DNA from: Bacillus sp. CH30_1T
Lineage (GTDB): Bacteria; Bacillota; Bacilli; Bacillales; Bacillaceae_B
Assembly (NCBI RefSeq): GCF_008364765.1
Contig: NZ_VTUY01000002.1
Span: 188,501 to 252,500, forward strand
Length of the DNA stretch: 64,000 nt
Direction: 5' to 3'
The notes beneath the pieces are model-generated. The model ran no database searches and was not told where the DNA came from. It saw only the letters and a list, made by a program, of their open reading frames with translations. The position numbers were made by a program, and so were the translations under genes. Positions 1 through 64,000 of the stretch are shown one piece after another. Each line of letters starts with the position of its first letter. Position 1 is the first letter of the stretch.

Positions 1-610
1 CGGAACGAATTAAGACGTTGGCCATCATTTGCGCAGGACCATCATGAATCTCACGGGATAAGCGTTTTCGCTCGTCCTCTTGTGCCTCGATGATTTGAAG
101 ACCGAAATCCTGACGCTGTTTCGCGTCCTCCAGTGCCTCATTCACTTGCCTTAAGTCACTATTTAAATAATTGAGAACGACGGATATTTGCGAGCAAAGA
201 TTTTCTGCCCGTTCAATCGTGTCCCCGAGTGCGTGTAACCGTCTTTCCAGTTCATCCCGACGGTCTCTCAATTGCTTTTCTTGCTGTCTATTCATGGATA
301 GCTTCATTTGCAGGTCATGAGCCTTCTCATACGCTTCTCTTACCTGATCTTCTGAATAGGTTTGAAAATGCTTGCTTACTTCAGAAAGTCTGAGTCGGGC
401 AAACTTCGATTTCTGTTGGAGGTGATCTCCTTCATCAATCACTTTCAAAACCATTTCTTTCACTTCCAGCAGTTCTTTCATCAAATCTTCATAATCAGTT
501 CGACATTGCTCGCCAATCTGAAAGATTTCATCCTTACTCTCGTCAACCGTATCGACCATCTTTTTCAGGATGCTATCTAACATCTTGGTGTCTATTTTTT
601 TAAGTGACAC
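1..610 (-). CDS. degS: DegS sensor histidine kinase, N-terminal part (runs off the window)
   Basis: The protein is read on the minus strand from a GTG at 610-608 with an AGAGGGG ribosome-binding site about 7 nt upstream; about 203 residues are present. The N-terminal part is helical and charged, as in the cytoplasmic sensing region of DegS. Near the window edge it reads LSREIHDGPAQMMANV, the phosphoacceptor-histidine box of HisKA_3 kinases. DegS phosphorylates DegU, which controls exoprotease, competence and motility genes in Bacillus. There is no membrane segment, as expected for this soluble kinase. Divergence from yvyE matches the B. subtilis order. The ATPase domain lies outside the window. 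Confidence 0.9.
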   Translation of the reverse strand, partial: MSLKKIDTKMLDSILKKMVDTVDESKDEIFQIGEQCRTDYEDLMKELLEVKEMVLKVIDEGDHLQQKSKFARLRLSEVSKHFQTYSEDQVREAYEKAHDLQMKLSMNRQQEKQLRDRRDELERRLHALGDTIERAENLCSQISVVLNYLNSDLRQVNEALEDAKQRQDFGLQIIEAQEDERKRLSREIHDGPAQMMANVLIRS

Positions 611-1142
611 GGTACACCCCTCTTTTGTTCCACAATAGTAGTCAACCTAGAATAAAGCTTCATATAAAACTATACTTACATAGCAATAATCGGCATTTTT
701 CAGCTGATGCCTCAGTCTTTCCAATGTAACCTAAGACCTAGGCTCCCACCTATAAAACCTTACCTATTATCAATTCCATGTAAAATTACAAAACTCCTTT
801 ATTCATCTAGGCATATTCCTATGTAATACCTCTACCAAGGGATCATTCGCTCCGGGAACATAAGAGAATGAATGGGAATTATCTAGACCATTCGGCTTCC
901 CTTTCAGAGCTTTGGGAACAACTGAAGTATTACTATCAGCGTCCATTATACCATGTCACATATTGTCGGAGATTAAAGTTTTATTACATTGTATTACCAT
1001 TATTTCATGTAGAACCAGTTTTTACCTGACACAATACCCTATGTGCCTCTCATTTTGTGCATTATGCATCATTTTTATATATAGTAGTATTAGGAGAAAA
1101 GAGCGTATTTTGTCGGGAGCTGCGACAAGAGGGAAAGGAGAA
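611..1142. other. degS-yvyE divergent intergenic region
   Basis: This 530-base AT-rich gap must hold the divergent promoters. The open frame of yvyE extends upstream to about 912, but that extension is unlike the family and has no ribosome-binding site. I see no RNA gene, repeat or convincing operator here. Confidence 0.5.
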
Positions 1143-1781
1143 ATGAGTTTGCTACATCACTATAATACTGTCAAGGGTTATGGAGAGCATGAAATCAATA
1201 TTGAACGTTCCAGATTCATCACCTATGTCAATCGTGCCGAATCCGAAGAAGAGGCACAGGAATTCATCACCTCTATCAAGAAGAAGCATCATGATGCCAA
1301 TCATAACTGCTCTGCCTATATGATTGGTGAAAATAACCTGATTCAAAAAGCGAATGACGACGGGGAGCCGAGTGGCACAGCCGGGGTCCCGATGCTTGAA
1401 GTATTAAAAAAGCGCGACCTCAAAGACACAGTCGTCGTTGTGACGCGTTATTTCGGGGGAATCAAACTTGGTGCCGGCGGACTTATCCGGGCGTATGGGC
1501 GAGCAACGTCTGAAGGCCTCAACGCTACCGGGATTGTTGAAAGACGTCTTATGAGGGTGATGAAAACGAAGATCGACTATACTTGGCTAGGTAAAGTTGA
1601 AAATGAAGTAAGATCGTCTACCTTTCAATTGAAAGAAATCCATTACCTAGATGCTGTCGAGATTGAAGTGTATGTGGAAGAAGCTTCTAAGGAGCAGTTT
1701 GTGGATTGGATGACGGAGCTTACGAATGGGCAGGGTGAAATTTCCGAGGGTAATGTAGAATACTTGGAGTCATCGATATAG
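1143..1781 (+). CDS. yvyE: IMPACT/YigZ-family protein YvyE
   Basis: The 212-residue protein starts at the ATG at 1143, chosen because GGGAAAGGAG lies just upstream and because family members begin with an equivalent YxTVKGxGEHEI segment. Conserved family blocks are visible: HHDANHNCSAY, NDDGEPSGTAG and RYFGGIKLGAGGLIRAYG, forming the N-terminal UPF0029/IMPACT domain, followed by a DUF1949-type C-terminal domain that includes DYTWLGKVENE. YigZ/IMPACT proteins are thought to bind nucleic acid or ribosomes; the exact role in Bacillus is not settled. It is divergent from degS and followed by a compact hairpin repeat at 1791-1823. Confidence 0.93.
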   Translation: MSLLHHYNTVKGYGEHEINIERSRFITYVNRAESEEEAQEFITSIKKKHHDANHNCSAYMIGENNLIQKANDDGEPSGTAGVPMLEVLKKRDLKDTVVVVTRYFGGIKLGAGGLIRAYGRATSEGLNATGIVERRLMRVMKTKIDYTWLGKVENEVRSSTFQLKEIHYLDAVEIEVYVEEASKEQFVDWMTELTNGQGEISEGNVEYLESSI

Positions 1782-1790
1782 TACTTCTGA

Positions 1791-1823
1791 AGGGACGGAC
1801 CTCGAATTTCGAGGTCCGTCTCT
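1791..1823. repeat. Compact palindrome made of two fused 14-mer repeats
   Basis: Two inverted copies of the dispersed GAGGGACGGACCTC-type repeat abut here, giving a 16-bp stem around a one-base loop (position 1807) with a single G-U pair. It sits directly after the yvyE stop and before the LCP gene. There is only a weak T-rich tail, so it may act as a terminator or RNA stabiliser, but its sequence places it in the repeat family seen throughout 27-59 kb. Confidence 0.85.
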
Positions 1824-1940
1824 CTTGTAATATAAATTTCATTTTACGATTTTATAGGTAAAGTAGTACAATAGAAATTGATATAATACGTCGAATATTG
1901 TTTATTGGTGTGACTACTCGAAAAAGGAGTTTTTCTATAT

Positions 1941-2990
1941 ATGTCGATTGAACGGAATTATCGTAATAGTATGAAAAAGAAGAAACGCAGGAGAAGGATT
2001 GTGTTCTTTCTCATCATCCCCCTGCTCATCGTCACGTTTTCTGTTGCTGGATACGGGGCACTGTTGTATAAAAAAGCTGAAACCGTCTTTAATGATTCGT
2101 ACAATAATATAGACGGCCGCGAGAAATCCGAACTTCGGGAAGAAAAGGTAGATCCCAACATCGATAATGTATCCATCTTATTTATCGGGGTCGATGAAAG
2201 TGATACTCGTAACTTCGGCTCATCAACCCGTTCTGACGCCTTGATGCTCGCCACCCTTAATGAAAAGGAAAAGTCCGTTAAACTCGTAAGTATCCCCCGT
2301 GACTCCTATGTTTATTTACCAGAAGTAGGATACAAAACGAAGATTAACCACGCACACGCGTATGGTGGACCTAAAGCTTCCATTGAAGCGGTTGAAACCA
2401 TGTTTGATATACCTGTCGATTATTATGTGAAAATGAACTTCCATGCATTTATTGATGTCGTGGACGCACTGAATGGTATAAATGTAGAGGTACCTTATGA
2501 GTTATATGAACAAAACTCAAAGGATACAGCAAACGCCATTCATTTACTTCCCGGAATGCAAACGCTGGACGGGGAAGAAGCTTTAGCACTGGCCAGAACC
2601 CGGAAAAAGGATAATGATATCGAACGTGGTAAACGTCAACAGGAAATCCTTAAAGGCGTAATGAAGAAAGCAGTATCTGCCAATGCCTTGACCAAATATG
2701 ATGATATCATCCAAGCCATCGGGGACAATATGGAAACCAATATGACCTTTAACGAGATGAAAGCTCTTTCCAGTTACGGGTTAAAGAAACAGTTGGACTT
2801 GAACACTCTTTCCCTTGAAGGGGAAGATACTTATATTGAAAATGTGTATTATTGGTTATTGGACGATACCAGCCTGGCCAATACGAGTATTGAATTACAA
2901 GATCACCTTGAGGTCAATCGAGCAACAGCTGGAGATATTGATTACTCTGAACAGAGTGAAGAAGAGACTTCTTCTGCTACTTATGATTAA
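1941..2990 (+). CDS. tagU: LytR-CpsA-Psr (LCP) family teichoic-acid ligase
   Basis: This is a 349-residue membrane-anchored protein. A basic cytoplasmic N-terminus (KKKKRRRR) precedes one membrane helix at about residues 20-45, and the extracellular LCP domain follows. LCP hallmarks are present: ILFIGVDESDTR, STRSDALMLATLN, VSIPRDSYVYLP, TKINHAHAYGG and ALALARTRKKDNDIERGKRQQ, including the Arg and Asp residues that bind polyprenyl pyrophosphate. LCP enzymes move wall teichoic acid from undecaprenyl pyrophosphate to peptidoglycan. The position between yvyE and tagO matches lytR/tagU of B. subtilis. The start uses an AAGGAG site about 11 nt upstream; an in-frame ATG at 1971 is an alternative. 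Confidence 0.9.
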   Translation: MSIERNYRNSMKKKKRRRRIVFFLIIPLLIVTFSVAGYGALLYKKAETVFNDSYNNIDGREKSELREEKVDPNIDNVSILFIGVDESDTRNFGSSTRSDALMLATLNEKEKSVKLVSIPRDSYVYLPEVGYKTKINHAHAYGGPKASIEAVETMFDIPVDYYVKMNFHAFIDVVDALNGINVEVPYELYEQNSKDTANAIHLLPGMQTLDGEEALALARTRKKDNDIERGKRQQEILKGVMKKAVSANALTKYDDIIQAIGDNMETNMTFNEMKALSSYGLKKQLDLNTLSLEGEDTYIENVYYWLLDDTSLANTSIELQDHLEVNRATAGDIDYSEQSEEETSSATYD

Positions 2991-3002
2991 TGGATAATGA
3001 TT

Positions 3003-3036
3003 AAAACCTGCAGAAACCCATCTGCAGGTTTTATTT
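3003..3036 (+). terminator. Rho-independent terminator of the LCP gene
   Basis: AAACCTGCAGA and TCTGCAGGTTT form an 11-bp stem with a short loop, followed by a T-rich tail, 13 bases after the stop codon. Confidence 0.85.
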
Positions 3037-3051
3037 TTCATCTAAAAATAA

Positions 3052-3210
3052 GGCTCTTTTCACAAGGGTTGTTGTTTTTAACAATGGTGAGACCCCGGAG
3101 GCAAAGCCGAGAAGGCTCACCACCAGCCCCGCGGAAAGCGAGCATCCTGTAGCGGAAATCAACTATTACTTTCTCCTCAACAATAAGCAACAAACTTTAC
3201 GAAAAGAGCC
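3052..3210. repeat. MITE-like element of about 159 bp with terminal inverted repeats
   Basis: The ends are exact 10-bp inverted repeats (GGCTCTTTTC and GAAAAGAGCC), extending imperfectly to about 25 bp. The core contains a GC-rich block (minus strand TTGATTTCCGCTACAGG, GCTCGCTTTCCGCGGGG) that recurs near 63412-63450. It has no coding capacity. Related blocks are, to my knowledge, common between genes in Bacillaceae chromosomes. Confidence 0.7.
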
Positions 3211-3211
3211 A

Positions 3212-3252
3212 AAAAAAAGAGTAGAGAACAAATGAGTCTCTACTCTTTTTCA
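3212..3252 (-). terminator. Terminator of tagO
   Basis: A 12-bp stem (AAGAGTAGAGA with TCTCTACTCTT) lies just before the tagO stop, with T-runs on the minus-strand side. It abuts the MITE-like element. Confidence 0.8.
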
Positions 3253-3255
3253 TGA

Positions 3256-4311
3256 TTATTTTCTTGTCGCTCTCGCTTTAACGAACTTTATCAACGGTTG
3301 ATAATTTGAATTGACAAGTCCGATACTCTCGATGAACCACTCAATTGCTATGAGTAGTACCGCTATCACAATCATTGCGCCCCACAGCGTCGACATTGAG
3401 AATATGATGGCCGCTAAGCTGAACATCGCTGCAATCGCATAAATGATGATGACGGTTTGTTTGTGTGTAAATCCAATCCGCAATAAACAATGATGCAAAT
3501 GCGATTTATCAGGAGCAGATAATGGACTTTTGTTGACAATTCTTCTAATGATCGCAAAGAACGTATCTGAAATAGGTACACCTAAGATAATGAGCGGAAC
3601 GATAAGGGAAATCATAGTAACATTTTTAAACCCAAGCATGGAGAGCACAGCAATCATGTATCCAAGGAACAGTGCTCCTGTATCACCCATAAAGATTTTC
3701 GCTGGGTGGAAGTTGAAATACAGAAATCCGAGTGTACTGACAATCAGGATCAATGCGAGGGACATAACAAAGACGTCACCTTTAAGCATCGCCATGAAAC
3801 CGATTGTCGCAAGCCCAATTGTCGATACTCCTGCAGCCAGTCCGTCTAATCCATCAATGAGATTGATTGCATTAGTGATCCCCACAATCCAGAGGATGGT
3901 AATCGGAATGCTGAACATACCGAACTCCAGCACACCACCAAAAGGCAGGTTAATGAATTCGATTTGAACTCCACCAAGTACCACTGTAAACGCCGCTGTC
4001 AACTGCCCCAATAATTTAAGGCGGGGAGATAAATCAAAGATGTCATCCGCCATCCCGGTTAAGAGGATGACAGCACTTCCCAGGATGATCGCCCCTGCAT
4101 AAGGGTCATCAGGACGTAAAATCAGAAATCCTGCGATAAACCCTATATAGATAGCGAGACCTCCAAGACGAGGCATTATTTTCTGGTGGACTTTACGGAC
4201 ATTGGGTTGGTCCGTGGCGCCCACTTTATAGGCAAATTTCTTCACAAACGGGGTTATCCCCAAAGTTAACAAAAAACATATGATTAAGGTTAGAATTAAC
4301 ATCATTGTCAC
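3256..4311 (-). CDS. tagO: UDP-GlcNAc:undecaprenyl-phosphate GlcNAc-1-phosphate transferase TagO
   Basis: TagO makes the first lipid-linked intermediate of wall teichoic acid by transferring GlcNAc-1-P to undecaprenyl phosphate on the inner membrane face. The 351-residue protein is polytopic (about 10-11 helices) and has the MraY/WecA-family signatures: KVHQKIMPRLGGLAIYIGF near residues 41-59, the catalytic aspartates GMADDIFDLSPRLK (D89, D90), NAINLIDGLDGLAAG, KIFMGDTGALFLG and the late DKSHLHHCL histidine motif. It is transcribed with the following gap of 64 nt towards the upstream GT4 gene, consistent with one tagA-GT4-tagO operon. Confidence 0.95.
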   Translation of the reverse strand: MTMMLILTLIICFLLTLGITPFVKKFAYKVGATDQPNVRKVHQKIMPRLGGLAIYIGFIAGFLILRPDDPYAGAIILGSAVILLTGMADDIFDLSPRLKLLGQLTAAFTVVLGGVQIEFINLPFGGVLEFGMFSIPITILWIVGITNAINLIDGLDGLAAGVSTIGLATIGFMAMLKGDVFVMSLALILIVSTLGFLYFNFHPAKIFMGDTGALFLGYMIAVLSMLGFKNVTMISLIVPLIILGVPISDTFFAIIRRIVNKSPLSAPDKSHLHHCLLRIGFTHKQTVIIIYAIAAMFSLAAIIFSMSTLWGAMIVIAVLLIAIEWFIESIGLVNSNYQPLIKFVKARATRK

Positions 4312-4375
4312 ACCTCTTGTAGTTAATCTACCCGGTACCTTTACTTGCGAAACAGGTAATTAATACATACTCAAT

Positions 4376-5482
4376 TTACTTTCCTAGCTTCAAGTATACA
4401 TTATAAACGTTATTGGCGAATTGCTCTACCGAAAAATGTCTTTTGCTGTATTTTTTTATTTTTTCTCCCATAAGGATGAGAGTTCCCTCTTTCTTTTTCC
4501 TCATGGCAGATTCAAGACTTTCCGTAAGTTGATCTGAATCTTCAACGGGAATGATCCAGCCGTAGCTATCATCCGGAATGAGCTGATCCACTCCGCCAAC
4601 GTCCGTTGTCATTACCGGAACACCTGCCCTGGCCGCTTCAAGTAGAACCAAGGGGAAACTTTCACTGTATGAGGTCAGAATGGCTACATCCGCAATGGGG
4701 TAGATTCTCTCTACATCATTCCGGTGTCCCAAGAATTCGACATGACCGGAAATCCCATGTTCTTCTGAATACTTTATCAAAGCTTCCCTTTCAGAGCCAT
4801 CACCAATCAGGAGGATTTTTATGTTAGTGTGATGATTTTCAATCAGATTCCGCACGGCTTTCAAAGCTACCTTATGACCTTTGACCGCTTCAAGCCTTGC
4901 CACCATAATGATTGTAAAATCACCATCTTTCACCCCTAATTCCTCTCTTGTAAGTGGAGCTTCCAATTCTTTATCGAAATCGATACCATTTAAAATAGTG
5001 GTGATTTTCTCATCGGGAATGCTCCTATCCAGTAATATTTGCTTAAATCGGTCTGAAATGGCCAGGAGATGGTCTGCCTGCTTTAGAGCTTTCAGATTTA
5101 GAAAAGTATAAAGCTTCCCTGATAAACCTCTTCCCATAAAGTCATCTCTCGGATCACTATGTACGGTCACCATCCACTTTACATCGACAAAAGATCGTAT
5201 CATTGCCCCGTAGCAATTTGCCCTTGCTCCATGGGTATGAATGATGTCGATACTGTTTAACCGAATGAAATGTATGATCTCTTTTAATATTGAAAAATCA
5301 AACCTGGAGCTCTGATTGAATAATACAGTCTGAATATCCAGACTCCGGGCACGATCGTACATTTCACCTTTTTCAAAAACACCTAAATAGAACTCTTCCC
5401 GGTTTAACTCATTTAGTAAAGAAAGGATGTGATACATGCCTCCACCACTTTCGTTTCCGGCATTGAGATGTAATATCTTCAT
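4376..5482 (-). CDS. Glycosyltransferase family 4, membrane-lipid or wall-polymer type
   Basis: This is a 368-residue GT-B enzyme. The N-terminal domain has the glycine-rich start MKILHLNAGNESGGGMYHI and DIIHTHGARAN. The C-terminal nucleotide-binding domain has MVARLEAVKGHKVAL and the EX7E-like segment SYSESFPLVLLEAARAGVPV. It presumably transfers a sugar from a nucleotide donor to a lipid-linked acceptor. It sits between tagA and tagO, with 27 nt to tagA, so a role in the linkage unit or a linked envelope glycan is likely, but the sugar cannot be read from sequence. Confidence 0.85.
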   Translation of the reverse strand: MKILHLNAGNESGGGMYHILSLLNELNREEFYLGVFEKGEMYDRARSLDIQTVLFNQSSRFDFSILKEIIHFIRLNSIDIIHTHGARANCYGAMIRSFVDVKWMVTVHSDPRDDFMGRGLSGKLYTFLNLKALKQADHLLAISDRFKQILLDRSIPDEKITTILNGIDFDKELEAPLTREELGVKDGDFTIIMVARLEAVKGHKVALKAVRNLIENHHTNIKILLIGDGSEREALIKYSEEHGISGHVEFLGHRNDVERIYPIADVAILTSYSESFPLVLLEAARAGVPVMTTDVGGVDQLIPDDSYGWIIPVEDSDQLTESLESAMRKKKEGTLILMGEKIKKYSKRHFSVEQFANNVYNVYLKLGK

Positions 5483-5509
5483 GAATCAAATCCTCCTCTC
5501 CACTATAAG

Positions 5510-6238
5510 TTATCCTCTTGACTTTAATACATGAAAGATGAATTGTGGCAGGACCACCATTCTTCTCCATCTTGATGGTTGCTGCAGCAGGCGGTAGAAC
5601 CATTCCAGATGAACCTTTTGCCAGATTACAGGAGCTCTCTTCACATGTCCGGCGAGTACATCGATACTGCCCCCGACTCCGATGAAGACCCCTTTTTGGA
5701 CGCGGCTCATATTTTCTTTAATCCATTTCTCTTGTCGGGGAAAGCCAAGTGCAACCAATACTAAATCGGGTTCAGATTCCTGGATCCCATGAATGATCTC
5801 TTCATTCTCATCCTCAAAGTAACCATGATGGTATCCAACCAAATGAAGGTTAGGATATTTTTTCTTCACATTGACCACTGCCTTTTCCAGTACTTCTGGT
5901 TTCGCCCCGACGATGTATACTCTAAATGGATGTTCATTGGATAAAGTCAGGAGCTCTTCCATTAGTTCAAACCCCGGCACTCTCTCGACCAGAGGCTGTT
6001 TCTTCAGTCTGGAGGCAATGACCACACCTATGCCATCGGGAATGATGTAATCCGCCTTACTTAATGTGTAGAGGTAATCTGTATCTGTACGTGCATGCAT
6101 GACGATTTCCGGATTTGCCGTTACGATAAAGGCTTTTTTCTCCTCTTTCAGATATTGATTATAAAGGTCATTTACTATATCATCCTTCGTTTTATTCACG
6201 AAAGGAATATCTAATATTTGCACTGATTCATTCTTCAT
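5510..6238 (-). CDS. tagA: N-acetylmannosaminyltransferase TagA (WecG/TagA/CpsF family)
   Basis: This 242-residue GT26 enzyme adds ManNAc to GlcNAc-PP-undecaprenol, the second step of the wall teichoic acid linkage unit. Family blocks seen are VTANPEIVMHAR (with the catalytic-region Thr and Asn), ADYIIPDGIGVV, RVPGFELM, YIVGAKPEV, LVLVALGFPRQEKWI and GVFIGVGGSIDVLAG. The basic amphipathic C-terminus (WFYRLLQQPSRWRR) is the membrane-targeting appendage known for TagA. It leads a minus-strand operon with the GT4 and tagO and is divergent from the polymerase gene at 6546. Confidence 0.93.
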   Translation of the reverse strand: MKNESVQILDIPFVNKTKDDIVNDLYNQYLKEEKKAFIVTANPEIVMHARTDTDYLYTLSKADYIIPDGIGVVIASRLKKQPLVERVPGFELMEELLTLSNEHPFRVYIVGAKPEVLEKAVVNVKKKYPNLHLVGYHHGYFEDENEEIIHGIQESEPDLVLVALGFPRQEKWIKENMSRVQKGVFIGVGGSIDVLAGHVKRAPVIWQKVHLEWFYRLLQQPSRWRRMVVLPQFIFHVLKSRG

Positions 6239-6545
6239 GGCCGACTACCTTTCCTATTTCTCTCATGTTCATTTTATCTTAGGTGCGTTCATTCTGAAAT
6301 AGTTATTCTGTTAAGAATGATTACAGTAAAATGACAATTCGTAATCCAACATCATAAATAAAGGAATTTCCGTTCCGCATCTATAATAAAATAGAAACGG
6401 TCCCTTTTTAGAATTGTAATCAAATTATTATCGTTTCTTTATGAATCTTTACAAAAAATTAAATAAAACTATAAATTCGTTTATTAAGCTAATACTAGAA
6501 GTAACCTTTAGATAAGTGTTACGTAGATTGAAGGGTGGAATTTAA
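6239..6545. other. AT-rich divergent promoter region (tagA / polymerase)
   Basis: This 307-bp non-coding spacer separates two divergent envelope transcription units and is strongly AT-rich in its right half. I see no repeat, hairpin or clear operator. Confidence 0.4.
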
Positions 6546-8030
6546 TTGTTTACAGAGAATAAACATCTCGGGCTTCTCTTCGGCATCAGTATTCTGTTGC
6601 CATTGATATTCACACATATCGCCGTGTCACTCGTGTCGATCGTTTTGACACTATTTCTCGTGTGGAAGGAAAAGAAGAGTGGATTACTGCTATTATTTGT
6701 ATACTTCCCTATTAGGCCATTTCTAATAGAAATAAATAATGGTTTTAAACTTTTAGGAGACGTCGTCATTGTATTTCTATTTGTGCTGACAATCATTGAA
6801 TACATAAAGCATAAGAAGACCTTCACGGGACTCACAAAATATCTTGTGACGAGCGGAATCATATTATTCTGTTTAACTGGGACAATCGCTGCATTTACTA
6901 CAGGGGTTGAACTTAAGGCGATTGTTTTTCAAAATAGAGCCTTTCTGATTACGTTTTTACTGGTTTTCGTCCTGGGAGAACTCACGTTTACCCGTAAGGA
7001 TATTAAGCGTTTTGTCGGTATAACAGTCATCATGGGTACGATTCTCTCGATCCATGGATTGATCGAATTCATCTCATCAAGAACCCTTTTCGTCCCGGTG
7101 GCTTGGGAAAATTGGAATTTGTCTTCTGTCAATGAGATGAGAGTGTACGGCCTTACAGCGAATCCGAATGTGTTAGGCACCTATTTATCCATCTGTCTAT
7201 TTGCCACCTTGTATGCTTACCAAACGTATCATAAATACAAATGGCCACTCATCAGTGCTGCTATACTCATGCTCGGAGTTCTCTGTCTTACTTACTCAAG
7301 AGGTTCCATATTGGCTTTCGGGATTGCGTTCATCCTTTACATTCTATTAAGGAAAGACTGGAAAATGCTTAAATCCTTTGTGGTAATAGTGGTTATTGGT
7401 TTATGTGTCATTTATTATCCCGCCAATGCCGCCAAGACATATGTAGCGCAAGAAAGTCCTGACCGAACGAATCCCTCCTCTCAAGTCGATGAACATGACA
7501 TAGAAGATGAGAAGGATCATAATGATACTAAACAAAGCCCATCATCCACTTTTTCAAATCGGTTCAAGGAAATCTTTTCGGATGACATTATTCAAAAAAG
7601 TACAGAATGGGGCAGATTATATGTCGTATTCAAGGGAATAGACATCTATATGGAGCATCCTGTCATCGGTACCGGATTCGGGACCTTTGGTGATTCCGCC
7701 ACATTAAGCTATGGTTCTCCCATATCAGATCAATACGGATTACCCGATCGCATGTATTCCGACAATCAATACATACAATTCCTTGTTCAAACTGGAACGA
7801 TCGGTACGTTATTTGTTCTATTCTTTATAGTCGGGATCATGATTCAGCTTTGGAAGAGAAGGAGTGAAACCATCACCCCCGTCCTCTTTTCCCTTACGAT
7901 TGCCGCCTTACTCATGGCCCTATTCTATAACGTATTGGAAGAGAAGATCCTTACTCTCTACTTTTACACTTTATTAGGTTATTTTCTGTATAAGGAGAGA
8001 GACCTCTTGGAGGATGAGTCATCAAGATGA
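6546..8030 (+). CDS. O-antigen ligase / Wzy-type polymerase family membrane protein
   Basis: The 494-residue polytopic protein has about 11-12 hydrophobic helices and the Wzy_C signature: GLTANPNVLGTYLSI, LTYSRGSILAF, then a long extracellular loop (about residues 300-360, very charged: DEHDIEDEKDHND) and HPVIGTGFGTFGD. Such proteins polymerise or ligate lipid-linked glycans on the outer membrane face. A TTG start at 6546 fits AGGGTGGA a few bases upstream. The next gene, a flippase, starts within about 20 nt, so polymerase, flippase and GT4 form one operon for an exported glycan other than the teichoic acid chain. Confidence 0.85.
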   Translation: MFTENKHLGLLFGISILLPLIFTHIAVSLVSIVLTLFLVWKEKKSGLLLLFVYFPIRPFLIEINNGFKLLGDVVIVFLFVLTIIEYIKHKKTFTGLTKYLVTSGIILFCLTGTIAAFTTGVELKAIVFQNRAFLITFLLVFVLGELTFTRKDIKRFVGITVIMGTILSIHGLIEFISSRTLFVPVAWENWNLSSVNEMRVYGLTANPNVLGTYLSICLFATLYAYQTYHKYKWPLISAAILMLGVLCLTYSRGSILAFGIAFILYILLRKDWKMLKSFVVIVVIGLCVIYYPANAAKTYVAQESPDRTNPSSQVDEHDIEDEKDHNDTKQSPSSTFSNRFKEIFSDDIIQKSTEWGRLYVVFKGIDIYMEHPVIGTGFGTFGDSATLSYGSPISDQYGLPDRMYSDNQYIQFLVQTGTIGTLFVLFFIVGIMIQLWKRRSETITPVLFSLTIAALLMALFYNVLEEKILTLYFYTLLGYFLYKERDLLEDESSR

Positions 8031-8048
8031 TAGCAAATGAGGAATTCA

Positions 8049-9578
8049 ATGAAAATACCCACTTTAGTTAAATCAATAGGATTAGTCACCATCATTTCAG
8101 GTTTAGGAAAGATTCTGGGCTTCGCACGGGAGAGTATCATCGCTGCTTATTTCGGTACTTCTGAGGTAGCGGATGTCTTCTTTGTCTCGAGCCTCGTGCC
8201 TACCCTGTTATTTACTGCCATAGGGACAGCGATCCAGGCCGGGACGATTCCCCTTTTCATGGAGGAGCGTAGCAAGGACGAACGGGATGCCCGTAAGCTC
8301 ATGAGCTTATTGGGAACATTCTTCCTGGTTCTTTCCCTTCTTTTTATCGCTGTGACCATGCTTTTCACTCAACCACTGATAAAAGTCATGGCCCCTGGGT
8401 TTACTCCCGATCAGGTGGACCTGGCCGTAAAGATTACAAGAATCATGATTCCAAGCATGGTCTTCCTTACGTTAACGTCGATTTCCACAGGGGTTCTCAA
8501 TGCGAATAAAAAATTTGTGTTACCGGCGTTTTCAGCCACCATTCAAAACGTGGTCATCATCCTGGCTACGATTTTACTGGCGAATACATATGGGGTATAT
8601 GGATTGTCCATCGGGGTATTGATCGGGGCTGCCGGTCAGTTCTTTATTCAATATCCTTCTTTCAAAAAGTCAGAGATCGGGTTTAACTTCCACTTCCGGG
8701 AACACAAACAGAAAATCTTCAACATCATGATCCTTTTCTACCCGATCATCATCGCTGCCATCAGTGTTCAATTAAACAGCCTGGTCGATCGAATGGTGTC
8801 AACCGGTCTCGAGACCGGGAGTGTTTCTGCCCTGAACTATGGAAATCGACTTTTATGGCTACCACTCAGTGTGATCCTGACGCCATTGATTACAGTGCTG
8901 TATCCTTCCTTGGTGGAAGGAGTATTGGAAAGCTATAAGAAATTCTTCGGCATCATCCAAAAGGGAACGTCTCTTATACTATTCGCGAGTATTCCCTTTA
9001 CGCTTCTTATGGTTTTGATAGGCGACAATTTAATCGAAATTGCCTTTCAGCGGGGAAGTTTTGACAAAGAAGCCACCAGCATCACCAATCAGGCACTGTT
9101 CTACTATGCTCTTGGCTTAGTGTTCTTTGCCTTACGTGACTTTCTCATGAACGGGTATTACGCCCTGAAAAGAACCAAGGTTGCCATGTATTCCTGTCTG
9201 GGAGCCGTTCTGGTCAATATTGTGCTTAGTATTACATTATCCAAGTTTATGGCGGTTGGCGGTATTGCCCTTGCATCCAGTATCTCAATGCTGATGCAGT
9301 GCCTCGTCCTCTTCCTGTATCTTTTAAAGAATTATGAAGATAAAAACAACTATACGAAGGAATTCAGTAAAGAAGCAGGCAAGCTGACCCTTGTTACGAT
9401 TGGCGTCCTGATCCTTGTGATCCCACTGATGAACCTGATCCCGGGTGATATGAACGTCATTCTTGAAACGATCGCTGTTTCATTCCTGATTTTCGCAGGC
9501 TACCTTGCCCTTTCCATTGTGTTCAAGGTCAATGCCATTCAACCATTAGCAAGAAAGATTATTGTGAAAAGGAGCTAA
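8049..9578 (+). CDS. MurJ/MviN-family lipid-linked oligosaccharide flippase
   Basis: This MATE/MOP-superfamily protein of 509 residues has 14 predicted helices. N-terminal family blocks are GLVTIISGLGKILGFARE and YFGTSEVADVFFVS, and a central NSLVDRMVSTGLETGSVSALNYG segment matches MurJ. It probably flips a lipid-linked precursor, either lipid II or the repeat unit of the adjacent polymerase. I chose the ATG at 8049 because GAGG lies 6 nt upstream; the in-frame ATG at 8037 has no ribosome-binding site. It is located between a Wzy-like polymerase and a GT4, so it is more likely a dedicated glycan flippase than the housekeeping MurJ. Confidence 0.87.
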   Translation: MKIPTLVKSIGLVTIISGLGKILGFARESIIAAYFGTSEVADVFFVSSLVPTLLFTAIGTAIQAGTIPLFMEERSKDERDARKLMSLLGTFFLVLSLLFIAVTMLFTQPLIKVMAPGFTPDQVDLAVKITRIMIPSMVFLTLTSISTGVLNANKKFVLPAFSATIQNVVIILATILLANTYGVYGLSIGVLIGAAGQFFIQYPSFKKSEIGFNFHFREHKQKIFNIMILFYPIIIAAISVQLNSLVDRMVSTGLETGSVSALNYGNRLLWLPLSVILTPLITVLYPSLVEGVLESYKKFFGIIQKGTSLILFASIPFTLLMVLIGDNLIEIAFQRGSFDKEATSITNQALFYYALGLVFFALRDFLMNGYYALKRTKVAMYSCLGAVLVNIVLSITLSKFMAVGGIALASSISMLMQCLVLFLYLLKNYEDKNNYTKEFSKEAGKLTLVTIGVLILVIPLMNLIPGDMNVILETIAVSFLIFAGYLALSIVFKVNAIQPLARKIIVKRS

Positions 9579-9583
9579 TAACG

Positions 9584-10768
9584 ATGAAAATCTTACTTTC
9601 AACCATCTTTGATTATCCGCATGAGGGCGGACTTTCCACACATGTTTCTACTTTGAAAAGTGGATTAGAAGCAAGAGGTCATCATGTAGATGTCCTTTCC
9701 TTTACCGAGCTGAATCCAATTATCCGTAAAGCCTATGCCCAGGCTCCAGGTTTCATCGCCAGTAAATTCAAGCCCGGTGCCGGCCAGGTCATGAACGATC
9801 AAAACCGGATGACCCTGATCCAAAAACATCTCAACCGACTAAAGCAGGAGTATGATGTTGTAAACACTCAAGATGTCTATGCAACCCTCGCTGCGGAGAC
9901 TTCCGGTATCCCTGTTGTGGAAACCGTTCACGGGTACTATTCCTTCGAAGCGATCAGCAGGGGTGCCATCAAGGAAGGAAGCAAAGAGGATGAACTGATC
10001 AGAGAGAGGGAGAAGAAAGCCTATTCCCTGGCAGCTGAAGTCGTGACCGTGGATCAGCGCATCAAAGATTACGTCTATAAAATGGCGGGGATAGAGGCGA
10101 CTTCGATTAAAAACTTCATTGATGTAGAAGATTTCGATCCGAAGAAGCTTGATTTGTCCACCATTAAGGATGAATTCAATATACCCAAAGACAAGAAAAT
10201 GCTGTTTGTTCCAAGAAGGATGACGGAGAAAAACGGAGTGATCTATCCTACACTTGCCTTGAATAAAGTATTGGCGAAACATCCCGATACGGTATTGGTT
10301 TACGCAGGAACCGGTGAACAAATGCCCGCCATAAAAATTGAAGTGGAGAAGCAGGGCCTTGATGAGAACGTCCTTCTCCTCGGCACCGTTCCCCATGAAA
10401 AAATGAAATATTTATACGGAGTGTCTGATATTGTACTCGTGCCCAGCATACACTCGTACGGCGTAGAGGAAGCAACATCCATCTCTGCATTAGAAGCAAT
10501 GGGCTCCTCCTCTCCTGTCATTGCCGGTGCCGTCGGTGGACTGAAAGAAATCATACACGATCATCAGGACGGACTTTTGGTGGAGGAAAGAGACACAGAA
10601 GCATTATCCGATGCCATCATTGAAATACTGGATGACCCCGAATTTGGTGAAAAACTGGCCCAAAATGCCAGAAGAAAAATCGTACAGGAATACTCTCATC
10701 TTTTTGCCGCAGAGAGATATGAGCAAATTTACGAGAAAGCGATCAATGGAAAGACGGCAGGGAGATAA
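9584..10768 (+). CDS. Glycosyltransferase family 4
   Basis: The enzyme is 394 residues with a GT-B fold. It begins MKILLSTIFDYPHEGGLSTHV (donor/acceptor loop), has VVNTQDVYATLAAE, the phosphate-binding FVPRRMTEKNGVIYP and the late EX7E-type segment GVEEATSISALEAMGSSSPVIAG. It follows the flippase by only 5 nt and has its own site (AAAAGGAG overlapping the flippase stop), so it is the last gene of the polymerase-flippase-GT4 operon. The sugar transferred cannot be predicted. Confidence 0.87.
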   Translation: MKILLSTIFDYPHEGGLSTHVSTLKSGLEARGHHVDVLSFTELNPIIRKAYAQAPGFIASKFKPGAGQVMNDQNRMTLIQKHLNRLKQEYDVVNTQDVYATLAAETSGIPVVETVHGYYSFEAISRGAIKEGSKEDELIREREKKAYSLAAEVVTVDQRIKDYVYKMAGIEATSIKNFIDVEDFDPKKLDLSTIKDEFNIPKDKKMLFVPRRMTEKNGVIYPTLALNKVLAKHPDTVLVYAGTGEQMPAIKIEVEKQGLDENVLLLGTVPHEKMKYLYGVSDIVLVPSIHSYGVEEATSISALEAMGSSSPVIAGAVGGLKEIIHDHQDGLLVEERDTEALSDAIIEILDDPEFGEKLAQNARRKIVQEYSHLFAAERYEQIYEKAINGKTAGR

Positions 10769-10775
10769 AGAGTAG

Positions 10776-10814
10776 GAAAACCGTGAGCCCATATAAGGAT
10801 TCACGGTTTTCTTT
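10776..10814. terminator. Bidirectional terminator between GT4 and gpsA
   Basis: GAAAACCGTGA and TCACGGTTTTC form an 11-bp stem with A- and T-rich flanks on both sides, between convergent genes. Confidence 0.85.
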
Positions 10815-11863
10815 CACTCTTGGATCAATTTATTTTCAAGCAATACGACGAGGTCTTCCATTTCATGGGTTTTGTTACGTTGCATCAACCGATCCACAGC
10901 TTCCTTCGCCTGGACTCCATTAAAGAGAATATCATATAAAGCATCGGCGATCGGCATGCTCACCTCTAATTTCTCTGCCAGCTGCTTAGCCGCTTTCGTC
11001 GTTCTTACACCTTCTACAACCATCCCCATATTATCGAGGACCTCTTCCAATGCCATACCCTTTCCAAGCATATTCCCGGCTCTCCAATTACGGGAATGGA
11101 CACTTGTACATGTCACAATCAGATCACCGATTCCCGATAACCCTGAAAACGTAAGGGGATTCGCCCCCATCTTCGAACCAAGTCTCGAAATCTCACTGAG
11201 CCCCCTCGTCACTAAAGCCGCTTTCGCGTTATCTCCATACCCCAATCCATCTGCCACTCCCGCCGCTAAAGCGATGATATTCTTAAGGGCTCCGCCTATT
11301 TCGACTCCGACGATATCCGTATTCGTATACACCCTGAAATAATGGTTCGTGAACATGTTTTGCACCATAATGGACGAATCCGGATTCTTTGAAGCCGCTA
11401 CTACCGTTGTCGGTTGGCACAAACTCACTTCTTCTGCATGACTCGGTCCTGACAATACGACAATATCCTTCAGATTATCAGGTTTCATTGAATCCTCGAT
11501 GATCTCGGATATCCTTAACAATGATTCAGGCTCAATCCCCTTACTTACATGTACAATAGTCAGGGCCCCTTCTTGTACCGCCTGGATCTGTGCGAGCACT
11601 TCCCGCATAGCCTTGGTAGGAACCGCGAGTATAATGGTTTCAGCTCCTTCCAATGCTTCTTTCAGATCAAGATGTCCCACAATATTCTCTGGGAGCTCTA
11701 CATTCTTTATGTATCTTTCGTTTCTGTGATATTGATTGATTTCATCAATAGTTTCTTTGCTTCTTCCCCATATCTTCACGTCTAAGCCGTTGTCAGCCAG
11801 TACCATTGCAAGGGCTGTCCCCCAGCTTCCTGTACCTATGACTGCGATTGGTTGTTGGTTCAT
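10814..11863 (-). CDS. gpsA: NAD(P)-dependent glycerol-3-phosphate dehydrogenase
   Basis: GpsA reduces dihydroxyacetone phosphate to sn-glycerol-3-phosphate in the cytoplasm, the precursor of phospholipids and of CDP-glycerol for teichoic acids. The 349-residue protein has the Rossmann motif VIGTGSWGTALAMVLADNG, KGIEPESLL, LSGPSHAEEV and GGALKNIIALAAGVADGLGYGDNAKAALVTRG, with the catalytic lysine in ALKNIIA. The ATG at 11863 has AGGCGGTG upstream and gives normal length; the upstream ATG at 11884 lacks a site. In Bacillus gpsA usually lies beside der, so a copy inside a teichoic-acid region may be a second, pathway-dedicated enzyme. Confidence 0.93.
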   Translation of the reverse strand: MNQQPIAVIGTGSWGTALAMVLADNGLDVKIWGRSKETIDEINQYHRNERYIKNVELPENIVGHLDLKEALEGAETIILAVPTKAMREVLAQIQAVQEGALTIVHVSKGIEPESLLRISEIIEDSMKPDNLKDIVVLSGPSHAEEVSLCQPTTVVAASKNPDSSIMVQNMFTNHYFRVYTNTDIVGVEIGGALKNIIALAAGVADGLGYGDNAKAALVTRGLSEISRLGSKMGANPLTFSGLSGIGDLIVTCTSVHSRNWRAGNMLGKGMALEEVLDNMGMVVEGVRTTKAAKQLAEKLEVSMPIADALYDILFNGVQAKEAVDRLMQRNKTHEMEDLVVLLENKLIQE

Positions 11864-12055
11864 GATTGTACACCGCCTATCCATTTGTATGTGGACGCTT
11901 TCATTTTAAAATTTCCACATAGTATACCATAATAATTTTCTTCTATTATATAGACTTTGCTAATAGTGAATACGACTCATTAGGAATAATTCATATGTAA
12001 TATCATACACTAAAATTTAAATACTATATTCAAGTAAGTAGGTGGCAATGAAGGA

Positions 12056-13849
12056 ATGCAAACTTCTGATAACAACTCTTTTACCCTTTTCCAAGGAATT
12101 AATGAAATCATTTATCTATTGATCCTGTTTAAAATCGTCCTTTTTCATACTTTTTCAACCACAACACTTTCAAGTGGAGTCTTCTCTACTTCTTTAGGTT
12201 TCTTATTAATCTTTTATGCTTTTTCATATTTTTTCCGCAACAAGCTGAGGCTACTTTACTCAATTGTCATCAATCTTATAATTACGGTGATTCTACTTTC
12301 AAATAATCTCTACTTAGATTACTTTAGCTCACCCATCACAATTTCCACCTTTTATCAAACCAATAATCTTTCGGGTCTGGGTGATAGTATCCTGTTTTTG
12401 GTGCAGTTAAAATATGTTTTATTCTTTATTGATCTTATACTCTTCCCTGTCCTTATCTTTAGAAAACGTTTTATTTACCGTAAACCAAGACGGTTAATTG
12501 CGGGATTCATTCCATTTTTTATATTAGGTTTGATGGGCCTTCTCCTTAAACCTGTAAAACTGTTGTACATTGATAAAGTAGATAACCCTCTGCAAGCATA
12601 CGATACTATAGATGTTGTGGTTCAGTACGGATTACTGGGACATCATGTGATTGATGCTTTTTATCATATCCAGGATATAAATTTCTCTTTATCTGCTTCT
12701 GCTAAATCTACTATTAAAGATCAGCTCAACCAGAAACAAGTACCATCAAGGGAAAATGAGTTTAAACACTTAGGAAAACAAAAAAACCTGATAATGATTC
12801 AAATAGAATCACTTCAGAATTTCGTTTTAAATCAAAAAGTCAGTGGGCAAGAAATCACCCCGACACTAAATAAACTGATCAAGAACAGTATCTATTTCCC
12901 AAACTTCTATGCTCAAACGATCGGTGGAAACAGTTCTGATGCAGAGTTCCTAACCCAAACTTCCTTATTCCCTTTAAAATCGGGTTCCGTCTTCTTTCGC
13001 TACCCTACTAATAAATACCACTCCATAGCTACTACCCTACAGGAAAAAGGATATTCGACTCTTGCTGTTCATGCAGACGAGAGTACATTCTGGAATCGAA
13101 ACAATATGTATCCCTCTTTAGGGTTTGATGAATATGTATCAATTGAACAGTTTCCACAAAAAGAATTAATTGGTATGGGTGTCGGAGATAAAGAAATGTT
13201 TTCTGAGACTGCAAATCTGTTAAAACAACAGCCCACCCCCTTTTATTCATTTATTATTACCTTAACGAATCATATTCCCTATGAGCTTCCAGAAGATAAA
13301 CATACCCTTTCTTTACCTGATGAATTGAAGGATACTCTGCTGGGGAATTACTTTCAAACAGTACGTTATACGGACGAATCCCTTTCTGTGTTTCTAGACA
13401 AATTAACAGAGGAAGAACTTCTTAAGGATTCCATCATCGTTCTTTATGGAGACCATAATGGGATTTTCGAGAGTGATAAGGGAATGCTGGAAGATTTCTT
13501 AATCAAGAAAAAAATTTCGTCGGAAGAATGGTACAGAAAATATGCAACTGTTCCATTACTTATTTATAATCCTTCAATAAAAGGAGAGATTATTCAAACC
13601 ATAGGAGGTCAAATAGATGTATACCCTACCATTTCATCCATTATGGGCGTATCACCTTCAAATGGATTAGGCTTGAATTTATTTACCCAGTCTTCAGGAG
13701 ATGTCATCATTCCAAGTGGCGGATATGTCGACACCCCTCTTTATATTACAAAGGATAAAATAAATAAAGGATTATCACCCTCCCAAGAACATTTGATTCA
13801 TGTCTCCAATTTGATCATTAAAGGGGATTATTACCGAATAAAGGAATAA
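12056..13849 (+). CDS. LtaS-like polyglycerolphosphate synthase / sulfatase-fold membrane enzyme
   Basis: The 597-residue protein has about five N-terminal helices (residues 15-170) and an extracellular sulfatase-fold domain (about 240-560). Signatures are IMIQIESLQNF (metal-binding Glu), YAQTIGGNSSDAEFLTQTSLFPL, HADESTFWNR, LTNHIPYELP, VRYTDESLSVFL and VLYGDHNGI. LtaS enzymes polymerise glycerol phosphate from phosphatidylglycerol into lipoteichoic acid. The residue aligned with the catalytic threonine of LtaS (GKTSDSE) is Ser293 here. Its location next to teichoic acid genes fits an envelope role, but substrate may differ from that of canonical LtaS. The start has AAGG close by and a GGTGG about 10 nt upstream. 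Confidence 0.82.
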   Translation: MQTSDNNSFTLFQGINEIIYLLILFKIVLFHTFSTTTLSSGVFSTSLGFLLIFYAFSYFFRNKLRLLYSIVINLIITVILLSNNLYLDYFSSPITISTFYQTNNLSGLGDSILFLVQLKYVLFFIDLILFPVLIFRKRFIYRKPRRLIAGFIPFFILGLMGLLLKPVKLLYIDKVDNPLQAYDTIDVVVQYGLLGHHVIDAFYHIQDINFSLSASAKSTIKDQLNQKQVPSRENEFKHLGKQKNLIMIQIESLQNFVLNQKVSGQEITPTLNKLIKNSIYFPNFYAQTIGGNSSDAEFLTQTSLFPLKSGSVFFRYPTNKYHSIATTLQEKGYSTLAVHADESTFWNRNNMYPSLGFDEYVSIEQFPQKELIGMGVGDKEMFSETANLLKQQPTPFYSFIITLTNHIPYELPEDKHTLSLPDELKDTLLGNYFQTVRYTDESLSVFLDKLTEEELLKDSIIVLYGDHNGIFESDKGMLEDFLIKKKISSEEWYRKYATVPLLIYNPSIKGEIIQTIGGQIDVYPTISSIMGVSPSNGLGLNLFTQSSGDVIIPSGGYVDTPLYITKDKINKGLSPSQEHLIHVSNLIIKGDYYRIKE

Positions 13850-13874
13850 CCTATTTCATTTTCACCAACAATGC

Positions 13875-13904
13875 ACGCTGCCAATCCGGCAGCGTATTTT
13901 TTTG
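13875..13904 (+). terminator. Terminator of the LtaS-like gene
   Basis: ACGCTGCC/GGCAGCGT stem with a 5-base loop, followed by a run of seven T. Confidence 0.9.
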
Positions 13905-14046
13905 AAATGTAAAAAGTATATTTTTACATACATGATATTTTTTTGTTTTTTCTACAAATTTCAACAACTTTATTAAAAAGATGTTTCATGTTTAACATAT
14001 TTGTAATAAAATTGGTTATGAAAAATTATTATTAAAGGGAGTGTTA

Positions 14047-17000
14047 GTGATAATACGGTTTTCTAAGTATTATTTGTTGTCATTGTTATGGGTAATCGGC
14101 CTTTTTAGTGTTTTTTATCCTATGTCAAATGTAGAAGCAGCCACCACAAATGGTGAGTGGAAGGCTCAGTATTATGGGGATGATAAGTTCGGAGGCGAAC
14201 CAATAGTTAAATCACACGCAGCTTTAGATTTTAATTGGGGAAGTAATTCTCCAGACAACAGTATTCCGAAAGACTTCTTTTCTGCTCGATTTACGAATGT
14301 AATGGAATTCGAAAACGGAGTCTATCGATTAATTGGTGAAGTCGATGATAAAGTAAGAGTGTACATTGACAATCAATTAATCTATGAAATTGATAAAGCA
14401 GGACATCATATGATTGATGAATGGGTGGAAGTCCCAGTTGGTAATCATGAGGTTCATGTCGAATACGTTGAACTTTCGGGTAATGCCAAATTGTCATTGG
14501 AATTCGAGAAACCAGAAGGCTGGACAGCAAAATATTATGATAACGTGAACTTTAAAGGTTCGCCCCTCATAAAAAACCACCAGTCCGAAGAGCTGAGTCA
14601 CAATTGGGGATCAGAATCTCCTGGACCAGGCATTCCTACTAACTACTTTTCTGCTGAGTTTGAGAAGGACATCACGTTCAAAGGCGGTGTCTATCATTTA
14701 ACAGGCAAAGTAGATGACTTGGCAAAAGTGTATATTGATAATAAATTAGTTTACGAAATTAATAAAGCAGGTAGTCACACAGTTAGTAAGCTAATCGAAG
14801 TGCCTCAAGGCAATCACCAAATTCGTGTTCAATACACAGAATATACCGGGGGAGCCAAAATAGCCCTGGACTTTACTGAACCAGAAGGATGGGTTGCCAA
14901 GTATTATGATAATAAAGATTTACAAGGTATGCCTATTATTAAAGAGCATGATGAGCTTGACTTTAATTGGGGATACAACTCTCCTGCATCAACTATTCCT
15001 ACAAACTACTTTTCTGCTACATTCGAAAAGGAAATAAGCTTTAAAGGTGGGGAATACTATATTGCAGGAAATGTTGATGACGCAGTAAATGTCTACATAG
15101 ACGGGCAATTAGTGTACGGTATCAACAATGCGGGTAATCATAAGTTGAATAAACTCATTGACATTTCCCCCGGAACACACAAGATATATGTTGAATACAA
15201 AGAATTCACTGGTGCTGCCGGTTTATCATTAGACTTCATTCAGTCCAATGGTTGGCTGGCAAAATACTATCCGAATGAAAAGTTCAAAGGTACTCCGATC
15301 TATGATTCAATAAGCAAATTAAATCAAAATTGGAGTGGCGGATCACCTCATTCGAGTATTCCATCAGATTACTTCTCTGCTGAATTCGTAAAGAATATGA
15401 ATTTCGAAGGCGGGGTATACAACCTTACCGGTAAAGCAGATGACCTGATTAAAGTCTATGTCGATGACAAATTGGTGTACGATATAAATTCTGCAGGTAA
15501 TCATACATTCAACAAATTAGTCGAAATTTCAAAAGGAACCCACGAGGTTCGGGTGCAATATGTAGAGTATACTGGAGGAGCCAAGGTATCCCTTGACTTT
15601 ACAAGACCTGACGGCTGGGTAGCCAAATATTATAATAATACGAAATTACAGGGATCCCCTGTCATTAAAGAACATACGGATGTAAATTTAAATTGGAAGT
15701 CAGGTTCTCCGGCTCCTTCCATTCCAGCGGATAATTTCTCTGCAATCCTTGAAAAAAACATAAACTTTGAAGGAGGAATGTATAAATTAGTCGGACAGGT
15801 TGACGATAAGCTAAAGGTTTATGTGGATAACAAACTAGTATATGAAATCAATCAACCTGGTCATCACATGATAGACACATTAATCGAGATTCCTAATGGA
15901 AATCACCAGATTAGGTTTCAGTATGTGGAATTATCCGGAAATGCTAAATTATCACTAGATTTTGATTCTCCTCAGGGTTGGGTAGCTAAGTATTATGATA
16001 ATAAAGATTTACAAGGTACTCCCGTTCTGAAAGAACATGATGCACTAAGTTTTGATTGGAGCTATGGTTCACCCGCTTCGACTATCCCGTCAGACTACTT
16101 CTCTGCCACTTATGAAAGAACTCTTACCTTTGAAGGTGGAATTTATCAGTTAGCCGGCAGAAGTGATGATTTAGTTAAAGTCTATATTGATAATCAATTA
16201 GTATATGATATCACTCAACCAGGAAGTCATAAGCTGGAAGAATTCATTGAAATTCCTAAAGGAAAACATGATGTTCGTGTCGAATATGTTGAGCTGACAG
16301 GCGGGGCAAAATTATCCCTGGATTTCGTAAAATCTGATGGGTGGGTCGCGAAATACTATGATAATACCAGTATGCAGGGAACACCGATCCTAAAGGTACA
16401 TGAACAATTGAATTTTAGTTGGGAGTCAGGTTCACCTCATCACACGATACCTGCAAATCACTTCTCAGCAACTTTCGAAAATGAATTAACATTTGAAGGT
16501 GGTTTATATCGTCTTATCGGAAATGTTGATGATTCACTAAAGGTTTACGTCGATGATAAGCTCGTTTATGAAATGACTGATATCGGTAGCCATAAAATCA
16601 GTGACTACGTAAACATTTCAGAAGGCACTCACAAGATTCGCGTCGAATATTCAGAATATACAGGTGCCGCAAATCTATCATTGGATTTTGTTAAACAAAA
16701 AGGAATTGTTAAAGAGTATCAATCGACCTCGTATTCTACCAATCTTCAAAGCATGGTAAATACTCAGGTGAATGCTAAAGCTCAAATCGACCCTTTCACA
16801 TATGATACTTACATCCGCAGTGATGGATTCATCAGTATTTCAGATGGTGTGGGGACTATAGATTATAATTATAATTGGGCTCTACGCGATGGACCAGGAA
16901 CAAACTTCTGGGAAGTCACACGTATTTCTTCATCAAAATCTAATCCTTATTCTTTAAGGATCTTGGATGAAGTTAAGGGTAGTGACGGTTATACATGGTA

Positions 17001-17673
17001 TGAAGTCAATTATTATGGGTGGCAGAACGCTAAGCCAAGTGCAATTGAGCAACTGGTTAACCCTCTTAACTATAGTAATAAAGATTCAAGAGAATACCTT
17101 CAGTTCCTTAAACTATCAGGATCAACCGGATTGGATATCAGCGAAGTGAACAGTACGGTGCTTGCTAATAAAGGAATCCTAACAAACCAGGCAGCAACAT
17201 TTATCCAGGCTGGTATAGAGTACAATGTTAATGAAGCTTACCTAATTGCTCATGCTTTACTGGAAACAGGGAATGGAACATCACGACTGGCTACTGGAGT
17301 GGGAATAGTAGTGGAAAACGGTACTCCCCGCTTAGCTAACAGCGGTGAAAAACCAGATAAATATGTTTATAATATGTATGGAATTAATGCCAAAGATAGT
17401 TGTCCATTAGAATGCGGGGCTCTATATGCATATGAAAGAGGATGGTTTACACCTGAGAAAGCGATCGTGGGCGGTGCCTTCTTTATAGCTGAGGATTATA
17501 TATCTGTAGGACAAGATACTTTATATAAGATGCGGTGGAACCCAGAGAATCCGGGTAGTCACCAATATGCTACAGACATCGGTTGGGCTATAAAACAAAC
17601 ATTTATGATCCATCAAGTGTACAGTCAATTATACAATTACACATTGATTTATGATGTGCCTGTATTCAATTAA
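14047..17673 (+). CDS. Secreted autolysin with seven PA14-like repeats, SH3-like domain and glucosaminidase (LytD-type) domain
   Basis: The protein is 1208 residues from a GTG at 14047, chosen because AAAGGGAG lies 6 nt upstream (a GTG at 14041 is too close). A signal peptide ends near SNVEA|ATT. Seven tandem modules of about 122 residues follow, each running GWxAKYYDN...GxP...W..GSPxxxIPxxxFSA...GxY.L.GxVDDxxKVYIDNxLVY...H...GxHxxRVxYVEYTGxAxLSLDF; this resembles PA14-type carbohydrate-binding domains. Residues about 910-1000 look like a bacterial SH3 (RDGPGTNFWEV). The C-terminus is a GH73/LytD-like N-acetylglucosaminidase, catalytic Glu1073 in HALLETGNGTS, with YNMYGINAKD and a tryptophan-rich end. 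It probably cleaves peptidoglycan while binding wall glycan. It is monocistronic. Confidence 0.85.
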   Translation: MIIRFSKYYLLSLLWVIGLFSVFYPMSNVEAATTNGEWKAQYYGDDKFGGEPIVKSHAALDFNWGSNSPDNSIPKDFFSARFTNVMEFENGVYRLIGEVDDKVRVYIDNQLIYEIDKAGHHMIDEWVEVPVGNHEVHVEYVELSGNAKLSLEFEKPEGWTAKYYDNVNFKGSPLIKNHQSEELSHNWGSESPGPGIPTNYFSAEFEKDITFKGGVYHLTGKVDDLAKVYIDNKLVYEINKAGSHTVSKLIEVPQGNHQIRVQYTEYTGGAKIALDFTEPEGWVAKYYDNKDLQGMPIIKEHDELDFNWGYNSPASTIPTNYFSATFEKEISFKGGEYYIAGNVDDAVNVYIDGQLVYGINNAGNHKLNKLIDISPGTHKIYVEYKEFTGAAGLSLDFIQSNGWLAKYYPNEKFKGTPIYDSISKLNQNWSGGSPHSSIPSDYFSAEFVKNMNFEGGVYNLTGKADDLIKVYVDDKLVYDINSAGNHTFNKLVEISKGTHEVRVQYVEYTGGAKVSLDFTRPDGWVAKYYNNTKLQGSPVIKEHTDVNLNWKSGSPAPSIPADNFSAILEKNINFEGGMYKLVGQVDDKLKVYVDNKLVYEINQPGHHMIDTLIEIPNGNHQIRFQYVELSGNAKLSLDFDSPQGWVAKYYDNKDLQGTPVLKEHDALSFDWSYGSPASTIPSDYFSATYERTLTFEGGIYQLAGRSDDLVKVYIDNQLVYDITQPGSHKLEEFIEIPKGKHDVRVEYVELTGGAKLSLDFVKSDGWVAKYYDNTSMQGTPILKVHEQLNFSWESGSPHHTIPANHFSATFENELTFEGGLYRLIGNVDDSLKVYVDDKLVYEMTDIGSHKISDYVNISEGTHKIRVEYSEYTGAANLSLDFVKQKGIVKEYQSTSYSTNLQSMVNTQVNAKAQIDPFTYDTYIRSDGFISISDGVGTIDYNYNWALRDGPGTNFWEVTRISSSKSNPYSLRILDEVKGSDGYTWYEVNYYGWQNAKPSAIEQLVNPLNYSNKDSREYLQFLKLSGSTGLDISEVNSTVLANKGILTNQAATFIQAGIEYNVNEAYLIAHALLETGNGTSRLATGVGIVVENGTPRLANSGEKPDKYVYNMYGINAKDSCPLECGALYAYERGWFTPEKAIVGGAFFIAEDYISVGQDTLYKMRWNPENPGSHQYATDIGWAIKQTFMIHQVYSQLYNYTLIYDVPVFN

Positions 17674-17683
17674 TTCATCTACA

Positions 17684-17717
17684 CAAAGCTGCTGAATTAC
17701 ATTCAGCAGCTTTTTTG
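17684..17717 (+). terminator. Terminator of the PA14/glucosaminidase gene
   Basis: AAGCTGCTGAAT/ATTCAGCAGCTT, a perfect 12-bp stem with a 3-base loop, followed by TTTTTT. Confidence 0.92.
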
Positions 17718-17880
17718 TGAGAAACAAAAATAACGTGATGAAGTCCACTACTAATTATAATAAATCGACAACTTTTAACAAAAACTAACATGAAGTTGTA
17801 TAAAGCGATAAAAAATTCTATAATGGGTTTTATGAGGTTTTTTACAATAAACTGAATTATTAATGAAATAGAGGTGTGTT

Positions 17881-20268
17881 ATGAGCAACGTATACAATAA
17901 TATGATTGAAGTAATCCAGTTAAACAACTCTCTTATTCATTTGTATATTAAAGATATTAATGATTTTATTAAAGTGGATACTTCAGCTCTTGAAACTAAT
18001 CGATCAATGTTTTTAATGGATTATGAAATAAAAAATCAACTACTTGTAAAGCATACAATCACTAATGATGAGAACGAATTTCTATTATACCTATATGTAT
18101 TAGACAACAAGATCTATTTACTTAAAGAAACGACTAAACCATCAACAGTCTCTTCAGAAAATCGTTATTCATTCCATGTTGATAATTATACAAAACAGGC
18201 AACTTTACAACAACTGGGTCTGGCCCGACTTCAGCTTTTAAATGAAAGAATGGAGCCCATCTATGTTATTGAAGACTTCTTCACCACTGAAGAGTTAGAT
18301 GATTCATTTGAATATCCTTTGGACTTGGATTTTGAATTAGGTACTTCTAGATTTATATTGATGTCGAAAGCCAACTATGAAATGTATCATTTAGTTGTGA
18401 CATACGATACTCTCAATAGATGCATACACATTTCTAAAGTGCTTATGAATACTTTACAAGAACATCCTAAGTTAGATGTTGCATTATTTGACCGGAATAA
18501 ACTTATTGTGCACAATCATTATTCCGAGACCCCAAAGACGATAAACTTTAGAAGAATTAAAAAGAAAAAGCCCAAAAAACTATTTGATCTTTCTATTGCC
18601 AGTAATTTTAAAGGCGAACATATACTCTCTATATTAGTAATCAATAAAGCCCGCTATTATATTTATCTAAAACGTAAAGGTATCTATATTGGTAAAAGCA
18701 ACATTTATAATGTAACGGGTCATAAGCCAAGATTGAAAGTGTTTTCAGGAATGAATAACTTCTACATCTTTGGTCGCTTCACTCATTATGCTCACAATTC
18801 CGATCAAAAATACGATTACTTATATTTAAGAAATTCAGAACAACCAATCGGAAAATTCATAAGACCGTTCAAAAACGTTAAAATTCTTAAACGTTATGGC
18901 TTTTTTAAAGTTCCAATTTCTTCTCTTTATATTAATGAAAAAATTCATAATAATTTTTTTGTAGGAAGTAAGGATCGCTTACTTCACAACTTAAAATTGA
19001 AATACCATGATCGAAAAGTAAAAACATTAACCTTCCGTAAATATAAGGATCAGTTAAATGTTATCAGAACCAATTTAAATGGAAATCTCACTTCCACGAT
19101 TATTCCTTATTCTAAGGAATACACTCTAGGAAGTCGAATAAAAATCAGCATCGCTAAAATAGTCTCAGCATTCAATAGTGAACAAGATAAGAATACTAAT
19201 CTTTACTTTGAAAAAAAGAGTGACAAAGCCGATGAGTCCGGGTTCAGAGTCTTTGAAAAGGTAATGGAGGCAGCTACTCCAAAATCAAAGAATTTCTTTA
19301 TATTAAACAAAGATTCAAGTCACTACCCTTACATGAAAAAGAAATACGGAAAAAATGTTATTGAAAAATATAGCTTTAGACATTATCTGTCTATATTTAA
19401 TGCTGATTATTTTATTTCAAGTGAACTTTCTAATCACTTATTAAATGATCGCCTTTATATTGATAGCTTGAGAAACAAGATCATGGAAGTTCCCCTTGTG
19501 TTCTTACAGCACGGAATCATGTTTGCAAAACCAGTGGATAATCCTATGGCATTTGGGTTCCATAAGGACAAGAATTTATATAATATGTACAAATCAGTTA
19601 TCAGCTCAGAACTCGAAGCCGGAGAATTCTATAAAATGAAGTATGATCGAGAAGATTTAATCTTAACAGGATTAGCTACCTTTGATTATGCCAAGTTAGA
19701 ACCGGATGCTGATAAGATTGCATTCATGCCAACTTATAGATACTGGGAAGAGGGACTGATTTACAACAACAAAATCGAGGAAACTTCTTATTATAAGACC
19801 ATAATGAAAGTTATTAAGTCTTTTGAAAAAGAAGGATTGCTAAACCGTTTATTGATTGTCCCACATAATAAATTTTCTCAGTTTATTTATAATAATATGC
19901 CTGAATATAAGCATATTATATCTGACAATCCATCTGAAGCTTTGAAAGTTTCAAATGTATTTATAACAGATTATTCATCAGCGATTTACGATGCACAATT
20001 CAGAGGGGCATATCCTATCTTCTACTGGGAAGAAAAAAATTATCTGATTCGACAATATAAAGCGATCCCTCCTGTAAATGATGAAAATGCACCTGGACCT
20101 ATCGCTTATTCAATTGAGGATCTTATGGAAACAGTTAAGCAAGCGATTGAAGACAACTATGTACTAGAGGATCAATATGTTAATAATTATAAAAAGATTA
20201 ATCATTATGATGATAGACAAAACACATTAAGAATTGTGCAGTTCTTAAAAAAGGACCAAATCATTTAG
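17881..20268 (+). CDS. Large CDP-glycerol glycerophosphotransferase-domain protein (TagF/TagB-like)
   Basis: The protein has 795 residues. The C-terminal half (about 430-790) is a Glyphos_transf (TagB/TagF) domain: PLVFLQHGIMFAKPV, AFMPTYRYWEEG, RLLIVPHNKFSQ, FITDYSSAIYDAQFRGAYPIFYW and NAPGPIAYSIEDL. The N-terminal 430 residues resemble no family I can name. They are rich in beta-type segments and Lys, with no membrane helix. TagF-type enzymes add glycerol-3-phosphate units from CDP-glycerol to a lipid-linked acceptor at the cytoplasmic membrane face. The region is very AT-rich compared with the flanks. It starts after GAGGTGTGTT at an ATG and is convergent with the TagB-like gene. Confidence 0.8.
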   Translation: MSNVYNNMIEVIQLNNSLIHLYIKDINDFIKVDTSALETNRSMFLMDYEIKNQLLVKHTITNDENEFLLYLYVLDNKIYLLKETTKPSTVSSENRYSFHVDNYTKQATLQQLGLARLQLLNERMEPIYVIEDFFTTEELDDSFEYPLDLDFELGTSRFILMSKANYEMYHLVVTYDTLNRCIHISKVLMNTLQEHPKLDVALFDRNKLIVHNHYSETPKTINFRRIKKKKPKKLFDLSIASNFKGEHILSILVINKARYYIYLKRKGIYIGKSNIYNVTGHKPRLKVFSGMNNFYIFGRFTHYAHNSDQKYDYLYLRNSEQPIGKFIRPFKNVKILKRYGFFKVPISSLYINEKIHNNFFVGSKDRLLHNLKLKYHDRKVKTLTFRKYKDQLNVIRTNLNGNLTSTIIPYSKEYTLGSRIKISIAKIVSAFNSEQDKNTNLYFEKKSDKADESGFRVFEKVMEAATPKSKNFFILNKDSSHYPYMKKKYGKNVIEKYSFRHYLSIFNADYFISSELSNHLLNDRLYIDSLRNKIMEVPLVFLQHGIMFAKPVDNPMAFGFHKDKNLYNMYKSVISSELEAGEFYKMKYDREDLILTGLATFDYAKLEPDADKIAFMPTYRYWEEGLIYNNKIEETSYYKTIMKVIKSFEKEGLLNRLLIVPHNKFSQFIYNNMPEYKHIISDNPSEALKVSNVFITDYSSAIYDAQFRGAYPIFYWEEKNYLIRQYKAIPPVNDENAPGPIAYSIEDLMETVKQAIEDNYVLEDQYVNNYKKINHYDDRQNTLRIVQFLKKDQII

Positions 20269-20290
20269 AGGTTTCCTATAACTTCTTTAT

Positions 20291-20326
20291 TATAAAAGAC
20301 CCGCCAAAAATGGCGGGTCTTTTATT
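20291..20326. terminator. Bidirectional terminator between two glycerophosphotransferase genes
   Basis: AAAAGACCCGCCA/TGGCGGGTCTTTT, a 13-bp stem with a 4-base A loop and A/T tails on both sides. Confidence 0.93.
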
Positions 20327-21497
20327 GGTTCCTTAAATGATCGCTTAGCATGTCTACAATATTTTTACTGGCTAATCCTTTAGAGTACTCATTCCATTTC
20401 TCAGAAAATCTTAAAATTCTTTCGTAATCAACGTTTTCTGCTCGAATGATATCTCCTATGTCTTTAGTCGTATACGCAATAGGACCTGGAAGAAATTCAA
20501 GATAATCTTCCCACATTCCCCTTTCCTTCAAGTATTCCTCTAAATCATACAAATAGAAAATGATCGGTCTATTTAATAATGAGTATTCAAATGGGATTGA
20601 AGAATAATCTGTAATGAGAAGATCTGATACAAATAACAATTCATTCATACTATGATAATCAGAAAAGTCATACACCAAATGATCAAACTCGCTTGGAATA
20701 TCTATTTCACTTTTAATAGCCGGGTGTAATTTTATAATAAGTACATACTCCTGCTTTAACTGGCTCAGTAATTCCTCAAGATTCAATTGCAATTGAAAAT
20801 CCTGCAGATCCTTCTCTCGATAGGTCGGCGCATATAATATGACCTTTTTGTTTTTTAAAGAAGGGTATTGCTTATACATATTCTGCACGATTTTCGTTTG
20901 CTTCGAATGATTGAAGAAAATATCTGTTCTTGGAATTCCTGTTCTTACAACCCTTTGATCTTCCACACCAAATGCTTGTTTAAAAATATCAGCCATAGCT
21001 TCAGAACCTACAACTACTTTGTCGAAGCTATTGTAGACTCTTTTAAATCGTTGAATGGCTCTATTCGATCTTGTCTCATTTGAAGGATCTTTTAACCCGA
21101 ACTTTTTTATCGCACCATTTGCATGCCATAACTGGATACATTGAACAGAATCCCTAAACCGAATTTGAGCAAGGAAGCCGTAGTAATTATCAACCATTAC
21201 TACTTTAGAAGTAGCTAAGTGGTAAATCCCCTTCAGAAACTGTACCGGGTTCTTCCATTCAAAAAATAAGGTTGATGCCCCATCCAATTTTGAAAAAGTC
21301 GGATACATTTGTTCTGTAGCTAAAAAAATGATACGACATGTTGAATCTTGTCGTATCATTTCTTTGTATATACTTTGATTATTTTCACTAAAAGACACGA
21401 CAAAGACCACTTTATTCTGTAGAGAAAATCGTTTAAAGAAAGCAAAGATCAAACTAAAAATAAATAAATAAATGGTAATGGCGACTTCTCTAACCAT
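20322..21497 (-). CDS. CDP-glycerol glycerophosphotransferase (TagB-like primase candidate)
   Basis: This 391-residue protein starts with one hydrophobic segment (EVAITIYLFIFSLIFAFF) and carries a Glyphos_transf domain: CIQLWHANGAIKKFG, VVRTGIPRTDIFF, VILYAPTYREKD, YVLIIKLHPAI, LITDYSSIPFEYSLLNRPIIFYLYD and LPGPIAYTTKDI. The conserved His of the LWHANG motif and His/Asp/Ser of KLHP and TDYSS are present. TagB adds the first glycerol phosphate to the ManNAc-GlcNAc-PP lipid. Its start overlaps the tagD stop by 8 nt, so CDP-glycerol synthesis and use are translationally coupled. Size near that of TagB favours primase over polymerase, by inference. Confidence 0.83.
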   Translation of the reverse strand: MVREVAITIYLFIFSLIFAFFKRFSLQNKVVFVVSFSENNQSIYKEMIRQDSTCRIIFLATEQMYPTFSKLDGASTLFFEWKNPVQFLKGIYHLATSKVVMVDNYYGFLAQIRFRDSVQCIQLWHANGAIKKFGLKDPSNETRSNRAIQRFKRVYNSFDKVVVGSEAMADIFKQAFGVEDQRVVRTGIPRTDIFFNHSKQTKIVQNMYKQYPSLKNKKVILYAPTYREKDLQDFQLQLNLEELLSQLKQEYVLIIKLHPAIKSEIDIPSEFDHLVYDFSDYHSMNELLFVSDLLITDYSSIPFEYSLLNRPIIFYLYDLEEYLKERGMWEDYLEFLPGPIAYTTKDIGDIIRAENVDYERILRFSEKWNEYSKGLASKNIVDMLSDHLRNQ

Positions 21498-21888
21498 TAT
21501 TAACTTTTAGAAGATCTTTCTTAATTTTTGTAGTCGAGATTCCGATTGTTCTTGGCAGGTAAACAACTTCACAATAATCCTTTAAAAAGTCAAATTCACC
21601 TTTCCAATCATCACCCATTACAAATATATCAATATCATTATCTACTACATCTGAGATCTTTTGTTCCCAGTCATTTTCAGAAATAACTTCATCAACATAA
21701 CGTATAGATTCCAAAATCATTTTTCTATTTTCAAAGCTATGGTAAGATTTTTTATTTTTTAATGCATTAAATTCATCGGATGATATAGCAACAGTTAGGT
21801 GATCCCCTAATTGTTTAGCTCTCTTCAGTAAATTAATGTGGCCCCAGTGAAGTAAGTCAAATGTTCCGTACGTGATTACTTTCTTCAT
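21490..21888 (-). CDS. tagD: Glycerol-3-phosphate cytidylyltransferase TagD
   Basis: TagD makes CDP-glycerol from CTP and sn-glycerol-3-phosphate, the donor for poly(glycerol phosphate) teichoic acid. The 132-residue cytoplasmic protein has the cytidylyltransferase motifs TYGTFDLLHWGH (nucleotide-binding H14-W-G-H17), RYVDEVI, FVMGDDWKGEFD and the terminal ISTTKIK. Its length is that of B. subtilis TagD (about 129). It has GGAGGAGA just upstream of the ATG and overlaps the following TagB-like gene. A 700-bp AT-rich gap separates it from the next glycerophosphotransferase, which is divergent. Confidence 0.96.
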   Translation of the reverse strand: MKKVITYGTFDLLHWGHINLLKRAKQLGDHLTVAISSDEFNALKNKKSYHSFENRKMILESIRYVDEVISENDWEQKISDVVDNDIDIFVMGDDWKGEFDFLKDYCEVVYLPRTIGISTTKIKKDLLKVNNG

Positions 21889-22589
21889 TTATGTTTCTCC
21901 TCCTAGTAGAAAGATTATAAGAATATTGAAAGTTAGTCCTAAAATGTAAGCTATGAATATATAAATGCAAATCAGCAAGTTTGTTATTATCAAAATACCA
22001 ACTGTGCATAACTTTAACATATTGTCTTTACAATACTGTAATAGTAAAATTACAAATCAATAATAAATGAAACTATTTTCTGACATTAACATATACTACT
22101 AATTCTACTTTACCATTCACTAGTTAGCAATGGGTTCTTATGGGAACAATTTGTGAATCTTTATCCTTATACCCAACATCTTAAAATAATTAACATAAAC
22201 TTTACAATGTTAATATTTTGCATATCTTCTTCTCTTATTTATACTGTTTTGAGATGACTTCTATTTTATTATTCCCCGTTTAATTTTGGCACTAAAATCT
22301 CTGATAACATTGGTCAGTTCATTGAGTGAATTATTTAATTGAAGAAGTTATACTTAACTTAAATGTATTATTTCTTCCTACGGTCGGGTAATCTAACTAG
22401 TGTAAAAATGTCAATTTCATTGACATTTGAAATTATATAGCCTTCACATTATAATACGCTTTAGACTTCTCAGTTTTTTTCTAATCACTTTAAAACCATC
22501 AAAGAATACCAGAACGCCAAACACCATCTCTACTAGAATAGTAAAGTCGTGTATTGTAATGATGCAGTTCATAAAGGAGCTTATTAAAA
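21889..22589. other. Long AT-rich divergent intergenic region
   Basis: About 700 bp without a credible gene lies between tagD and the next glycerophosphotransferase. It must hold the two divergent promoters. I see several A/T tracts but no repeat copy, RNA structure or clear operator. It is markedly more AT-rich than the rest of the window. Confidence 0.5.
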
Positions 22590-23804
22590 ATGACCAGGAA
22601 TAGTAATACTTCTACTTTAGCTAAAGTCAGGAACTTTCTCATAAAAGTGAAACGAGGGGAGAAAATTAAAAAACTATATAAAATAGCCTTTACAGTGATT
22701 GGCAAGTTGCCTGCCAAAAAGAACATGGTGGTCTTTGAAAGCTTTTTAGGTAAACAGTATAGCTGTAATCCTCGTGCCATCTACGAATACATGAAGGAAA
22801 ACTATCCAAACTATGATATGTATTGGAGTATTGACCCTAGATATGCTTCAACATTTGAAGGAAAAGGACTTAAAACCGTAAGAAGGTTTTCCATTGAATG
22901 GTTATTTAAAATGGCACGGGCGAAATACTGGGTGTCTAATAGCCGCCTTCCCATGTGGATACCTAAGCCTAATCACACTATATATTTACAAACATGGCAT
23001 GGAACACCTTTAAAACGGTTAGCTGCAGATATGGATGAAGTTCATATGCCTGGGACTGACACAGAGAAATATAAGAAGAACTTTCTCACCGAAGCAAGCA
23101 GATGGGATTATTTGATTTCTCCCAATCGGTATTCATCAGATATTTTCAAACGAGCATTTGGTTTTGAAAAGGATATGATTGAGTCTGGATACCCACGAAA
23201 TGATTACTTATATAACCATAACAATACCACTACTATTACAGAAATTAAGAAGCGATTAAAGCTTCCATTAGATAAGAAGGTCGTTTTATATGCTCCCACA
23301 TGGAGAGATAATGAGTATTATGATAAGGGAAAATATAAATTCAATTTAAAATTAGACTTAGAACAGATGCAGCAAAAATTAGGTAGCGACTATATTGTTC
23401 TTCTTCGCATGCATTATTTAATCGCGGAAAATCTTGATATTTCTTCTTTCTCTGATTTTGCCTTTGATGTTTCACATCATACGGACATTACTGAGTTGTA
23501 TATTATCTCTGATTTATTAATTACAGATTATTCTTCTGTTTTCTTTGATTACGCGAATTTAAAAAGACCGATGATTTTCTTTGTCTATGATATTGAGAGC
23601 TATAGGGATACGTTAAGAGGATTCTATTTTGATTTTGAGAATCTAGCACCCGGTCCACTTGTTAAAACGACAGAAGAGGTCATTACACATATTCAGCAGC
23701 AAGAACAATTGGACACTGCTAATTTCGAAGATTTCCAGCAGAAGTTTTGTTACTTAGAGAGTGGTCAATCTAGTAAGAGAGTAGTGGATAAAGTTTTTGA
23801 ATAG
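22590..23804 (+). CDS. CDP-glycerol glycerophosphotransferase (TagF-type polymerase candidate)
   Basis: The 404-residue protein has a full Glyphos_transf domain: IYLQTWHGTPLKRLAADM, SPNRYSSDIFKRAFGF, IESGYPRNDYLY, VVLYAPTWRDNEYYD, IVLLRMHYLIAEN, LITDYSSVFFDYANLKRPMIFFVYD and LAPGPLVKTTEEV. This QTWHGTPLK/TDYSSVFFD pattern is closest to polymerases of the TagF type, although TagF usually also carries an N-terminal membrane-targeting half that is absent here. It precedes tagGH and should extend the poly(glycerol phosphate) chain in the cytoplasm. The start follows AAAGGAG. Confidence 0.83.
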   Translation: MTRNSNTSTLAKVRNFLIKVKRGEKIKKLYKIAFTVIGKLPAKKNMVVFESFLGKQYSCNPRAIYEYMKENYPNYDMYWSIDPRYASTFEGKGLKTVRRFSIEWLFKMARAKYWVSNSRLPMWIPKPNHTIYLQTWHGTPLKRLAADMDEVHMPGTDTEKYKKNFLTEASRWDYLISPNRYSSDIFKRAFGFEKDMIESGYPRNDYLYNHNNTTTITEIKKRLKLPLDKKVVLYAPTWRDNEYYDKGKYKFNLKLDLEQMQQKLGSDYIVLLRMHYLIAENLDISSFSDFAFDVSHHTDITELYIISDLLITDYSSVFFDYANLKRPMIFFVYDIESYRDTLRGFYFDFENLAPGPLVKTTEEVITHIQQQEQLDTANFEDFQQKFCYLESGQSSKRVVDKVFE

Positions 23805-23984
23805 GATAACAATTAGAAAGTTACTACTTTTTTTCTTCAACAAACTTATTATTCCATTGCCGAATTTCAAGATCTAGAACATACCAATATCGCCTCAAAT
23901 AAATAGGTTTTACTTACGAACAAATAGTGTATAATCTAAACATGTTAAGTTATACTACTATTTTCAATATAGAAAGGAAACTAT

Positions 23985-24806
23985 ATGAAATCAGCATTAA
24001 CTGTATTTAAAGAACAAATTAACAGCTTCTATCTAATTAGAAGGCTTTCTCTATATGAACTCAAAAGCAGCAATAAAAACAACTATCTAGGTATGCTTTG
24101 GGAAGTATTGAATCCCGGTATCCAACTTGCCATTTACTGGTTCGTTTTCGGGTATGGCTTAAGAACTGCCGGTCAGGGAAGGTCGGATGTGGAGAATGTA
24201 CCTTTCTTTGCATGGCTGCTGGCTGGGATGGTCGTATGGTTCTTCATTAACCCGGCTATCACACAGGCTTCTAAGTCTGTTTACACCAGGATCAAAATGC
24301 TCTCAAAAATGAGTTTTCCTATGAGTGCCATTCCATCATACGTGATTATGTCCAAGTTCTATCCCCATCTTTATTTAACCGCGATATCTATCGTAATACT
24401 TAATTTCATGGGGCAGACTATTAATATTTACTACTTACAATTGCCATACTTCATGTTCTCAGTCATAGCGGTGGTCATCGCTATTTCATTGATTACGTCT
24501 ACTTTATCTACGATCGTTCGTGACGTTCAGATGGTCGTTCAGTCCATTATGAGGATGTTATTATATATGACTCCCATACTCTGGAACATGGAAGACTTAT
24601 TGAACGATCGTCTCATTACTATATTGAAAACAAACCCCTTCTACTACATCGTAGAAGGTTACAGAAGTGCCCTTTTAGGACAAGGCTGGTACTTTATTGA
24701 ACATTTCCAATACACTCTTTATTTCTGGGCTCTTGTTCTCGCCATGTTTGCGTTTGGTTCCTTCATTCATGTCAAGTTCAGAAGACACTTTGTTGATTTT
24801 CTATAA
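23985..24806 (+). CDS. tagG: Teichoic acid ABC exporter permease TagG
   Basis: This is a 273-residue ABC-2 type permease with about six membrane helices. It opens with an amphipathic YLIRRLSLYELKSSNKNNYLG segment typical of polysaccharide/teichoic-acid exporter permeases, followed by MLWEVLNPGIQLAIYWFVFGYG and the PILWNMEDLL helix-linker. TagG with TagH flips undecaprenyl-linked wall teichoic acid to the outside. Its start follows AGAAAGGA and tagH begins 18 nt after its stop. Confidence 0.93.
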   Translation: MKSALTVFKEQINSFYLIRRLSLYELKSSNKNNYLGMLWEVLNPGIQLAIYWFVFGYGLRTAGQGRSDVENVPFFAWLLAGMVVWFFINPAITQASKSVYTRIKMLSKMSFPMSAIPSYVIMSKFYPHLYLTAISIVILNFMGQTINIYYLQLPYFMFSVIAVVIAISLITSTLSTIVRDVQMVVQSIMRMLLYMTPILWNMEDLLNDRLITILKTNPFYYIVEGYRSALLGQGWYFIEHFQYTLYFWALVLAMFAFGSFIHVKFRRHFVDFL

Positions 24807-24824
24807 TGGAAAGTAGAGGATAAA

Positions 24825-25634
24825 ATGTCCAAATCAGTTATTGTTAAAAATGTGTCAAAGAAATATAAGTTATATAATAAACCTTCCGAAAGAATTCTTG
24901 ATATGATTTCACCTAAAAGCTATGGGGAAGATTTCTATGGCTTACGAAATGTCAGCTTTGAGGCTGATGCAGGGGATATCATAGGGTTTGTAGGTGTAAA
25001 TGGTTCCGGTAAATCGACACTGGCCAATATTTTGGCTGGTATCATCCCTGAGACATCAGGTGAGGTAGAAGTGCGTGGGAAAACGGCGTTGATTGCCGTT
25101 TCAGCCGGGTTGAACAATCAATTGACAGGCCGGGAAAACATAGAGCTTAAATGCCTGATGCTTGGCTTCAGCAAGAAAGCGATCAAAGAAGTTGAACCCG
25201 ACATCATTGAATTTTCAGAGCTGGGGAAATTTATTGACCAGCCTGTTAAATCTTATTCAAGCGGGATGAAATCGCGACTAGGGTTCTCTATTTCCGTCCA
25301 TATAGATCCAGACATATTAATCATCGATGAGGCTCTCTCCGTCGGGGATAAAGCTTTCGCTGAAAAAAGTCTGGAAAAAATGAATGAATTTAAAGCCCGG
25401 GGAAAGACCATGTTCTTTGTCAGTCACTCAATTGGGCAAATGAAGAAATTCTGCGAGAAAATTCTCTGGCTTGAATACGGTGAAGTAAAAGAGTTTGGAT
25501 CCGTTAAGGAAGTCATTCCAAAGTACGAGCAATTCTTTAAAGAATATAAGGTCATGTCCAAGGCTGAAAAGAAACAATTCAGAGAAAACGCCATGCGTAA
25601 ACAAAGTGGTCTGGAACCGATGTCTACATCCTAA
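24825..25634 (+). CDS. tagH: Teichoic acid ABC exporter ATPase TagH
   Basis: The 269-residue ATPase has Walker A GVNGSGKST, the Q-loop/ABC signature YSSGMKSRLGFS, Walker B ILIIDEALSVGD and the switch histidine in FFVSHS. It powers export of wall teichoic acid through TagG. B. subtilis TagH is about 527 residues because of a long C-terminal extension with extracytoplasmic parts; here the protein stops soon after the ATPase domain, as in staphylococcal TarH. It is followed by a strong terminator, so tagGH close this transcription unit. Confidence 0.93.
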   Translation: MSKSVIVKNVSKKYKLYNKPSERILDMISPKSYGEDFYGLRNVSFEADAGDIIGFVGVNGSGKSTLANILAGIIPETSGEVEVRGKTALIAVSAGLNNQLTGRENIELKCLMLGFSKKAIKEVEPDIIEFSELGKFIDQPVKSYSSGMKSRLGFSISVHIDPDILIIDEALSVGDKAFAEKSLEKMNEFKARGKTMFFVSHSIGQMKKFCEKILWLEYGEVKEFGSVKEVIPKYEQFFKEYKVMSKAEKKQFRENAMRKQSGLEPMSTS

Positions 25635-25641
25635 TCCTTAT

Positions 25642-25680
25642 AAAATAAACCTGTCCCTTTTAGGGGCAGGTTTATTTTTA
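25642..25680 (+). terminator. Terminator after tagH
   Basis: AAATAAACCTGTCCC pairs with GGGGCAGGTTTATTT (one bulge), followed by a T-run. Confidence 0.88.
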
Positions 25681-25826
25681 CCTTCTTGTTCAATCTAATG
25701 AACTTCATTATATTAATATATTTTACCAAAATTCTCTTTTTTTCGCTTTTTCTTGCTTATTATGTGATAAAATGTCAATATCTTATACCGTTCTAACTAT
25801 CATATGACAAAAAAGGAGAAAAACAA

Positions 25827-26891
25827 GTGAAAAAAACACTATTTACTGTCGCAACTACCGCTGTCCTCTCAACAACATTTGTCGCATCCGCCGCTGCCAA
25901 TTCCCATAAAGTCGAGTCCGGTGACTCCCTTTGGTCCATTGCACGTAAATATGATACATCCGTTGCAATCCTTAAAGATATGAATAAGTTGAAATCCGAC
26001 ATGATTTTCCCAAATCAATTACTCAAGGTAGATACTGACCAAAATGATCAGCCTGCCATTCCACCTTCCAATCCTGCACCACCTGTTCAAACGGGATCTA
26101 CAAAAAAGTACATAGTCAAGTCTGGTGATACGCTTAGCGCTATTGCTTACAGGCATTCTATTACTCTGGCAGAATTACAAAAGTGGAATAACATTAAAAG
26201 TCATTTGATTTATCCTGGGCAGACCCTCGTCGTTACTAAAGGGACCTCTTCTGGTGAACAAGGAAGCGGGAATGTGAGCAATCCTTCTCCTTCTACACCA
26301 CCTAAACAGGGAAGCTCAAGTACATATACGGTCAGATCCGGAGATACTCTCTCCCATATTAGCGTTAAACACAATGTTTCTGTTCAAGATATTAAGCGAC
26401 TAAATAATCTCTCCAATGACCTGATTCATGTTGGCCAGGTTTTGAAAATCGGAAAATCTCAAGGATCACACCCTGCACCACCAACAGAAACAACGCCACC
26501 CAACGAAGAAAGCAATTCATCTTTTAATACAAATAAACTCATTTCTCAAGCAAAAGCACAGCTTGGTGTTCCTTACGTTTGGGGAGGTTCAACCACCTCT
26601 GGATTCGACTGCAGCGGTTTTATCTATTATGCCTTTAACAAGAGTGGCGTGAATGTTTCTCGAACTTCAAGTGAAGGGTACTACAATCGCTCTTATTATG
26701 TAAATAAACCAGCCGTTGGAGATCTCGTCTTTTTTGAAAATACTTACAAAAAAGGGATTTCTCATTTAGGGATTTATGTAGGCGACAACAAGTTTATTCA
26801 TGCTGGTGATAACGGAGTCGAAATTACTAGTTTAGATAATTCATATTGGAAATCAAAATTGGATGGATTTAAGCGTTTTTATGAATTGTAA
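25827..26891 (+). CDS. Secreted LysM x3 - NlpC/P60 DL-endopeptidase
   Basis: The protein is 354 residues from a GTG with AAAAGGAG nine bases upstream. A signal peptide (about 1-25, ends SAAA) is followed by three LysM repeats at about 29-71, 94-138 and 160-204 (each VxSGDTLxxIAxxxxxSVxxLxxxNxLxSDxIxxGQxLxV), separated by Pro/Ser-rich linkers. The C-terminal NlpC/P60 domain (about 240-350) has catalytic Cys in TSGFDCSGFIYY, His in GISHLGIYVG and a polar third residue in FIHAGDN. It hydrolyses the D-Glu/diaminopimelate bond of peptidoglycan, as LytE, LytF or CwlS do. The exact orthologue cannot be fixed. Confidence 0.92.
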   Translation: MKKTLFTVATTAVLSTTFVASAAANSHKVESGDSLWSIARKYDTSVAILKDMNKLKSDMIFPNQLLKVDTDQNDQPAIPPSNPAPPVQTGSTKKYIVKSGDTLSAIAYRHSITLAELQKWNNIKSHLIYPGQTLVVTKGTSSGEQGSGNVSNPSPSTPPKQGSSSTYTVRSGDTLSHISVKHNVSVQDIKRLNNLSNDLIHVGQVLKIGKSQGSHPAPPTETTPPNEESNSSFNTNKLISQAKAQLGVPYVWGGSTTSGFDCSGFIYYAFNKSGVNVSRTSSEGYYNRSYYVNKPAVGDLVFFENTYKKGISHLGIYVGDNKFIHAGDNGVEITSLDNSYWKSKLDGFKRFYEL

Positions 26892-27402
26892 AATTGAATT
26901 GGCCACTACCTGGTACTATGTTCCCAACAGTGAAATGGAAATGTACTACTTGGCAGTGTAAACCGTGGCGCCTCTGTGCACCCGGTTTTTTTATGTCAAA
27001 TCGTCTCTTCACTTAAACTTTTGTTAGTGGTCCGTCCCCCGGTTATTTCTTCTATATGACTTAGGGTTAATTATACTTTTACAGACCATCTTCTCATTTT
27101 CCCGGCAGAATTGCACTTTTGAGAATAGCTATAGAGGTGGACCTAAGCAACATCTTTGGGGTGATAAGAGCTACGACCGCCGCCTGAATAGTAAGAAATT
27201 AATTTCTCAAAGGAATGGCTTCCACCGATTCATCGACGACACGGCCAACATGAATCGATTATGTTGGGTTTGAAGATAGAGGTAACATTCGTTCTGGAGG
27301 TATTAGCGGACTATAATGTTCATTAGTAGCCTTCGGATTAATTTATAAAAGTCGTCCTTTCTTAATTATGCAGTAATATAAATGAGATGAAAAAAAGTGG
27401 CG
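26892..27402. other. Non-coding stretch with a terminator, one repeat copy and a short unassigned open frame
   Basis: 26960-26990 is a terminator-like hairpin (AAACCGTGGCGC with GTGCACCCGGTTT, then T7) after the endopeptidase. A degenerate copy of the dispersed repeat, GGTCCGTCCCC, is at 27029-27039. An open frame of about 50 codons ending at 27262 (containing GDKSYDRRLN) lacks a start and may be a gene remnant; I do not recognise it. Confidence 0.5.
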
Positions 27403-27437
27403 TCAAAAAGTCAGTAACTACTGACTTTTTGGACAGC
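27403..27437 (-). terminator. Terminator of the RRNPP-type regulator
   Basis: GTCCAAAAAGTCAG and CTGACTTTTTGAC form a 13-bp stem around a short loop; the minus strand continues into a T-rich tract. Confidence 0.85.
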
Positions 27438-27443
27438 CCCTTT

Positions 27444-28325
27444 TTAAATCAGCGCACTTAATTCCTCAATTCTGCTTTCAATAAATTGTATGTGCTTGGT
27501 ATCCTGTTGGAGATCAAAAACGACGATAGCTTTCTTCATATAACTGACGGCGTCCTTAGGTTTATTCATCAACTCCATGTTATAACCAATTTGATAATGT
27601 AATTCGCCTAAAATGAATACACTATCTTTATAAAGGCACCATTTTATAGCATCTTCACAGTATTTATTTGATTCTTCCAGTCTGTTAAGACGTGTTAACA
27701 CCCGCGCTATATGATAATATAGTCGGGTTTTTATTGTATAGTCATTCAAGTGGGGAAGTAACTCAAGATGATCCTTGACTTCCTCAAAGACCTCAAGCGC
27801 CTTGTCAAGGTCTTCCTTAAAATAAATAGCCCCCAGCGCCAAGAAGATTTCTAATTCTCTCTCCAACAAAATTTTCCCCTTGTTATGGGTCAGGTTGATC
27901 GCTTCTTTGAGAGTATCAACTGATTTACTAAGGTCTTTCTTAACCTCATATAAATAGATTCCTTTATGCCATAGTAGCAACTGTAAGTTCTTATTATTCT
28001 GCAAAAATAATGGATTATCCAATTCAGCTCTTACGATATCCATCATTTCTTCATATTTTACACTTCTTCGGAGTATCTGGAGCTGTTGGAATACTTCCTG
28101 AACATAATCCAGCCGTGGTGTTGTCCCGATATCAAAAAAGTAGTTAACATCTACACCAAGCTTCTGAGAAATTTGGTACAATGTAGAAGCATAGGGAAAG
28201 ACATCTCCTTTTTCAATTTTACTGATTTGCGCTTGTGTACATATTCCTTGTGCAAGTTCTTCCTGAGAAAGACCACTGGTTTTTCTCAACTCTTTTATTT
28301 TTTTTCCAACTGCGTTAAAATCCAT
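27444..28325 (-). CDS. XRE-TPR quorum-sensing regulator, PlcR/RRNPP type
   Basis: The 293-residue protein starts at the ATG at 28325 (AGGAG 8 nt upstream). An N-terminal helix-turn-helix (residues 1-65: GKKIKELRKTSGLSQEELAQGICTQAQISKIEKGDVFPYASTL, in two parts) is followed by about 220 residues of helical tetratricopeptide-like repeats. This is the architecture of PlcR/NprR/PrgX, where the TPR domain binds a re-imported peptide and changes DNA binding. A gene for a 43-residue secreted peptide lies divergently 197 bp away, supporting a peptide-regulated role. No sporulation kinase or phosphatase partner is nearby. Family assignment is firm; the peptide pairing is inference. Confidence 0.85.
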   Translation of the reverse strand: MDFNAVGKKIKELRKTSGLSQEELAQGICTQAQISKIEKGDVFPYASTLYQISQKLGVDVNYFFDIGTTPRLDYVQEVFQQLQILRRSVKYEEMMDIVRAELDNPLFLQNNKNLQLLLWHKGIYLYEVKKDLSKSVDTLKEAINLTHNKGKILLERELEIFLALGAIYFKEDLDKALEVFEEVKDHLELLPHLNDYTIKTRLYYHIARVLTRLNRLEESNKYCEDAIKWCLYKDSVFILGELHYQIGYNMELMNKPKDAVSYMKKAIVVFDLQQDTKHIQFIESRIEELSALI

Positions 28326-28413
28326 AAAACCCACTCCTAAATATGCCTAGAGTTATATTTTTTGAGGAAATTGAATGAAATCACTATTAATAGTATTGTA
28401 AATTAGGTAATTT

Positions 28414-28429
28414 GGCACCATAAGCCGAA
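28414..28429 (+). promoter_or_regulatory. Candidate regulator box upstream of the peptide gene
   Basis: The box TTTGGCACCATAAGCCGAA is a near-palindrome (TTTGGC-N7-GCCGAA) about 94 bp before the peptide start. The 13-mer ACCATAAGCC(G/A)AA recurs at 28796-28808 before the next gene. It is a plausible operator for the divergent regulator but untested. Confidence 0.4.
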
Positions 28430-28522
28430 TGTACAAATTTTCATTTTGTGTTTTAATTATTATAACAAGTATATTTATATTTTATCGAACATTCACTTGA
28501 ACAAGAAAGGGAGGAAAGTCCT

Positions 28523-28654
28523 ATGAAAAGACGTTTTCTTACAATTTTAACCGCTTCAGTTCTTCTTTTTGGTGTTGCAGGACTTGCTAATAACCATACG
28601 GAAACTGCAAGTGTACAAATCCAAAACACTGAACTTCCAACAACCGTATATTAA
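28523..28654 (+). CDS. 43-residue secreted peptide, candidate PapR-like pheromone precursor
   Basis: A strong GGGAGG site lies 8 nt before the ATG. The product has a Sec signal peptide (MKRRFLTIL, hydrophobic to GLA at about residue 22), then a short polar stretch ending NTELPTTVY. This is the organisation of PapR of the Bacillus cereus group: signal sequence, short spacer and C-terminal active peptide containing Leu-Pro near the end. It is divergent from a PlcR-type regulator and followed by a strong terminator, so it is a dedicated transcript. No other function fits so short a secreted product, but processing is not known. Confidence 0.75.
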   Translation: MKRRFLTILTASVLLFGVAGLANNHTETASVQIQNTELPTTVY

Positions 28655-28664
28655 TCATCAAGTT

Positions 28665-28695
28665 AAAAGCTTCCTGCAGTCGGGAAGCTTTTTTT
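28665..28695 (+). terminator. Terminator of the peptide gene
   Basis: AAAAGCTTCC/GGGAAGCTTTT stem with 6-7 base loop and seven T. Confidence 0.92.
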
Positions 28696-28795
28696 CATAA
28701 AGTGGATTTTTCTTATAGAAATATGCTTAAAATTATGAAACATAAGAAAAGAAAACGTATTTCCCAATAAATTTACATCTTTTAGCTTTAAAGCA

Positions 28796-28808
28796 ACCAT
28801 AAGCCAAA
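28796..28808 (+). promoter_or_regulatory. Second copy of the ACCATAAGCC box
   Basis: ACCATAAGCCAAA lies about 56 bp before the gene at 28864 and shares 12 of 13 bases with the box before the peptide gene. The flanks are not palindromic here. Confidence 0.35.
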
Positions 28809-28863
28809 ATACACTGTATTTTAAAACGTGATAGGATAAAAGTACAATAAGAAAGGGGGCTTC

Positions 28864-29190
28864 ATGATGAATAACATAAGCATGAAAGTAAATCCTCTAT
28901 ACTCAGATATGGATATGTCGATCCAGTTTCATTTCGAATTCTCAAAAGGTGATTGTAAGGTCGGGGAAGCCATGGTATCAACTTATGCCATGAATAACCA
29001 GGTATTGTATCGTAAGTCCCAGGGTGGTATTTCCACCTCGATTGAAAAGTGTGCGGTCATCGATCGGTTTGATGTGGTGACTGAGCTTGGTGAGGGAAGT
29101 ATGAAAAAGCTGAGACATTTTCTTAAAGTGATCGGGATGAAGGAAGTTCATTGTGGGTATGAGATGAATAGAGAGAGTGTTGGTAATTAA
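28864..29190 (+). CDS. Hypothetical 108-residue protein
   Basis: I do not recognise a family. The ATG has AAAGGGGG 4-9 nt upstream (a second ATG follows directly). The product is soluble, mixed alpha/beta by composition, with two Cys (FSKGDCKVGEA and IEKCAVIDRF) plus a third near the end (EVHCGYE). It is monocistronic, flanked by terminators, and carries the ACCATAAGCC box in its promoter, so it may be a target of the neighbouring peptide-regulator pair. Confidence 0.65.
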   Translation: MMNNISMKVNPLYSDMDMSIQFHFEFSKGDCKVGEAMVSTYAMNNQVLYRKSQGGISTSIEKCAVIDRFDVVTELGEGSMKKLRHFLKVIGMKEVHCGYEMNRESVGN

Positions 29191-29246
29191 ATATAAATAG
29201 GAAGACCATCCCGAATGTGTTGGGATGGTCTTCCTATTTATATTTT
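29191..29246. terminator. Very long bidirectional terminator hairpin
   Basis: About 22 bp of near-perfect inverted repeat (ATAAATAGGAAGACCATCCC with GGGATGGTCTTCCTATTTAT), loop of about 9 bases, T-rich on the right. It separates the hypothetical gene from the convergent hut operon end. Confidence 0.92.
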
Positions 29247-29316
29247 CAGGTTATTTATTCAGACTAACTAGAAGGAGCAGCCTTAGCGAAGTAGATTCCT
29301 TGCTAAAGCTTCTTTA

Positions 29317-33192
<3,876 letters not shown>

Positions 33193-33200
<8 letters not shown>

Positions 33201-34725
33201 TTGTTGTTTCCTCCTTTGTTTTGGTTGGTTTAATGAGTGTGCTTAACGAGATCTGTTGCAGCCACTGGTTGGCTTTTTCTATATCTTTCGAGAAGATTCG
33301 GTCCTTTGTGATGGAAGGGATGACCTTTCTCGCTGCTTCGTAAAATTGTCGTGTCCGGCTTGCCATGAGGTCCGTCCCTCGATGTTCCGCTGCCTGCAGA
33401 TTGCAGATAAGTTCGACGGCGAGTACTCTTCTTGAGTTCTGCAGGATTTGGTAGGCATGTCGTGACCCTATGGTTCCCATGCTGACATGATCTTCCTGGT
33501 TGGCGGATGACGGGATGGAATCAACGCTCGCTGGATGGGCGAGGGTTTTGTTTTCAGATACGAGTGATGCCGCACAGTATTGCATGATCATGGCACCGGA
33601 TTGGAGTCCTGGTTGCGGACTTAGGAACGGCGGCAGGTCATTGAGCTGCGGGTTCACCAGTCGCTCGATTCGTCTTTCTGAAATATTGGCTAACTCTGCT
33701 ATGGCAATCTTCATGAAATCCATGGCAAAGGCGATTGGCTGTCCGTGGAAGTTTCCTCCTGAAATGACCTTTTCTCCGTCATCAAAAATGAGTGGATTAT
33801 CAGTTGCGGCGTTCATTTCGATTTCCAGCTTTTCTTTTACATAGTCTAGTGCCTGCCAGGATGCTCCGTGAACCTGCGGGATGCATCTTAAGGAGTACGC
33901 GTCCTGTACTCTTAACTCCCCTTGCTTTGTTGTGAGCTTACTGTCCTGTAAGTAGTTCCTTATGCGTTCTGCCGTTGCGACCTGTTGAGGATAGCCTCTT
34001 ACTAAATGAATATCTTCGTCGAAAGCATCCATGATTCCTCTAAGCCCTTCCATGGTCAGACTGGCAATCATCTCGCTTTGGAAGGCAAGTTCCTCCGCTT
34101 CCAGGTATCCGATGACTCCCATTGCCGTCATTGCCTGTGTTCCGTTGATGAGTGCCAAACCTTCTTTCGCCTGAAGCTGGATAGGGAAGATATTTTCTTT
34201 TGAAAGGACAGGAAGGGTTTGATGGACCTCTCCTTGATAGTGGACTTCTCCTTCACCCATCAATGCCAGGGCCAGATGGGAAAGTGGCGCTAAGTCTCCG
34301 CTTGCTCCCAGTGATCCTTGTTGAGGAATGACCGGATGGATCCCTTTATTGAGGAATTCAGTGAGACGTTCCACAATGACCGGTCTAACACCTGAATACC
34401 CTTTTAATAGAGCATTGGCTCTCAATAGAAGCATTGCTCGAGAAACCGTCTCAGGGAATGGATCTCCCACCCCACATGCATGAGAATGGATCAGATTGAG
34501 CTGAAGCTCCTCCACATCTTCCGCATCAATCAACACATCACTAAACTTCCCAAAGCCCGTGTTGATCCCATACACCACACGCTTCTCCTTCACAATCCGC
34601 TCAACCGCCTCACGACTCTTCCGTACCCGCTCCATACTAACCGGTGAAAGTTCCACTTGCTCCTTCCCATAAATAACCCTCTTTGCTTGCTCCAAACTCA
34701 AACTACAACCCGTCAACTCCACCAT
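33193..34725 (-). CDS. hutH: Histidine ammonia-lyase HutH
   Basis: HutH removes ammonia from histidine to give urocanate. The 510-residue enzyme carries the MIO-forming Ala-Ser-Gly in [14 protein letters not shown], plus [35 protein letters not shown] and [10 protein letters not shown] use the ATG at 34725 (AGAGGTG upstream); a GTG at 34734 is an unneeded extension. It is first in the hutHUIG operon after the HutP-controlled leader. A complete 14-mer repeat at 33367-33380 encodes RGTDL. Confidence 0.96.
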
Positions 34726-34749
34726 TACAATCACCTCTTCATATTTTTA

Positions 34750-34761
34750 GGGACGGACCTC
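34750..34761 (+). repeat. Dispersed repeat copy in the hut leader
   Basis: GGGACGGACCTC, just upstream of the hutH ribosome-binding site (25 bases from the start). It would be part of the hutH leader RNA. Confidence 0.85.
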
Positions 34762-34850
34762 CAAAAGTTGCATCTCCACAACCTCGGTCTGGCCAAACCC
34801 CTCTAAATCGCTATTATCGTTGTTCGTTCTTTAATGCTTTAAACCACTCT

Positions 34851-34862
34851 GGGACGGACCTC
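34851..34862 (+). repeat. Second dispersed repeat copy in the hut leader
   Basis: GGGACGGACCTC in the same orientation as the copy at 34750, 101 bp away. No inverted partner is seen between or around them. Confidence 0.85.
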
Positions 34863-34913
34863 CTAATCTGCAATGTCTACTCCCTAAAATCTTGACCCAA
34901 AAATTCCACACAA

Positions 34914-34954
34914 AAAGAGACCCGACCAAAGACAGACTTCTGCCATTGGTCGAG
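34914..34954 (-). terminator. HutP-regulated terminator in the hutP-hutH leader
   Basis: On the minus strand CGACCAA and TTTGGTCG close a stem with an inner TGGCAGA/TCTGTC part, followed by TCTCTTTTT. It lies between hutP and hutH, where B. subtilis has the attenuator relieved by HutP, histidine and magnesium. Confidence 0.8.
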
Positions 34955-34965
34955 CCTCCTTTCAA

Positions 34966-34984
34966 CTAATATCTCTAGGCTCTA
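34966..34984 (-). promoter_or_regulatory. NAG-triplet HutP binding site
   Basis: On the minus strand three TAG triplets occur at 34984, 34977 and 34968, spaced by 4 and 6 bases, immediately after the hutP stop and before the terminator stem. HutP binds UAG/NAG triplets with this sort of spacing. Confidence 0.65.
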
Positions 34985-34988
34985 AAAT

Positions 34989-35435
34989 TTAAATATGATT
35001 AATCCCAAGTCCAATTGTCTCGTGCTCCAGCCCCTTAATGGGCGCACCAATCGTTCCGTATAGAGCAACTGCGATCCATTCGCCTTCTTCTTCACTTGCA
35101 TATGGCGTGCCTCTTACAACCGAAAAGCGCAATCCCACAGTACGCAAGATCTCACCTAATTGCGTATGGCCCCTGGTCACACCCGTTAAAGCCTCCATGA
35201 TGGCGTGATACAAGGCGTGCATTTCCCGGTACAAATCTTCACGAACAAGATCACTTCGTTTTGCTGCTGTTTCAATCGCAGCCACGATTTTTTGACTGTC
35301 CATGGATCCGATTTTCCCGGTGCAGTAACTCCAATTCAATTCATTAAAATGACGATTCCATTCTTCTTCCTCTTTGTCTACGAGGAGAAGAAGCATGGCA
35401 TTCTTTCCGATACGAGTATGATCTGTCTTATCCAA
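34989..35435 (-). CDS. hutP: Hut operon antiterminator HutP
   Basis: HutP is an RNA-binding hexamer that, with L-histidine and magnesium, opens the terminator in front of hutH. The 148-residue protein aligns end to end with the family: [105 protein letters not shown] (in pieces). Histidines of HETxGxGINH and the GxIGAPIKG loop are present. The start is TTG at 35435 with AAGGTG about 10 nt upstream. It is the promoter-proximal gene of hutPHUIG. Confidence 0.95.
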
Positions 35436-35627
35436 GTGGCATTCGCACCTTACATGAAAATTCTAAAAATACTAATAACTACTTATATTGTATGGTCTGA
35501 TTCATAAGAGGTCAACGAAAAAAGTGGTGATTTTAGAAACTTAGAGAGGTAGTTTGGTAGCGTGGTAAAGGGTTTTGGGGTACATCTTACGCAAGGGCAA
35601 AGGAGGGGTTCCCTAGTTAAACGGTTG

Positions 35628-35641
35628 GAGGTCCGTCCCTC
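35628..35641 (-). repeat. Dispersed repeat copy upstream of hutP
   Basis: A complete copy, read as GAGGTCCGTCCCTC on the plus strand, sits in the 280-bp gap between hutP and the next gene. No inverted partner is evident. The rest of the gap holds the hutP promoter but no feature I can assign. Confidence 0.85.
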
Positions 35642-35716
35642 AAATCAAACAAAACTACACGAAAAAGAGCTTAAAAAAGACGTACCTATTCAATTTAGGT
35701 TCGCCTCATTCCTCCT

Positions 35717-36199
35717 TTACTCTTCTTGTTTTTTGCCTTTTCCTTTGAACACTTGAGGGTTGTTCATGAGATAGGTGACTGTTCCGCCACCAGACTTTAG
35801 GCTTAGGTAGGATAGAATATCCTGTTTGTCTTCATTAGAAAGACGGTCAACAATAGGGTATAAAGATCTTATATTCAATTGCTCCACTCCATCCCGCTTT
35901 TCCAGTACAACCTTACAATCCTTTGGTTCCTTATCACCTATACGGACAAACTTAAATGGGATGGAATGATTACGATCGATTGGAACGGCAAACAAAGAGG
36001 TAAACCCAACTGTTTCAAGTATTTTATCGGAGTACATGATGCTTTCTAGTGCATGGGAAAATCCCGGTGGCTGATTCACAACGACTAACTTATTGTAATA
36101 ATGCTGACCTTGAAATACGACTAAATGTTTTTTCGATTTCTTGATACTCCTTTTTGAAACGTGAAAATCCTCAAACACCAATATAAAGTCTTTATTCAT
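35717..36199 (-). CDS. Hypothetical 160-residue protein
   Basis: I do not recognise the family. It has a strong site (GGAGGAG, 4-10 nt before the ATG). The protein is soluble, basic at the N-terminus (SKRSIKKSKKH) and ends KGKGKKQEE. It contains FILVFEDFHVS, YNKLVVVNQPPGFSHALE and VTYLMNNPQVF. The gene follows the RAYT gene in the same orientation by 90 bp, so it may be co-transcribed; whether it belongs to the element is unknown. Confidence 0.65.
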   Translation of the reverse strand: MNKDFILVFEDFHVSKRSIKKSKKHLVVFQGQHYYNKLVVVNQPPGFSHALESIMYSDKILETVGFTSLFAVPIDRNHSIPFKFVRIGDKEPKDCKVVLEKRDGVEQLNIRSLYPIVDRLSNEDKQDILSYLSLKSGGGTVTYLMNNPQVFKGKGKKQEE

Positions 36200-36289
36200 T
36201 CTTTCTCCTCCTCGGTATAGGAATTTGGTCCTACAAACATGAATTTCGACATAAACATCTAATTTCCTTTAAATTTCCACAAAAATATA

Positions 36290-36880
36290 TTATTTTTTTA
36301 CAATTTTAATTGTATTTATATCGAATTCCTTGTTTGGTCCCTTCTCTTCTTCTTTGTCTACATATTCTTTATAAAGCTTCACTTCTGAATCTGGGAAATA
36401 GGTCAGGGTCCTCTCCTTTGAAAGAAGCGGATTGTCGATGGTATGAACATATGAGGGGTAACTGCTCCAAGGATAATACTCGGGGACGACAGTGAGTTTG
36501 GCTTTGACAGGATTTTGATGAATATATCTACTGACCTTAATAAAATAGTCAGGGGTATCAATCTTAGTAGATCCATATCTTCCTTGAAAAACATGTCCGA
36601 CATAATCATATTTCTTATTGAAATAAACAGCATAACGGGTATGAAGAATTCTGAAGATCTTCTCAAGTGGCACGTCGTGGGTTTCGATCAGAAGATGTAT
36701 GTGGTTGGACATTAAACAGTAAGCGTGAATAGTAAAAATATACTTGTCTTTCGTATCCTGCAGGTAGGATAAATACTTTTTTCGGTCTTCAATGTCATGA
36801 AACAAGTCTTGCTTTCTGTTGCCTCTCGCCATCACATGATAAGTGGCTCCCGGACACCAATCCCGGGGCGTTCGTACCAT
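36290..36880 (-). CDS. REP-associated tyrosine transposase (RAYT, Y1_Tnp / IS200-like family)
   Basis: The protein is 196 residues with the HUH nuclease fold: GATYHVMARGNRKQDLFHD near the start, the metal-binding YCLMSNHIHLLIE (H60-I-H62), HTRYAVYFNKKYDYVGHVFQGRYGS, and the helix DYFIKVSRYIHQNPVKAKL carrying the likely catalytic tyrosine (Y112 or Y119). Such enzymes cut and join single-stranded DNA at REP hairpins. A REPIN-like inverted pair of the dispersed 14-mer lies 81 bp upstream at 36961-37044, the setting expected for RAYTs. Unlike IS200 it lacks typical element ends of its own. Confidence 0.88.
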   Translation of the reverse strand: MVRTPRDWCPGATYHVMARGNRKQDLFHDIEDRKKYLSYLQDTKDKYIFTIHAYCLMSNHIHLLIETHDVPLEKIFRILHTRYAVYFNKKYDYVGHVFQGRYGSTKIDTPDYFIKVSRYIHQNPVKAKLTVVPEYYPWSSYPSYVHTIDNPLLSKERTLTYFPDSEVKLYKEYVDKEEEKGPNKEFDINTIKIVKK

Positions 36881-36960
36881 AACATCACTCCTCCTCTTGA
36901 TTTGAACTAAATTTCATACAATTACCTTTTCGACATAACTCCTCAAAATCCTCTTTTTTT

Positions 36961-37044
36961 GAGGGACGGACCTCTGGAAATTTACAAAAGACGTTAAATC
37001 AGGCTGCTTGTCTTTAATTTCACCGTTAGAGGTCCGTCCCCCTC
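36961..37044. repeat. REPIN-like inverted pair next to the RAYT gene
   Basis: GAGGGACGGACCTC (36961-36974) faces GAGGTCCGTCCCC (37029-37041) with about 55 bp between. The spacer folds back partly (AAATTTAC...AAGAC with GTCTTTAATTT). Total 84 bp. It lies in the RAYT promoter region. Confidence 0.88.
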
Positions 37045-37077
37045 ATCTTGTCCCCCTCATCTTTAGTCCCCTCACCC

Positions 37078-37305
37078 TTATTCTTCTATTCTATCTATTA
37101 GTAGGTAATCTTTTCTGTTCGTTCCCTCGCTGGTAAAGCTGTTTTGAGAATAGTAGATCACACGCTGTTTACCGTTATGTTTAGTACTGAATACCAGATT
37201 TGACTCTGACCTTAAAGGTATCCATTTGACCTTTCCCATTAAACTGGGATTCGTTTCTCCTTTATATATAACGTTAATTTTTCTCCCTTTGTTCTGATCT
37301 CCCAT
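37078..37305 (-). CDS. Hypothetical 75-residue protein
   Basis: I do not recognise this product. The ATG at 37305 has AAGGTGG 8 nt upstream; a TTG at 37329 would extend it. The basic protein reads as a small beta-rich domain (KINVIYKGETNP, KVKWIPLRSESNLVFS, RVIYYSQNSF, DYLLIDRIEE). It stands alone between a REPIN and an AT-rich gap. Confidence 0.5.
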   Translation of the reverse strand: MGDQNKGRKINVIYKGETNPSLMGKVKWIPLRSESNLVFSTKHNGKQRVIYYSQNSFTSEGTNRKDYLLIDRIEE

Positions 37306-37499
37306 TCTATCTTCCACCTTTACCCCCAATTCGACAAATTACAATTTATAATTACATTTTAATACGTTTTAATGTAATTTTGTATACTTTTTCCAAATTA
37401 TTTTTATTTTTAACAAATAAGGTATTTCAAATTGTGTAATATTTCATTGCTAACTTTTAATACCATTATATTGAAGAAAAAGGATAGTCGGTGAAGAGG

Positions 37500-37774
37500 A
37501 TGGATCATATTGAGTTAAAAGATTAGCGCAATGACGTACTGGGGCTTACTCAGAGTGAAGCCGCCCCGATTAAATTTCAATCAGAGACCTTATCAAACTA
37601 TGAAAACGGCACTAAAGTCATCCCTAACAAAATGCCTCTCACTTTAAAAAAATGTATAAAATCCCCATCCATGAGATGAACCGGATTATGTACGGCGAGG
37701 AAAGTGGCGGTTATGGTAAAAGTCACAATCCCACCCATTATCCTAAGAGAAAACTTCGAAAACGAGGTAAATAG
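37500..37774 (+). pseudogene. Broken XRE-family helix-turn-helix gene
   Basis: The frame from ATG 37500 meets an in-frame TAG after eight codons, then resumes as RNDVLGLTQSEAA, FQSETLSNYENGTK (a helix-turn-helix core), and after NKMPLTLKK needs a frameshift to continue as KMYKIPIHEMNRIMYGEESGGYGK to the stop at 37774. Two lesions in a recognisable HTH domain mark it as a pseudogene. Confidence 0.75.
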
Positions 37775-37910
37775 GGAAATCCTAAAGATCCTTCGAAATT
37801 ACCTAGAATTCAAGCGGATCTTATCATTCCTAACCTTCTTCATAGAAAAACGCAAAGAAAAATTCATCTCCCAGGTCAATCACCTTTACCAGACGATGAA
37901 GGATTGGTAA
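37713..37910 (+). CDS. Small helical hypothetical protein, overlapping the broken XRE gene
   Basis: The ATG at 37713 has GAGGAAAG about 9 nt upstream and overlaps the end of the broken XRE gene in another frame. The 65-residue product (VTIPPIILRENFENEV then LRNYLEFKRILSFLTFFIEKRKEK) is helical and charged, plausible as a small partner encoded with the regulator. I do not recognise it; it may be non-functional now. Confidence 0.4.
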   Translation: MVKVTIPPIILRENFENEVNREILKILRNYLEFKRILSFLTFFIEKRKEKFISQVNHLYQTMKDW

Positions 37911-37921
37911 AAGGGTTTCAA

Positions 37922-38014
37922 GAGGGACGGACCTCGAGAACACTCAATAGAATAATAAATGTGAAGAACTAGGCATTATATCTTTATTATTCTATCAATA
38001 GAGGTCCGTCCCTC
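37922..38014. repeat. REPIN-like element with fully self-complementary arms
   Basis: GAGGGACGGACCTC (37922-37935) faces GAGGTCCGTCCCTC (38001-38014). The spacer adds a perfect 13-bp inverted repeat (ATAGAATAATAAA with TTTATTATTCTAT), so the 93-bp unit can fold into one long hairpin. Confidence 0.92.
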
Positions 38015-38026
38015 AATAAAAAACCA

Positions 38027-38068
38027 AAAAGCGCTGAGCTTCCCATTTAGGATTCTACAGCGCTTTTC
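38027..38068 (-). terminator. Terminator overlapping the end of the 53-residue gene
   Basis: AAAAGCGCTG/CAGCGCTTTT, a 10-bp perfect stem with A/T flanks; the right arm lies in the last codons of the gene at 38055. Confidence 0.8.
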
Positions 38069-38216
38069 GATTTTGATTTAAAGCATATCCAGTTTGTAAT
38101 TCTTGTTTTAGCCAATCGATCATTTTATCTGTATCCATATCGCCCTGTTGACCCTTGTCATAAGCCTTCTGGATAACAGAAAGAACGTATTGTTCCTTAC
38201 TAACGTTTCCTTTCAA
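38055..38216 (-). CDS. 53-residue hypothetical protein
   Basis: This reading frame starts at TTG 38216 with GGAGGT about 10 nt upstream. The product (EQYVLSVIQKAYDKG then MDTDKMIDWLKQELQTGY) is a compact, charged helical protein. It has its own terminator, which supports real expression. I do not recognise a family, and it is too small for a firm guess. Confidence 0.55.
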   Translation of the reverse strand: MKGNVSKEQYVLSVIQKAYDKGQQGDMDTDKMIDWLKQELQTGYALNQNRKAL

Positions 38217-38410
38217 AAAAGACAACCTCCTACATTATAAAACAGTTTCTTTCACTTTATTACACAATTATACAAAATTTCAAACATCAATTACTACATA
38301 TAATACCAAAAAAATACACTTTCCAATAGATTTTTGTAAAACACTTTCCAAAAAACAAGGATTATTTACCTATTACACTTTGGCGTAATATGTCGATACA
38401 ATGAAAGTAT

Positions 38411-38490
38411 GGTTCTGAACAATGGCAAAATCATCGAAAGGTGATGACGCAAAGCTATAGGGGCTAACCATGCCAGCCAGCTACCAAACC
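38411..38490 (+). ncRNA. Cyclic di-GMP-I (GEMM) riboswitch aptamer
   Basis: The hallmark GEMM-I blocks appear in order: GGCAAAATCATCGAAAGGTG (with the GAAA tetraloop), the conserved GACGCAAAGC, AGGGGCTAACCATGCC and AGCCAGCTACC. The ends GGTT and AACC can close P1. The aptamer ends right at the GGGAGGG ribosome-binding site of the following 42-residue gene, so ligand control of translation is the simplest reading. Confidence 0.9.
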
Positions 38491-38504
38491 GGGAGGGATT
38501 GTAT

Positions 38505-38633
38505 TTGTCGTTTTTGACCCCAGAAGAAATGTATATTAGAAAGAAAACAAAGAAAAAGTGGATGTATGCAGGGATATTTTTATTTACGGTCATCCTAATA
38601 GCAGGTACGACACTTCTCACGTACCAAATTTAA
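38505..38633 (+). CDS. 42-residue single-pass membrane protein under the c-di-GMP riboswitch
   Basis: TTG start at 38505 with GGGAGGG 7 nt upstream. A short cytoplasmic N-terminus with a basic patch (RKKTKKKW) precedes one hydrophobic helix (about residues 20-38, IFLFTVILIAGTTLL). I do not recognise a named family. It is the only gene between the aptamer and a strong terminator, so it is the direct target. A role in attachment, motility or envelope switching is inferred only from the ligand. Confidence 0.7.
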   Translation: MSFLTPEEMYIRKKTKKKWMYAGIFLFTVILIAGTTLLTYQI

Positions 38634-38655
38634 AAGCGTCCATTAGACGCTTTTT
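38632..38655 (+). terminator. Terminator of the riboswitch transcript
   Basis: AAAGCGTC/GACGCTTT, 8-bp stem, 5-base loop, nine T. Confidence 0.92.
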
Positions 38656-38751
38656 TTTTAGTTCAAATGTCATTCTACAATTTATGGAAAAGTTCGATAA
38701 ATTCCGATAGAATAGGAGATGGAATCTATTCTAGTTGGGGGACTATACTTT

Positions 38752-39417
38752 ATGCATAAAGAAGTCAGACTTTTCAGAGGTTTAATCAAACCATCATTCT
38801 TCTTTTATCAACTCAAAGACATGGAGGCTGTAAACGGATATAGAAAAAAGGTTTTTCAACTCCTATGGCTGTCTATTATTGTCTTTGGTCTCATTTCATC
38901 TTTCGGGATCGGTATGGATCCTCTTTCAAAAGAAATTACTACGCTCTCACCAATCACTTATGAATTAGAAAAGTTCTTATTTTTCTTAGGTAGGCTTCTA
39001 AGTGGACTGCTTTATGCAGCAATCGTCCTCTTTTTCTGTTCACTCATATTTTGGACCATTTCTGATGAAGGTGAATATCGAAAACTTGTTATGACACAAG
39101 GCGTAGTCTTGATAATTCTACTACTTGAACAGCTTACCTATATACCATTATCGCTCTTTTTCTCACTTGAATGGTACTCTTCCCCACTATCGTTGGGGGT
39201 TATAACCCAATATGTTACATCCAAAGCATATGTTATTTATTTAATGGGAAGCTTCTCTCTTTTCAAAGCGTGGGTGTTTTTCATTCAATATAAGGGAATC
39301 AAGCGATTAACCGGTCAGAAAAATTGGATCATCTGGTTGGTGATCCTCCTTACAAACCTTTTCATCTGGTCTCTAAATGCCTTATTGGCCTATATAAGTA
39401 TTTCAACTCTACTCTAA
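38752..39417 (+). CDS. Yip1-like integral membrane protein (YknW-like)
   Basis: The 221-residue protein starts at ATG 38752 with GGGGGA nine bases upstream; the longer frame from 38719 has its site too close. There are five hydrophobic helices, preceded by a cytoplasmic N-terminal FRGLIKPSFFFYQLK segment, as in Yip1-domain proteins. B. subtilis YknW, a Yip1 protein, is encoded beside a HlyD-type adaptor (YknX), and here too an adaptor gene follows after 23 nt. No ABC ATPase/permease pair is next to it, so a full YknWXYZ-like complex is not present locally. Confidence 0.7.
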   Translation: MHKEVRLFRGLIKPSFFFYQLKDMEAVNGYRKKVFQLLWLSIIVFGLISSFGIGMDPLSKEITTLSPITYELEKFLFFLGRLLSGLLYAAIVLFFCSLIFWTISDEGEYRKLVMTQGVVLIILLLEQLTYIPLSLFFSLEWYSSPLSLGVITQYVTSKAYVIYLMGSFSLFKAWVFFIQYKGIKRLTGQKNWIIWLVILLTNLFIWSLNALLAYISISTLL

Positions 39418-39440
39418 CTATCAAAAGGCTGTGAACATTC

Positions 39441-40676
39441 ATGAAGAAACGTACAATTTTCTATAGCACCCTCACTGTGTCGCTCCTTTTTATAGGTGCC
39501 AACACATATCTCATTGAAAAAGCGAACAGTAAAGTCGACCGGGAAGTCCGTGTAGCAGAATGGGAACCTGTTAATAAAGGGGATCTTACAAAAAAACTCT
39601 CTAAAGACGGGGTTGTCGCTTCCGAAGAGGAAAACTACCTCTATTTCAACGACGAATTCGGTTCGTTTAAAAAGTTCCTCGTAAAAGAAGGGGACCAGGT
39701 TAAATCCGGGACACCACTCTACGAATACGAAGTAACTGATCAAACTCAGCAAAAAAGCGTATTAGAATCAGAGGTTGGTAAATTAGAAGACGAGATTGAG
39801 AATATTGAAGAAAACATTTCAGATTTGAAGAGTATAGAATCGTCTCTTCCTTCCAGCTCAACCGACGAAAAAGAAATTCCGATCAATGCTAGCGCCCTTC
39901 AATCGGAATATGATCTGAAAAAAGAAATCGCCGCTAAAGAGCTGGAAATCGACCGCTTAGAAAGTCAAATCGATAATCTCGAACGTCAAATTACGGATAT
40001 CGAATCGTATGAAACAACATTAACTGTTCAAAGCAGTGTGGAAGGTACAATCAAAGACCTTTCCCACGCGATCGATAATCCATTAATCACGATCGCCTCA
40101 CAGTCTACCATTGTAACGACTGATCTTACGGAAAAAGAAATCGTGACTGTAGAAGAAAATATGAACGCAACGGTCCAATCCGATGTTGAAAAAAAGAATC
40201 AAAAAGCGATCGTAACCAAGGTGGCCACCCTGCCTAAAAATGACCCACACATCCAGACCGACAGCCTCTACCCTGTAGAGGTGAAACTCCAGGACACGAA
40301 AAATGAGCTTCTACCAGGACACCATGTTTTCTTATCAATTATTACAGAAGAGGTTAAAGGTGCATGGGTTGTGCCAGTAACAGCCATTGAAAAAGATGGC
40401 GATTCAAAATACATCTGGATTTTAACTGAGAAAGGCACAGTCGAGAAGCGTAAAGTCGAAACTGGCCTGCAGGTAAACGGTCAGCAGCAGATCAAATCTG
40501 GTGTAAAGGCCGGCGAATACTATATCGTATACCCTGGTGAAATCCCTGCTCTACAAAAAGGAGCTACTTTCATCACTGCCCTTGATTGGGATAAAGTGAA
40601 ACTGAGAGACCTGAAGAAATTCGATCGTCCGACGATTTTGGAGAATTTGTTGCTTGGGATTTTGGAGCGTAAGTAA
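39441..40676 (+). CDS. HlyD/RND-type membrane fusion (adaptor) protein
   Basis: This 411-residue protein has an N-terminal anchor (about 5-25) and the MFP layout. A lipoyl-like half (FGSFKKFLVKEGDQVKSGTPLYEYE, then the matching TVQSSVEGTIKDL) is split by a long coiled coil at about 105-205 (EVGKLEDEIENIEENISDL, KELEIDRLESQIDNLERQ). Beta-barrel and membrane-proximal domains follow (VPVTAIEKDGDSKYIWIL). Such adaptors couple an ABC or RND transporter to the outside. The partner transporter is not in the window. A terminator follows. Confidence 0.85.
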   Translation: MKKRTIFYSTLTVSLLFIGANTYLIEKANSKVDREVRVAEWEPVNKGDLTKKLSKDGVVASEEENYLYFNDEFGSFKKFLVKEGDQVKSGTPLYEYEVTDQTQQKSVLESEVGKLEDEIENIEENISDLKSIESSLPSSSTDEKEIPINASALQSEYDLKKEIAAKELEIDRLESQIDNLERQITDIESYETTLTVQSSVEGTIKDLSHAIDNPLITIASQSTIVTTDLTEKEIVTVEENMNATVQSDVEKKNQKAIVTKVATLPKNDPHIQTDSLYPVEVKLQDTKNELLPGHHVFLSIITEEVKGAWVVPVTAIEKDGDSKYIWILTEKGTVEKRKVETGLQVNGQQQIKSGVKAGEYYIVYPGEIPALQKGATFITALDWDKVKLRDLKKFDRPTILENLLLGILERK

Positions 40677-40680
40677 CTGA

Positions 40681-40715
40681 GGACCGGCTCTTTTTAGGAG
40701 CTGGCCTTTTTTTAT
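40681..40715 (+). terminator. Terminator of the adaptor gene
   Basis: GGACCGGCTC pairs with GAGCTGGCC (one mismatch and one G-U pair), 6-base loop, seven T. Confidence 0.85.
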
Positions 40716-40847
40716 GTTTAAACAGATTTGAACAATTCTTTCAACCAAAAACCCTACCTCCTTCAGTGCTTTTTCTAATGAAACATACATACTCCTTCTC
40801 AACCAACAAATACTATAGTTAATCATTCACGTAAAGGAGCGCTCACC

Positions 40848-42467
40848 ATGAATACACTAAAACGCCTCATCATCCTAACCATCCTCCTCTCCCTCCTGGC
40901 CTTCTCCTTCCCATCCACCTGCCTATTCGCAGCACCAAACCCACCCAAGAAAAACGTCATCCTCATGATCATGGACGGTACCAACTCCGACATCGTCACT
41001 TTGTCACGTTGGTATCGAGGGACGGACCTACAACTGGATAAAATTCTGGTCGGAGGTGCACGGACATATTCAGCTCAGTCAGCGATTACCGATTCCGCTG
41101 CTGCCGGATCGGCCATGGCCACCGGTATGAAGACGAAAGCTGATTACATAGGAATGAACCCGGATGGACGTCCCGTTTTGACCGTCCTTGAAGGTGCCAA
41201 GTTGGCCGGCTACAAGACCGGTATCGTAGCAACATCACCTGTCCAGCATGCCACTCCGGCTGCATTCACTTCCCATGTCTTGAACCGTGATGAATTTGGA
41301 GATATCGGCGAACAACAGGTGTATCAGGGTCTCGACGTCATCTTAGGTGGAGGGGCCGCCTGGTTGAAACCGAAATCCAAAGACCACGTGAAAAACGATG
41401 ATGGCATGCTTAAAACAAAGGAAGTCAGTCGTGAGGATGGAGAAAATCTCGTGAAGGTCATCGGTTCTGAGAGCTATGATTTGGTTTTGAAGAGGGACGG
41501 ACTTCTAAAAAGAAAAGGCTCTTCTAAATTATGGGGTGCGTTTGCTGAAGAGGACATTGCCTATGAAATGGACAGAAAGACGTTAAAGCCTGATGAACCT
41601 TCACTTGCGGAGATGACTGGAGCGGCAATCGACAGACTTTCACAAAGCGAGAAGGGATTCTTCTTGATGGTCGAGGGCAGTAAAGTGGATTGGGCTGCTC
41701 ATAAAAACGATCCTGTTGGGATGATCAGTGAAGTGCTTAGCTTTGACGATGCTGTCGGGGAAGCGTTGAAATTCGCTCGCGAGGACGGAAATACGATGGT
41801 GGTAGCCGTGACCGATCACGGAAACAGTGGGCTGACAGTTGGGAATCAGGGTACAAACGGGGATTATAAAAATCAGCCTGTTGAGAAATTTGTTGAGCCT
41901 TTAAAAAAAGCTAAACTAACTGTAAAAGGTGCCGTTTCTCAACTTGAGGAGGATCGTTCAAATTTAAAAGAGGTTCTTTCAAACTATGGGTTAGGGAATT
42001 TGAGTAAAAAAGAATTCTGTGCGATGGAGGATGCTTCTAAAAAAGTAGAGGATTTAGAGGATGAAATGGTAAAGCTAATGGCAAAGCGGGCCAATCTTGG
42101 TTTTACGACACATGGACACACCGGTGAGGACGTCTTTTTATATGCGTATGGACCTGGAAAACCTGTGGGTCTTATTGAAAATACCGATATACCCAGAGTG
42201 ATTTCTAAGTATCTCGGATTATCATTAACTTCCGGCGAATTTGCCTCCTGGTATGTGGATGGAGCGGAATTTTATCGTGAAAAAGGTTATAAGGTGAAGA
42301 TCGAGGGACGGACCTCGAAAAATCCTGTGATGGTGGTGGAGCGTGGGGACGAAGAGCTGCGTTTTCCTGAAAATAAGAATTTTTATTGGAAAAATGGTGA
42401 AAAAGTGAGGCTGAAGAGTGTGAATGTGTATGATGGGGAGACTTTTTATTTGCATGTGGAGGAATAA
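40848..42467 (+). CDS. Secreted alkaline phosphatase
   Basis: This 539-residue enzyme has a signal peptide (to about 28, LFAAP) and the alkaline phosphatase fold: metal-binding Asp43 in VILMIMDGTNSD, nucleophile Ser83 in ITDSAAAGSAMATG, GGGAAWL, MVEGSKVDWAAHKND (metal ligands), VAVTDHGNSG and FTTHGHTGEDVFLYAYGP. It hydrolyses phosphate monoesters outside the cell. It is related to the PhoA/PhoB or PhoD-like families but has an extra C-terminal copper-amine-oxidase-like or Ig-like tail (about 460-539). Three copies of the dispersed repeat (41017, 41492, 42303) lie in the gene and are translated in three different frames (RGTDL, RDGL, EGRTS). Confidence 0.9.
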   Translation: MNTLKRLIILTILLSLLAFSFPSTCLFAAPNPPKKNVILMIMDGTNSDIVTLSRWYRGTDLQLDKILVGGARTYSAQSAITDSAAAGSAMATGMKTKADYIGMNPDGRPVLTVLEGAKLAGYKTGIVATSPVQHATPAAFTSHVLNRDEFGDIGEQQVYQGLDVILGGGAAWLKPKSKDHVKNDDGMLKTKEVSREDGENLVKVIGSESYDLVLKRDGLLKRKGSSKLWGAFAEEDIAYEMDRKTLKPDEPSLAEMTGAAIDRLSQSEKGFFLMVEGSKVDWAAHKNDPVGMISEVLSFDDAVGEALKFAREDGNTMVVAVTDHGNSGLTVGNQGTNGDYKNQPVEKFVEPLKKAKLTVKGAVSQLEEDRSNLKEVLSNYGLGNLSKKEFCAMEDASKKVEDLEDEMVKLMAKRANLGFTTHGHTGEDVFLYAYGPGKPVGLIENTDIPRVISKYLGLSLTSGEFASWYVDGAEFYREKGYKVKIEGRTSKNPVMVVERGDEELRFPENKNFYWKNGEKVRLKSVNVYDGETFYLHVEE

Positions 42468-42508
42468 TGCCGGGATTGGATAGGTTTTGAACGGGATCTG
42501 GTCTGTTT

Positions 42509-42598
42509 ATTTTCAAGTTATGAGGTTTTATTTTCAAATCCAGGGGTTCTATTTTCAACTTTCGGATTTTATTTTCAACTTTCGGGATTTATTTTCAA
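42509..42598. repeat. Periodic repeat array, ATTTTCAA, five units with a 20-21 bp period
   Basis: ATTTTCAA begins at 42509, 42530, 42551, 42571 and 42591, with mostly T-rich lead and AATCC or CTTTCGG trailing sequence. The spacing is 21, 21, 20, 20 bp. It is intergenic, right after the phosphatase gene. Confidence 0.85.
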
Positions 42599-42660
42599 AT
42601 CCACCTCCATTGACCGGCGCCAGACAACTTTTTGTAGTTTTTTTCTCATCTTCAAAATTT

Positions 42661-42771
42661 ATTATCGACTTTGAGGGTTTTATTATCGAGTTGGGACCAT
42701 ATATTATCGACTTTTGAATTATATTATCGACATTGGCTCATTTATTATCGACTTTCTAAATATATTATCGA
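42661..42771. repeat. Periodic repeat array, ATTATCGA, six units with a 20-21 bp period
   Basis: ATTATCGA begins at 42661, 42682, 42703, 42723, 42744 and 42764 (spacings 21, 21, 20, 21, 20). Most units read TTTATTATCGACTTT. The intervening bases vary. It lies 60 bp after the ATTTTCAA array, before the SWIM gene. The rest of the gap (to 42958) is a C-rich pyrimidine stretch with nothing I can assign. Confidence 0.88.
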
Positions 42772-42958
42772 CTCGCCTTCCAATCCCACACTGCCTTCAA
42801 ACAATCCATACCACTCCCCCGTCTCACTACACAATTCGACAAACTCCTCCACCCACACCTCACCCGCTTCCACCACTTCCCCCGCCCCATGTTCCTTTTC
42901 CCCCTCCTTTTGCGTTATAATAAAAGAATGCGATTTTATAGATTGGAGAGGTTGGTTG

Positions 42959-44602
42959 ATGTCGATTCGTATTCAGGAGTTGAAGGATAAGTTACTTCCC
43001 ATGAGTCAGTCGATACAGGGTCAGCTGGACCCGAATCAGGATGAGAGCAAGAATGTCGTTTCGAAGGGCCTTCTTTTGTTCCGTCAGAATCTGGTTTCGA
43101 ACGTTAAGGTCCGTGATGAAGAAGTGACGGCCGAGGTGCAGGATGTGACGCCTGTGACCCTTGAGCTGAATTTTTCGTTTCCCCTTTTAAGTAAGTGCTC
43201 GTGTCCTCAGGATAAATGGTGCCGGCATCAAATGGCGACCTTTTTTATGCTATATAACAAGGTTGGACGGGTCAGTGAGTGGATCCAGAATTGGCGGAGT
43301 CAGTCGGTTCCCCCTAGTCAGGAATCCCAGACACTGGATGATTTATTGAAGAAGCACAGCAGTACCGGTGCCCTAAAGAAAGCAAGCGATCTATTAAATG
43401 AACGGAAAACGCGGGGGAACACGCCTGAGGAATGGTGGCAATTCTTTAACTCACTTCTGAAGCAGGAAGACTTGGAGTTACTTGAAAGACAACCCTATTT
43501 GATGGATGTCCTCGTTCAAAATATAACAAAACGCTTTATGAAGGAAGCTCCATTCGAACGGGAATGGAAGCCTCTTTATCAGCTCTATGCTACCTATTAT
43601 TTGTCGATTTACATTGATCTTTATTTACAAAAGAGGAATGTAGAGCTGAGTCGCGAGCAGTACAGCATGTATGATTTTCTGTTAGGGGAAATGGAAGACG
43701 CCGTAGAGAAACTGTCGATTCATGCCATGCCATTCAGCTTCGATCCATACATTGCTTTTTTGAAGAAGCAGACGATTGAAATGAGTGATTCCACAGAAAA
43801 TAGTACGATGGTGAAAGCCGAAGTGTACCGCTTCCTATGGTATTACTTGTTTAAACAGAAGTCGTGGCGCCGTGAAGAGGTTGCGCGGTTAGAAGAAAGC
43901 AAAGCGCAGGATTCTACTTTTTACAACGTTGCCATCCTCCATCAATATTTACTCCTTGAAGATTTAAATAAGGCGAGTGAAGTGGTGGATGAACTGGGAA
44001 CCGAGCTGGTCGCGTTCAGTGAATTCTGGCTGCGTAAATTTTTCGTAGGGAAACGTTACGAAGTGGGATTCTTTCTTGTCCGCAATATTTTATCCAGAAT
44101 GCCGGATCACCTGGAAACACTCGATTATTATGAAGCGACCCGATTCGTTCGCTGGTTTGTACGGATCCTGCCGATGGATTGGCTGATGGAAAAAGACAGT
44201 TCCCTTGTCAATGAACTCCTCCTGTCCATGCTTCCATACAGTTTCTTCTCGTACAATGAGTATCTCATTAGCGCGAAGGCTTATCGGGAGTGGGTGGAGC
44301 TGCAGAAATATATGAGCTATAGCATTCAGGAGATGGAAGGCATGGGCCTCCGGGATGTGACGAAGGAAGCCCCTGAGCTTGCCCTTCCGATCTATTACGC
44401 CGGGGTAATGGATGCGATCGATCAGAAAAACCGGGACAGCTACAAACTGGCGGTTCGCTATATGAAAAAGATTCGGACGATATATAAAAAGACGAAGAAA
44501 ACCGATAAATGGGATGTGTATCTCCCCTACATTTTAGATAAATACAAGCGATTACGCGCGTTCCAAGAAGAGTGCAGAAAGGGTAAATTAATCGATGCTT
44601 AA
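42959..44602 (+). CDS. SWIM zinc finger protein, partner of the SNF2 helicase
   Basis: The 547-residue protein starts at ATG 42959 (TTGGAGAGG upstream); the longer open frame runs back into the repeat array and is not coding. A SWIM motif C-x-C-x(6)-C-x-H (CSCPQDKWCRH) lies near residue 80. The rest is helical and TPR-like. It overlaps the helicase gene by 8 nt, so the two are translationally coupled. SWIM proteins next to Swi2/Snf2 helicases are common in Firmicutes, presumably as DNA-binding or targeting subunits. Confidence 0.87.
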   Translation: MSIRIQELKDKLLPMSQSIQGQLDPNQDESKNVVSKGLLLFRQNLVSNVKVRDEEVTAEVQDVTPVTLELNFSFPLLSKCSCPQDKWCRHQMATFFMLYNKVGRVSEWIQNWRSQSVPPSQESQTLDDLLKKHSSTGALKKASDLLNERKTRGNTPEEWWQFFNSLLKQEDLELLERQPYLMDVLVQNITKRFMKEAPFEREWKPLYQLYATYYLSIYIDLYLQKRNVELSREQYSMYDFLLGEMEDAVEKLSIHAMPFSFDPYIAFLKKQTIEMSDSTENSTMVKAEVYRFLWYYLFKQKSWRREEVARLEESKAQDSTFYNVAILHQYLLLEDLNKASEVVDELGTELVAFSEFWLRKFFVGKRYEVGFFLVRNILSRMPDHLETLDYYEATRFVRWFVRILPMDWLMEKDSSLVNELLLSMLPYSFFSYNEYLISAKAYREWVELQKYMSYSIQEMEGMGLRDVTKEAPELALPIYYAGVMDAIDQKNRDSYKLAVRYMKKIRTIYKKTKKTDKWDVYLPYILDKYKRLRAFQEECRKGKLIDA

Positions 44603-47420
44603 ACTGTCTTCCGTAAAAATCAACGTCAACACAACTGAATATGAAGACCGTTTCTTCATCACTGCGGAAAACGACGAAGGAAAGCTTTTGCCTCCAAAAG
44701 AATGGAAGGGGCAGCTGTTTCTTTGGCATGAAGAAAGTTACTACGGAACTCTCCTTGAGGATTCCGCAATTGGAATTGCGGTGACTCAGTGGCAGCTTCT
44801 CACCTTGCTTGCCGGTGAGCATTTCAGCAGCATGATCCAATGGGACTGGGACGAAACCGGGCAGGCGTGTATAGCAATTGCCCCTGTGATCTACGAATCT
44901 GTGGAAGCCGGTCGCTGGCTGCCCCGCTTCGAGGAATGGCAGGAAAAAGGGTTGCAGTTTCATATCCCCGATGAAGTCTGGTCGAATTTTAATGAGGAGT
45001 TCTGGGAGGAAAAGCTTCCTGATGGAGGTCCGTCCCTCAAATCATTAACGGAGAATTGGTTTCAGGGTGCGTTGAATGAGGCGATGGCTTTGGGTGGATC
45101 TAGTGCGATGAAGAGGATTCAGAAACTGAAGGAAAGTACTCTGACATCTGAAGAGCTAGATGCGTATTTTGATGAGAAGCGTTGGAGTGAATGGATTGCC
45201 GGCGAGGATGAGGAACTTCCGTTTTCGATTGGCCTGAGGATCTCTGAGCCTCTTGATGAGGATGAGTCCTGGGAGCTTGAGACAATCCTCAGAGACCGCA
45301 AGAAAACGAATCGCGTCATTTCACTGGCTGAAGACACAGTCCCTCCTTCCTGGAAAAAGCATCTGCCTGATGTATCCGAAGAACAGGAACGCTGGATGAA
45401 GATGATGCCGATCCTCCGTGATGTGGATGGTTCCCTTCGCACGGCTCTTGGTGAGCACGATGCCTGGGATTTCCTATCCGTATTAAGTGAAAAGCTTATC
45501 GACTTGGACATTGAAATCCTCCTGCCATCCTGGTGGGAAGCGATGAAGGATGCTCAGGTGTTGGTCAAAGCCAAACTGAAAAACACGGACACAAGCTACC
45601 GTCCTTCATTCGTAGGATTGAATGCTATGCTTGATTTCGACTGGCGATTATCCATGAACGGAGTCAATCTGTCAGAGGATGACTTTAATCAACTCGTCGA
45701 TAATCAGCGACGCTTAGTGAAGATTCGCGGTCAGTGGATGAAGCTTGATCCTGCCATGATTCGCAGGATACAGCAAATGATGACGAAAGCGAAGCAGGAA
45801 GGGATTTCGATCCAGGATATGCTGGAGCAGGAGCTAGTTCCCCGCGATTCGGATGAATCGGATCTGGAGCCCGATGAAGACGAGCATGATCCCTATAAAT
45901 ATGCCAAGATCCAGCTGGAACTCAATCGATCTATGAAAAAGATGATTCACCAGCTGACAAATGTGTCATCAATTCCTTTAACGGAAACACCTGACGCGTT
46001 TATAGGCGAGCTTCGTCCATATCAGAAGCTGGGTATGAGCTGGATGCTCTTTTTGCGTAAATTCGGCTTTGGCGCTTGTCTAGCTGATGATATGGGACTC
46101 GGAAAAACGGTACAGCTGATTACGTACCTGCAGCATGTAAAAGAAACCGAGAAACCGGAAACACCTTCCTTAATCGTTGCCCCTACCTCCGTTCTTGGAA
46201 ACTGGCAGCGTGAGTTGGAGAAGTTTGCTCCTGATTTGAAGGTCCACCTTCATTATGGACCGACCCGGTCGAAAGGTGATCAATTTGCCGCGGAGATCAA
46301 AGGCGTAGATGTGGTTCTTACCTCTTATGGCTTATCCCACATCGATTTTGAAGAGTTATCGGAAGTCGTCTGGACATCGATTTCCCTTGATGAAGCACAA
46401 AACATCAAGAATGCCAATACGAAACAATCCCGGGCAATCCGTAAACTCAGTGGAAAGCATCATATTGCGTTAACCGGGACCCCGATGGAGAATCGGTTGT
46501 CCGAACTGTGGTCGATCTTTGATTTCCTTAACCACGGGTACCTCGGTGGTTTCACTCAGTATCAGAAAAACTATATCGCTCCGATTGAAAAGGATGAATC
46601 CGAAGAAAAAGTCAAAGAGCTTCAGGCAAAAATCAAGCCGTTCCTATTGCGTCGTACAAAGAAAGATCCCGAAGTGGAATTGAATTTGCCTGAAAAACTG
46701 GAGCAGAAAGAATATTGTCACCTGACCGCTGAGCAGGCGGCACTCTATGAGCAGCTGGTGAAAGACACTCTCGCTAAAATTGAAACACTTAGCGGATTTG
46801 AGCGCAAAGGATTAATTCTGCAAATGCTCAACCAGCTGAAGCAGCTATGTAACCACCCTGCTCTCTATTTAAAAGAACCGGATCCAAAGTCGATCCTCTC
46901 CCGCTCTGAAAAAATGCAGAAGCTGAAAGACATCGTGGAAACCGCTCTGGAGTCTGGAGAAGCTTGCCTGATCTTCACTCAATATATTTCAATGGGCGAA
47001 ATGATCCAGGAAGTGATGAAAGAAGAATTCAACGTCGATGTCCCATTCCTGAACGGCAGCATGGCAAAAGGAAAACGTGATGAGCTCGTGGAGAAATTCC
47101 AGAACGGCGATTTCCCCGTATTTCTATTGTCACTGAAAGCAGGCGGAACCGGATTGAACCTGACCGCAGCCAACCACGTCGTCCACTACGATCGCTGGTG
47201 GAACCCGGCAGTAGAAAACCAGGCAACCGACCGTGCTTATCGGATCGGACAACAGCGATTCGTTCACGTTCATAAACTGGTCTCTTCAGGTACACTGGAG
47301 GAAAAAATTGATGCCATGCTGACGAAAAAGCAGGCATTGAACGATGAGATTATCAGAAGTGATCAATGGGTTACGGAATTGTCTGATCATGATTTGGAGT
47401 CGTTGTTGGTGCTGGAGTAG
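44595..47420 (+). CDS. SNF2/SWI2-family DEAD/DEAH-like helicase
   Basis: The 941-residue ATPase has a Snf2_N-associated N-terminal region (about 1-470) and the helicase core: motif I ADDMGLGKTVQ near 497-507, TSVLGNWQRELEKFAP, motif II DEAQNIKN, TGTPMENRLSELW, then the C-terminal RecA fold with LIFTQYISMGEMIQ, FLLSLKAGGTGLNLTAANHVVHYDRWWNPAVENQATDRAYRIGQ (in parts), the arginine finger set. It is a DNA translocase, probably in chromatin-like remodelling or repair. One repeat copy at 45025-45038 is translated as GGPSL. Confidence 0.92.
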   Translation: MLKLSSVKINVNTTEYEDRFFITAENDEGKLLPPKEWKGQLFLWHEESYYGTLLEDSAIGIAVTQWQLLTLLAGEHFSSMIQWDWDETGQACIAIAPVIYESVEAGRWLPRFEEWQEKGLQFHIPDEVWSNFNEEFWEEKLPDGGPSLKSLTENWFQGALNEAMALGGSSAMKRIQKLKESTLTSEELDAYFDEKRWSEWIAGEDEELPFSIGLRISEPLDEDESWELETILRDRKKTNRVISLAEDTVPPSWKKHLPDVSEEQERWMKMMPILRDVDGSLRTALGEHDAWDFLSVLSEKLIDLDIEILLPSWWEAMKDAQVLVKAKLKNTDTSYRPSFVGLNAMLDFDWRLSMNGVNLSEDDFNQLVDNQRRLVKIRGQWMKLDPAMIRRIQQMMTKAKQEGISIQDMLEQELVPRDSDESDLEPDEDEHDPYKYAKIQLELNRSMKKMIHQLTNVSSIPLTETPDAFIGELRPYQKLGMSWMLFLRKFGFGACLADDMGLGKTVQLITYLQHVKETEKPETPSLIVAPTSVLGNWQRELEKFAPDLKVHLHYGPTRSKGDQFAAEIKGVDVVLTSYGLSHIDFEELSEVVWTSISLDEAQNIKNANTKQSRAIRKLSGKHHIALTGTPMENRLSELWSIFDFLNHGYLGGFTQYQKNYIAPIEKDESEEKVKELQAKIKPFLLRRTKKDPEVELNLPEKLEQKEYCHLTAEQAALYEQLVKDTLAKIETLSGFERKGLILQMLNQLKQLCNHPALYLKEPDPKSILSRSEKMQKLKDIVETALESGEACLIFTQYISMGEMIQEVMKEEFNVDVPFLNGSMAKGKRDELVEKFQNGDFPVFLLSLKAGGTGLNLTAANHVVHYDRWWNPAVENQATDRAYRIGQQRFVHVHKLVSSGTLEEKIDAMLTKKQALNDEIIRSDQWVTELSDHDLESLLVLE

Positions 47421-47429
47421 CTGTATGTG

Positions 47430-47461
47430 ACCTCTTTCCTTTTGCGGGAAAGAGGTTTTTT
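47430..47461 (+). terminator. Terminator of the SWIM-SNF2 operon
   Basis: ACCTCTTTCC/GGGAAAGAGGT stem with T6 tail. Confidence 0.9.
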
Positions 47462-47595
47462 GTAGGTGTGGGGTGAAATGGGCTGAGCTGGCGGGTTATT
47501 TCAAATGGGGTTTGACAAATTAGGGTTAGGATCGAATCTATTAAAAATATAATTGTAATAATAATTACGTTCTATCTACCGATTCCTTTTGTTGC

Positions 47596-47684
47596 GCCAC
47601 TTTCGAGCAAACTTGTGCCACTTCCCGACTTTGTTGTTCCACTTTCAACGTTTGTTGAGCCACTTTCCACAAAACTCGTGCCAA
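47596..47684. repeat. Periodic repeat array, GCCAC-type, five units with an exact 21-bp period
   Basis: Units GTTGCGCCACTTTC, TTGTGCCACTTCC, TTGTTCCACTTTC, TTGAGCCACTTTCC and CTCGTGCCAAA have their (G/T)CCA cores at 47596, 47617, 47638, 47659 and 47680, all 21 bp apart. On the plus strand a frame reads as a heptad pattern (FVAPLSS, KLVPLPD, FVVPLST, FVEPLST), but it has no start codon or site. The surrounding 540-bp gap shows nothing else until the terminator at 47753. Confidence 0.85.
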
Positions 47685-47752
47685 AATGTGAACAACAGGC
47701 ATTATAGTTCACCACGTGCGAAAGACTAATTCAATCGATCTCTTACCAATCA

Positions 47753-47787
47753 AAAAAACGTCGGCCTCCCCAAAAGGAAACCGACTC
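47753..47787 (-). terminator. Terminator downstream of the ssb-small-gene unit
   Basis: On the minus strand GTCGGTTTCC pairs with GGAGGCCGAC, followed by GTTTTTTTG. Confidence 0.8.
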
Positions 47788-47959
47788 TATAAGAAGACAT
47801 TAAGGGGATTTACTGCTTACTTGACTCACTGCTACACTTATTTATTTCTAATGAGGTATGTTTGAGGCATGTTGCGATGACCATTGGAATTTGAGACAAC
47901 TGCTTATAAGGTTGGTTGGATTGTTCGTATGGAAAGAATTCTGGGTGAGGTTGTTTTAC

Positions 47960-48133
47960 TTATGACGAGGTTTTCAAGACAGGATTGGGGTATTCGTACC
48001 CTTGTTCAAGGGCTGTCACCCGTTGAGATAAATAGAAATTCTCGACGTTCGCTCTTGCTACCTTTTTAATGAGGTCTTCTGTTAACTTTTCCATTCGGTC
48101 AATCCTTTGTTCAAGATCTTGCAGTGTGGCCAC
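47960..48133 (-). CDS. 57-residue coiled-coil protein downstream of ssb
   Basis: GTG start at 48133 with AGGGAG 8-9 nt upstream. The sequence (LQDLEQRIDRMEKLTEDLIKKVARANVENFYLSQRVTALE) is a short coiled coil. It lies 24 nt after ssb in the same orientation and before a terminator, so it is most likely in the same transcript. It could be YwpG-like by position, but I do not recognise its sequence. Confidence 0.6.
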   Translation of the reverse strand: MATLQDLEQRIDRMEKLTEDLIKKVARANVENFYLSQRVTALEQGYEYPNPVLKTSS

Positions 48134-48157
48134 AACTCCATCTCCCTTTAAAAAATA

Positions 48158-48535
48158 TTAAAACGGTAATTCGATTGGCTCTTTCTTGCTTGGCTCGGGG
48201 GCATCCGCGGTTTCCCGTCTGTTGTCCATAAATCGGACATTTTCAGCGACGACTTCGGTTACATACGTACGTTTTCCTTGATCGTTATCAAAATAGCGGG
48301 TTTGGATTCGACCGGTGACACCAATGACAGATCCTTTCCGGCAGTATTTCTCCGTGTTGTCTGCAGCCCGGTTCCATATGGTGCAGAGCACGAAGTCTGT
48401 ATCAATTTGACCTTTTTGATTCTTGTAGTTACGATTCACAGCTATCGTAGCATTAAGTATCGATTTTCCTTCCAATGTTTTTCTAGTTTCAGGATCTTTG
48501 GTCAGTCTTCCAACGAGGGTCACTTGGTTGATCAA
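48158..48535 (-). CDS. ssbB: Single-stranded DNA-binding protein, SsbB (YwpH) type
   Basis: The 125-residue OB-fold protein has the SSB blocks INQVTLVGRLTKDPETRKTLEGK, ATIAVNRNYKN, TDFVLCTIWNRAADNTEKYC, GSVIGVTGRIQTRYFDN and YVTEVVAENVRFMD. Length, neighbourhood (ywpF, ywpE-like sortase, fabZ) and the short tail point to the competence-type SsbB rather than SsbA, although it ends PIELPF, an acidic-hydrophobic tip that can bind partner proteins. Start is TTG with GGAGG about 11 nt upstream. It coats single-stranded DNA during transformation. Confidence 0.9.
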   Translation of the reverse strand: MINQVTLVGRLTKDPETRKTLEGKSILNATIAVNRNYKNQKGQIDTDFVLCTIWNRAADNTEKYCRKGSVIGVTGRIQTRYFDNDQGKRTYVTEVVAENVRFMDNRRETADAPEPSKKEPIELPF

Positions 48536-48604
48536 TTGAAATTTTTCCTCCTTTCTCTTAAGCTGTTTTCATCTTACAATCTTCTGTCTCATCTTGTAAA
48601 ATCG

Positions 48605-48652
48605 TGAATTTCAGAAATTCGAGGCGAAAAAGGCTTGAATTTCCGAAATTCG
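48605..48652. promoter_or_regulatory. Two copies of a 17-bp palindromic box in the ssbB-ywpF spacer
   Basis: TGAATTTCAGAAATTCG (48605-48621) and TGAATTTCCGAAATTCG (48636-48652) differ at one base, the centre of a palindrome GAATTTC-N-GAAATTC. They are 31 bp apart (three helical turns), between divergent ssbB and ywpF. A dimeric repressor or activator site is the obvious guess. The remaining bases of the spacer show nothing more. Confidence 0.5.
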
Positions 48653-48802
48653 CCTAGGGAGATTTCCCCGATTCCGATCAAAATCAGGGTCAAAATCACA
48701 AAATTGCATCTTTCGTCCTTTTTTTCCTCGGGGAATTTGTTAGGGAAACAATTCCTACTATGATATAATTTTATAAAACCTTTAAATGGGAGATGTTCGT
48801 TC

Positions 48803-49243
48803 ATGAAAACCTTTAAAGTTATTTCACTGCAAGTAGTGGAGAACGATGAACTGCATGACTTTGAGATAGTGGACGGTCTGATTATTAATAAAGAGGATGG
48901 ACAGAGTACATGGCTTGTCGAAACGTACTTGTCGAATGAATATATTGAGTTCTTTCAAGAGGCTCAACAACGTAAGGAAGATTTGGAAATCCAGGTCGTG
49001 ATTTCCCATAAGGCCAATGACCCGGCTGCTTTCATGACTACAATCCGTTGTATTAAAGAGCTGGATGAACATATCAGTATTATGTTTGAGGGGAAATTGA
49101 AAAAACAGAGGAATGAATATGCAGAATTACTCCTTGATGACCTAGTACGAAAAGGATATTCGGGGGAAGAATTAATCCGTGAGTTCCGTGAGAAGATGGT
49201 ATCAAAGCCAAGGATTCCGGCAACTGCAAAGCCGAGTACTTAG
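48803..49243 (+). CDS. ywpF: YwpF-like protein
   Basis: The 146-residue protein (MKTFKVISLQVVEN, then TWLVETYLSNEYIEFFQEAQ, and LEIQVVISHKANDPAAF) matches the YwpF family by length and position beside ssbB, as in B. subtilis. Its function is unknown. GGGAG lies about 11 nt before the ATG. It is divergent from ssbB with the palindromic boxes between. No membrane segment. Confidence 0.75.
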   Translation: MKTFKVISLQVVENDELHDFEIVDGLIINKEDGQSTWLVETYLSNEYIEFFQEAQQRKEDLEIQVVISHKANDPAAFMTTIRCIKELDEHISIMFEGKLKKQRNEYAELLLDDLVRKGYSGEELIREFREKMVSKPRIPATAKPST

Positions 49244-49337
49244 TTGTATGAAATTAAGTTATTCATACTATCTGTTTATGATATAATTGTATTAATATTG
49301 TGACTTCTTATATGAAGTTCTTAGGTAGGTGTTCCCT

Positions 49338-49658
49338 ATGATTGGAGAAAGAGTCAAGAAATACAGACAAGAAAAACGCATGTCCATGACAGAGCTTGCT
49401 GATAAAGCCGGCGTTGCAAAGTCATACTTGAGTTCAATAGAGCGTAACCTTCAACAAAACCCTTCTATCCAATTCCTTGAGAAAGTTTCAGGTGCCCTAG
49501 GAATTCCGATGGACGCACTTTTACATGACCAACCAGAAGATCAAAATATCGATCATGAGTGGATTAAGATTGCAGAAGAAGCCATGGATTCTGGAATTAC
49601 CAAGGAGCAGTTCAGGGAATTCATTGAATTTAATAAGTGGAAATTAGGCAATAAATAA
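49338..49658 (+). CDS. sinR: Biofilm master regulator SinR
   Basis: This 106-residue protein starts at ATG 49338 (AGGTAGG upstream). The N-terminal XRE domain (GERVKKYRQEKRMSMTELADKAGVAKSYLSSIERNLQQNPSIQFLEKVSGALGIP, in parts) is nearly the SinR consensus, and the C-terminal SinI-like helices EWIKIAEEAMDSGITKEQFREFIEF allow tetramerisation and SinI binding. SinR represses matrix genes. Uniquely, the neighbouring sinI is on the other strand and convergent, not upstream in the same operon as in B. subtilis. Confidence 0.93.
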   Translation: MIGERVKKYRQEKRMSMTELADKAGVAKSYLSSIERNLQQNPSIQFLEKVSGALGIPMDALLHDQPEDQNIDHEWIKIAEEAMDSGITKEQFREFIEFNKWKLGNK

Positions 49659-49690
49659 AGTCTTGCGAAGGATTCACAAGACTTTATTTA
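49657..49690. terminator. Bidirectional terminator between sinR and sinI
   Basis: AAAGTCTTG/CAAGACTTT with 11-base loop and A/T tails, between convergent genes. Confidence 0.85.
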
Positions 49691-49704
49691 TATTAAATCA
49701 CTTT

Positions 49705-49830
49705 TTACTCGGTTTTCACTTCCTGGGGCTGGTTTTGAAGAAATTCTCTGATTTCTGATTTAGAAATTCCGGCGTCTAAAGCTTGTTTAATTAGTTCCAT
49801 CCATTCAAGATCAAGTTCACGATTTGTCAA
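49705..49830 (-). CDS. sinI: SinI-like anti-repressor
   Basis: The 41-residue product reads ELDLEWMELIKQALDAGISKSEIREFLQNQP, the SinI fold of two helices (EWxxLIxxAxxxGIxxxEIxxFL). TTG start at 49830 with GGGAGGG 8 nt upstream. SinI sequesters SinR by forming a heterodimer through the homologous C-terminal helices. It is too short for usual gene callers. Convergent orientation to sinR is unusual and implies separate promoters. Confidence 0.85.
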   Translation of the reverse strand: MTNRELDLEWMELIKQALDAGISKSEIREFLQNQPQEVKTE

Positions 49831-50205
49831 TATAATACCCTCCCAAAATACATGTATGTATTTCAGGCAATCCAGCCATCGTAGTCCTCAAATAATCACA
49901 CCTTCTTATTGATTAAATTTCAATCTATTATATTACCTATAGTCACGAAGATATGCCTATTTTCTAACCTTAGATCTGTGACTTTGCGTCCTTATTTTTC
50001 AATAAGTTTGCCTTTGTCTGACTATTCCCTTAGAACTAATTAGATTATACTAATAAACATCCTGTTCGTATGTTGTTTTTTGTCAATTACGTCTATTTAA
50101 TTTACACTTTTTTCCTACATAATAACCTAAATTATGACATACTAAAACTAATAATGGTAATTTTATTAGACATCACATGTGATTTGAATGGAATATGTCG
50201 AATGA
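49831..50205. other. Intergenic region upstream of sinI
   Basis: This 375-bp AT-rich stretch should contain the sinI promoter. I cannot point to a clear SigH or Spo0A box, and there is no gene or repeat. Confidence 0.4.
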
Positions 50206-50403
50206 CTAAGAATACATGCTACGTTTATAGCTTTCTATCTTTCTTCTAAGTGGCAGGACTTTTTCATTAATATTTTGGTAATCACTAGGATAATAGAATG
50301 CATGATTGGATATATCAAACCCGCAGCTCGGGCAAATCCAGGAACCAGTTTCCGTACTACTAAAGGATGGTCGAGTACAGCGTGTGCATGTTTTTTTATA
50401 CAT
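50206..50403 (-). CDS. Small zinc-ribbon protein
   Basis: The 65-residue product has two CxxC knuckles (KTCTRCTRP and WICPSCGFD), a zinc ribbon, followed by a polar helical tail (NEKVLPLRRKIESYKRS). GAGGTGATGTA precedes the ATG. It may bind nucleic acid or protein; nothing more can be said. It stands alone between two gaps. Confidence 0.6.
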   Translation of the reverse strand: MYKKTCTRCTRPSFSSTETGSWICPSCGFDISNHAFYYPSDYQNINEKVLPLRRKIESYKRSMYS

Positions 50404-50760
50404 TACATCACCTCATTTCATCAAAATGTTTCTCTCTCTTTTCTAATGAAAATATTTAGATAAATAGGTAGTAATCCTATAGCTATTGTTAAAATTGAGA
50501 CCATAGTGGTTTAGAAGGGTTCAGTATTACAAATGATTGAAGTATGATAAAAAAACAGCGTTCTCTTTAAAGAACTATATAATTCATTATAAGAATATTC
50601 CCTTTAATTGAAAATCATTAAAAACATCCAATTTGCTTGTCTAAGAAACATTTATCGTTCATTTCCTTCTAATTACTTTAATTTATTAACTTTTTTGTAT
50701 TTTATAAATAACAAAATGTTCTATATAATGAATAAAATGATTATAAAGGGAGTAATACTC
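50404..50760. other. AT-rich promoter region before the slrR-like gene
   Basis: About 357 bp, very AT-rich. The open frame that extends upstream of ATG 50761 has no ribosome-binding site. I see no repeat or RNA element. Confidence 0.4.
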
Positions 50761-51090
50761 ATGGTAGGTCAGCGAATAAAGTATCTGCGTGAGCAGAAGG
50801 GGTTAACAATAAACGAACTATCATTTCTATCTAATGTTTCTAAGTCTTATATCAGCTCCATAGAAAGGGGACTTCAGAAAAATCCCTCTATTAAAGTTTT
50901 AATGAAAATTTCACTTACTTTGGATACCCCTTTAGAAAATATTATTTCTTCGCCTCAAAAAGGGGGTATGCTTGGCGAAGAGTGGATTGAACTTCTTGAA
51001 GAAGCTATTAAGCAGGGTTTAACCAAGGAGGAATTTCACGAATTCCTTTCTTTTGTACATTATAAAAAGAAAATGTATATCAATGAATAA
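50761..51090 (+). CDS. Second SinR/SlrR-type regulator
   Basis: ATG 50761 with AAGGGAG nearby gives 109 residues. The XRE domain (GQRIKYLREQKGLTINELSFLSNVSKSYISSIERGLQKNPSIKVL) and C-terminal SinI-like helices (EEWIELLEEAIKQGLTKEEFHEFLSFV) match SinR/SlrR. SlrR forms a complex with SinR in B. subtilis and switches matrix and motility genes. Here it overlaps a sortase gene by 8 nt, so it may control or be coupled to surface-protein anchoring. SinI could bind it as well. Confidence 0.85.
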   Translation: MVGQRIKYLREQKGLTINELSFLSNVSKSYISSIERGLQKNPSIKVLMKISLTLDTPLENIISSPQKGGMLGEEWIELLEEAIKQGLTKEEFHEFLSFVHYKKKMYINE

Positions 51091-51667
51091 ATTACTATTG
51101 ATGCTTGGATCTATACTTCTTCTCTCAGGATTAGGCTGTTCCATTTTTGCTGTTTCGGAAATAATAAAGCACGAAGAGGCTCAGTCAGAATCCATAAAAG
51201 AGGCAAAAAGTATGATTCTGAATGATCCTGGAGAAAACTCAGATAATCTTGAAATGAAAAATGATTTTGAAGTAGGAGATGTTATAGGTATTTTAGCTAT
51301 TCCTGAATTAAAGCGTGAAGTTCCCATTTTATCTGGGACCAATGAAGATGAATTAGAAAAAGGAGTTGGTCACTATTCTACAACCGCTCTACCAGGTCAG
51401 AAAAATCGAATCTTTCTAGCTGGCCACCGTGATACCGTATTTAAAAAAATGGGGGAACTTCAAAAAGGAGATCGGTTAACTGTACAAATGGAAACCGGGG
51501 TCCACGAATATGAGATTTATGAAACTTTGGTTGTGGATGAGACTGATCTTTCAGTACTTGAGCCAACTTCACCGGAAGAAATCCTTACCCTTTCCACTTG
51601 TTATCCCTTTGAATATCTTTCAAGCACAAAGGAACGTTATATCATTAATGCTAAAAAAATAAATTAA
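51083..51667 (+). CDS. Class D sortase (YwpE-like)
   Basis: This 194-residue protein starts at ATG 51083, inside the end of the SinR-like gene. It has an N-terminal membrane anchor (LLLMLGSILLLSGLGCSIFAV), then the sortase fold: IPELKREVPILSGTNEDELEKGVGHY, catalytic His in IFLAGHRDTVF, Cys in LTLSTCYPFEY and Arg in SSTKERYIINAKKI. Class D sortases attach LPXTG-like proteins to the wall. No LPXTG substrate is seen in the window. B. subtilis YwpE in this neighbourhood is a shorter sortase. Confidence 0.9.
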   Translation: MNKLLLMLGSILLLSGLGCSIFAVSEIIKHEEAQSESIKEAKSMILNDPGENSDNLEMKNDFEVGDVIGILAIPELKREVPILSGTNEDELEKGVGHYSTTALPGQKNRIFLAGHRDTVFKKMGELQKGDRLTVQMETGVHEYEIYETLVVDETDLSVLEPTSPEEILTLSTCYPFEYLSSTKERYIINAKKIN

Positions 51668-51700
51668 AGCGCAGAAGCTAAATTGCCTCTGCGCCATTTA

Positions 51701-51994
51701 TTACTCGTCCTTCTTATCCTGATCCTGCATATCCAAATCATCCTCTACAGCGTCTTCTTCAGGCGTGTTTTCATCCTTCGCTGCATCTTTGTCCCCTGGT
51801 ACGTTCTTATCCTGGGACTCATCCATTTCGTTATTGCCCATATCGTCATTCTCGTTCATGCCATCATCTTCCGGTACTTCTTCCTCTGTTGGTGTCTCAT
51901 CTTCCGGAGGAGGCTCCTGATCTACGTTACATCCTACAAGAAGCATGGCAGCAAGTGCTGATCCACCAAGAATTGATAATAATTTTTTGCTCAT
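51701..51994 (-). CDS. Acidic lipoprotein
   Basis: The ATG at 51994 has AAGGAG 8 nt upstream. The 97-residue product has a lipoprotein signal with lipobox LLVGC (Cys at about 22), followed by a very acidic low-complexity chain of Asp, Glu, Asn and Gln with Pro. It should be a surface lipoprotein of unknown role. A bidirectional hairpin (GCGCAGAAGC/GCCTCTGCGC at 51669-51694) separates it from the sortase gene. Confidence 0.7.
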   Translation of the reverse strand: MSKKLLSILGGSALAAMLLVGCNVDQEPPPEDETPTEEEVPEDDGMNENDDMGNNEMDESQDKNVPGDKDAAKDENTPEEDAVEDDLDMQDQDKKDE

Positions 51995-52142
51995 GATGTA
52001 TTTCTCCTTTCTAACGTGTACGTTAGTTAATATAAGACCGTTACGTTGGTCTTTCGTTAGCATTCCCTGAAAATGAATTTACTTGCATTTCGAGTGAAAT
52101 TTTTTGAGGAAAATTAATTTTGAGCATATAAAGAATTAAGCC

Positions 52143-52191
52143 AAAAAAACTGGGCCTGAGTGAACGAATCACAACAAGCCCAGTTTGCACA
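52143..52191 (-). terminator. Terminator of fabZ
   Basis: AAACTGGGC with GCCCAGTTT, long loop, T-run on the minus-strand side. Confidence 0.8.
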
Positions 52192-52195
52192 TTTT

Positions 52196-52627
52196 TTATT
52201 GTTTATCTCCTAAAGCGAACATCATTTCTAATTCACAAGCGACTTCGCCATCAACCGTCGCCACGCCTTTTCCTTTACCGATCGGACCTTTAAAACGGAT
52301 CATTTCGACTTCAAGTCTCAGCTGGTCTCCCGGCTTTACTTGACGCTTGAAACGACATTTATCAATGCCAGTGAAGAAAGCTAAACGCCCACGGTTATCT
52401 TCCACTTTCAGCATGGCAACAGCACCGACCTGAGCGAGAGCCTCCACGATCAACACGCCAGGCATAACAGGATAATCAGGGAAATGCCCATTGAAAAATT
52501 CCTCATTCGCCGTCACATTCTTAATCCCGATCGCTTTCTTACCTTCTTCCACTTCTAAAATCCGATCCACCAGCAAAAACGGATAACGATGGGGAATGAT
52601 TTCCTTAATTTGATTAATATCAAGCAT
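52196..52627 (-). CDS. fabZ: 3-hydroxyacyl-[ACP] dehydratase FabZ
   Basis: FabZ dehydrates 3-hydroxyacyl-ACP in fatty acid synthesis. The 143-residue hot-dog enzyme has [13 protein letters not shown], the catalytic His48 in [12 protein letters not shown] and Glu62 in [12 protein letters not shown]. It is preceded by AGGAGGAAT. It lies after flhP and the small EpuA-like gene in the same direction, as ywpB does in B. subtilis; two REPINs occupy the gap upstream. Confidence 0.96.
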
Positions 52628-52710
52628 ATAAAATTCCTCCTACCAATATGTATGTACACCCTATTGTACAGAAATTGTGCTTAGAATAGCAACAGGAGAG
52701 GGACGCTAGA

Positions 52711-52808
52711 GAGGGACGGACCTCGAAAACAGACTTTCTTTAAAATCTCAATCCTGATATATCAAGGTTCTTTGTTCAATATGAGCGTAAAATCGAGGTC
52801 CGTCCCTC
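52711..52808. repeat. REPIN-like element A
   Basis: GAGGGACGGACCTC (52711-52724) faces GAGGTCCGTCCCTC (52795-52808), 98 bp overall. The spacer contains AATCCTGATATATCA, the reverse complement of the spacer core in the neighbouring element at 52830. Confidence 0.92.
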
Positions 52809-52829
52809 TACTTTGTCTGCGATCGAAAA

Positions 52830-52926
52830 GAGGGACGGACCTCGAATACAAAGCTCCATCCGCAACGAAACCCCAATATATCAGGATTCATTGCCCCAAA
52901 AGCTAAATATCCGAGGTCCGTCCCTC
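52830..52926. repeat. REPIN-like element B
   Basis: GAGGGACGGACCTC (52830-52843) faces GAGGTCCGTCCCTC (52913-52926), 97 bp. The spacer core AATATATCAGGATTCA matches element A when that element is inverted. Confidence 0.92.
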
Positions 52927-52943
52927 AAAAAGTTCTCAATAAG

Positions 52944-53222
52944 TTATTTCTTCATAACGATATCAATAATGTGCTGCCAGGTTTCTGCTTTGAAGACGTC
53001 GACTGCTTTGCCGCCTCCGATGCCTGCGAAGCCAATGATGGCACCTAGTACGAGACTTCCTGCAAGAAGAAGGATGAACAGAAGGATTCTCAGCCAGATT
53101 GGCAGCATGCGGACGCGTACCCAGCGCGCAGGCTTGGATTCGTCCTTTTGCTTGGCTTTCTTTTCTGCTTTTACAAATTCTCTTGTTGTTTTTTCTTCTC
53201 GTAGTAGCTCTTTTTCACTCAT
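52944..53222 (-). CDS. EpuA-like small membrane protein
   Basis: The 92-residue protein has a charged N-terminus (about 45 residues), one strong helix (IWLRILLFILLLAGSLVLGAIIG, about 42-64) and ends in IIDIVMKK. It matches the EpuA/DUF family, often annotated as a DNA-directed RNA polymerase beta-like protein without real similarity to polymerase. It is 15 nt after flhP, in one operon. Confidence 0.7.
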   Translation of the reverse strand: MSEKELLREEKTTREFVKAEKKAKQKDESKPARWVRVRMLPIWLRILLFILLLAGSLVLGAIIGFAGIGGGKAVDVFKAETWQHIIDIVMKK

Positions 53223-53237
53223 AGCATTTAACTCCTT

Positions 53238-54080
53238 TTAGCGTATCCCATTTACAAGGCCCATCATTTGATCTGCAAGGGAGATCGAGCGGGCCTGAAA
53301 TTGATATGATCGTTGGACATTCAGCATGTCCGTCATTTCTTTGCTGATATCAACGTTCGAGGCCTCCAATGAATTCTGAACCATTGAAATATCTGAGCGT
53401 GCTCCTCCAACGATATTCGTTACGACTTCATCTTCCGTAACTCCGAGTTCGTCCAGGTTCTCTGGAAAACCTAACAGATTACCGCCAAACTGCTGTAGAA
53501 ATTGAGACTTTTCAACCGTGACAATCCCCAGGTTGAATTGCTCTTCTATGCCGCCTGCACCCGTAACCGTCAGGATTCCATTATCCCCCATTTGGAAAGA
53601 AGACGCATCTTCTGAAAATGTAATATAGTTATCGTTCTCATCCAAAACCGGTAATCCACTTCCGTTCACGAGCATCGCTTCCCCATTCCCGATTGGACTG
53701 ACAAAGAATGCTCCGTCTCTCGTATAGCGTACGGCACCTGAATTGTCATCTTGAGCAAGGACTTTAAAGAACTGCCTCCCACTGGTTAAAGCAAAATCCA
53801 GCGAGCGGCCCGTTAATTTCAAAGAACCCTGGTTCAGGATCAGTTGAGATTGTGAAAGTTTTGCGCCACTGCCTTCCCTTACTCCAAGAGGGGTAAGTCT
53901 GCCTGTTTCAAACTCTTCCACACGCTGATTGTTCACCTGTTGTACAAGTAACTCAGAGAATGTCGCTTCCCGGCGCTTGTATCCATTTGTATCTGCGTTT
54001 GACAGATTATGACCAATCATGTCCATATGTTTATGCAATTGACCTAATGTGTTGGTTGCTGTAATCATCGTTCGATTCAT
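53238..54080 (-). CDS. flhP: Flagellar hook-basal body protein FlhP
   Basis: The ATG at 54080 is preceded by AGGAGGGG. The 280-residue rod-type protein has the N-terminal flagellar motif TLGQLHKHMDMIGHNLSNADTNGYKRREATF and the C-terminal QNSLEASNVDISKEMTDMLNVQRSYQFQARSI (FlgG-like, with ends that coil together). It is part of the Gram-positive distal rod. FlhO precedes it by about 60 nt; the start in the longer frame (54125) is not needed. Confidence 0.93.
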   Translation of the reverse strand: MNRTMITATNTLGQLHKHMDMIGHNLSNADTNGYKRREATFSELLVQQVNNQRVEEFETGRLTPLGVREGSGAKLSQSQLILNQGSLKLTGRSLDFALTSGRQFFKVLAQDDNSGAVRYTRDGAFFVSPIGNGEAMLVNGSGLPVLDENDNYITFSEDASSFQMGDNGILTVTGAGGIEEQFNLGIVTVEKSQFLQQFGGNLLGFPENLDELGVTEDEVVTNIVGGARSDISMVQNSLEASNVDISKEMTDMLNVQRSYQFQARSISLADQMMGLVNGIR

Positions 54081-54141
54081 GACGTGTTCCCCTCCTATTA
54101 TAAGGTATTCAGTAACGAAATTCATTTACAATCTTTAACTA

Positions 54142-54981
54142 TCAGTTGACACGACCGATTTCGTTGGCTGCTTTTTCCATACTTCGATCATATGCTTGCA
54201 GGACTTTCTGATTCGCTTCAAAGGCTCTGTACGCAGATAACATATCCGTCATTGTACGAGATGCATCGACATTGGACCTTTCGAGGAATCCCTGCTTGGT
54301 GGTGAAAGAAACATTGGCTTCTTCATAAGCATCGGGAAGAGGTACATTTCCTTCTGTTGCGAATAGTCCATCTCCCTGCTTTACAAGTCGGTTGGGATTT
54401 TCTGAATAGCCTACACCCAGAGTAGCCACAACATTTTCATCGACAAGAATCTGACCCTTCTCCCCAACAGAGAACTGATCACTGTCTAAATAAATACGCT
54501 CGCCATTTTCATCCAAAATATAAAAACCACTGTTCGTAGTGAGAAATCCGTTTCCATTCACAGTCAGATTTCCGTTTCTTGTATAGCGTGGAATTCCATC
54601 CGCACCTTCAACCGCCAGAAACACCGATCCCATTGATCCCGTTTCTTCATTGGTAGGCATCGATACGTCTAGTAACGCAATGTCCAAGCTTCTTCCTGTC
54701 TCCTGAAGATCACCCTGTAGAAATGAAGGGATCGTTTCCTGCATATAAACGCCAGTATTGAGTGCCCCCACTTTCTGATTAAAAGGAAGGGAGAGTGGTT
54801 TCTCTGTCGGAATCGACGTGGAATCCATCCGCTCCATGAGCATCTCAGGAAATGCACGCATCGATGCCCGATCAGCTTTATAACCCGGTGTATTCGCATT
54901 TGACATATTATTCGTTAACATTTCTGTCTTGCGTTGCTGCGAAAGCATTCCTGATGCTACTGTATAAAATCCGCGAAACAT
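54142..54981 (-). CDS. flhO: Flagellar hook-basal body protein FlhO
   Basis: This 279-residue flagellar rod protein has MLSQQRKTEMLTNNMSNANTPGYKADRA at the N-terminus and TKQGFLERSNVDASRTMTDMLSAYRAFEANQKVLQAYDRSM at the C-terminus, the FlgB/FlgG-type coiled-coil ends. It and FlhP build the rod and require no flagellar hook proteins nearby. It lies directly after mbl, as in B. subtilis. Confidence 0.93.
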   Translation of the reverse strand: MFRGFYTVASGMLSQQRKTEMLTNNMSNANTPGYKADRASMRAFPEMLMERMDSTSIPTEKPLSLPFNQKVGALNTGVYMQETIPSFLQGDLQETGRSLDIALLDVSMPTNEETGSMGSVFLAVEGADGIPRYTRNGNLTVNGNGFLTTNSGFYILDENGERIYLDSDQFSVGEKGQILVDENVVATLGVGYSENPNRLVKQGDGLFATEGNVPLPDAYEEANVSFTTKQGFLERSNVDASRTMTDMLSAYRAFEANQKVLQAYDRSMEKAANEIGRVN

Positions 54982-55051
54982 ATTTTCACCTCATAACTGT
55001 GTTAGCTGTTTTTATATCGGATGACTGTTGCAATATTTTTATAAAAGAAAA

Positions 55052-56062
55052 TTATATAATGCTTCTTCTGGAAATTTTATCGATATTCTCAAGCATTAAC
55101 CCTGTCCCAATTGCTACGCAATCCATCGGGTTTTCAGCAATGAGAACCGGTACTTTCAGTTCTTCTGCAAGGAGGGTATCCATTCCGTGAAGAAGTGCTC
55201 CCCCTCCAGTTAAGATAACTCCGCGGTCAATGATATCCGCTGATAATTCCGGTGGAGTCTTTTCAAGGACATTCTTAGCAGCCTGTACGATCACTGCCAC
55301 TGATTCACGAAGAGCCCCTTCGATTTCCGTTGATGTCACGGTAATCGTGCGTGGCAGACCGGACACCATGTCGCGGCCGCGGATGCTCATTTCTTTTCGA
55401 TCTTCATCGAGGGTTTCTGAAAATACCGACCCGATGTTCACCTTGATATCTTCCGCTGTCCGCTCCCCGATCAGAAGCTTGTACTCTTTTTTAATATAAT
55501 TCAGGATTTCATGGTCGAACTTATCCCCGGCCATCTTGATGGACTGACTCGTCACGATGTCACCCATGGAAAGAACCGCAACATCCGTCGTTCCTCCACC
55601 GATGTCCACGACCATGTTTCCGGTTGGATTGAAAATATCCATTCCCGCACCAATTGCAGCGACTTTAGGCTCTTCTTCTAAATAAATCTTCTTCCCACCG
55701 CTCTTTTCAGCCGCTTCTCTGATTGCCTTTTGCTCGACACTCGTGATGTTCGTTGGGCAGCAAATCAAGATTCTTGGTTTAGAAAGAAATCCTTTTACAT
55801 TCAATTTATTAATAAAATGCTTCAGCATTGCTTCTGTTACATCAAAGTCAGCGATGACCCCATCTTTTAACGGACGGGTCGCCACAATGTTTCCAGGAGT
55901 ACGCCCAACCATGCGACGCGCTTCCTCTCCAACCGCTAATACCTTACCTGTATTCTTGTCCAAAGCCACAACCGATGGCTCATTCAAGACAATCCCTTTT
56001 CCTTTAACATGAATTAAAACATTAGCCGTACCAAGGTCAATCCCAATATCTTTCGCGAACAT
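55052..56062 (-). CDS. mbl: Rod-shape-determining MreB-like protein Mbl
   Basis: The 336-residue actin-like ATPase has FAKDIGIDLGTANVLIHVKGKGIVL (phosphate 1), ILICCPTNITSVEQKAI, VVDIGGGTTDVAVLSMG (phosphate 2) and VILTGGGALLHGMDTLLA (adenosine). It forms filaments under the membrane that guide cell wall synthesis. Start and length match B. subtilis Mbl. Confidence 0.96.
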   Translation of the reverse strand: MFAKDIGIDLGTANVLIHVKGKGIVLNEPSVVALDKNTGKVLAVGEEARRMVGRTPGNIVATRPLKDGVIADFDVTEAMLKHFINKLNVKGFLSKPRILICCPTNITSVEQKAIREAAEKSGGKKIYLEEEPKVAAIGAGMDIFNPTGNMVVDIGGGTTDVAVLSMGDIVTSQSIKMAGDKFDHEILNYIKKEYKLLIGERTAEDIKVNIGSVFSETLDEDRKEMSIRGRDMVSGLPRTITVTSTEIEGALRESVAVIVQAAKNVLEKTPPELSADIIDRGVILTGGGALLHGMDTLLAEELKVPVLIAENPMDCVAIGTGLMLENIDKISRRSII

Positions 56063-56322
56063 CTTGTGTTTCTCCCTTCTTCTTTTACAAATTCATCATC
56101 ATATTTCATCTATGGTTTCATCTTAATGTCATTACGTAAAAACGTTAAGTCAAAACTTTCACCTAATTAATTATTTTACCATAAATATGTCGAAGGTAGA
56201 TATTTTTTGTCAAAAAAATGTATTGAGTTTGTTATTTATTTGGAAAAGTATAGGAATATTGGAGGGGGTTGTTACAGGAGTGTTAAGGTTTGGTGAAGTT
56301 GGGTGAGATGGGGTGGTTTTTG

Positions 56323-56462
56323 CACCTGGTAAAAGCGAGTGTTTTTGTTCACCTGTTAAAATACCGAACTTATTAGACTGTTGAACTTTGGAAGATTTTT
56401 AACAGGTAAACTCCAATGAATATTTAACTGTTAAAAAAAGACGAAAATTCTCAACAGGCAAA
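56323..56462. repeat. Periodic repeat array, CCTGTTAAA/AACAGGTAAA type, with a 25-27 bp period
   Basis: Six units occur with their C(T/A)G cores at 56326?-56455, spaced 27, 25, 25, 25 and 27 bp: CACCTGGTAAAA, CACCTGTTAAAA, GACTGTTGAA, AACAGGTAAA, AACTGTTAAA, AACAGGCAAAA. The set lies between mbl and spoIIID (gap 56063-56495), which otherwise shows only a T-rich stretch. Confidence 0.75.
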
Positions 56463-56495
56463 ATCGCTTCGCTTCATTCTCCCAAAAAACAAAAA

Positions 56496-56539
56496 CACAC
56501 CAAGCATGACCCATCTTTATGGGGCTTGGCGTATTTTGG
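56496..56539 (-). terminator. Terminator of spoIIID
   Basis: On the minus strand GCCAAGC and GCTTGGT enclose CCCAT/ATGGG, followed by GTGTTTTTG. Confidence 0.8.
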
Positions 56540-56800
56540 TTAGCTGTGGAGCTCTTCTTTTTTGTATTTTTGCTTCGTCGCTTCTCCACCTCGTAGATGC
56601 CGGATAGATTTATGATAATCAAGTATTGTTTTGACTTCATTTGCGAGTTCTGGATTAATTTCTGGCAGTCGTTCTGTTAGATCTTTATGGACAGTACTTT
56701 TGGACACGCCAAACTCCTTCGCAATTACACGAACAGTTTTTTTCGTCTCCACGATATACTTACCAATCTTGATTGTTCTCTCTTTGATGTAATCGTGCAC
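56540..56800 (-). CDS. spoIIID: Mother-cell sporulation transcription factor SpoIIID
   Basis: This 86-residue helix-turn-helix protein reads MHDYIKERTIKIGKYIVETKKTVRVIAKEFGVSKSTVHKDLTERLPEINPELA (in parts), the SpoIIID consensus, then a basic tail (KSIRHLRGGEATKQKYKKEE). It acts in the mother cell at SigE-controlled genes and helps switch to SigK. It is monocistronic, with a terminator just after. Confidence 0.95.
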   Translation of the reverse strand: MHDYIKERTIKIGKYIVETKKTVRVIAKEFGVSKSTVHKDLTERLPEINPELANEVKTILDYHKSIRHLRGGEATKQKYKKEELHS

Positions 56801-57188
56801 ACCACTCGACCTCCCTAAATTGGATGTGAGAAGTGTGAAATGAGACTCGCTTTCGCATCAATGAAATAGTATAGACCCCTTGCGCATATTAACCCATGTG
56901 CAAGCGGCAGAAAGCCTTATTTAAACCACGGCAGCTTTCTGATGTTACAACATATAAACAAATATTCAGCTAATGATCAATGATATAACGACGATCCCTC
57001 ACCTCAAACACTCTCTATTTTGATAGGTTTGTATCATTTTATTAGCTTGTGCCCACATATATGCACAAAAAACACAATAAGGACAAGGTTTGAGGTGAAT
57101 TTTCTGAAAAATCACTCTTGGGGACGGACCTTCACATGGTTTTCGAAGGGAAATCGTCCACGTGAATGTACCCGATATGTGACAATCT
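56801..57188. other. spoIIID upstream gap with one dispersed repeat
   Basis: A single copy GGGACGGACCTT is at 57121-57132. The segment must hold the spoIIID promoter. An open frame on the minus strand (CPYCVFCAYMW) has no start of its own and is not credible. Confidence 0.5.
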
Positions 57189-57848
57189 TCACCCATTACC
57201 CCGGCTAACCCGAACCAGTTCCCCCCAGGTTTCCACTTTTCGATCTCTTAACAGCTCCAATAATTCCACATACAAATAAGCCGTCATAAGGGCATCATTT
57301 ACCGCCCGATGTCTCGGGTACACTCGAGTCCCGAACAACTGGGCATACCGCTCAAGATCTCTCATATCGTAAGAGGGCGAAAGATATCCAATTAGATTAA
57401 GCGTGTCCAGACTCGGTGCCATCTGTAGATGAAGTCCGGCTCTCTTCAGTTCACTCTTCAGCACGAGTTCATCAAAGCTAACATAATGTCCAACCAGACT
57501 ATTTACGGTATTTCCCTCTAAAAAAGCGAAGAAATCATGGATGGCATCCCTTGCTTCCGGCGCTTGTTCGACATCTTTTGACTGAATTCCCGTCAGCTGG
57601 ATTATTTCCTGAGAAATGAGTCGATGAGGATTGGAAAATGTCTGAAATGTGATATTTTCCTTTACTTCATACCCTTCTACTTTAACTGCTCCGATTTCCA
57701 GAAGCCGGTCCTCCGCTCCGACGCGGAATCCTGTCGTTTCCGTATCAAAGACAACAAACTTCAGGTCTTCGATTTTACAGTTTAAGGGGACTGAATCATA
57801 GTGCATCGGACATTCGATCTTTTTCTTTGAAAAAATGAAGATCTTCAC
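57189..57848 (-). CDS. DnaQ-like 3'-5' exonuclease
   Basis: The 219-residue exonuclease has the DEDDh motifs: FVVFDTETTGFRVG (Exo I), NSLVGHYVSFDELVL (Exo II) and HRAVNDALMTAYL (Exo III, HxAxxD). It digests single-stranded DNA or RNA from the 3' end; the substrate in this family is not fixed. It is 7 nt after the CBS/DUF294 gene and in the same direction, a pairing also seen with related symporters elsewhere. Confidence 0.87.
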   Translation of the reverse strand: MKIFIFSKKKIECPMHYDSVPLNCKIEDLKFVVFDTETTGFRVGAEDRLLEIGAVKVEGYEVKENITFQTFSNPHRLISQEIIQLTGIQSKDVEQAPEARDAIHDFFAFLEGNTVNSLVGHYVSFDELVLKSELKRAGLHLQMAPSLDTLNLIGYLSPSYDMRDLERYAQLFGTRVYPRHRAVNDALMTAYLYVELLELLRDRKVETWGELVRVSRGNG

Positions 57849-57855
57849 ATCCCTT

Positions 57856-59751
57856 CTATGTTAAAGAGTAATGAGACAGCATCATTTGTTGAAATTCACG
57901 AATCGTTTTCACACTCTTGTATAGATTTTCTTTTTTGCGGGTGGAGAGTGAGGAGAAGTGTACCGTATCTCCCTTACCTTTCCGCTTTAACTCTATATAG
58001 AGCTTCATGAATTCCTCGAATGCTTCGGATAATTCTTCTGCATAATCCGACGAAATTGAACGTTTTTCTTTCAAAAAGTCCAGCTTCTCTCTTGTCGATC
58101 CTGAGGTATTCCCATGAGCAGCGTTCAAGATCTGCAAAGCATGATGAAAAGGAAACAGAATGTCTTTCTTAATGGACACTGTTTTTCGATCCATACCTAA
58201 TATCGAACGGATGGAGGAGTGAAGAACAGGAACCTGCTTGGATTTTTCGACTTGAGCAAGCCGTACCAATAATATTCTCGCACTGCGGAGCTGCTCTTTA
58301 ATCGCGTCTTCAAATGTTGAATGAAGTGCTACATCCCCAAATAAAAAACGGTAAGATAAGAAGTTTTGTACCTTCAATAAGGTTTCCTCTGACGAATGGA
58401 CAGACCATTCTCTCAGTCTTTCCTGCCAGGAAACCATACTCCCTGTCCATGCTCTCTGATTCGCCATCATTCCTCCGTCACAAAGACTTAGTCCTGCCTT
58501 TTCCAATGCAACTACAACTCTTTCAGCTAAAAGATGGAAATATTCCACCGAATCACTACTATGTGTTTCATAAACCAGGAAATGATCTTGATCGGTCAGC
58601 ATAAACTGTTCTTTCCTTCCTGCTGAACCCATGACATAAAAGGCATACGAACAAGGGCATTCCCGTCCTTCCTGATACAATTCTTCCTGAACCTGCCTTA
58701 AGATTCGCTGATAAATACGATCGAATAGTCCCGACATGAAATCGAGTATTTGAAACACAGGAGCTTGTGCCTTCCAAAGGCTCGTAAGCACCGACTCTGC
58801 CATAGGTTTAACCTTTTCCAGGGGAAAATCCTTGTTCTCCAGCTTTCTTGCACTCGTCAGCGTTCCTATATGGTTTGCTTTCATTACATCGTGGAGGGAG
58901 ATAATGCCGACGATAGGTCCGTCCCTCTCCTTGCCTCCGACAACGGGCAGGTGTTTGATGGAGTGGTCGATCATGGTGGCGAGGGCTTCGTACAGATAGG
59001 CGTCACGGTTGATGACGGTTGGGTTGGGGGTCATGGCCATGTTTACCGGTTTGGAGAGAGGGACGGACCTTGCAAGGCATCTGGAGACGAGGTCTCTTTC
59101 TGTCAGGATTCCTGCGATGCGATTGTTTTCCAAAATGATGACAGAGCTGACCCGGTTTTCTCCCATGGCTCTAGCTGCATCCTCCAGGGAATCATCACTC
59201 CTGACAGTTACAACTGAATTCGTCATTACATCACTCACACGCTTCAGAATCGTCGTGCGCTCTTCAAGCCCGTGTGTCACTCCCACTTGCTGCGACAAGG
59301 AATAATAAACATCCTGAAGTCGTTTCGATGTTTCCTCCAATAAAAAATTCTTCAAATAAGGTTCATTCCAATAGTTTTGCAAACTAGTATATGGAACAAG
59401 GCATAGCAGGCAGTCCTCCTTCGCCTTGACCTCAACGGAGGAATACACACTATCCATAACTGATGTATGCAGAACAGAGTATAGACTCGACAAGCCGATG
59501 ATCCCGTCCTTAGAAATCATTTCAAGAATCTCATCTTTTTCTTTTGAGACAACCACTTCTACCTCTCCATTAATCACAAGATAGAGTCCTGATCGGTGTT
59601 CAAAGCTTTTCAGAATAGTAGAATGCTTCCCCACCTCAAGCCGCATACACTCACTAAAAAGGGAAAGAGCCGTACTCCGCTCCATCCCTTTAAAGAAGGG
59701 ATGAAGGAGTACAGCTTCTTGAAATGATCCGTCAGGCTTTGAAGTCGACAT
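57856..59751 (-). CDS. cNMP-binding, CBS and DUF294 nucleotidyltransferase protein
   Basis: The 631-residue soluble protein has an N-terminal cyclic-nucleotide-type domain (about 20-145), two CBS domains (about 165-300: VVTVRSDDSLEDAARAMGENRVSSVII, ITLTERDLVSRC) and a DUF294 nucleotidyltransferase domain (about 325-470) with GSAGRKEQFMLTDQDHFLVYE, plus a DUF294_C tail. It may sense nucleotides and modify or control the symporter, whose gene it overlaps by 20 nt. Two dispersed repeats (58915-58927, 59058-59070) fall in the CBS coding part in opposite orientations. Confidence 0.87.
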   Translation of the reverse strand: MSTSKPDGSFQEAVLLHPFFKGMERSTALSLFSECMRLEVGKHSTILKSFEHRSGLYLVINGEVEVVVSKEKDEILEMISKDGIIGLSSLYSVLHTSVMDSVYSSVEVKAKEDCLLCLVPYTSLQNYWNEPYLKNFLLEETSKRLQDVYYSLSQQVGVTHGLEERTTILKRVSDVMTNSVVTVRSDDSLEDAARAMGENRVSSVIILENNRIAGILTERDLVSRCLARSVPLSKPVNMAMTPNPTVINRDAYLYEALATMIDHSIKHLPVVGGKERDGPIVGIISLHDVMKANHIGTLTSARKLENKDFPLEKVKPMAESVLTSLWKAQAPVFQILDFMSGLFDRIYQRILRQVQEELYQEGRECPCSYAFYVMGSAGRKEQFMLTDQDHFLVYETHSSDSVEYFHLLAERVVVALEKAGLSLCDGGMMANQRAWTGSMVSWQERLREWSVHSSEETLLKVQNFLSYRFLFGDVALHSTFEDAIKEQLRSARILLVRLAQVEKSKQVPVLHSSIRSILGMDRKTVSIKKDILFPFHHALQILNAAHGNTSGSTREKLDFLKEKRSISSDYAEELSEAFEEFMKLYIELKRKGKGDTVHFSSLSTRKKENLYKSVKTIREFQQMMLSHYSLT

Positions 59752-61399
59752 CGTCGTTCACCCAAACTTCTCCGTCTTTGAAGGTCATTTGTTCCGGGTA
59801 ACGGAGATCCATTACCTCTTCTTGAATCTTTTGAGAAGGTGCTTTCGTCAAAAGTGACACGACGATATTGGCAATAGTGGCTGCCGCTGCCCCAAATACA
59901 CCAGCTCCCGTATCAATGATACCAAAAAGGGTAATACCCGATCTTGCCAAGAAGATATACGTAAGGGTCACTCCCAACCCTACAAGCATCCCTGCAATAA
60001 CCCCTTGGGCATTGGAGCGTTTCCACCATACTCCGAGTAAGAGTGCCGGGAAGAACGTTCCGGACGCCAGTGCGAAGGCCCAGGCAACGATTTGAGTGAT
60101 AACGCCTGGAGGATTTAGTGCCACGATCCCGGCGAGCACCGTCGCGATGACTATCGACCAACGGGCAACTGCCAGACGATTTTTCTCTGTTGCGTTCGGT
60201 TTGAATACACGGTAGTAAATATCATGAGCAAAGGAAGACGATATTGCGATCATAAGTCCGCCTGCTGTCGATAACGCAGCTGCCATGGCACCGGCCGCAA
60301 CGAGACCGATAACGAACACGCCTAAATTCGCAATTTCCGGTGTTGCCATAACCACGATATCATTGGAGATGATAATTTCCTTCCACTGGAGGATTCCATC
60401 TCCATTTGTGTCTGCAACTTGCAATTTCCCTGTATCCACCCAGGATTTCGTCCAGGAAGGCAAGTCACTGATTGGGCTTCCTGCTACTTTTGTCATTAAT
60501 ATAAAACGGGAAAATGCTGCATATGCAGGTGCAGATAAATAAAGAAGTCCGATGAAAAGAAGTGCCCAAGCTCCTGACCAGCGAGCCGCTTTCATCGTAG
60601 AAACCGTATAGAATCGAACGATTACGTGTGGAAGTCCCGCGGTCCCTGCCATCAACGTAAACATAAGAGCCATGAACTGCCACTTCGTACCGTTTGTAAA
60701 AGGAGCAAAGTACTCCGAGACGCCAAGCTCACGATCGAGCTCCCCGATTTTCCCTACCAGTTCTCCATAGGAAAGCCAAGGTGCGGGGTTTCCTGTGATT
60801 TGCAGGGACATAAAAATAACAGGAATTAAATAAGCAATAATAAGAACAACATACTGAGCAACCTGCGTCCACGTGATCCCCTTCATCCCCCCAAAGGCTG
60901 CGTAGAATGCGATGAGGACAACCCCGATCATCGTACCGACTTTGGCATCGATTTCGAATAAACGCCCGATTACGACTCCTGAACCCGATAGCTGACCGAT
61001 AGAATACGTGAAACTGATAATGATCGTACAGATGGCGGCAATAACGCGGGCCGTGTGGCTGTTATACCGGTCCCCGATGAATTCCGGTACCGTATAGCGT
61101 CCATATTTCCTGAGCTGGGGAGCAAGTAAGAAGGTTAACAGCAAATATCCTCCCGTCCACCCCATTATGTAGGCAAGTCCATCATACCCGAGGATCATGA
61201 CGGTACCAGCCAGTCCAATAAATGAAGCCGCGCTCATCCAGTCGGCCCCGATAGCCATCCCATTAAAGATCGGCGGCACGCCCCGTCCTGCTACATAGAA
61301 GTCCGATGTCGCTTTCGCTTTGTTATAAACAGCAATTCCGATATATAACGCAAACGTCAACAGAATAATCGACGTTGATACTAAAAACTGAGTATCCAT
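59732..61399 (-). CDS. Sodium:solute symporter (VC_2705-type, acetate/cation family)
   Basis: The 555-residue symporter has about 13-14 helices and the SSF signature (ADWMSAASFIGLAG, YVVLIIAYLIPVIFM, RWSIVIATVLAGIVAL). A segment at about 330-341 reads DTNGDGILQWKE, which fits an EF-hand loop, in an extracytoplasmic loop. The family includes ActP-type acetate symporters, but the substrate cannot be fixed here. It is followed by the CBS/DUF294 and exonuclease genes, and preceded by the DUF4212 small subunit. Confidence 0.88.
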   Translation of the reverse strand: MDTQFLVSTSIILLTFALYIGIAVYNKAKATSDFYVAGRGVPPIFNGMAIGADWMSAASFIGLAGTVMILGYDGLAYIMGWTGGYLLLTFLLAPQLRKYGRYTVPEFIGDRYNSHTARVIAAICTIIISFTYSIGQLSGSGVVIGRLFEIDAKVGTMIGVVLIAFYAAFGGMKGITWTQVAQYVVLIIAYLIPVIFMSLQITGNPAPWLSYGELVGKIGELDRELGVSEYFAPFTNGTKWQFMALMFTLMAGTAGLPHVIVRFYTVSTMKAARWSGAWALLFIGLLYLSAPAYAAFSRFILMTKVAGSPISDLPSWTKSWVDTGKLQVADTNGDGILQWKEIIISNDIVVMATPEIANLGVFVIGLVAAGAMAAALSTAGGLMIAISSSFAHDIYYRVFKPNATEKNRLAVARWSIVIATVLAGIVALNPPGVITQIVAWAFALASGTFFPALLLGVWWKRSNAQGVIAGMLVGLGVTLTYIFLARSGITLFGIIDTGAGVFGAAAATIANIVVSLLTKAPSQKIQEEVMDLRYPEQMTFKDGEVWVNDDVDFKA

Positions 61400-61442
61400 T
61401 TATCGTTCCCCCCTGCTCTCTCCTATATTCGGTTGAAGCCGT

Positions 61443-61745
61443 TTAATGATCGAGTGTTTTCCCGTAACTGATCTGTTCATTTTTACTTTCATCGATTCCA
61501 TACTTTTTATCGATTCCATCGCTCACCTTCGCATTTACGTAAAGTAAGATGATGAAAATGACAATCGACCCCTGGGCACCCATAAAGTAGTGAAACGGAA
61601 AGCCATTGAGGGTAATCGTTGACAGGCTTTCAGCAAACAGTACGACCCCAAAGGAAGAGACGAGCCAAATCACTAAATACATTGCCATGTAACGGTTTTT
61701 CTCTTTAAAATACTGATCCGCTTTTGCTCTATCAATCTTCTTCAT
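61443..61745 (-). CDS. DUF4212 small subunit of the sodium:solute symporter
   Basis: The 100-residue protein has two membrane helices (YLVIWLVSSFGVVLFA and GSIVIFIILLYVNA) with the typical FHYFMGAQGSI segment. DUF4212 genes precede VC_2705-type symporters and are thought to be their small subunit. 43 nt separate it from the symporter gene. A 73-residue membrane protein gene lies upstream. Confidence 0.85.
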   Translation of the reverse strand: MKKIDRAKADQYFKEKNRYMAMYLVIWLVSSFGVVLFAESLSTITLNGFPFHYFMGAQGSIVIFIILLYVNAKVSDGIDKKYGIDESKNEQISYGKTLDH

Positions 61746-61769
61746 TTATGTAACCCCTTTTCAAGCTCA

Positions 61770-61991
61770 TTATTTTAAACTGAAAATAAATTTCACGGTC
61801 TCAAAAAACGGAATCGGGACCATGGCGATTTGAAAAATAAAGTAAATGAATAAAGACAAGAATGGAATGGTTAAGAAGAAAGCCCGTTTCTTTCTCAGTG
61901 CAAGAAAAATGCTTCCCCCTGTTATGAGTAAAATCGCGATGAAGTAAAGCAACGTTTCACCTCCTGATTTTGTAAGCGTCTCCTTAATCAC
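61770..61991 (-). CDS. Small two-helix membrane protein
   Basis: The 73-residue product (LLYFIAILLITGGSIFLALRKKRAFFLTIPFLSLFIYFIFQIAMVP, in two hydrophobic parts) is an integral membrane protein of unknown role. It has AGGAGGTCGTG upstream and leads the symporter operon. I do not recognise a named family. Confidence 0.65.
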   Translation of the reverse strand: MIKETLTKSGGETLLYFIAILLITGGSIFLALRKKRAFFLTIPFLSLFIYFIFQIAMVPIPFFETVKFIFSLK

Positions 61992-62180
61992 ACGACCTCC
62001 TGTTAATAAAGATTAAATTTTCTGAAATTTTATCCATGCCCTCATTATCTTTTTTGAAAAAAGCCTGGTCAATAAAGAAAAAACGACAAATCTGCATTTG
62101 ATCTTTCTCTTTATAAATAAATCATTTTATTAAAATAAGGAAATTGAAATATGTGATTGTACTAATAGAATGAAACGGTA

Positions 62181-62196
62181 TGGAAATGCTTTTCCA
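62181..62196. promoter_or_regulatory. Possible CcpA (cre-like) palindrome before the symporter operon
   Basis: TGGAAATGCTTTTCCA is a near-perfect 16-bp palindrome resembling a cre site, 190 bp before the first gene. It fits catabolite control of an acetate-type symporter; spacing is long and it is untested. Confidence 0.35.
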
Positions 62197-62261
62197 GTAA
62201 AATAATTCCTTTGTCGAATTTCCGAGGAAATTTTTTGTAAAGATGGAATAGATCTGAAAAC

Positions 62262-62305
62262 AAAAAAACTGACCGGAAATCACCAGTCAGTCTTTCTTCA
62301 TCTAT
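62262..62305 (-). terminator. Terminator of spoIIQ
   Basis: GACTGAC/GTCAGT stem with an 11-12 base loop and TTTTTTT on the minus-strand side. Confidence 0.85.
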
Positions 62306-62309
62306 ATGA

Positions 62310-63239
62310 TTATTCTTCGTCTTTTACGTCAGAGCCACTATCGGCTGCGTCGTCTTTTTGATCAGTACTTTCTTGTTTCGGCTTTTGCTCAGCTTCCGGT
62401 TTTTCTTCAGCTGCATCGTCAGCACCGTTTTCTTCAGTTGCTTTATCTTCTGTTGCTTTGTCTTCAGTGGCTTTATCTTCGCTAGCTTGATCTTCAGCTG
62501 CGTTTTCCTGAGCAGCTTCAGCATCCGGCTGTTCACCTGAAACCTTCTTGTCTTCTAATTGCGCTTCTTGAAGTGTTGCAAGGGACTTATTGAAGTACTC
62601 CAGTGGATTCACTGCTACATTTGCTTTACGAATTTCAAAATGTACGTGAACGCCAGCTTCTTCATTGAATAAGCTCTTACCTGCTTTAGCGATAGCTTGT
62701 CCTTGATCTACTACATCTCCAACCGCGACTTCAAAGTCTTTCACTGATTGATAACGAGTAACGATTCCTTTGCTGTGCTCGATTTCAATCGTGTTTCCGA
62801 GTAGGGAATCTTCTTGAACCTTTGTGACTGTACCGCTCATGGCAGCCAGTACATCGAATTCTTGTCCATCTTTAGAAATGTCGACTCCTTGGTTCGGATA
62901 ATACATGTTACCATAAACGACTAGGGCAGCTTCCTGTTCTTCTGCTGAAGCTTCAGTATCGTAGAACTGTTTTTCAATAACTGTGTCCTCAGGGCTCGCA
63001 ACAGGCATTACAAAGTTTTCCAATGAACGATTGACTTCTTCTGCAGGCTGGTTGAACTCATTATCAGTAGGAACTCCATCATAGCTGTAATCCTTGGCTT
63101 TCTCGTTTACATCATTTCCTGCCTGGTACCACAGAATCCCCGTGATAATGATTGCTGCACTTGCTAAATAGATTGCTGGGTATGCCCAACGTCTTTTCAA
63201 AAAGTTTTGAGAAGGTTGTTTCTTTTCTTCCTCTCTCAT
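62310..63239 (-). CDS. spoIIQ: Forespore engulfment protein SpoIIQ
   Basis: The protein starts at ATG 63239 (MREEEKKQPS, as in B. subtilis SpoIIQ), with GAGGTGAT upstream, and has 309 residues. One helix (about 20-40) is followed by a degenerate LytM domain (about 95-215) and a long acidic repeat tail (EDKATEDKATEDKATEE). SpoIIQ binds SpoIIIAH across the two forespore membranes. The first zinc histidine is replaced (PNQGVD instead of HxGxD), while HVHFEIRK is retained. It is made in the forespore under SigF. Confidence 0.92.
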   Translation of the reverse strand: MREEEKKQPSQNFLKRRWAYPAIYLASAAIIITGILWYQAGNDVNEKAKDYSYDGVPTDNEFNQPAEEVNRSLENFVMPVASPEDTVIEKQFYDTEASAEEQEAALVVYGNMYYPNQGVDISKDGQEFDVLAAMSGTVTKVQEDSLLGNTIEIEHSKGIVTRYQSVKDFEVAVGDVVDQGQAIAKAGKSLFNEEAGVHVHFEIRKANVAVNPLEYFNKSLATLQEAQLEDKKVSGEQPDAEAAQENAAEDQASEDKATEDKATEDKATEENGADDAAEEKPEAEQKPKQESTDQKDDAADSGSDVKDEE

Positions 63240-63381
63240 TTTCATCACCTCAGCAATCATTCTGAACAGAATTCAGAAAATATATACACATTTGCAAAAA
63301 AATTTTTAATTCTTATCTTTCGACAAAGGGATGGAAAATATGTATGATTTTAAAAATAAGATGAAATTTTTCTTTTTATAA

Positions 63382-63560
63382 AGCGCTTTTCGTATTTTCA
63401 CAGAGAAAGTAGTAGTTGATTTCCGCTACAGGCGCTCGCTTTCCGCGGGGCGGGCGGTGAGACTCCTCGGATTTGCCTGCGAGGTCTCACCTGTCCCGCT
63501 ATTCCCGCAGGAGTCGAGCGCCTGCAGCGAGAATCAACTTTCTGAGATTAATGTTTTTGA
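63382..63560. repeat. Second copy of the MITE-like element (diverged)
   Basis: It shares TTGATTTCCGCTACAGG and CGCTCGCTTTCCGCGGGG with the element at 3052-3210, plus GGTGAGACTCCTCGG and GTCTCACC blocks. It contains a large inverted repeat ending GAGCGCCTG. A 5' AAGCGCTTTTCG resembles the terminal repeat. It lies between spoIIQ and the VanZ-like gene. Confidence 0.7.
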
Positions 63561-63711
63561 CAAAGCCTACTTTTTAAAAAGAACCATCTACTAGAAAAGA
63601 AACTTTTTATAAAGATTTGAGCATCGCGCAGGCCCTGCAATTCTTGATTTATGTTAACGAAATCACTGTCCTGCATGATACAATATAAAAAACAGAAAGG
63701 ACGAGCTGCAT

Positions 63712-64000
63712 ATGAAGAAGTTGCTTAGGTATGTGCTGACAGCTGCGCCTTTTCTCTATATGATACTTATCTGGATGATGTCGAGTAATCCGGATGATGC
63801 CGTCATTCGTTTTCCTGATAATCAGTTGGATCGTTTTATTAAAGAATCTCTTCATTTAATCGAATTCGGTATTTTATATGGATTATTTGTTCTCGCTCTG
63901 TTGGCACATGGAAAGCTTCGATTCACTTTGAATTTTACTGTTGCGTTAATTGCGATCTTTTATGGATTCGTGGATGAAATTCATCAATCCTTTGTTCCGT
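63712..64000 (+). CDS. VanZ-like membrane protein (3' end beyond the window)
   Basis: The start is at ATG 63712 with AAAGGA about 10 nt upstream; 96 residues are seen. A first helix (VLTAAPFLYMILIWMMSS) and second (LIEFGILYGLFVLALLA) surround RFIKESLHL, and the end has the VanZ signature DEIHQSFVP. VanZ-family proteins are small membrane proteins of unclear role, some linked to glycopeptide tolerance. Only part of the gene is present. Confidence 0.85.
   Translation, partial: MKKLLRYVLTAAPFLYMILIWMMSSNPDDAVIRFPDNQLDRFIKESLHLIEFGILYGLFVLALLAHGKLRFTLNFTVALIAIFYGFVDEIHQSFVP

Follow-up and report, generated by a model that had tools for sequence, protein, structure and literature searches.

A TIRYT-like REPIN-RAYT system was probably present in the window, the whole 64-kb stretch of DNA that was analysed. 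The HUH enzyme encoded by its RAYT gene and a short DNA word were read as cognate partners, with the word also actively kept inside genes in a manner resembling the dialects of DNA uptake sequences (DUS). The first-pass annotation had assigned the locus to the REPIN-RAYT systems. This assignment stood in so far as the repeat tracked the RAYT lineage and inverted pairs were common, and it fell short on the lack of a single pair length in the genome of the window (G000; other G numbers denote compared genomes) and on sites within genes. The REPIN label is incomplete because many copies were stable sites in genes, formed in place. The nearest named relatives of G000 were mostly Rossellomorea, with a few entered under Bacillus sp., and the genus of this genome is probably Rossellomorea.

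The RAYT gene, its word and the inverted pairs

The RAYT gene (36290..36880, minus strand) adjoined the hut operon, with the hutP-H-U-I-G genes (29317..35435, minus strand; NCBIfam) as its syntenic neighbour. It encoded a Y1/HUH protein of 196 residues with the motif H60xH62 and the tyrosine Y119, and these three residues did not vary across 28 aligned sequences. A single Pfam domain, Y1_Tnp, was matched with an E value of 3.8e-15. The NCBIfam model of the REP-associated tyrosine transposase (NF047646) was matched with an E value of 3.9e-20 and 72.2 bits, a score below the model cut-off of 80. The Y1 HUH core and catalytic tyrosine of the RAYT / TnpAREP enzymes were both present in the protein. 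The predicted structure had a mean pLDDT of 87.9 and a pTM of 0.83, with low confidence from residue 180 onward (below 50 for residues 180–196), and a search of the PDB with the RAYT sequence matched nothing at an E value of 0.1. G000 contained this gene and one relative of 47% identity, a low copy number as in RAYT genes and not that of an expanded insertion sequence. The second RAYT was located amid TCAGCAGCTGA repeats (L032 1300-2230; G000:C26:100080-100595 and flanks), which are perhaps its own cognate repeat. An open reading frame of 160 residues adjoining the RAYT (window 35717-36199) had no Pfam or NCBIfam match, and its relatives persisted by hutP in genomes where no RAYT was found, with 64% identity in G001 and G020 and about 40% in G026, G027, and G034.

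The word GAGGGACGGACCTC, searched on both strands with up to two mismatches, gave 24 matches in the 64 kb, compared with 0.17 expected and a maximum of 1 in 100 shuffles; the earlier figure of about 26 copies was close. A genome-wide count had been proposed as a check, and it placed the word far above expectation, with 154 exact copies of the 12-mer core in G000 (77 on each strand) and 1 copy of the reversed control. The T-ending form contributed 133 more copies. The consensus from the sequence logo was (G)AGGGACGGACCT(C/T), outside which the sequence was nearly flat, and the GTAG/GTGG tag located 5' of the hairpin in REPINs was absent from the logo. Chance or codon usage as the source of the word was rejected because the reversed control occurred 0–3 times per genome and the word 0–2 times in the 14 genus members without a cognate RAYT. 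Viral contigs gave 39 single scattered matches, which were uninformative.

The four head-to-head pairs and the fused palindrome of the first-pass annotation were recovered by the motif scan. One pair of 82 bp (36961..37042) preceded the RAYT start by about 80 bp, in agreement with the earlier placement of the gene beside a pair. The second pair (37922..38014) was 93 bp long, and two further pairs of 98 bp (52711..52808) and 97 bp (52830..52926) had centres that were alike by eye. The fused palindrome of two motifs spanned 35 bp (1790..1824). Another copy was found about 650 bp past the RAYT 3' end (35628..35641, minus strand). The repeat was both next to the RAYT gene and dispersed, as in RAYT / TnpAREP systems. 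Both words of the pair at 36961..37042 were found with 0–2 mismatches across 13 genomes while its interior had diverged, and the motif was absent from the position of the 37922..38014 pair in Rossellomorea sp. AcN35-11.

A set of 149 hits was drawn from stretches of G000 that surround 100 of the 154 exact copies and total 261 kb with the window; this set favours the CTC form and is not a sample of the whole genome. Its neighbouring pairs were head-to-head (+/-) in 32 cases and tail-to-tail (-/+) in 11, and the inverted orientation of REPINs was common. The expected preference for one pair length was not borne out in G000, where lengths were scattered from 30 to 166 bp, and several of the longer pairs had a weak central palindrome in common by eye. 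In G023 and G018, 20 units picked for regular spacing were 44, 52, or 50 bp long, with interiors alike by eye and unrelated flanks. Such fixed-length units in unrelated flanks, found in two sister dialects (D2 and D3, defined below), would be the mark of amplified small elements, as expected from the REPIN model.

The exact 12-mers of G000 were clustered around the RAYT gene, with 8 within 5 kb and 12 within 10 kb where 0.31 and 0.63, respectively, were expected; these counts include the genic hut sites. In G003, the 100-kb bin with the RAYT held 16 of the 92 forward sites listed (of 151), and the next fullest bins held 8. Among the sites listed, the region G003:C1 1.9-2.95 Mb had at least 11 forward sites in about 1 Mb, compared with at least 81 in the first 1.9 Mb. 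A strand polarity in G003 was considered and set aside; only forward sites were found among those listed beyond 0.18 Mb, but the totals were 151 and 166, and no polarity is claimed because the sites listed are partial.

Word copies within genes

Ten of the 24 window copies, overlooked in the first-pass annotation, were located in open reading frames of at least 200 codons. Four were in hut genes on the minus strand: hutG (30025..30038, encoding RGTDL), hutI (31450..31463, GDGPL), hutU (33150..33163, GTDL), and hutH (33367..33380, RGTDL), where codon alignment showed the exact 11-base core in 15, 15, 16, and 15 of 16 cognate genomes, respectively. The alkaline phosphatase gene contained three plus-strand copies: 41017..41030 (core in 12 of 15), the variant GGGACGGACTTC at 41492..41505, and 42303..42316 (EGRTS; core in 13 of 14). 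An antisense copy in the SNF2-type helicase gene (45025..45038, minus strand) had its core in 13 of 13 genomes. The remaining two, each with one mismatch, were in the same 633-codon frame (58914..58927, minus strand; 59058..59071, plus strand). The identities of hutP, hutH, hutU, hutI, and hutG were assigned with NCBIfam, and those of the alkaline phosphatase and the SNF2-type helicase with Pfam.

Frames of at least 200 codons held 32 of the 149 G000 hits, with a higher share in the window (10/24) than elsewhere (22/125; Fisher p 0.014); genic here means a stop-to-stop frame of that length, a few of which may be non-genes (C1:669550 and 669656 are doubtful), and several genic copies belong to pairs rather than being single.

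The codon tests covered seven sites in six genes near the RAYT and two genes far from it. The seven exact-core sites near the RAYT were retained with a mean of 93% (12–16 of 13–16 cognate genomes), compared with 17.6% for 11578 background 11-mers of the compared genes, the sites being defined in G000. None of 100000 resamplings reached a retention as high. Codons within the motif were identical in all genomes in 14 of 17 cases, compared with 293 of 2502 other codons, although the 17 are not independent within a site. In genomes outside D1, the dialect of the G000 clade, the exact core was found at 1 of 61 compared positions (hutH of G001). In the hutU and hutH alignments, shown for 11 genomes, the hutU residues were GTDL in the D1 clade and GTEI, GLEL, or GLEI in the other relatives shown. 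Insertion of a motif-length segment into the genes was considered as an origin of the sites, and none was seen at the sites read in codon alignments; the word had arisen by substitution, at some sites with a change in the protein. The length differences beside sites were two codons at hutG and three-codon insertions at hutI in three loci.

Similar retention was found far from the RAYT. In yheB, which encodes a DUF445 protein that we take to be YheB, GGGACGGACCTY was present in 13 of the 15 other main-clade genomes (missing in G022 and G004), and in prmC, AGGTCCGTCCC was present in 14 of 15 (missing in G012). The word core was absent outside the D1 group from yheB in 13 genomes and from prmC in the 12 that were readable (G015 was unreadable there). 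The yheB core was one base short in G023 and G015, and G030 had the word in neither gene. The prmC residues were RRSVP in the clade and RMTVP in G001 and G020. The yheB relatives encoded the same GTDL. Some sites thus use pre-existing protein sequence, because the hutH core was found in the motif-poor G001 and the yheB relatives encode GTDL.

The word of G023 differs from that of G000, and both of its genic sites in the 19 kb read coincided with G000 site positions, namely those in the phosphatase (41492..41505) and the helicase (45025..45038), the latter with a one-codon gap. In stretches read from D3 and D4 genomes, 0 of 8, 0 of 10, 1 of 8, and 0 of 7 sites were in long frames, and the genic feature is perhaps special to D1 and D2 for this reason. 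Genic conservation was documented in D1 and, beyond it, at no more than two sites of D2.

RAYT lineage and word dialect across genomes

Four dialects were distinguished: D1, GGGACGGACCTC or its T-ending form (the G000 clade and G030); D2, GGGACGTACCTT; D3, GGGACGGTTCTC; and D4, GGGACWGTCCC. The RAYT adjoined the hut genes at those D1 loci that were read, as it did in G024, G023, G018, G002, G008, and G033. Among the 36 genomes of the genus (G000-G035), the 22 with a RAYT of 64–100% identity, a line drawn after inspection of the data, contained 72–191 copies of GGGACGGACCTC, and the other 14 contained 0–2. The check proposed earlier, whether genomes without this RAYT are without the repeat, thus supported a link of the repeat to this RAYT lineage. 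A further 114 genomes of the order had 0–2 copies each. The CTT form occurred 84–201 times in the same 22 genomes and 0–18 times in the others, the value of 18 being that of G023. In G005/BHET2 the RAYT was in two adjoining pieces and apparently frameshifted (L075 10001-10560, L134 7428-7987), and 148 copies were nonetheless present.

More distant RAYTs were surrounded by the other dialects. The D2 word occurred 217 times in G023 (RAYT 58%) and 0–2 times in the other 35 genomes. The D3 word occurred 116 and 118 times in G018 and G002, respectively (RAYT 57%), and 0–46 times elsewhere. The D4 word occurred 204 times in G008 (RAYT 51%), 139 times each in G009 and G033, 85 times in G028, and 78 times in G011, with 0–11 copies in the other 31 genomes; the best RAYT of G009 had no identity figure among the matches listed. 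Each of G030, G023, G018, G002, and G008 had its own word near its own RAYT.

The species and enzyme trees were discordant for G030. In the species tree (YheB and PrmC), G030 grouped with the D3/D4 genomes (0.993) and G023 was nearer to D1, whereas the RAYT tree placed G030 together with D1 and G024, and G023 separately (0.92), without fixing the position of G030 within D1. The word of G030 was that of D1. Therefore, the dialect tracked the enzyme rather than the species position in this case.

No RAYT was found on reading the hut stretches of G001, G020, G026, G027, G034, G028, and G011. The first five of these genomes had at most 10 copies of any counted word. G028 and G011 contained the D4 word even so, and further RAYT relatives in these two genomes were not connected with this word. 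G069, from another family of the same order, had 29 copies of the D4 word (reversed control 0) and no RAYT match at an E value of 0.001. The preferred reading of a cognate enzyme and word does not yet account for the D4 copies of G028, G011, and G069.

Clusters of GGGACGGTTCTC, mostly one-stranded, were observed in G032:C1 (757-880 kb and 4108-4178 kb) and in G004:C1 and C5; one surrounded a longer RAYT relative (257-codon frame) at G032:C1:4161272, and another was near G004:C5:2969. They are additional instances of a word concentrated close to an enzyme gene. Fifteen further RAYT-relative loci were inspected, most of which had their own flanking quasi-palindromes, some of these matches possibly being chance; L080 and L091 had none by this count. 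The relatives at L076, L081, L082, L084-L086, L088, and L090 were located amid differing short quasi-palindromes, in Neobacillus, Bacillus sp. EB01, Aquibacillus, Halobacillus, Rossellomorea (a paralog), and Clostridium algidicarnis.

Proposed maintenance of the word and comparison with known systems

The RAYT would recognize the 14-mer. In the proposed mechanism, the RAYT would bind the word in single-stranded DNA, and the DNA would be cut and rejoined beside it. Inverted pairs may then be amplified as small non-autonomous elements, as the fixed-length units with unrelated flanks in two sister dialects suggest. The word itself was kept where the RAYT persisted, a pattern that may arise because word-completing mutations in genes are retained, at a cost in synonymous freedom and sometimes in amino-acid changes. 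When the specificity of the RAYT shifts, the sites would shift along. The keeping force could be biased copying of word-bearing DNA, as in a DUS-like drive, or it could be selection because RAYT-bound sites serve the host, and the two seem about equally likely.

If every copy were a mobile or decayed REPIN, with single genic copies as insertions or relics, then the inverted pairs, the RAYT near the motif, and the fixed-length units of the sister dialects would all be explained. In alignments with relatives, however, the genic sites compared showed no insertion of motif length and were kept codon for codon, whereas relics should decay; this classical model is disfavoured for the genic sites and improbable as a full account. 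Words kept in genes are not predicted by the REPIN model, while DUS biology has dialects, intragenic words, and inverted pairs, and the word therefore appears to be maintained by a process that targets it directly. Such a process may be a drive, in which word-bearing DNA is preferentially integrated through the RAYT, or through a step coupled to it, and such alleles spread by recombination. Enrichment around the RAYT gene itself fits this tentative explanation, although we know of no link between HUH transposases and DNA uptake. For DUS, PMC3630211 describes dialects, intergenic inverted pairs, and intragenic sites alike; the roughly 290 copies (154 and 133) are few beside the hundreds to thousands reported for uptake sequences.

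The word could also be a chromosome-maintenance signal that is read by a domesticated RAYT and held by purifying selection. The strict retention of sites and the one syntenic RAYT locus in the D1 loci read, G023, G018, G002, G008, and G033 speak for such a host function, but the equal strands genome-wide (77 and 77) are unlike polarised signals, and this reading does not explain why copies gather around the RAYT gene; it too is put forward tentatively. An unlikely alternative is that the word is that of another DNA-binding protein and that its link to the RAYT reflects shared ancestry. Word and RAYT could both follow phylogeny, and the D4 word occurs without a linked RAYT in G028, G011, and G069, yet the dialect of G030 goes with its RAYT and not with its species position, the motif is beside and clustered around the RAYT, and in G001, G020, G026, G027, and G034, whose hut stretch lacks a RAYT, no counted word exceeds 10 copies.

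Within the preferred reading of a cognate enzyme and word, a more speculative extension is that a domesticated HUH transposase promotes every allele in which its word is completed, by way of recombination or of incoming DNA. Hundreds of unlinked sites, coding ones included, would then gain the same 13–14 bases, have them rewritten together with the enzyme, and be densest around its own gene, as a self-promoting genome watermark. In the open-licence PMC literature, no paper on this repeat or on RAYT words conserved inside genes was recognized, and no report of a transposase-coupled self-promoting genome watermark in a Gram-positive organism was found. On the question of why hosts retain RAYTs, a RAYT word conserved at codon positions across species makes a role of the enzyme in recombination, uptake, or genome maintenance testable, and several word variants within one genus, together with the discordant G030, are natural experiments that supply matched enzyme-word pairs for the study of specificity.

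The IS200/IS605 elements share the catalytic family (by Pfam) and differ from the present system, which has one copy at a syntenic locus and a 47% relative elsewhere. The likeness to DNA uptake sequences (DUS/USS) comprises a short word, species dialects, intragenic sites, and intergenic inverted pairs; here the partner is a relative of HUH transposases and not ComP, the copies are fewer, and the host is Gram-positive.

With the REPIN-RAYT / TnpAREP-REP systems (PMC3116915, PMC6006769, PMC8266576), the present system shares an HUH/Y1 enzyme, an enzyme-specific repeat near its gene, inverted pairs, and copies mainly outside long open reading frames. It differs in the missing GTAG tag, the word of 13–14 bp, the non-uniform pair length in G000, and the codon-level retention in genes. 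According to PMC8266576, the TnpAREP of E. coli recognizes single-stranded REP, which it cleaves at CT and joins in recombination reactions in vitro, and by analogy the D1 RAYT may act on its own word in the same way.

The TIRYT / TnpAY1 subclass 2.1 / RAYT group 1 enzymes share a Y1 enzyme flanked by inverted repeats (PMC3733652, PMC6006769). A C-terminal HTH-like extension is a further mark of this subclass. Set in GGGGACAG, the D4 word agrees with the GGGGWSAS printed for these enzymes, the D1 word does not, and flanking repeats of the GGGGWSAS type fit by eye in G008 and some other relatives. TIR families are described as moderately abundant, with single, dimeric, and grouped forms, in PMC3733652. 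Subclass 2.1 genes have no REP-like sequences nearby according to PMC6006769, whereas here word populations track the enzyme. Among the described branches, TIRYT / subclass 2.1 may be closer to this system than the gammaproteobacterial REPIN RAYTs are.
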